A DNA stretch of 11,404 nucleotides. Source: Desulfobulbus sp. (GTDB taxonomy: Bacteria; Desulfobacterota; Desulfobulbia; Desulfobulbales; Desulfobulbaceae). The notes below the pieces were generated by a model. That model saw only the letters and a program-made list of their open reading frames with translations, did no database searches and was not told the DNA's origin. The stretch spans positions 1 to 11,404 of the forward strand of contig JAQUEZ010000197.1 in the NCBI GenBank assembly GCA_028684915.1, in the 5' to 3' direction. Below, one piece after another: positions 1-11,404 of this stretch. The translations under genes were made by a program, and so were the position numbers. Positions within the stretch are counted from its first letter, which is position 1, and the number at the start of each line of letters is the position of its first letter.

Positions 1-33
1 TATTAACTTTTCAAGCGACCTTCCTGGTTTCAT
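1..33 (-). CDS. 5' end of next cassette gene, possibly restriction-endonuclease-like (partial)
   Basis: Eleven codons starting at an ATG at 33 run off the left edge and read MKPGRSLEKLI. The ATG lies 14 bases beyond the R' box of the attC at 48-118, the usual position for the first gene of an integron cassette. The opening G-R-S-L-E-x-L-I is common at the N-terminus of restriction-endonuclease-like proteins, but eleven residues cannot establish that. The upstream GTGAG is only a weak ribosome-binding site. The reading frame is supported mainly by position; the function is a guess. Confidence 0.4.
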   Translation of the reverse strand, partial: MKPGRSLEKLI

Positions 34-47
34 AGTTTTACTCACTT

Positions 48-118
48 GTCCAACGTCGTGGGGGCGCACCAGCGGCGCGGCTTCACCGCGCCGACTGCGT
101 GCCGCCGCCTAGTTGGAT
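48..118 (-). other. attC: attC recombination site of the 763-83 cassette
   Basis: On the minus strand the R'' box is ATCCAAC (118-112) and the R' box is GTTGGAC (54-48). Between them a GC-rich imperfect hairpin forms from the GGCGGCACGC and GGGGCGCACC type arms. R'' is the exact reverse complement of the R' box at the start of this cassette (778-772), as expected for one excisable cassette. The core closely resembles the attCs at 2105-2169 and 5048-5112. The stop codon of the cassette gene (85-83) lies inside the site. Confidence 0.9.
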
Positions 119-763
119 CTCAGACAGCAAACTTGGCACCATTTCTCTGTAGTCGTCTATGGCCTGTATGCTTGCTAGCCTCAAACGTGCAGCAACATCG
201 GCGGTAATAATTCCTACCAGTACTAGCCATTCAAGAGTTCGTTCGACACCTCTTGGGTACGTCATTAACCACTCGCATATCTTCCCTCGAAAAACGTCAA
301 TGCCATAAACTTCAAGCTGGTCCCGCAGAAATGAATATTGCCCATATGTTGCCAGGTTCCATTCCAGGTATCCGACCTTGTTACTGACCTTCTCAAACCA
401 CGGAATAGCATTCAGGTGAACAAGGTCTTTAACTTCTGTTATTGCATTTTCAAATTGTCTTTCATCGTAAACCGACCACCATGCATCTCCGGTCATATTT
501 TCGGAAAGGCGAGTTGAAATTATTTCGATTGCTCCACTACGACTAGAACCAATGTTTGGTACGCTCCACTTGTGTCCAGTGCAGAGATTGATTGCGAATT
601 TGCCGCCATTCGTTTCCCAGTACTTGTCAATCTGCAGATATATTCCCTGCACATACTCAGGCGAGCGATGCCAGTATTCACGATGCTTTTCTTTTTCCCA
701 GTGACGGAAAAAGTCAAAGGAGGTTACGACTTGATGAAATGATTTGTTCAGTTTTTTTATCAT
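83..763 (-). CDS. Cassette-encoded hypothetical protein (DUF4304-like at most)
   Basis: Soluble 226-residue protein rich in Trp and Tyr, with no signal peptide or membrane segment. The start is set at the ATG at 763. A longer frame reaching 793 would encode ten residues translated from the attC at 772-827 (MISRPVGSKG), which is not credible. The N-terminal part (F-x-F-F-R, then Q-I-D-K-Y and K-F-A-I-N-L) faintly recalls DUF4304-type proteins, often found as accessory or immunity-like genes; this is a weak impression. The last nine residues (from LGGG) are encoded by attC DNA, and the stop lies within the attC. It is the only gene of its cassette. No catalytic motif is recognised. Confidence 0.75.
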   Translation of the reverse strand: MIKKLNKSFHQVVTSFDFFRHWEKEKHREYWHRSPEYVQGIYLQIDKYWETNGGKFAINLCTGHKWSVPNIGSSRSGAIEIISTRLSENMTGDAWWSVYDERQFENAITEVKDLVHLNAIPWFEKVSNKVGYLEWNLATYGQYSFLRDQLEVYGIDVFRGKICEWLMTYPRGVERTLEWLVLVGIITADVAARLRLASIQAIDDYREMVPSLLSEIQLGGGTQSAR

Positions 764-771
764 GCCTTTTG

Positions 772-827
772 ATCCAACGGGGCGGGAGATCACAGGCTGT
801 CAGGCCTGTGTATCTACCTGGTTGGAA
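772..827 (-). other. attC: attC site of the 2083-800 cassette (short type)
   Basis: This 56-base site has R'' TTCCAAC (827-821) and R' GTTGGAT (778-772) on the minus strand. The core is a clean hairpin: CACAGGC (791-797) pairs with GCCTGTG (804-810), extended by AGAT (787-790) with ATCT (812-815) around an extrahelical base. It is shorter and unlike the GC-rich attCs of the array, so the cassette probably came from another source. R'' matches the R' box at the cassette start (2111-2105) in six of seven bases. Confidence 0.85.
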
Positions 828-2083
828 CCTTTATCAACTGTTTCAACTTTGCCCGATCTTTTCATGTCTTCGGTCCCATCTGTTTTTGTGGTATCTGCAG
901 CCTTAGATGGCTTTATAGATGTTTTACGGCTACGCATGGAAAAAAGGAGAGGTTCGATGACCTGCCAGTGAATGTCCTTCTGAAAGGTAGGGAAATCGAA
1001 TGAACTTTTGAGTCTTCCGCGAAACGAATCCAACCATCTGTAATATTGCCATCCTGACGAGGTAATCAACGACAGTGGCTTTATCTGGCATCGTAGAAGA
1101 ATTGGCAGTTTTCGGCATTCTATGCTGTGTGGATCCTTCCCAACGTATTTTGCGAGGAATGCGTTTCCTACGACAGCACAAGAGTTGGAGTACTTCACTA
1201 TCAGTTCAATAGAAAGACGCTTCGTTTCAATTCTTATGCTGCCAACCTCTGAATGCTTAATTGTTGTACCGTTTGGAAGAACCAAATCAAATCTAGAGTA
1301 CATAGAACCATCGCTTCCCCACAGTGAGCAAAGTTCTCCTTCAGGCCGTTTTTTACCGTCAGGGAAAGCGTTAAGAAAGATATCTCGCTGTTCGATTGGT
1401 GTCGAAAGCAGGTTAAGAACCCTGTTTTTCAGCAAGAATGCAGGTATGTCTTCTCGCTTGTATTCTTTGATGTAAACATCGTCATCAGAGTCATTAAAAT
1501 AGGTTGAAAGATGAAGTGACAACTCATCCAGCAATACGAAGGAAACAGCTTCTTGTAGCAATCTAGCGGCTTGTGGGATTTTTACAGATTCTTCATCGAC
1601 CGTAACCCTGTAGATTGATATGTAAGTAGGTTGCTCACTTGCTTTTACATCTATTAATTCAGCAGTGCGTTCTTCTGAAGGTTCGTCCGCAGGTACAGGA
1701 ATAATTGGTTCTTTTTCCCATTCATTGAAGATCGACCGACTTTCCGCTTTCACAGCGGAAAGAGTCTCGTGTAGTTTTTCGGAAAAATCGTAGTCTCTGA
1801 CTGGAATGAGCTGGTTTCGTTTCGGATCAATCAATATTACTGCATCAATTTCATCCTCAAATGAGAGGCTGGATTTTAGGTCTTTAGCGAGTAAGCCAAA
1901 GGATATACATATCAAAAGAAATGCAATAGCCGTCGTGGCCCAAGTTGGGAGCATGGTCTGTGCTGCGAACTGGCTGGCCAAGGCACCTACAGAAAATGCA
2001 AGAATCGCAGCTATTACAAACAGCCGCACAAGCTCTTTTTTTTCGGTCAGTATATTCGCAAGAAGATTTGAGTTTGATTTCAT
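800..2083 (-). CDS. Two-TM membrane protein with large soluble domain, unknown function
   Basis: A 427-residue protein starting at an ATG at 2083, with AAGGA and AAGG upstream as the likely ribosome-binding site. Two hydrophobic segments (about residues 19-38 and 48-67) form an N-terminal hairpin, followed by about 360 soluble residues that should be cytoplasmic. The soluble part holds an acidic stretch (about 105-135) and a region reading F-D-L-V-L-P-N-G then I-R-I-E-T-K-R-L. No family is recognised. The C-terminal tail is Lys/Asp-rich, and the stop codon sits in the loop of the attC hairpin (802-800). It is the only gene of a large cassette. The two-TM-plus-cytoplasmic-domain layout resembles that of the 3656-2688 product, but no sequence similarity was noticed. 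Function unknown. Confidence 0.85.
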   Translation of the reverse strand: MKSNSNLLANILTEKKELVRLFVIAAILAFSVGALASQFAAQTMLPTWATTAIAFLLICISFGLLAKDLKSSLSFEDEIDAVILIDPKRNQLIPVRDYDFSEKLHETLSAVKAESRSIFNEWEKEPIIPVPADEPSEERTAELIDVKASEQPTYISIYRVTVDEESVKIPQAARLLQEAVSFVLLDELSLHLSTYFNDSDDDVYIKEYKREDIPAFLLKNRVLNLLSTPIEQRDIFLNAFPDGKKRPEGELCSLWGSDGSMYSRFDLVLPNGTTIKHSEVGSIRIETKRLSIELIVKYSNSCAVVGNAFLAKYVGKDPHSIECRKLPILLRCQIKPLSLITSSGWQYYRWLDSFRGRLKSSFDFPTFQKDIHWQVIEPLLFSMRSRKTSIKPSKAADTTKTDGTEDMKRSGKVETVDKGSNQVDTQA

Positions 2084-2104
2084 ATGGCCTTAGATTCCTT
2101 TGTA

Positions 2105-2169
2105 TGCCAACGTGGGCGGGGCGCACCGGCGGAGCGTAGCGTAGACCGAGTGCCGCCGCGTGGTTATAC
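2105..2169 (-). other. attC: attC site of the 2550-2176 cassette
   Basis: This 65-base site has R'' GTATAAC (2169-2163) and R' GTTGGCA (2111-2105). The core (GGGGCGCACCGGCGGAGCG, then GACCGAGTGCCGCCGC, plus strand) folds into an imperfect stem and is nearly the same as the attC at 5048-5112, also 65 bases long. R'' is the exact reverse complement of the R' box at the start of this cassette (2566-2560). Confidence 0.92.
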
Positions 2170-2175
2170 CTTGCC

Positions 2176-2550
2176 TTAAAAAACAACCGACGACCTATAC
2201 TCTTTGCCTCTATCATCAACGGCCACCGACTCCACAGCGAGTTGATGGTTTGGTTTTCTATAAATTTCTGTTCGCAATTCGCTGATGCAGCCAAGCTCAA
2301 CGTCATGACTGGCGGCAAGCTCAGGCAACCATTTTCGATATCTTTCAATTGAGGCGATAACGGTCGGAGGGAAACCATATTCTGATGTGGTGCTCTCGGG
2401 AATCCAGGTGATCACAAGGCGCCCGCCACTGAGGTGACGAGCAACTTCCTTCAAATCTTCGATTACAACACAGTCAGCCACTCTGTTCTCCCAGCTCACG
2501 AACGAGTGGGTAAAATTATGAGCCAATGATTTGATATTTTTGTATTTCAT
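2176..2550 (-). CDS. Small cassette-encoded hypothetical protein
   Basis: Soluble 124-residue protein starting at the ATG at 2550, behind a modest GGAAAG ribosome-binding site and 10 bases from the R' box at 2560-2566. The N-terminus MKYKNIKSLAHNFTHSF resembles a group of conserved hypothetical proteins I associate with integron cassettes; no function is known for them. The rest holds acidic and aromatic residues without any Cys/His metal site, signal peptide or membrane segment. It is alone in its cassette, and its TAA stop is six bases before the attC. Real gene by position, ribosome-binding site and fit between two attC sites; role unknown. Confidence 0.8.
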   Translation of the reverse strand: MKYKNIKSLAHNFTHSFVSWENRVADCVVIEDLKEVARHLSGGRLVITWIPESTTSEYGFPPTVIASIERYRKWLPELAASHDVELGCISELRTEIYRKPNHQLAVESVAVDDRGKEYRSSVVF

Positions 2551-2559
2551 TTTCTTTCC

Positions 2560-2652
2560 GTATAACGGGGTCGGAATTGACCGGCTTGACCGGTCTTATT
2601 TTGTGGTTGGGATTGCACATCAATTTTCTATTTTTATTTTCCAGGGTTGACC
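2560..2652 (-). other. attC: attC site of the 3656-2688 cassette (long type)
   Basis: The R' box is GTTATAC (2566-2560). The R'' box is taken as GGTCAAC (2652-2646) because it is the exact reverse complement of the R' box at the start of this cassette (GTTGACC, 3681-3675). A closer candidate, GTTGGGA on the plus strand at 2606-2612, lacks that match. Inside are a GACCGG/CCGGTC hairpin (2578-2594) and AATTGA/TCAATT pairing. At 93 bases it is the longest attC of the array and AT-rich, unlike its neighbours. Confidence 0.7.
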
Positions 2653-2687
2653 CTTTTGGGGTGTTGAAGTTACTGTTTTTCCTCTAT

Positions 2688-3656
2688 TTATGGCTGTGTT
2701 ATATTTGCATTGGTAAGCGCATTTTTTTCAAGTTCTGCAATTCTCCATGCCACGCAATTGTTATATGAAAACACGAACCGAGAGAGCAGTGAGCAAATAA
2801 ATCCCATTATGTCAATTACATCATCAGCAAATGGTTTGTCCTGTTCAGAAGTAAGAACTAATACACCTATTGGTTGTGTTGAGCATGCCTCAAATATTGG
2901 GTGTGCCGCATATCTTGAAAAGTAGACCTCTGGTCTTCGCTTCGAGTCTGCCCCGTAAAACACTGTAGGATCGTCGTTGATGGTACGATCTTTCGCTTGT
3001 TTCTGATGAAATATAGGCAATAACAGTGATGATTCTGGTAATCCTTTCGCATATTCAACTGGGATTTGAGGACTAAAGAAGTACTTAATCTGAAAGGATT
3101 GATTCAACGAATTGGAATCAGTCAGTTTGAGGCACCTTACATAGTTGGTCTGGAAATAAACCTCAAAGGTATATTTTGTCCCGGAAACTCCTAAAACGGT
3201 TACGCAATTATCCGTTATCTTTCTGATTATTGGACTAAGACTCTTTGCAAAATCCTCGTCACACCAAGGGTCAAGGTAGCACGTTTCAGTATTTAGAGCG
3301 TCGAAGGCTTCTCGCACCATGCGATAAGCTTCATTGCGTCGCTCTAATTCTTTAGCAGAATGTTCCAAGGCAGTTCTTGTTTCGATGGCTTCCGCTAAAT
3401 ACTGGGGGGCTAGGACTTGTGATCTGAGAACCAACGTTACCCCAAGGACCAAGTGAGCTATAACAATCGCACCTAAACAGATACTGGGCATGAAAACCGA
3501 TGTCTTCCCGAATATTGCCGATGCTAATACAGAAGCGAGAATCGCTTCGATGATAGGAAAAATAAATGTCACAAGTATCTGAATCAATGTGTTGTTGCAG
3601 GCATCGAACCGCAGTACTTTTTTCAGCTCATTCATCCAATCTAGGTTGGTTTTCAT
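2688..3656 (-). CDS. Two-TM, coiled-coil, GAF-like membrane protein
   Basis: A 322-residue protein. Start set at the ATG at 3656, which follows a good GAGAGGA ribosome-binding site; an extension to 3680 would be translated attC. Layout: short cytoplasmic N-terminus, TM1 (about 24-48), TM2 (about 55-78), a probable coiled coil (about 86-118, E-T-R-T-A-L-E-H-S-A-K-E-L-E), then a globular domain (about 125-305). That domain ends Q-P-I-G-V-L-V-L-T-S, then F-A-D-D-V-I-D-I-M-G, the usual last strand and helix of a GAF fold. GAF domains bind small ligands such as cyclic nucleotides. No output domain (kinase, cyclase, HD, nuclease) follows, so the protein may act through its membrane part or a partner. 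GAF call from pattern only. Confidence 0.8.
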   Translation of the reverse strand: MKTNLDWMNELKKVLRFDACNNTLIQILVTFIFPIIEAILASVLASAIFGKTSVFMPSICLGAIVIAHLVLGVTLVLRSQVLAPQYLAEAIETRTALEHSAKELERRNEAYRMVREAFDALNTETCYLDPWCDEDFAKSLSPIIRKITDNCVTVLGVSGTKYTFEVYFQTNYVRCLKLTDSNSLNQSFQIKYFFSPQIPVEYAKGLPESSLLLPIFHQKQAKDRTINDDPTVFYGADSKRRPEVYFSRYAAHPIFEACSTQPIGVLVLTSEQDKPFADDVIDIMGFICSLLSRFVFSYNNCVAWRIAELEKNALTNANITQP

Positions 3657-3674
3657 ATTTTCCTCTCGTTCACT

Positions 3675-3749
3675 GGTCAACGGCGCGCGCCCTTGACCCG
3701 CACCGGGGCGCTTCTCAGCCCCGGTCGGTGTCCAAGGGCCTGGTTACGG
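3675..3749 (-). other. attC: attC site of the 4058-3744 cassette
   Basis: This 75-base site has R'' CCGTAAC (3749-3743) and R' GTTGACC (3681-3675). A strong hairpin forms: CCCTTG pairs with CAAGGG and CACCGGGGC pairs with GCCCCGGT around a GCTTCTCA-type loop. The TAA stop of the cassette gene lies in R''. The matching R' box at the cassette's own start (a minus-strand GTTACGG) is missing, consistent with the intron and inverted-repeat element that occupy that junction. Confidence 0.85.
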
Positions 3750-4058
3750 CTTGACCTTTGTGTCTCGCCAGAAGGGGATTTCCTGTGACCAATCGTAGCC
3801 ATACCATTTGGTGGCTAGGCTTTTGAATTCTTCCTGGTTGATCTCTACCCATTCGTCTTTCTTGCATTTCGATTTGTCTGGTCCGAATCGCTTGAATGGG
3901 CCTTTGCCATAAATGCCGCCTCGCAGATCTCGCGACTTCTCGCACTTGAAAAACCTGTAGTCGATCAACTTATGATGTGGCTCTTCGCCTCGACTGCTCG
4001 GCGCCATCAAATTAAAAAACAAAGTCAGGAGAATCAGCATGATTCTATTGGTCTTCAT
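3744..4058 (-). CDS. Small exported protein, unknown function
   Basis: A 104-residue protein starting at the ATG at 4058 after a strong GAGAGGA ribosome-binding site. Residues 1-24 form a Sec-type signal peptide: MKTNR, a hydrophobic core I-M-L-I-L-L-T-L-F-F-N-L, then a small-residue region ending near S-S-R-G. The mature part is about 80 residues, basic and aromatic, with two cysteines (C39, C65) that could form a disulfide in the periplasm. No lipobox is seen. Upstream lie the 79-bp inverted-repeat element and the intron fragment, so any promoter arriving from the right must read through them. Its stop is in the R'' box of its attC. No family recognised. Confidence 0.75.
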   Translation of the reverse strand: MKTNRIMLILLTLFFNLMAPSSRGEEPHHKLIDYRFFKCEKSRDLRGGIYGKGPFKRFGPDKSKCKKDEWVEINQEEFKSLATKWYGYDWSQEIPFWRDTKVKP

Positions 4059-4084
4059 ATTCCTCTCATGCCAGAGAAGCGAGC

Positions 4085-4163
4085 GGGACGCCCTTTATAT
4101 ATTTACATTCCAACCAAATTTTTCAGCTAGACACCTCAAATATAAATATCTAAAGGGCGTCCC
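4085..4163 (+). mobile_element. 79-bp MITE-like element with 21-bp terminal inverted repeats
   Basis: The left arm (4085-4105, beginning GGGACGCCCTTTA) and right arm (4143-4163, ending TAAAGGGCGTCCC) are inverted copies with one mismatch in 21 bases. They enclose a 37-base centre. No clear target-site duplication is seen. Such GGGACG-type palindromes recall single-stranded-DNA (Y1/REP-associated) transposition products, but no transposase is present, so that link is inference. It sits exactly between the truncated intron and the ribosome-binding site of the 4058-3744 gene. As RNA it would form a strong hairpin. Confidence 0.75.
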
Positions 4164-4428
4164 CTTGACCTCCCTCCGGATGGTTATCGGGCTTTGAAGT
4201 CACGTGCCTTCTCGCCCGGATACGGCTGCCTCGTATGCGATTTCTGTTCGTCGGGCCGGGACTTTGCCTGCGGCTTCCTTCAGATTCCGGATCACTCCGG
4301 ACACCCTTGCCGTCCGGCTAACGGTTCCCACCATCAGGGTCCGTAGAGGACTTTCACCTCCAAGTCAACGATCAACCACCACAGTTGATCATACGGCACT
4401 TTCGTGCCACGCGCCCTGCCGGGCGCAC
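4164..4428 (-). mobile_element. Truncated group II intron, 5' part of domain I
   Basis: The minus strand begins at 4428 with GTGCGCCC, the GUGYG-type 5' end of a group II intron. Three hairpins follow: GGGCGC/GCGCCC (4426-4411), GGCAC-GAAA-GTGCC (4408-4395) and GATCAAC/GTTGATC (4390-4370). Then come blocks typical of bacterial intron domain I, such as GGTGAAAGTCC, CGGCAAGGGTGTCCGG, AATCTGAAGGAAGC and CGAACAGAAATC. Similarity to remembered intron 5' regions continues at least to GATAACC (about 4182). There is no reverse transcriptase reading frame, domain V or 3' end; the rest is deleted. The left limit is set at the edge of the inverted-repeat element. A plus-strand reading frame across this region is spurious. 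Confidence 0.85.
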
Positions 4429-4480
4429 ACGGCTGAGGGTTCACCTGCCGGTTCGGGCAGGTGCAACCCGTTGGTTGGCA
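4429..4480 (-). other. attC: attC site of the 5023-4489 cassette, interrupted by the group II intron
   Basis: R'' is TGCCAAC (4480-4474), the exact reverse complement of this cassette's starting R' box (5054-5048). A near-perfect hairpin follows: GGGTT (4437-4441) plus CACCTGCC (4442-4449) pair with GGCAGGTG (4456-4463) and AACCC (4465-4469) around one extrahelical base. The site then stops at ...GCCGT (4430-4429), just where GTT of R' is expected, and the intron begins. The remainder of R' is absent, so this attC should no longer be fully functional. Confidence 0.8.
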
Positions 4481-4488
4481 TTCGCCCT

Positions 4489-4761
4489 TTACTGTTCCGT
4501 CTGGACTGCAAAGACCGTAAACTCCTCACCATCAAGCTCGATCCTTTTTTTCCAGACGTGTTTTCGATTAGGGACTTCTTCAAAGTCGCCGGCATACGCC
4601 TTCTGAGAAAGTTCCTTTTTTAGAAGAGGTGTCAATCCTTGAAAAGCATTTTGCGGAAGTTCTGAGGTCCAACTTGAAACGAAGCCTTTGAAATTGCTGT
4701 GTTTGGCTTGAGCCACATAACTGCTGCCCTGGTAGGTGACAATATATGTGTAAAGCGGCAT
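4489..4761 (-). CDS. Small hypothetical protein, second gene of a two-gene cassette
   Basis: Soluble 90-residue protein starting at the ATG at 4761 behind a strong AGGAGAG ribosome-binding site. The N-terminus (MPLYTYIVTYQGSSYVAQAK) reads as two beta strands; a basic middle and a C-terminal strand (E-E-F-T-V-F-A-V) suggest a small alpha/beta fold. No signal peptide or cysteines. It begins 28 bases after the stop of the 5023-4790 gene, with no attC between, so the two share one cassette and are probably co-transcribed. Its TAA ends nine bases before the attC. Family and function not recognised. Confidence 0.75.
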   Translation of the reverse strand: MPLYTYIVTYQGSSYVAQAKHSNFKGFVSSWTSELPQNAFQGLTPLLKKELSQKAYAGDFEEVPNRKHVWKKRIELDGEEFTVFAVQTEQ

Positions 4762-4789
4762 ATTCTCTCCTCTATGTGGTTCCCGCCTT

Positions 4790-5023
4790 TTATTCGGTTT
4801 TCTCGCTCACCGCTACTTCCTTCTCCCGTCCGAAGCCTCGCCCTTTAATCCATGTCCCACAAAAAGGGCAGTAGTAAAGGTGCCACAGACCGCTGATATA
4901 CCATTGGGTCTCATCGATATTTGCATGTTTCTCGTAGGCGTACGAGATCTCATTGGAAACATACGCCTCGAAAAACCTGTCGCAGCAGACTTCTTCTCTG
5001 GTCTTCGACTTAGGTTTAGCCAT
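4790..5023 (-). CDS. Small CPFCG zinc-knuckle-like hypothetical protein, first gene of a two-gene cassette
   Basis: 77-residue protein. The ATG at 5023 is preferred because AGGCGGA precedes it, whereas the longer frame to 5053 starts inside the attC. The N-terminus is Lys-rich, followed by a CC pair (13-14) and an aromatic segment leading to Y-Y-C-P-F-C-G-T-W-I (about residues 48-57). The CxxC in that setting is a typical half zinc ribbon; a second metal ligand pair could be the CC at 13-14, but this is a guess. Co-cassette with the 4761-4489 gene. No enzyme motif seen. Confidence 0.75.
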   Translation of the reverse strand: MAKPKSKTREEVCCDRFFEAYVSNEISYAYEKHANIDETQWYISGLWHLYYCPFCGTWIKGRGFGREKEVAVSEKTE

Positions 5024-5047
5024 TGTTCCGCCTTTATTCGTTTTCCT

Positions 5048-5112
5048 TGCCAACGTGGTGGGGGCGCACCGGCGGAGCGCAGCGAAGACCGTGTGCCGCC
5101 GCCTTGTTGAAC
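5048..5112 (-). other. attC: attC site of the 5948-5120 cassette
   Basis: This 65-base site has R'' GTTCAAC (5112-5106) and R' GTTGGCA (5054-5048). R'' is the exact reverse complement of the R' box that opens the cassette (5949-5943). The core GGGGCGCACCGGCGGAGCG is identical to that of the attC at 2105-2169, with only scattered differences in the rest, showing the two belong to one attC subfamily. Confidence 0.93.
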
Positions 5113-5119
5113 GTCTCAG

Positions 5120-5710
5120 TTAGTCCTGTTCTTTCTTCAGGAATTGATACTCTGCTACATCTGTGCGAAACATCAAATCACCACATTTCTGGCACTCCTG
5201 CGTGCTTCCGTCAACGATGAATTCACGAACGCCACAATCCTGGTTACAGACAGCATATGAAATATGGATTTTCTCTGGGAAAGTGACTTCTCCAGGGTCA
5301 GGGTAATTACCGACGTCGGCTTCCCAACGGCCAAGTGAGCGAAGGTGAGCGAGGAAGGATTCTCTACGGCACTTTTGCGGGCCAAGGTTTGTAAATCGCT
5401 GACGAATCGCCTCTAGAAGGTTTTCTACTTCATCTGTTATTTCTTCTTTTTCACCTGTTTCGAGACAGAAAATTGAGTCATCCATATCTTGAGGAATCTT
5501 GCCCCACTCGTTGAATTCTTCATCTGTCATGGATGCATAGCGTTTAGTCGGTACTTCTCGTACGTTCCAGGCGAAATTTAGATGATGATATGCGTGTTGA
5601 AGCATCACCAGGAGTTCACCTTCGAGAAGGTTGGCAGAAAGCCTCTTCTCGATTTCTTCTAGCTGCTCTCGTGCCTCTTTAATGTTGCTTTCGATTATTT
5701 GTCGGTTCAT
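5120..5710 (-). CDS. Coiled-coil protein with C-terminal zinc-ribbon-like motif
   Basis: A 196-residue protein starting at the ATG at 5710, four bases after the stop of the preceding membrane-protein gene. A frame extended to 5779 overlaps that gene and is rejected. Residues 1-50 are charged and helical (I-K-E-A-R-E-Q-L-E-E-I-E-K-R-L), a likely coiled coil. An acidic middle follows. The C-terminus holds Y-A-V-C-N-Q-D-C-G, then E-C-Q-K-C-G-D-L: a C-x3-C ... C-x2-C set that looks like a zinc ribbon with a widened first pair. No signal or membrane segment. Tight coupling to the upstream gene suggests translational coupling and a shared role. Function unknown. Confidence 0.8.
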   Translation of the reverse strand: MNRQIIESNIKEAREQLEEIEKRLSANLLEGELLVMLQHAYHHLNFAWNVREVPTKRYASMTDEEFNEWGKIPQDMDDSIFCLETGEKEEITDEVENLLEAIRQRFTNLGPQKCRRESFLAHLRSLGRWEADVGNYPDPGEVTFPEKIHISYAVCNQDCGVREFIVDGSTQECQKCGDLMFRTDVAEYQFLKKEQD

Positions 5711-5714
5711 TTTC

Positions 5715-5948
5715 TCATGCCTTTTTTTCGCTGGTCTTACCGTATTTCTGAATGAAGTATCGGAGGAAAATAATTCCAAAACCTACTGGCGGCAGGAATC
5801 CAAGCTTCTGCCATCCCTCCAATACAAAAAACAGCAATATTCCGCACGCAATAAAAGCGAGGGAGAACAGGCTGCCTAGTGCCAAAAAAATATTCTGTGA
5901 AATGAACTCATTTTTGCCTGTTCCATCTCTCAATCTTTTGTCGTTCAA
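5715..5948 (-). CDS. Small two-TM membrane protein, first gene of a two-gene cassette
   Basis: 77-residue reading frame with two hydrophobic segments (about residues 18-43, I-F-L-A-L-G-S-L-F-S-L-A-F-I-A-C, and 49-66, L-G-F-L-P-P-V-G-F-G-I-I-F-L) and a Lys-rich tail. The N-terminus is uncertain: no in-frame ATG exists. The TTG at 5948 lies inside the R' box (GTTGAAC) at the recombination junction; another TTG is at 5933. Neither has a convincing ribosome-binding site. Its stop is four bases before the start of the 5710-5120 gene, so the pair forms a compact operon within one cassette. The membrane profile argues for a real gene; function unknown. Confidence 0.6.
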   Translation of the reverse strand: MNDKRLRDGTGKNEFISQNIFLALGSLFSLAFIACGILLFFVLEGWQKLGFLPPVGFGIIFLRYFIQKYGKTSEKKA

Positions 5949-6006
5949 CGTCTAAAGGCGCCAGCGGCGGAGCGTCAGCGGAGACCGCTGTCGCCGCTGG
6001 TTACAT
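5943..6006 (-). other. attC: attC site of the 6269-6018 cassette
   Basis: This 64-base site has R'' ATGTAAC (6006-6000) and R' GTTGAAC (5949-5943). CCAGCGGCG (plus strand) pairs with CGCCGCTGG, and the inner AGCGGAGACCGCT forms the hairpin tip. R'' matches the R' box at the cassette start (6289-6283, GTTACAC) except for the last base. Confidence 0.9.
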
Positions 6007-6017
6007 GTGCTGTGCAG

Positions 6018-6269
6018 TTATCGGAGTAATTCTTCAATAAGGTTATTGATTCGCTCTTCATACTGCTTCCATTCTGTTTCGCTTGCACCCATGAACCCGC
6101 CTCTTTTCGGCTCATGCTCTATCATGTCAACAAGTTCATCGATCAATGGGTCTTCAACTTCAATGTCTCCAAAATTAAGGATGAAGTCATCCCACGAAAG
6201 GTTGCCTGCTTTATATTCTTTGGCGTTAGCTGCAACTTCTACTTGCAACTCTTTTAGTGTCTTTTTCAT
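6018..6269 (-). CDS. Small acidic cassette-encoded protein
   Basis: 83-residue, strongly acidic, probably all-helical protein starting at the ATG at 6269 after AAAGAG. The sequence opens MKKTLKELQVEVAANAKEYK and is followed by L-S-W-D-D-F-I-L-N-F-G-D, an acidic loop (I-E-V-E-D-P-L-I-D-E-L-V) and a C-terminal helix. Small acidic helical proteins of this type are sometimes immunity proteins or antitoxins, but no partner toxin lies in the same cassette and no family is recognised. The TAA falls 12 bases before the attC. Fit between two attC sites supports it as the cassette's gene. Confidence 0.75.
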   Translation of the reverse strand: MKKTLKELQVEVAANAKEYKAGNLSWDDFILNFGDIEVEDPLIDELVDMIEHEPKRGGFMGASETEWKQYEERINNLIEELLR

Positions 6270-6282
6270 AATTCTCTTTGTT

Positions 6283-6355
6283 GTGTAACAGCTCGGCAGT
6301 TGACCCGTCAGCCCGGTATTTTTCGGGCGGGCGGCGTCTAACTGTCTGGTTGGCC
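6283..6355 (-). other. attC: attC site of the 7360-6338 cassette
   Basis: This 73-base site has R'' GGCCAAC (6355-6349) and R' GTTACAC (6289-6283). R'' is the exact reverse complement of the R' box opening the cassette (7386-7380). The core folds into a long hairpin: CAGTTGAC pairs with GTC-T-AACTG around one extrahelical T, and further in CCGTCAGCCCG pairs with CGGGCGGGCGG, including a mismatch and a wobble. The core differs in sequence from the GC-rich subfamily. The stop of the cassette gene (6340-6338) is inside the site. Confidence 0.92.
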
Positions 6356-7360
6356 CTCAATACTATTTATCTGCGGCAGTTTGTCGCAATCTAAGAGAGG
6401 CACTCCTTCACTCTCCAATGTTTCAAAGGGATCACCGCCACGTGTTCCAGTGGCCGGATTTAAATCTCCCCAAGCAGAGAGGAGCGACAACCCAGGAGAT
6501 TCTAATACCCTGTAAATTGACTCCAAAAGGTAATACATGAATTTTTCTAGGCCAGTAGTGATGTTTGTTGATTGTCGATACATGTACGGAAGCCTTCGTA
6601 ACCCAGGTCCGTAAACCCCTTGACCGTAAATATCGTCAGGCGGTCCCCATCCTTGGAAAAAGTTAGCTCCTCCGTTTTCGATAGTTGTAATTAAGCAGGG
6701 GTATATACGCCTCAGGTCGTCCCAAATTTCAAGATCGACATCAAACGGATTGATCCGCTGTAGTGAAGGAATTATCGACGCAGTAAAGTCGCTACGCAAC
6801 TGAAGCGCGTTAGCATAGAAATTTTGAATTCTAGGAAGAATGGCTTTTATTGAATCCGGCTGCGAGTAGAAAACTAGAAACTTCATAATCGGAGGCATTG
6901 GCTTCCCTGTTTTCGGGTAGATAAACCTACGAAATTTTAAATCAAGAGGTACAACACTTAGGAGATTGTCTAATCCATGATCTAATTCTTTTGATGTCAT
7001 TTTGCTTTTTACTGAAATCACTGCAATCACTGATTCGGGAGGCACAATGACAAACTGGCCAGCATCATAGACCGGTGAGTGAACAGCGCGATGCCAAATT
7101 ATGATGTCTAGTTGCTTACTGGTCTCAACTTGTTCAAAGCCATAAATGAAGCCTGTATCAACAGATACTGATGTCGGAAGAAGTTTCGATAAAAAGCTTC
7201 TTAATAGCTCTTCTCTAAATCGTCCGCTTTCAGCGTTTTGCTGTCGGCCCAATAGATCGAATACATGATTTTTTGTCTCCATAAATGATTTGGAATAACT
7301 TTTCGCAACTTTTCGAAATTCAGGAAGTACTGGTGGATCTATAGAGTTCCTTGGTTTCAT
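6338..7360 (-). CDS. DUF6602-like protein (PD-(D/E)XK-type fold, degenerate motif)
   Basis: A 340-residue protein starting at the ATG at 7360 after an AGAGGA ribosome-binding site. Residues 45-120 follow the pattern I know from DUF6602-type proteins: S-G-R-F-R-E-E-L-L-R-S-F-L (E50/E51), L-P-T-S-V-S-V-D-T-G-F-I, then K-Q-L-D-I-I-I-W (D85), then P-P-E-S-V-I-A-V-I-S-V-K-S (S116, K118). In a PD-(D/E)XK nuclease the last element is normally E-x-K; here the acidic residue is Ser, so catalysis may be lost or use another residue. The C-terminal 200 residues are unassigned. No signal or TM. Such proteins occur in accessory and defence regions. The last six residues and the stop are encoded by attC. 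Confidence 0.8.
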   Translation of the reverse strand: MKPRNSIDPPVLPEFRKVAKSYSKSFMETKNHVFDLLGRQQNAESGRFREELLRSFLSKLLPTSVSVDTGFIYGFEQVETSKQLDIIIWHRAVHSPVYDAGQFVIVPPESVIAVISVKSKMTSKELDHGLDNLLSVVPLDLKFRRFIYPKTGKPMPPIMKFLVFYSQPDSIKAILPRIQNFYANALQLRSDFTASIIPSLQRINPFDVDLEIWDDLRRIYPCLITTIENGGANFFQGWGPPDDIYGQGVYGPGLRRLPYMYRQSTNITTGLEKFMYYLLESIYRVLESPGLSLLSAWGDLNPATGTRGGDPFETLESEGVPLLDCDKLPQINSIEGQPDS

Positions 7361-7379
7361 GTGATCCTCTTATTCTGCT

Positions 7380-7449
7380 GGCCAACGGGGCCGAGGCGCA
7401 GCGGCGGCGCGATTCTCAGCGCCGACCTGCTGCCGCCGAGTGGTTGGCT
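7380..7449 (-). other. attC: attC site of the 7820-7455 cassette
   Basis: This 70-base site has R'' AGCCAAC (7449-7443) and R' GTTGGCC (7386-7380). R'' is the exact reverse complement of the R' box opening the cassette (7836-7830). The core is GC-rich (GCAGCGGCGGCGC ... GCGCCGACCTGCTGCCGCCG on the plus strand) and folds into an imperfect stem. Confidence 0.93.
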
Positions 7450-7454
7450 TTGAT

Positions 7455-7820
7455 TCACTTCAAATCATAGAAACTGTATTCAAGGTTCAAGTTTCCTGAT
7501 TCGACTTTTCCTGGTTGATACCGGATTTCCATTGAATCAGAGTACCAGTCACCGCCCCATGAGAAGTCTATTTTGCCGTTTAGATGCTCTGTCTTGTATG
7601 GTTTGTTGTTTAACATGAGAACTAGTTCTGCATTTCCTGTCAAATTCCCACTTCCGCGCACTCCCATAGCATATATGCCGCGTTGATTACCTTTTTTATG
7701 CAGAGTGATTATCTGTGGTTTTTGAGTGTCCGAAACCGCGAGGTTCTGATCATATTTGCTGCACGAGACGCAATAAATGGTCATCAGAAGTATCAGAATG
7801 TTGTAGATGATTTTTATCAT
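7455..7820 (-). CDS. Putative lipoprotein, unknown function
   Basis: A 121-residue protein starting at the ATG at 7820, ten bases from the R' box, with no obvious ribosome-binding site. Residues 1-20 form a lipoprotein-type signal: MIKIIYNILILLMTIYCVSC, with C20 the likely lipidated residue (V-S-C just before it; the Cys at -3 is atypical). The mature part is polar and probably beta-rich, with G-V-R-G-S-G-N-L-T-G-N and an aromatic W-G-G-D-W-Y segment. It would be processed by Lgt, which is encoded elsewhere in this window, though that is coincidence rather than linkage. First gene at the leading end of the preserved array. Confidence 0.75.
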   Translation of the reverse strand: MIKIIYNILILLMTIYCVSCSKYDQNLAVSDTQKPQIITLHKKGNQRGIYAMGVRGSGNLTGNAELVLMLNNKPYKTEHLNGKIDFSWGGDWYSDSMEIRYQPGKVESGNLNLEYSFYDLK

Positions 7821-7829
7821 GTTTTATTC

Positions 7830-7898
7830 AGCCAACGTGTTTGGGGCTGAGCGGCGGAGCGAAGCGGAGTCCGTCTCCAGCCCTCTGGATAGTTGGGG
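7830..7898 (-). other. attC: First attC of the array; its own cassette is missing
   Basis: R'' is CCCCAAC (7898-7892) and R' is GTTGGCT (7836-7830). GGGCTG (plus strand, 7843-7848 area) pairs with CAGCCC, with a GCGGAGCGAAGCGGAGTCCG-type tip. It marks the 3' end of a cassette that should lie to the right, but no minus-strand gene is found there, and no matching R' box (plus-strand CCCCAAC) occurs between 7899 and 8257. The R'' end is duplicated in the 14-bp tandem repeat. Confidence 0.85.
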
Positions 7899-7915
7899 TC
7901 AGATAGTTGGGGTCA
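7888..7915 (+). repeat. 14-bp perfect tandem duplication at the array edge
   Basis: GATAGTTGGGGTCA occurs twice without a gap (7888-7901 and 7902-7915). The first copy contains the R'' end of the attC. The second continues as GGGGTCAGGCTTGCATTATT, which resembles a dispersed sequence I recall beside Y1/REP-type transposases in proteobacteria. It could mark the insertion or deletion that removed the array's leading cassette. That origin is inference. Confidence 0.7.
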
Positions 7916-8159
7916 GGCTTGCATTATTGTAATTTAAAAAAACAAAAGCTTTTCAGCCTTCCCCACTTCCTTTCCACCCCACATAAAAACCGCTTATTTA
8001 TACCACAACACCCCTTAATATTTAACAATTTTTATAATATTTTTCTACTTAGCCACAATACATACTACAAATTCATCAAATTCCAGCCTCACTAGCCAAA
8101 CTTGCGAGAGAAAAGAACAAGTGTCCTCAGTTCCTATAACCACCCAAAGTCATTCCAAC
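7899..8159. other. AT-rich gene-free region at the leading end of the array
   Basis: About 260 bases between the first attC and the ettA terminator. The minus strand has no reading frame of useful length; a 62-codon plus-strand frame (7907-8095) lacks a ribosome-binding site and looks spurious. No integrase gene, attI-like junction or tRNA was seen. The stretch holds part of the tandem repeat, a purine/pyrimidine-skewed segment and an AT-rich block (about 8015-8050) with a possible minus-strand promoter. It is probably a decayed cassette or the scar of a lost integron platform. Confidence 0.5.
8031..8058 (-). promoter_or_regulatory. Possible sigma70 promoter reading into the array
   Basis: On the minus strand TTGTGG (8058-8053) and TATAAA (8036-8031) are separated by 16 bases, in an AT-rich block upstream of the first cassette gene. 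Position and direction suit a promoter for the array, but AT-rich DNA gives such matches easily. Confidence 0.25.
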
Positions 8160-8189
8160 AAAAAAAGGCGACACCCGAAGGTGTCGCCT
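8160..8189 (-). terminator. Intrinsic terminator of ettA
   Basis: A perfect 10-bp stem AGGCGACACC/GGTGTCGCCT (8166-8175 and 8180-8189) with a four-base loop is followed on the minus strand by a T tract (8165-8160). It lies about 70 bases after the ettA stop codon. It should also limit read-through from ettA into the cassette array. Confidence 0.9.
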
Positions 8190-8195
8190 CTCAAC

Positions 8196-8211
8196 TCCCG
8201 CTTCTGCGGGA
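8196..8211 (-). repeat. Small hairpin between ettA and its terminator
   Basis: TCCCGC (8196-8201) and GCGGGA (8206-8211) form a 6-bp stem with a four-base loop. No T tract follows directly, so it is not itself a complete terminator; it may support the terminator downstream. Confidence 0.45.
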
Positions 8212-8257
8212 ACAACCAAAAACTATCTAAATCCAATTTTTACAGAACACTCGCCCC

Positions 8258-9940
8258 CTACCGCGTCAACTGCCGATACTTGATCCGATGGGGCTGATCG
8301 GCCGCGGCGCCGAGCCGCTTCCGCCGATCTTCTTCGTACTCGGAGTAGTTCCCCTCAAACCACACTACCTTGCTGTCCCCCTCGAAGGCGAGAATATGGG
8401 TGGCAATACGGTCAAGGAACCAGCGGTCATGGCTGATGACCACGGCGCAGCCGCCGAAGCTCTCCAGAGCCTCCTCAAGGGCGCGCATGGTGTTGACATC
8501 CAGGTCGTTGGTCGGTTCGTCCAGCAACAGGACATTGGCCCCCTCCTTCAGCATCCGCGCCAGGTGCACACGGTTACGCTCGCCACCGGACAGCATGCCG
8601 ACCTTTTTCTGCTGGTCGGAACCGGAGAAGTTGAACCGGGAAACGTAGGCCCGCGAGTTAACCTGCTGCTTGCCCAGCTGCAGGATGTCCTGCCCTTCGG
8701 AGATAACCTCCCAGATGCTCTTGTCCGGATCGAGCGCATCGCGGCTCTGGTCCACGTAAGCCAGCTTGACCGTGTCGCCGACCTTGATGGTGCCGCTGTC
8801 GGGCTGCTCCTGGTCGGTGATCATGCGGAACAGGGTGGTCTTGCCGGCACCGTTCGGGCCGATGATGCCGACGATGCCCCCCGGCGGCAGGTTAAAAGTC
8901 ATGTCCTCGACCAACAACCGGTCGCCATAGGCCTTGCTGACCGCGTCCGCCTCGACCACGGTTTTGCCGAGCCGCGGTCCGGGCGGGATGTAGATCTCCA
9001 AGTCCTTGGCCCGCTTTTCGCCCTCCTGCCCCAGCAGTTCCTCGTAGGAGGTAATACGCGCACGACCCTTGGCGTGGCGGCCCTTGGGCGACATGCGAAT
9101 CCACTCCAGCTCCCGCTGCAGGGTCTTTTGCCGCTCACTCTCGCTCTTTTCCTCCTGGCGCAGCTTTTCCTGCTTCTGCTCCAGCCATGAGGAATAGTTG
9201 CCCTTCCAGGGAATCCCCTCGCCCCGGTCCAGCTCCAGGATCCAGCCGGCCACGTTGTCCAGGAAGTAGCGGTCATGGGTTACGGCGATGATGGTGCCGG
9301 GGTAGCGCTGCAGATGATGCTCCAGCCAGGCCACCGATTCAGCATCCAGGTGGTTGGTGGGCTCGTCCAGCAGCAGGATGTCCGGCTGTTGGAGAAGCAG
9401 TCGGCAGAGGGCCACCCGGCGCTTCTCGCCACCCGAGAGAGTGGCGGTCTTTGTTTCCGGCGGCGGACAGCGCAGCGCGTCCATGGCCATCTCCAGCCGT
9501 GAATCCAGGTCCCAGGCATCCAGCGTATCGAGCTTTTCCTGCACTTCGGCCTGGCGCTCGCAGAGCTCAGCCATCTCGTCGTCGGACATGGGCTCGGCAA
9601 AGCGTTCGTTGATCTTGTTGAATTCGTTCATCAGGTCAACCGTGCCCTGCACCGCTTCCTCGACCACCTCGCGCACCGTCTTGTCCGGATCGAGTTTCGG
9701 CTCCTGCTCCAGGAAGCCGACCGTCAGGCCGGAAGAGAGAATGGTCTTGCCGATGAAATCCTGGTCAACCCCCGCCAGGATACGCAGCAGCGAACTCTTG
9801 CCGGAGCCGTTCAGGCCGAGCACGCCAATTTTGGCGCCGTAGAAGTAGGACAGCGAGATATCCTTGAGGACCTGCTTCTTGTCGTAGAATTTACTTACAC
9901 CCATCATCGTGTAGATGACTTTTTTGTCGTCGTTACTCAT
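8258..9940 (-). CDS. ettA: Energy-dependent translational throttle protein EttA (ABC-F ATPase)
   Basis: A 560-residue ABC-F protein, close to the roughly 555 residues usual for EttA. It binds the ribosomal E site and gates the first elongation step according to ATP/ADP. Two ABC domains: Walker A GLNGSGKS (42-49), signature LSGGE (168-172), Walker [13 protein letters not shown] (188-199); second Walker A GPNGAGKT (361-368), a second LSGGE and [12 protein letters not shown]. The EttA arm insertion is present in domain 1 (about 95-145), and a charged P-tRNA-interaction linker (about 250-315) joins the domains. No membrane part, as expected. The ATG at 9940 is chosen: AAGGAG stands 11 bases before it, whereas the GTG at 9952 is almost inside that site. 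GC-rich, core-type gene, followed by its own terminator. Confidence 0.95.
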
Positions 9941-10020
9941 TGTATTGCACACTCCTTTTTAGCGTATAACGTATAGCGGCCCACGCCGCGGTAGCGGCGC
10001 TTTGTCGGAGAGAAACCCTT

Positions 10021-10100
10021 ACCACCCCAACCCCTCCTAAAACAAGAGGGGAGCCGTCCTGTCTTCTCCCTCTTTGACAAGGAGGTGGCCAGGGGGTGGT
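10021..10100. repeat. 80-bp imperfect inverted repeat (dispersed intergenic type)
   Basis: ACCACCCC (10021-10028) and GGGGTGGT (10093-10100) are the outer arms. Inner arms CCCCTCC/GAGGGG and CTCC/GGAGG form nested hairpins. Sequences of the form ACCACCCC..CCCCTCC with their inverse are common as multi-copy intergenic repeats in bacterial genomes; only one copy is visible here. No open reading frame inside. Confidence 0.6.
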
Positions 10101-10156
10101 GAATATACTGAAATTTTTCAGAAGCAGGGTGCTCAGCCGCAAAGCAGATTTGTATT

Positions 10157-10189
10157 CGTTACGTCTGAACCTCGAGGCGAGACGTAACG
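10157..10189. repeat. Perfect 10-bp dyad around a CCTCGAGG palindrome
   Basis: CGTTACGTCT (10157-10166) and AGACGTAACG (10180-10189) are exact inverted copies flanking a 13-base spacer that contains the palindrome CCTCGAGG. It could be an operator, an RNA hairpin or a dispersed repeat. No T tract follows, so it is not a standard terminator. The GTTAC...GTAAC polarity is opposite to that of an attC. Confidence 0.55.
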
Positions 10190-10343
10190 GATTCAGTTAG
10201 CCCCCATCATACCGTGAGCAGCGGAAAGTGGTCAACGATTTCGGTCATACGCCTCATTGACTGCCGTTCCGTTTACTGCTATGAATACTGATGCAGTATC
10301 CATTCAGGCTGCCGTGCAGCCGCGAACCCCGAAGGGACACCCC

Positions 10344-11153
10344 ATGCAATTTCCCGAAATCAAACCGTACATCTTCAAGATCGGCACCCTGGAAGTCCGC
10401 TGGTACGGACTCATGTATATCCTCGGTTTCCTCGCCGCCTACCTGATCGCCGTTTCCGATGCCAAGCGGAAGAAGCTCCCGCTCACCAAAGACGACATCG
10501 CCGACCTCATTTTCGCCCTGGCCGTTGGCCTGATTGTCGGCGCCCGCGTCGGCTACGCTCTCTTTTACAATGTTTCGTACTATCTTGCCAACCCTTTCAA
10601 GGTATTCGCCGTATGGGAAGGGGGGATGTCGTTCCATGGCGGGCTGATCGGCTGCGTAATCGCCGCACTCTATTTTTCCCGCAAGAAGAAGATCGGCTTC
10701 TTCCAGATCGCCGATCTCATTACCCCGGCCGCCCCGATCGGGCTCGGTCTCGGACGGCTCGGCAACTTTATCAACGGCGAACTGTACGGACGCATTACCG
10801 ATGTCTCGTGGGGCATCGTCTTTCCCACCGGTGGCCCGCTGCCGCGTCATCCGTCCCAGCTCTACGAGTCATTTCTCGAAGGGCCGGTGATGTTCTTCAT
10901 CCTCTGGCTGGTGCGCCGCTCCAAGGCGCCTGTCGGCGTAGTGCTCTGGGTGTTCCTCGCATTTTACGGGCTGTTCCGGTCCTTTGTCGAGCTGTTCCGC
11001 GAACCGGACCAGCAGCTCGGCTTCCTGTTCGGCTCCTTCACCATGGGTCAGATGCTGAGCATTCCGCTGTTTCTGTTCGGCGTGGCAATGGTGGTGTTCT
11101 CTTACAGGAAGGAAGCGAAAAGCGGGCAGCAGAAAAAAAGGCCTGCCAAGTAA
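10344..11153 (+). CDS. lgt: Prolipoprotein diacylglyceryl transferase (Lgt)
   Basis: A 269-residue inner-membrane enzyme that transfers diacylglycerol from phosphatidylglycerol to the lipobox cysteine of prolipoproteins, the first step of lipoprotein maturation. Family marks: R-W-Y-G-L-M-Y (19-25), G-G-M-S-F-H-G-G-L-I-G (93-103, with the essential His at 98), and the Lgt signature G-R-L-G-N-F-I-N-G-E-L-Y-G (137-149, with R138, N141, E146). Further on are H-P-S-Q-L-Y-E and F-R-S-F-V-E-L-F-R-E-P-D. About seven hydrophobic segments and a basic C-terminal tail. The ATG at 10344 is preferred: AAGGGA lies upstream and the normal family N-terminus (M-Q-F-P-E-I) starts there; a frame from 10257 adds 29 unrelated residues. 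Normal length, core gene. Confidence 0.96.
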   Translation: MQFPEIKPYIFKIGTLEVRWYGLMYILGFLAAYLIAVSDAKRKKLPLTKDDIADLIFALAVGLIVGARVGYALFYNVSYYLANPFKVFAVWEGGMSFHGGLIGCVIAALYFSRKKKIGFFQIADLITPAAPIGLGLGRLGNFINGELYGRITDVSWGIVFPTGGPLPRHPSQLYESFLEGPVMFFILWLVRRSKAPVGVVLWVFLAFYGLFRSFVELFREPDQQLGFLFGSFTMGQMLSIPLFLFGVAMVVFSYRKEAKSGQQKKRPAK

Positions 11154-11203
11154 ACTGTAGCAGCAATCAAGCACAGCACGCAATCAATCATCAGTGGCAA
11201 TGC

Positions 11204-11239
11204 GTCGGTTGAGGGACAATCTGAATATACTAAACCGAC
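11204..11239. repeat. Weak inverted repeat between convergent genes
   Basis: GTCGGTT (11204-11210) and AACCGAC (11233-11239) lie between the ends of lgt and the gene to its right. The 22-base loop and absence of a clear T tract make it a poor terminator, though it is the only candidate in the 86-base gap between the convergent genes. Confidence 0.3.
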
Positions 11240-11404
11240 CTAACGCAGCTTCTTCCACATCTCCAGCACGTTAAAATCCCGTGTCCGATGGTAGACAACG
11301 GTATCCATCAGGCAGCGGATAATGTAGATCCCCCGGCCGTGCTCCTCGAGCTCCTCCGGTTCGTGGGCGCAGGCGGAATTGAGATCTAAGCGCAGGCGAT
11401 GGTC
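11240..11404 (-). CDS. RsbW/SpoIIAB-like anti-sigma serine kinase, C-terminal part (partial)
   Basis: The last 54 codons of a gene entering from the right edge, with the TAG stop at 11242-11240. The peptide contains H-G-R-G-I-Y-I-I-R-C-L-M-D, the glycine-rich ATP-lid box of GHKL (HATPase_c_2) proteins of the RsbW/SpoIIAB type, followed by V-V-Y-H-R and N-V-L-E-M-W-K-K-L-R. These kinases bind sigma factors or phosphorylate anti-sigma-antagonist proteins in partner-switching pathways. The N-box with the catalytic residues lies outside the window. Convergent with lgt and GC-rich like it. Family call from the lid motif; partners unknown. Confidence 0.75.
   Translation of the reverse strand, partial: DHRLRLDLNSACAHEPEELEEHGRGIYIIRCLMDTVVYHRTRDFNVLEMWKKLR

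Follow-up and report, generated by a model that had tools for sequence, protein, structure and literature searches.

An integrase-less attC array beside ettA, probably a chromosomal integron that lost its platform

How did a long array of gene cassettes come to lie beside the core gene ettA with no integrase at hand? We addressed this question for a stretch of 11,404 bases, called the window here. Its array looks like a CALIN with the appearance of a decayed integron. CALINs are an already known kind of locus, defined in IntegronFinder as a cluster of attC sites without an integron integrase. According to our best reading, the array is probably an ettA-linked chromosomal integron that lost its platform.

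The array occupies the minus strand from 48 to 7898, which are the positions of its outermost attC boxes. The sequence-only reading had placed it there, and a chain of box agreements, a covariance model and similar sites in relatives bear this out. The CALIN definition asks for at least two attC sites, and eleven are present here, compared with a mean of almost six per CALIN in the defining paper. All on the minus strand, they are A1 (48–118; R″ ATCCAAC, R′ GTTGGAC), A2 (772–827), A3 (2105–2169), A4 (2560–2612; R″ TCCCAAC, R′ GTTATAC), A5 (3675–3749), the R″-side half of A6 (4431–4480), A8 (5048–5112), A9 (5943–6006), A10 (6283–6355), A11 (7380–7449) and A12 (7830–7898). The number of sites had been read correctly from the sequence. 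However, ten are whole and one, A6, is interrupted by a group IIC intron remnant that had been missed, as had the REP-type element behind it, and A4 is best placed at 2560–2612. A6 is cut directly 5′ of the GTT of its R′, and a whole version occurs in locus L131. A12 is the first site of the array; upstream of it, no ORF of at least 50 aa was seen on its own strand before ettA. A1 is the final site before the left contig end. The contig stops 47 bases past A1, and the array continues beyond that end: an ATG and ten more codons follow the R′ of A1.

The R″ of each attC was compared with the box that starts its own cassette. This chain has nine links, because A6 lacks an R′. In the strictest version, with the R″ of A4 placed as in relatives, 31 of 36 variable positions agree, which 3 of 100,000 shuffles reach. 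Without the A4 link, the agreement is 30 of 32 variable positions (6 of 100,000 shuffles). When the R″ of A4 is instead placed at 2646–2652, it rises to 34 of 36 (0 of 100,000 shuffles), with a box picked in knowledge of the expectation. This box, GGTCAAC on the minus strand, is the R″ expected of the g4 cassette and was our first placement, but two further copies of the A4 type in the array of G051 do not bear it out. It is possible that the box is the remnant of a lost attC. Within single attC sites, R″ and R′ agree at only 15 of 40 positions, as expected if the next cassette completed each R′. The box chain shows that the cassettes were captured.

A covariance model was trained on five sites, namely A1 (80.5 bits), A8 (85 bits) and A3, A9 and A11. 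Run on the window with filters off, the model recovers the held-out sites A12 (40.5 bits) and A2 (34 bits). The best matches in a control set of 16 loci (332,516 bases, default filters) have E-values of 0.64 and 4.1. Thus, the covariance check proposed with the sequence-only reading came out well above controls for A12 and A2, but at background for A5, A10, A4 and the half-site A6 (11.7, 9.8, 9.4 and 7.8 bits, with E-values between 0.3 and 4). Several places in the window that are not attC sites score alike (for example, 10.2 bits at 4370–4390 and 8.7 bits at 9392–9427). The model thus leaves these four sites, which belong to different attC types, unproven. We accepted them because of their likeness to array sites of relatives. 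A5 is 83–95% identical to sites in loci L121, L125, L129 and L130, A10 matches a site of the G048 array at 90% identity (63 bases), and the figures for A4 and A6 are 85–89% and 84–90%. These DNA comparisons covered locus L001 and the loci numbered above L080, above L120 and above L162.

Folding of ten sites as DNA gave z-scores of −2.3 to −5.3 relative to shuffles in six. Shuffles fold just as well as A3, A8 and A12 (z 0.76, −0.59 and −0.64), and A4, which is weak by both model and fold, reaches −1.67 at the longer reading 2560–2652. A strict pattern scan for paired boxes and a fold recovers A1, A2 and A12 only. The boxes of one arrayed attC need not pair, and the scan was therefore dropped as too strict.

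Ten cassettes hold twelve predicted genes, all on the minus strand, in agreement with the earlier estimate of about twelve mostly unrecognised genes. Only two of the twelve reach a Pfam cut-off: g1 (83–769, 228 aa), which matches DUF4304 (PF14137, 26.8 bits, cut-off 23.2), and g10 (6338–7360, 340 aa), which has DUF6602 and PD-(D/E)XK or NucC-type nuclease matches. The g9 product (6018–6269, 83 aa) matches DUF1048 below the cut-off. No Pfam family was found for g2 (800–2083, 427 aa), for which at least 85 proteins have E ≤ 0.001 among the best 7998 candidates scored, or for g4 (2688–3653, 321 aa). Likewise without a family are g3 (2176–2550, 124 aa), g6a (4489–4761, 90 aa), g6b (4790–5023, 77 aa), g8a (5120–5710, 196 aa), g8b (5715–5948, 77 aa) and g11 (7455–7820, 121 aa). 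The remaining gene is g5 (3744–4058, 104 aa), and the leading end of its cassette (expected TTACGG) was not seen. Nine of the genes were run against PADLOC, which gave nuclease-like matches for g10 and one weak match for g9, and nine against PHROGs, where the two matches, again for g9 and g10, are to entries whose function PHROGs leaves unassigned. Among the six genes run against NCBIfam, two sub-threshold matches were obtained, both for g4.

A search of the 3.5 kb lying right of the array turned up neither an integrase nor an attI or a platform ORF, as the sequence-only reading had proposed for intI and attI. With integrases of seven relatives as queries, the best match in the whole window is 16 residues long (E 0.62), which we take as chance. 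These queries were recovered by motif from seven of ten loci (L126, L127 and L167 were left out). For the attI motif of relatives, the sole match in the window falls within a gene and needs 3 mismatches, and 44 of 200 shuffles match as well. There is no match of note to the divergent ORF of the relatives' platforms in the window, and a consensus scan of 7300–8300 gave no promoter-like site. The intI, attI and Pc that adjoin a complete integron were thus not seen on this side of the array.

The stretch between A12 and ettA had been described as AT-rich and gene-free. Instead, most of it is a dispersed repeat of about 200 bp (7907–8109, plus strand), which begins GGGGTCAGGCTTGCATTATTG and whose end coincides with the outermost R″ bases of A12. 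A second copy occurs in contig C267 of G051 (81%). The repeat carries an IS200-type end: its 21-base end motif recurs, with 1 mismatch, next to a Y1_Tnp gene in G042 and next to ORFs resembling one in G051. Ends shared with Y1 transposase elements in this way mark non-autonomous elements of the IS200-like or REP type. The repeat has no transposase gene, and its mobilization by a Y1 transposase is a prediction from these ends. The two small ORFs of the gap belong to no family. Another motif of the window, AAGTGTCCTCAGTTCCTATAAC, considered as a possible element end, is absent from 47 genomes even with 2 mismatches allowed. Further right are the terminator hairpin of ettA (8163–8192, minus strand), ettA (8258–9940, minus strand), which matches an ABC transporter family in Pfam and is named by likeness to relatives, and a second core gene, lgt (10344–11153, plus strand), which matches LGT. 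The flanking genes also give a match to HATPase_c_2.

Among relatives, two genomes have an integron platform or its remains in the same place. G048 has the closest EttA (96% identical), and lgt is next door as in the window. In the window's orientation, its order is ettA, a similar terminator, two end pieces of IntI, a divergent ORF, attI and attC sites. The integrase is reduced to both ends (query residues 6–65 and 409–462, in different frames), and this draft genome has no IntI match at E 1e-40. Similarity between the window and G048 3′ of ettA ends at the edge of the terminator hairpin. In G015, the order is ettA, IntI, divergent ORF, attI GGTCAATAACGAGTT and attC array. Here, IntI is a 462-aa frame, convergent with ettA and 80–90 bp away. 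This layout was derived in part from the loci below L007 or above L080, together with the window. All these relatives are draft assemblies, which can hide or join pieces.

The ettA seat is rare in this sample. Of 47 genomes searched, 45 have an EttA match, and among the 30 ettA loci fetched (flanks of up to 1.5 kb) one has an intact IntI beside ettA and one has IntI remnants. Other integrons have different seats, next to a miaA-like gene in G001 and a phoU-like gene in G039 (both named by eye), so the ettA seat is not universally ancestral. An attI motif lies 5′ of intI or its remnant in G015, G016, G038, G039, G042 and G048, with attC-model matches beyond it in G015, G038, G039 and G048. None of the window's cassette proteins was found in the fetched arrays of relatives (proteins from L093 on at >55 bits, and from L163 on). 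Position and orientation are thus what speak for a shared origin of the ettA-linked arrays.

Since G015 and G048 carry attI and an intact or gutted intI on the same side of ettA, loss of the platform is favoured. The earlier alternative of an integrase-less cluster or a deleted platform is thus supported, with these two genomes pointing to deletion. The ancestor would have been a chromosomal integron situated downstream of ettA in a bacterium resembling Geobacteraceae, and its array would have been built by integrase-mediated capture of cassettes at an attI like that of relatives. The repeat of about 200 bp would have come to abut the first attC, and the segment from there to the ettA terminator, with intI, the divergent ORF, attI and one or more cassette genes, would have been removed. 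No scar of intI remains in the window. The end product would be a CALIN whose cassettes would presumably need an integrase in trans to recombine and, now that the platform promoter is gone, promoters of their own to be transcribed. An intact platform in G015, a gutted integrase in G048 and the missing platform in the window form a plausible decay series at one seat, which makes the origin of a CALIN testable by comparison of close species.

Alternatively, there may never have been a platform at this place, and a distant integrase would have inserted the cassettes at a secondary site downstream of ettA. In the close relative G001, a full-length integrase does lie at a different locus, next to the miaA-like gene, with a second, partial one also present, and CALINs far from intI are described as common in Xanthomonas in PMC12444791. 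Against this, G048 and G015 carry attI and a gutted or intact intI on the same side of ettA, and the first attC, geneless and beside the repeat, looks more like a cassette that was cut than like a first insertion. We consider this explanation unlikely. It is less likely still that the integron is complete in the cell and that misassembly joined its array to ettA. The window is one entire contig, its repeats are of the kind that breaks assemblies, and five of six 5′ intron copies found in G001 stop at a contig end; nonetheless, G048 and G015 each independently have an array of this orientation beside ettA. Least probable of all is an integrase past the left contig end, where the array does continue, because relatives have attI 5′ of intI with the attC sites beyond, and the equivalent end of the window is the right one.

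The platform loss that we favour would not have been the only event at this array. A 5′ fragment of a group IIC intron (4133–4430, minus strand; determined in part from the first 80 matches listed) splits A6. It has a GUGYG 5′ end (GTGTG at 4430) and a group II catalytic core, the latter matching Rfam RF02001 at 4133–4301 with 88.6 bits (gathering score 32). This is the only Rfam match above gathering score in the window. SECIS_5 and SNORD35 stay under theirs, and four array loci of relatives have no match at gathering score. Neither a reverse transcriptase ORF nor a 3′ half was seen with the fragment. The intron sits in the top strand of A6 at CC|GTT, in the same direction as the cassettes, and thus follows a stem-loop, here the attC hairpin, as is characteristic of group IIC introns. 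In G001, the 5′ junction could be read in five copies, each of which, by eye, follows a terminator-like hairpin with a T-run, and the sixth (L108) has no exact 5′ motif. A match of GTGTGCGCC in L110 lies outside the intron and was left uncounted. Adjoining the remnant is a REP-type palindromic element (4076–4174, minus strand), identical to contig C17 of G051 at 99 of 99 aligned bases. Pieces of 25 bases from its palindrome surround a Y1_Tnp gene in contig C111 of G002, which are ends in common with Y1 transposase elements. Judging from these remnants, the intron entered the A6 hairpin and was cut short, and the REP-type element lies behind what is left of it.

The similar locus in Halorhodospira halochloris, described in PMC7923331, is also an integrase-less CALIN with broken group II introns and an adjoining IS200-like element. 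Its introns are group IIB whereas ours is IIC, and its IS200/605 element, which carries tnpA and tnpB, comes after the final cassette whereas our repeat is at the leading (platform) end. That paper already proposes an interplay of elements that use single strands. The window's intron shares with group IIC-attC introns its class, an attC hairpin as 5′ exon and a location in a cassette array. However, as defined in PMC7923331, IIC-attC introns are oriented opposite to the cassettes and insert in the attC bottom strand, mostly at TTGT/T, so the direction, top strand and CC|GTT site set the window's intron apart from them. One top-strand IIC case, in Enterobacter cloacae, is reported there and classed as not IIC-attC.

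It is conceivable, although improbable, that attC hairpins in Geobacteraceae are common landing pads for top-strand IIC introns, IS200-like repeats and REP elements, and that a repeat at the first attC leads from integron to CALIN by deletion. A preference of the IS200-like repeat for attC was tested and found only weak support: the 14-base end of the repeat occurs 60 times in 18 of 47 genomes, and among 30 such loci fetched, two, both representing one place in G029, match the attC model (20 bits, E 0.015), and a third has a match at E 0.61. Beyond this set, the repeat copy in contig C267 of G051 has two attC matches in its surroundings, the nearer at a distance of 1.6 kb, and a copy in G035 abuts a half attC by eye, where the covariance model finds none.

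Like other CALINs, the window has tandem attC sites, cassette genes in one direction and no integrase nearby. In addition, relatives here show the seat of the platform and an apparent half-way stage of its loss. The ilvD-linked integrons of Xanthomonas, with intI inactivated or missing, likewise combine a core-gene seat, integrase decay and arrays left behind (PMC12444791); here, the seat is ettA in Geobacteraceae, and few of the genomes examined have it. The relatives' integrases, none of which occurs in the window, recall the long IntI with a gene fusion of clade 15 in PMC2426708. Their frames are 330–523 aa long in seven relatives, six of them at 457–523 aa, and that of G015 has about 150 residues ahead of its TIGR02249 match.

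The window contains 11 attC sites (A1 to A12, with no A7), all on the minus strand. Read from right to left, as the cassette genes run, they are ordered A12, A11, A10, A9, A8, A6, A5, A4, A3, A2, A1. Integron recombination cuts at G^TT, so each cassette starts with the remainder of its own R′ and finishes with R″. Therefore, the R″ of an attC is expected to be complementary to the box with which its own cassette starts, not to the adjoining R′. In a first reading, 34 of 36 variable positions match over nine such links (0 of 100,000 shuffles); for pairs of boxes inside a single attC, the agreement is 15 of 40. With the R″ of A4 positioned as in a relative (G051) that has two copies of this attC type, the count is 31/36 (3 of 100,000 shuffles), and leaving out the A4 link gives 30/32 (6 of 100,000). 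The A4 link is mismatched, and the box expected for it, GGTCAAC, is present at 2646-2652, which suggests a fusion of two attC sites upon loss of intervening material.

A covariance model trained on five of the window's sites recovers the untrained A12 (40.5 bits) and A2 (34 bits); in 16 control loci, its top matches have E-values of 0.64 and 4.1. A5, A10 and A4 score 9 to 12 bits and the half-site A6 7.8, inside the range of the model's chance matches in the window. Sites similar to these four occur in relatives' cassette arrays. DNA folding is clearly better than in shuffles for six of ten sites; A3, A8 and A12 are not clearly better, and A4 is weak. The sites, box chain and covariance model bear out the cassette array of the sequence-only reading, whose cassettes were brought together by site-specific recombination.

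The absence of a platform (intI plus attI) on the right of the array, also proposed there, holds as well. Upstream of A12, its strand lacks any ORF of at least 50 aa as far as ettA, and a consensus scan of 7300-8300 detected no sigma-70-like site. The attI motif, which occurs with up to two mismatches in 7 of 13 loci searched, is absent from the window at that stringency. At three mismatches it has one match, inside the cassette gene g1, as happens in 44 of 200 shuffles. Right of A12 lies a dispersed repeat (about 7907 to 8109) with an 81% copy in G051:C267, and then the ettA terminator (8163-8192), to which sequences in the relatives G048 and G001 are similar. The repeat starts with GGGGTCAGGCTTGCATTATTG, a motif that, with one mismatch, adjoins IS200-like transposase genes of relatives (identified by a Y1_Tnp match for the G042 gene and judged by likeness for those of G051). 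The 14-base unit GATAGTTGGGGTCA spans the A12/repeat junction and is duplicated (7888-7901 and 7902-7915). Since the outermost bases of the A12 R″ coincide with the repeat end, the original R″ is uncertain.

The window is an entire contig: its 11,404 bases equal the length given in the protein database for the contig encoding g10. Its host is Geobacteraceae-like. Its Lgt is 86% identical, in the best segment, to a contig of a Geobacteraceae MAG (L001, JAQUHM010000212.1; genome G001). As in the window, lgt adjoins ettA in 5 of the 30 ettA loci fetched from that family (G001, G046, G047, G048 and G049). An integron-integrase match at E 1e-40 occurs in 19 of 48 genomes of the family, 18 of them above the family cut-off.

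In two relatives, the corresponding spot beside ettA is occupied by a platform, whole or in remnants. In G015, IntI (a 462-aa frame) is directly downstream of ettA in convergent orientation; beyond it come a divergent ORF of 117 aa, short AT-rich repeats, attI (GGTCAATAACGAGTT) and attC sites. At that place G048, whose EttA is the closest among those searched (96%), keeps two end fragments of IntI, which are in different frames, along with the divergent ORF, attI and attC sites, oriented as in the window; a search of its draft genome at E 1e-40 yielded no IntI. This shared location favors deletion of the platform over the other alternative of the sequence-only reading, an attC cluster without integrase. 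With IntI intact at one of the 30 ettA loci and remnants at one, the counts speak against a universally ancestral seat by ettA. G047 and G049 carry other genes at that place.

Under the platform-deletion explanation, the array would have grown from a platform at the ettA seat, the repeat would have arrived before or together with the deletion, and the remaining cassettes would rely on their own promoters. The array belongs to a known kind. Integrase decay is common, according to the portions consulted of two papers, in which nearly a third of intI genes are pseudogenes (PMC2426708) and 43% are apparently inactivated (PMC3108266).

G001 has a full IntI adjoining a miaA-like gene. A different contig of that genome (L102, G001:C331; 3436-3739 and 15837-16142) carries another broken platform of the lineage: two oppositely oriented C-terminal fragments of IntI, about 20 bp from each other, are separated from the N-terminal one by about 12 kb that include efflux-type genes (named by eye).

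Ten genomes (G001, G003, G005, G007, G015, G016, G038, G039, G042, G048) share, by tblastn, a conserved ORF at their integrase loci, about 115-120 aa long and with a DUF5710 match below cut-off (L125:10418-10768, L163:15824-16183, L100:8744-9088). In G015 and G048 it lies between intI and attI, is read divergently and is followed by AT-rich short repeats. It could be a platform-linked regulator.

The window also contains intron and transposon-like remnants. A group II catalytic intron (4133-4301, minus strand; Rfam, 88.6 bits) reaches 4430 by similarity to relatives; no reverse transcriptase ORF or 3′ half was seen. Its 5′ end, GTGTG, immediately follows the A6 hairpin. A whole A6-type attC in a relative's locus (L131) reads CAGCCGTTGTAG and the window counterpart CAGCC|GTGTGCG, which places the intron's point of entry immediately ahead of the GTT of R′. 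It runs with the cassettes, on the attC top strand, whereas the IIC-attC introns in the sections seen of PMC7923331 run against the cassettes on the bottom strand, with one top-strand exception, in Enterobacter cloacae. In G001, a group IIC intron is immediately past the ettA terminator. Five copies of the same intron there (L103-L107) have a readable 5′ junction; each is preceded by a terminator-like hairpin with a T-run (by eye) and stops at a contig end, and a sixth has no exact 5′ motif. About 130 bp from ettA, G046 carries sequence with 75% identity to the intron of the window.

The intron remnant runs into a palindromic REP-type element (4076-4174), whose 99 bases are identical to one in G051:C17; 25-base pieces of the palindrome surround a Y1_Tnp gene in G002:C111. 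The leading end expected for the next cassette (TTACGG) was not seen.

In L179 (G035), L190 (G051:C267) and L168 (G029), the IS200-like end motif occurs close to attC-like sequence or abuts it; for the remaining fetched copies this is mostly not so. Among the papers listed in the literature searches, we found no report linking IS200/RAYT-type elements or MITEs with attC in Geobacteraceae. The general idea of an IS200-type/attC link is already in print, since PMC7923331, in the part consulted, describes an IS200/605 element beside an attC cluster lacking an integrase and proposes such interplay. An excerpt of PMC8266576 compares recognition of folded DNA.

Twelve genes are predicted in the array, in ten cassettes. 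Two cassettes carry two genes each (4489-5023, 28 bases apart; 5120-5948, 4 bases apart), and these pairs are possibly co-selected. Another cassette starts left of A1 with ATG and ten codons. Two of the twelve genes reach a Pfam cut-off: g1 (DUF4304) and g10 (6338-7360; DUF6602). For g10 there are also matches to nuclease models of the PD-(D/E)XK and NucC types, and 74 other proteins at E <= 0.001; a defense nuclease carried as an integron cassette is possible.
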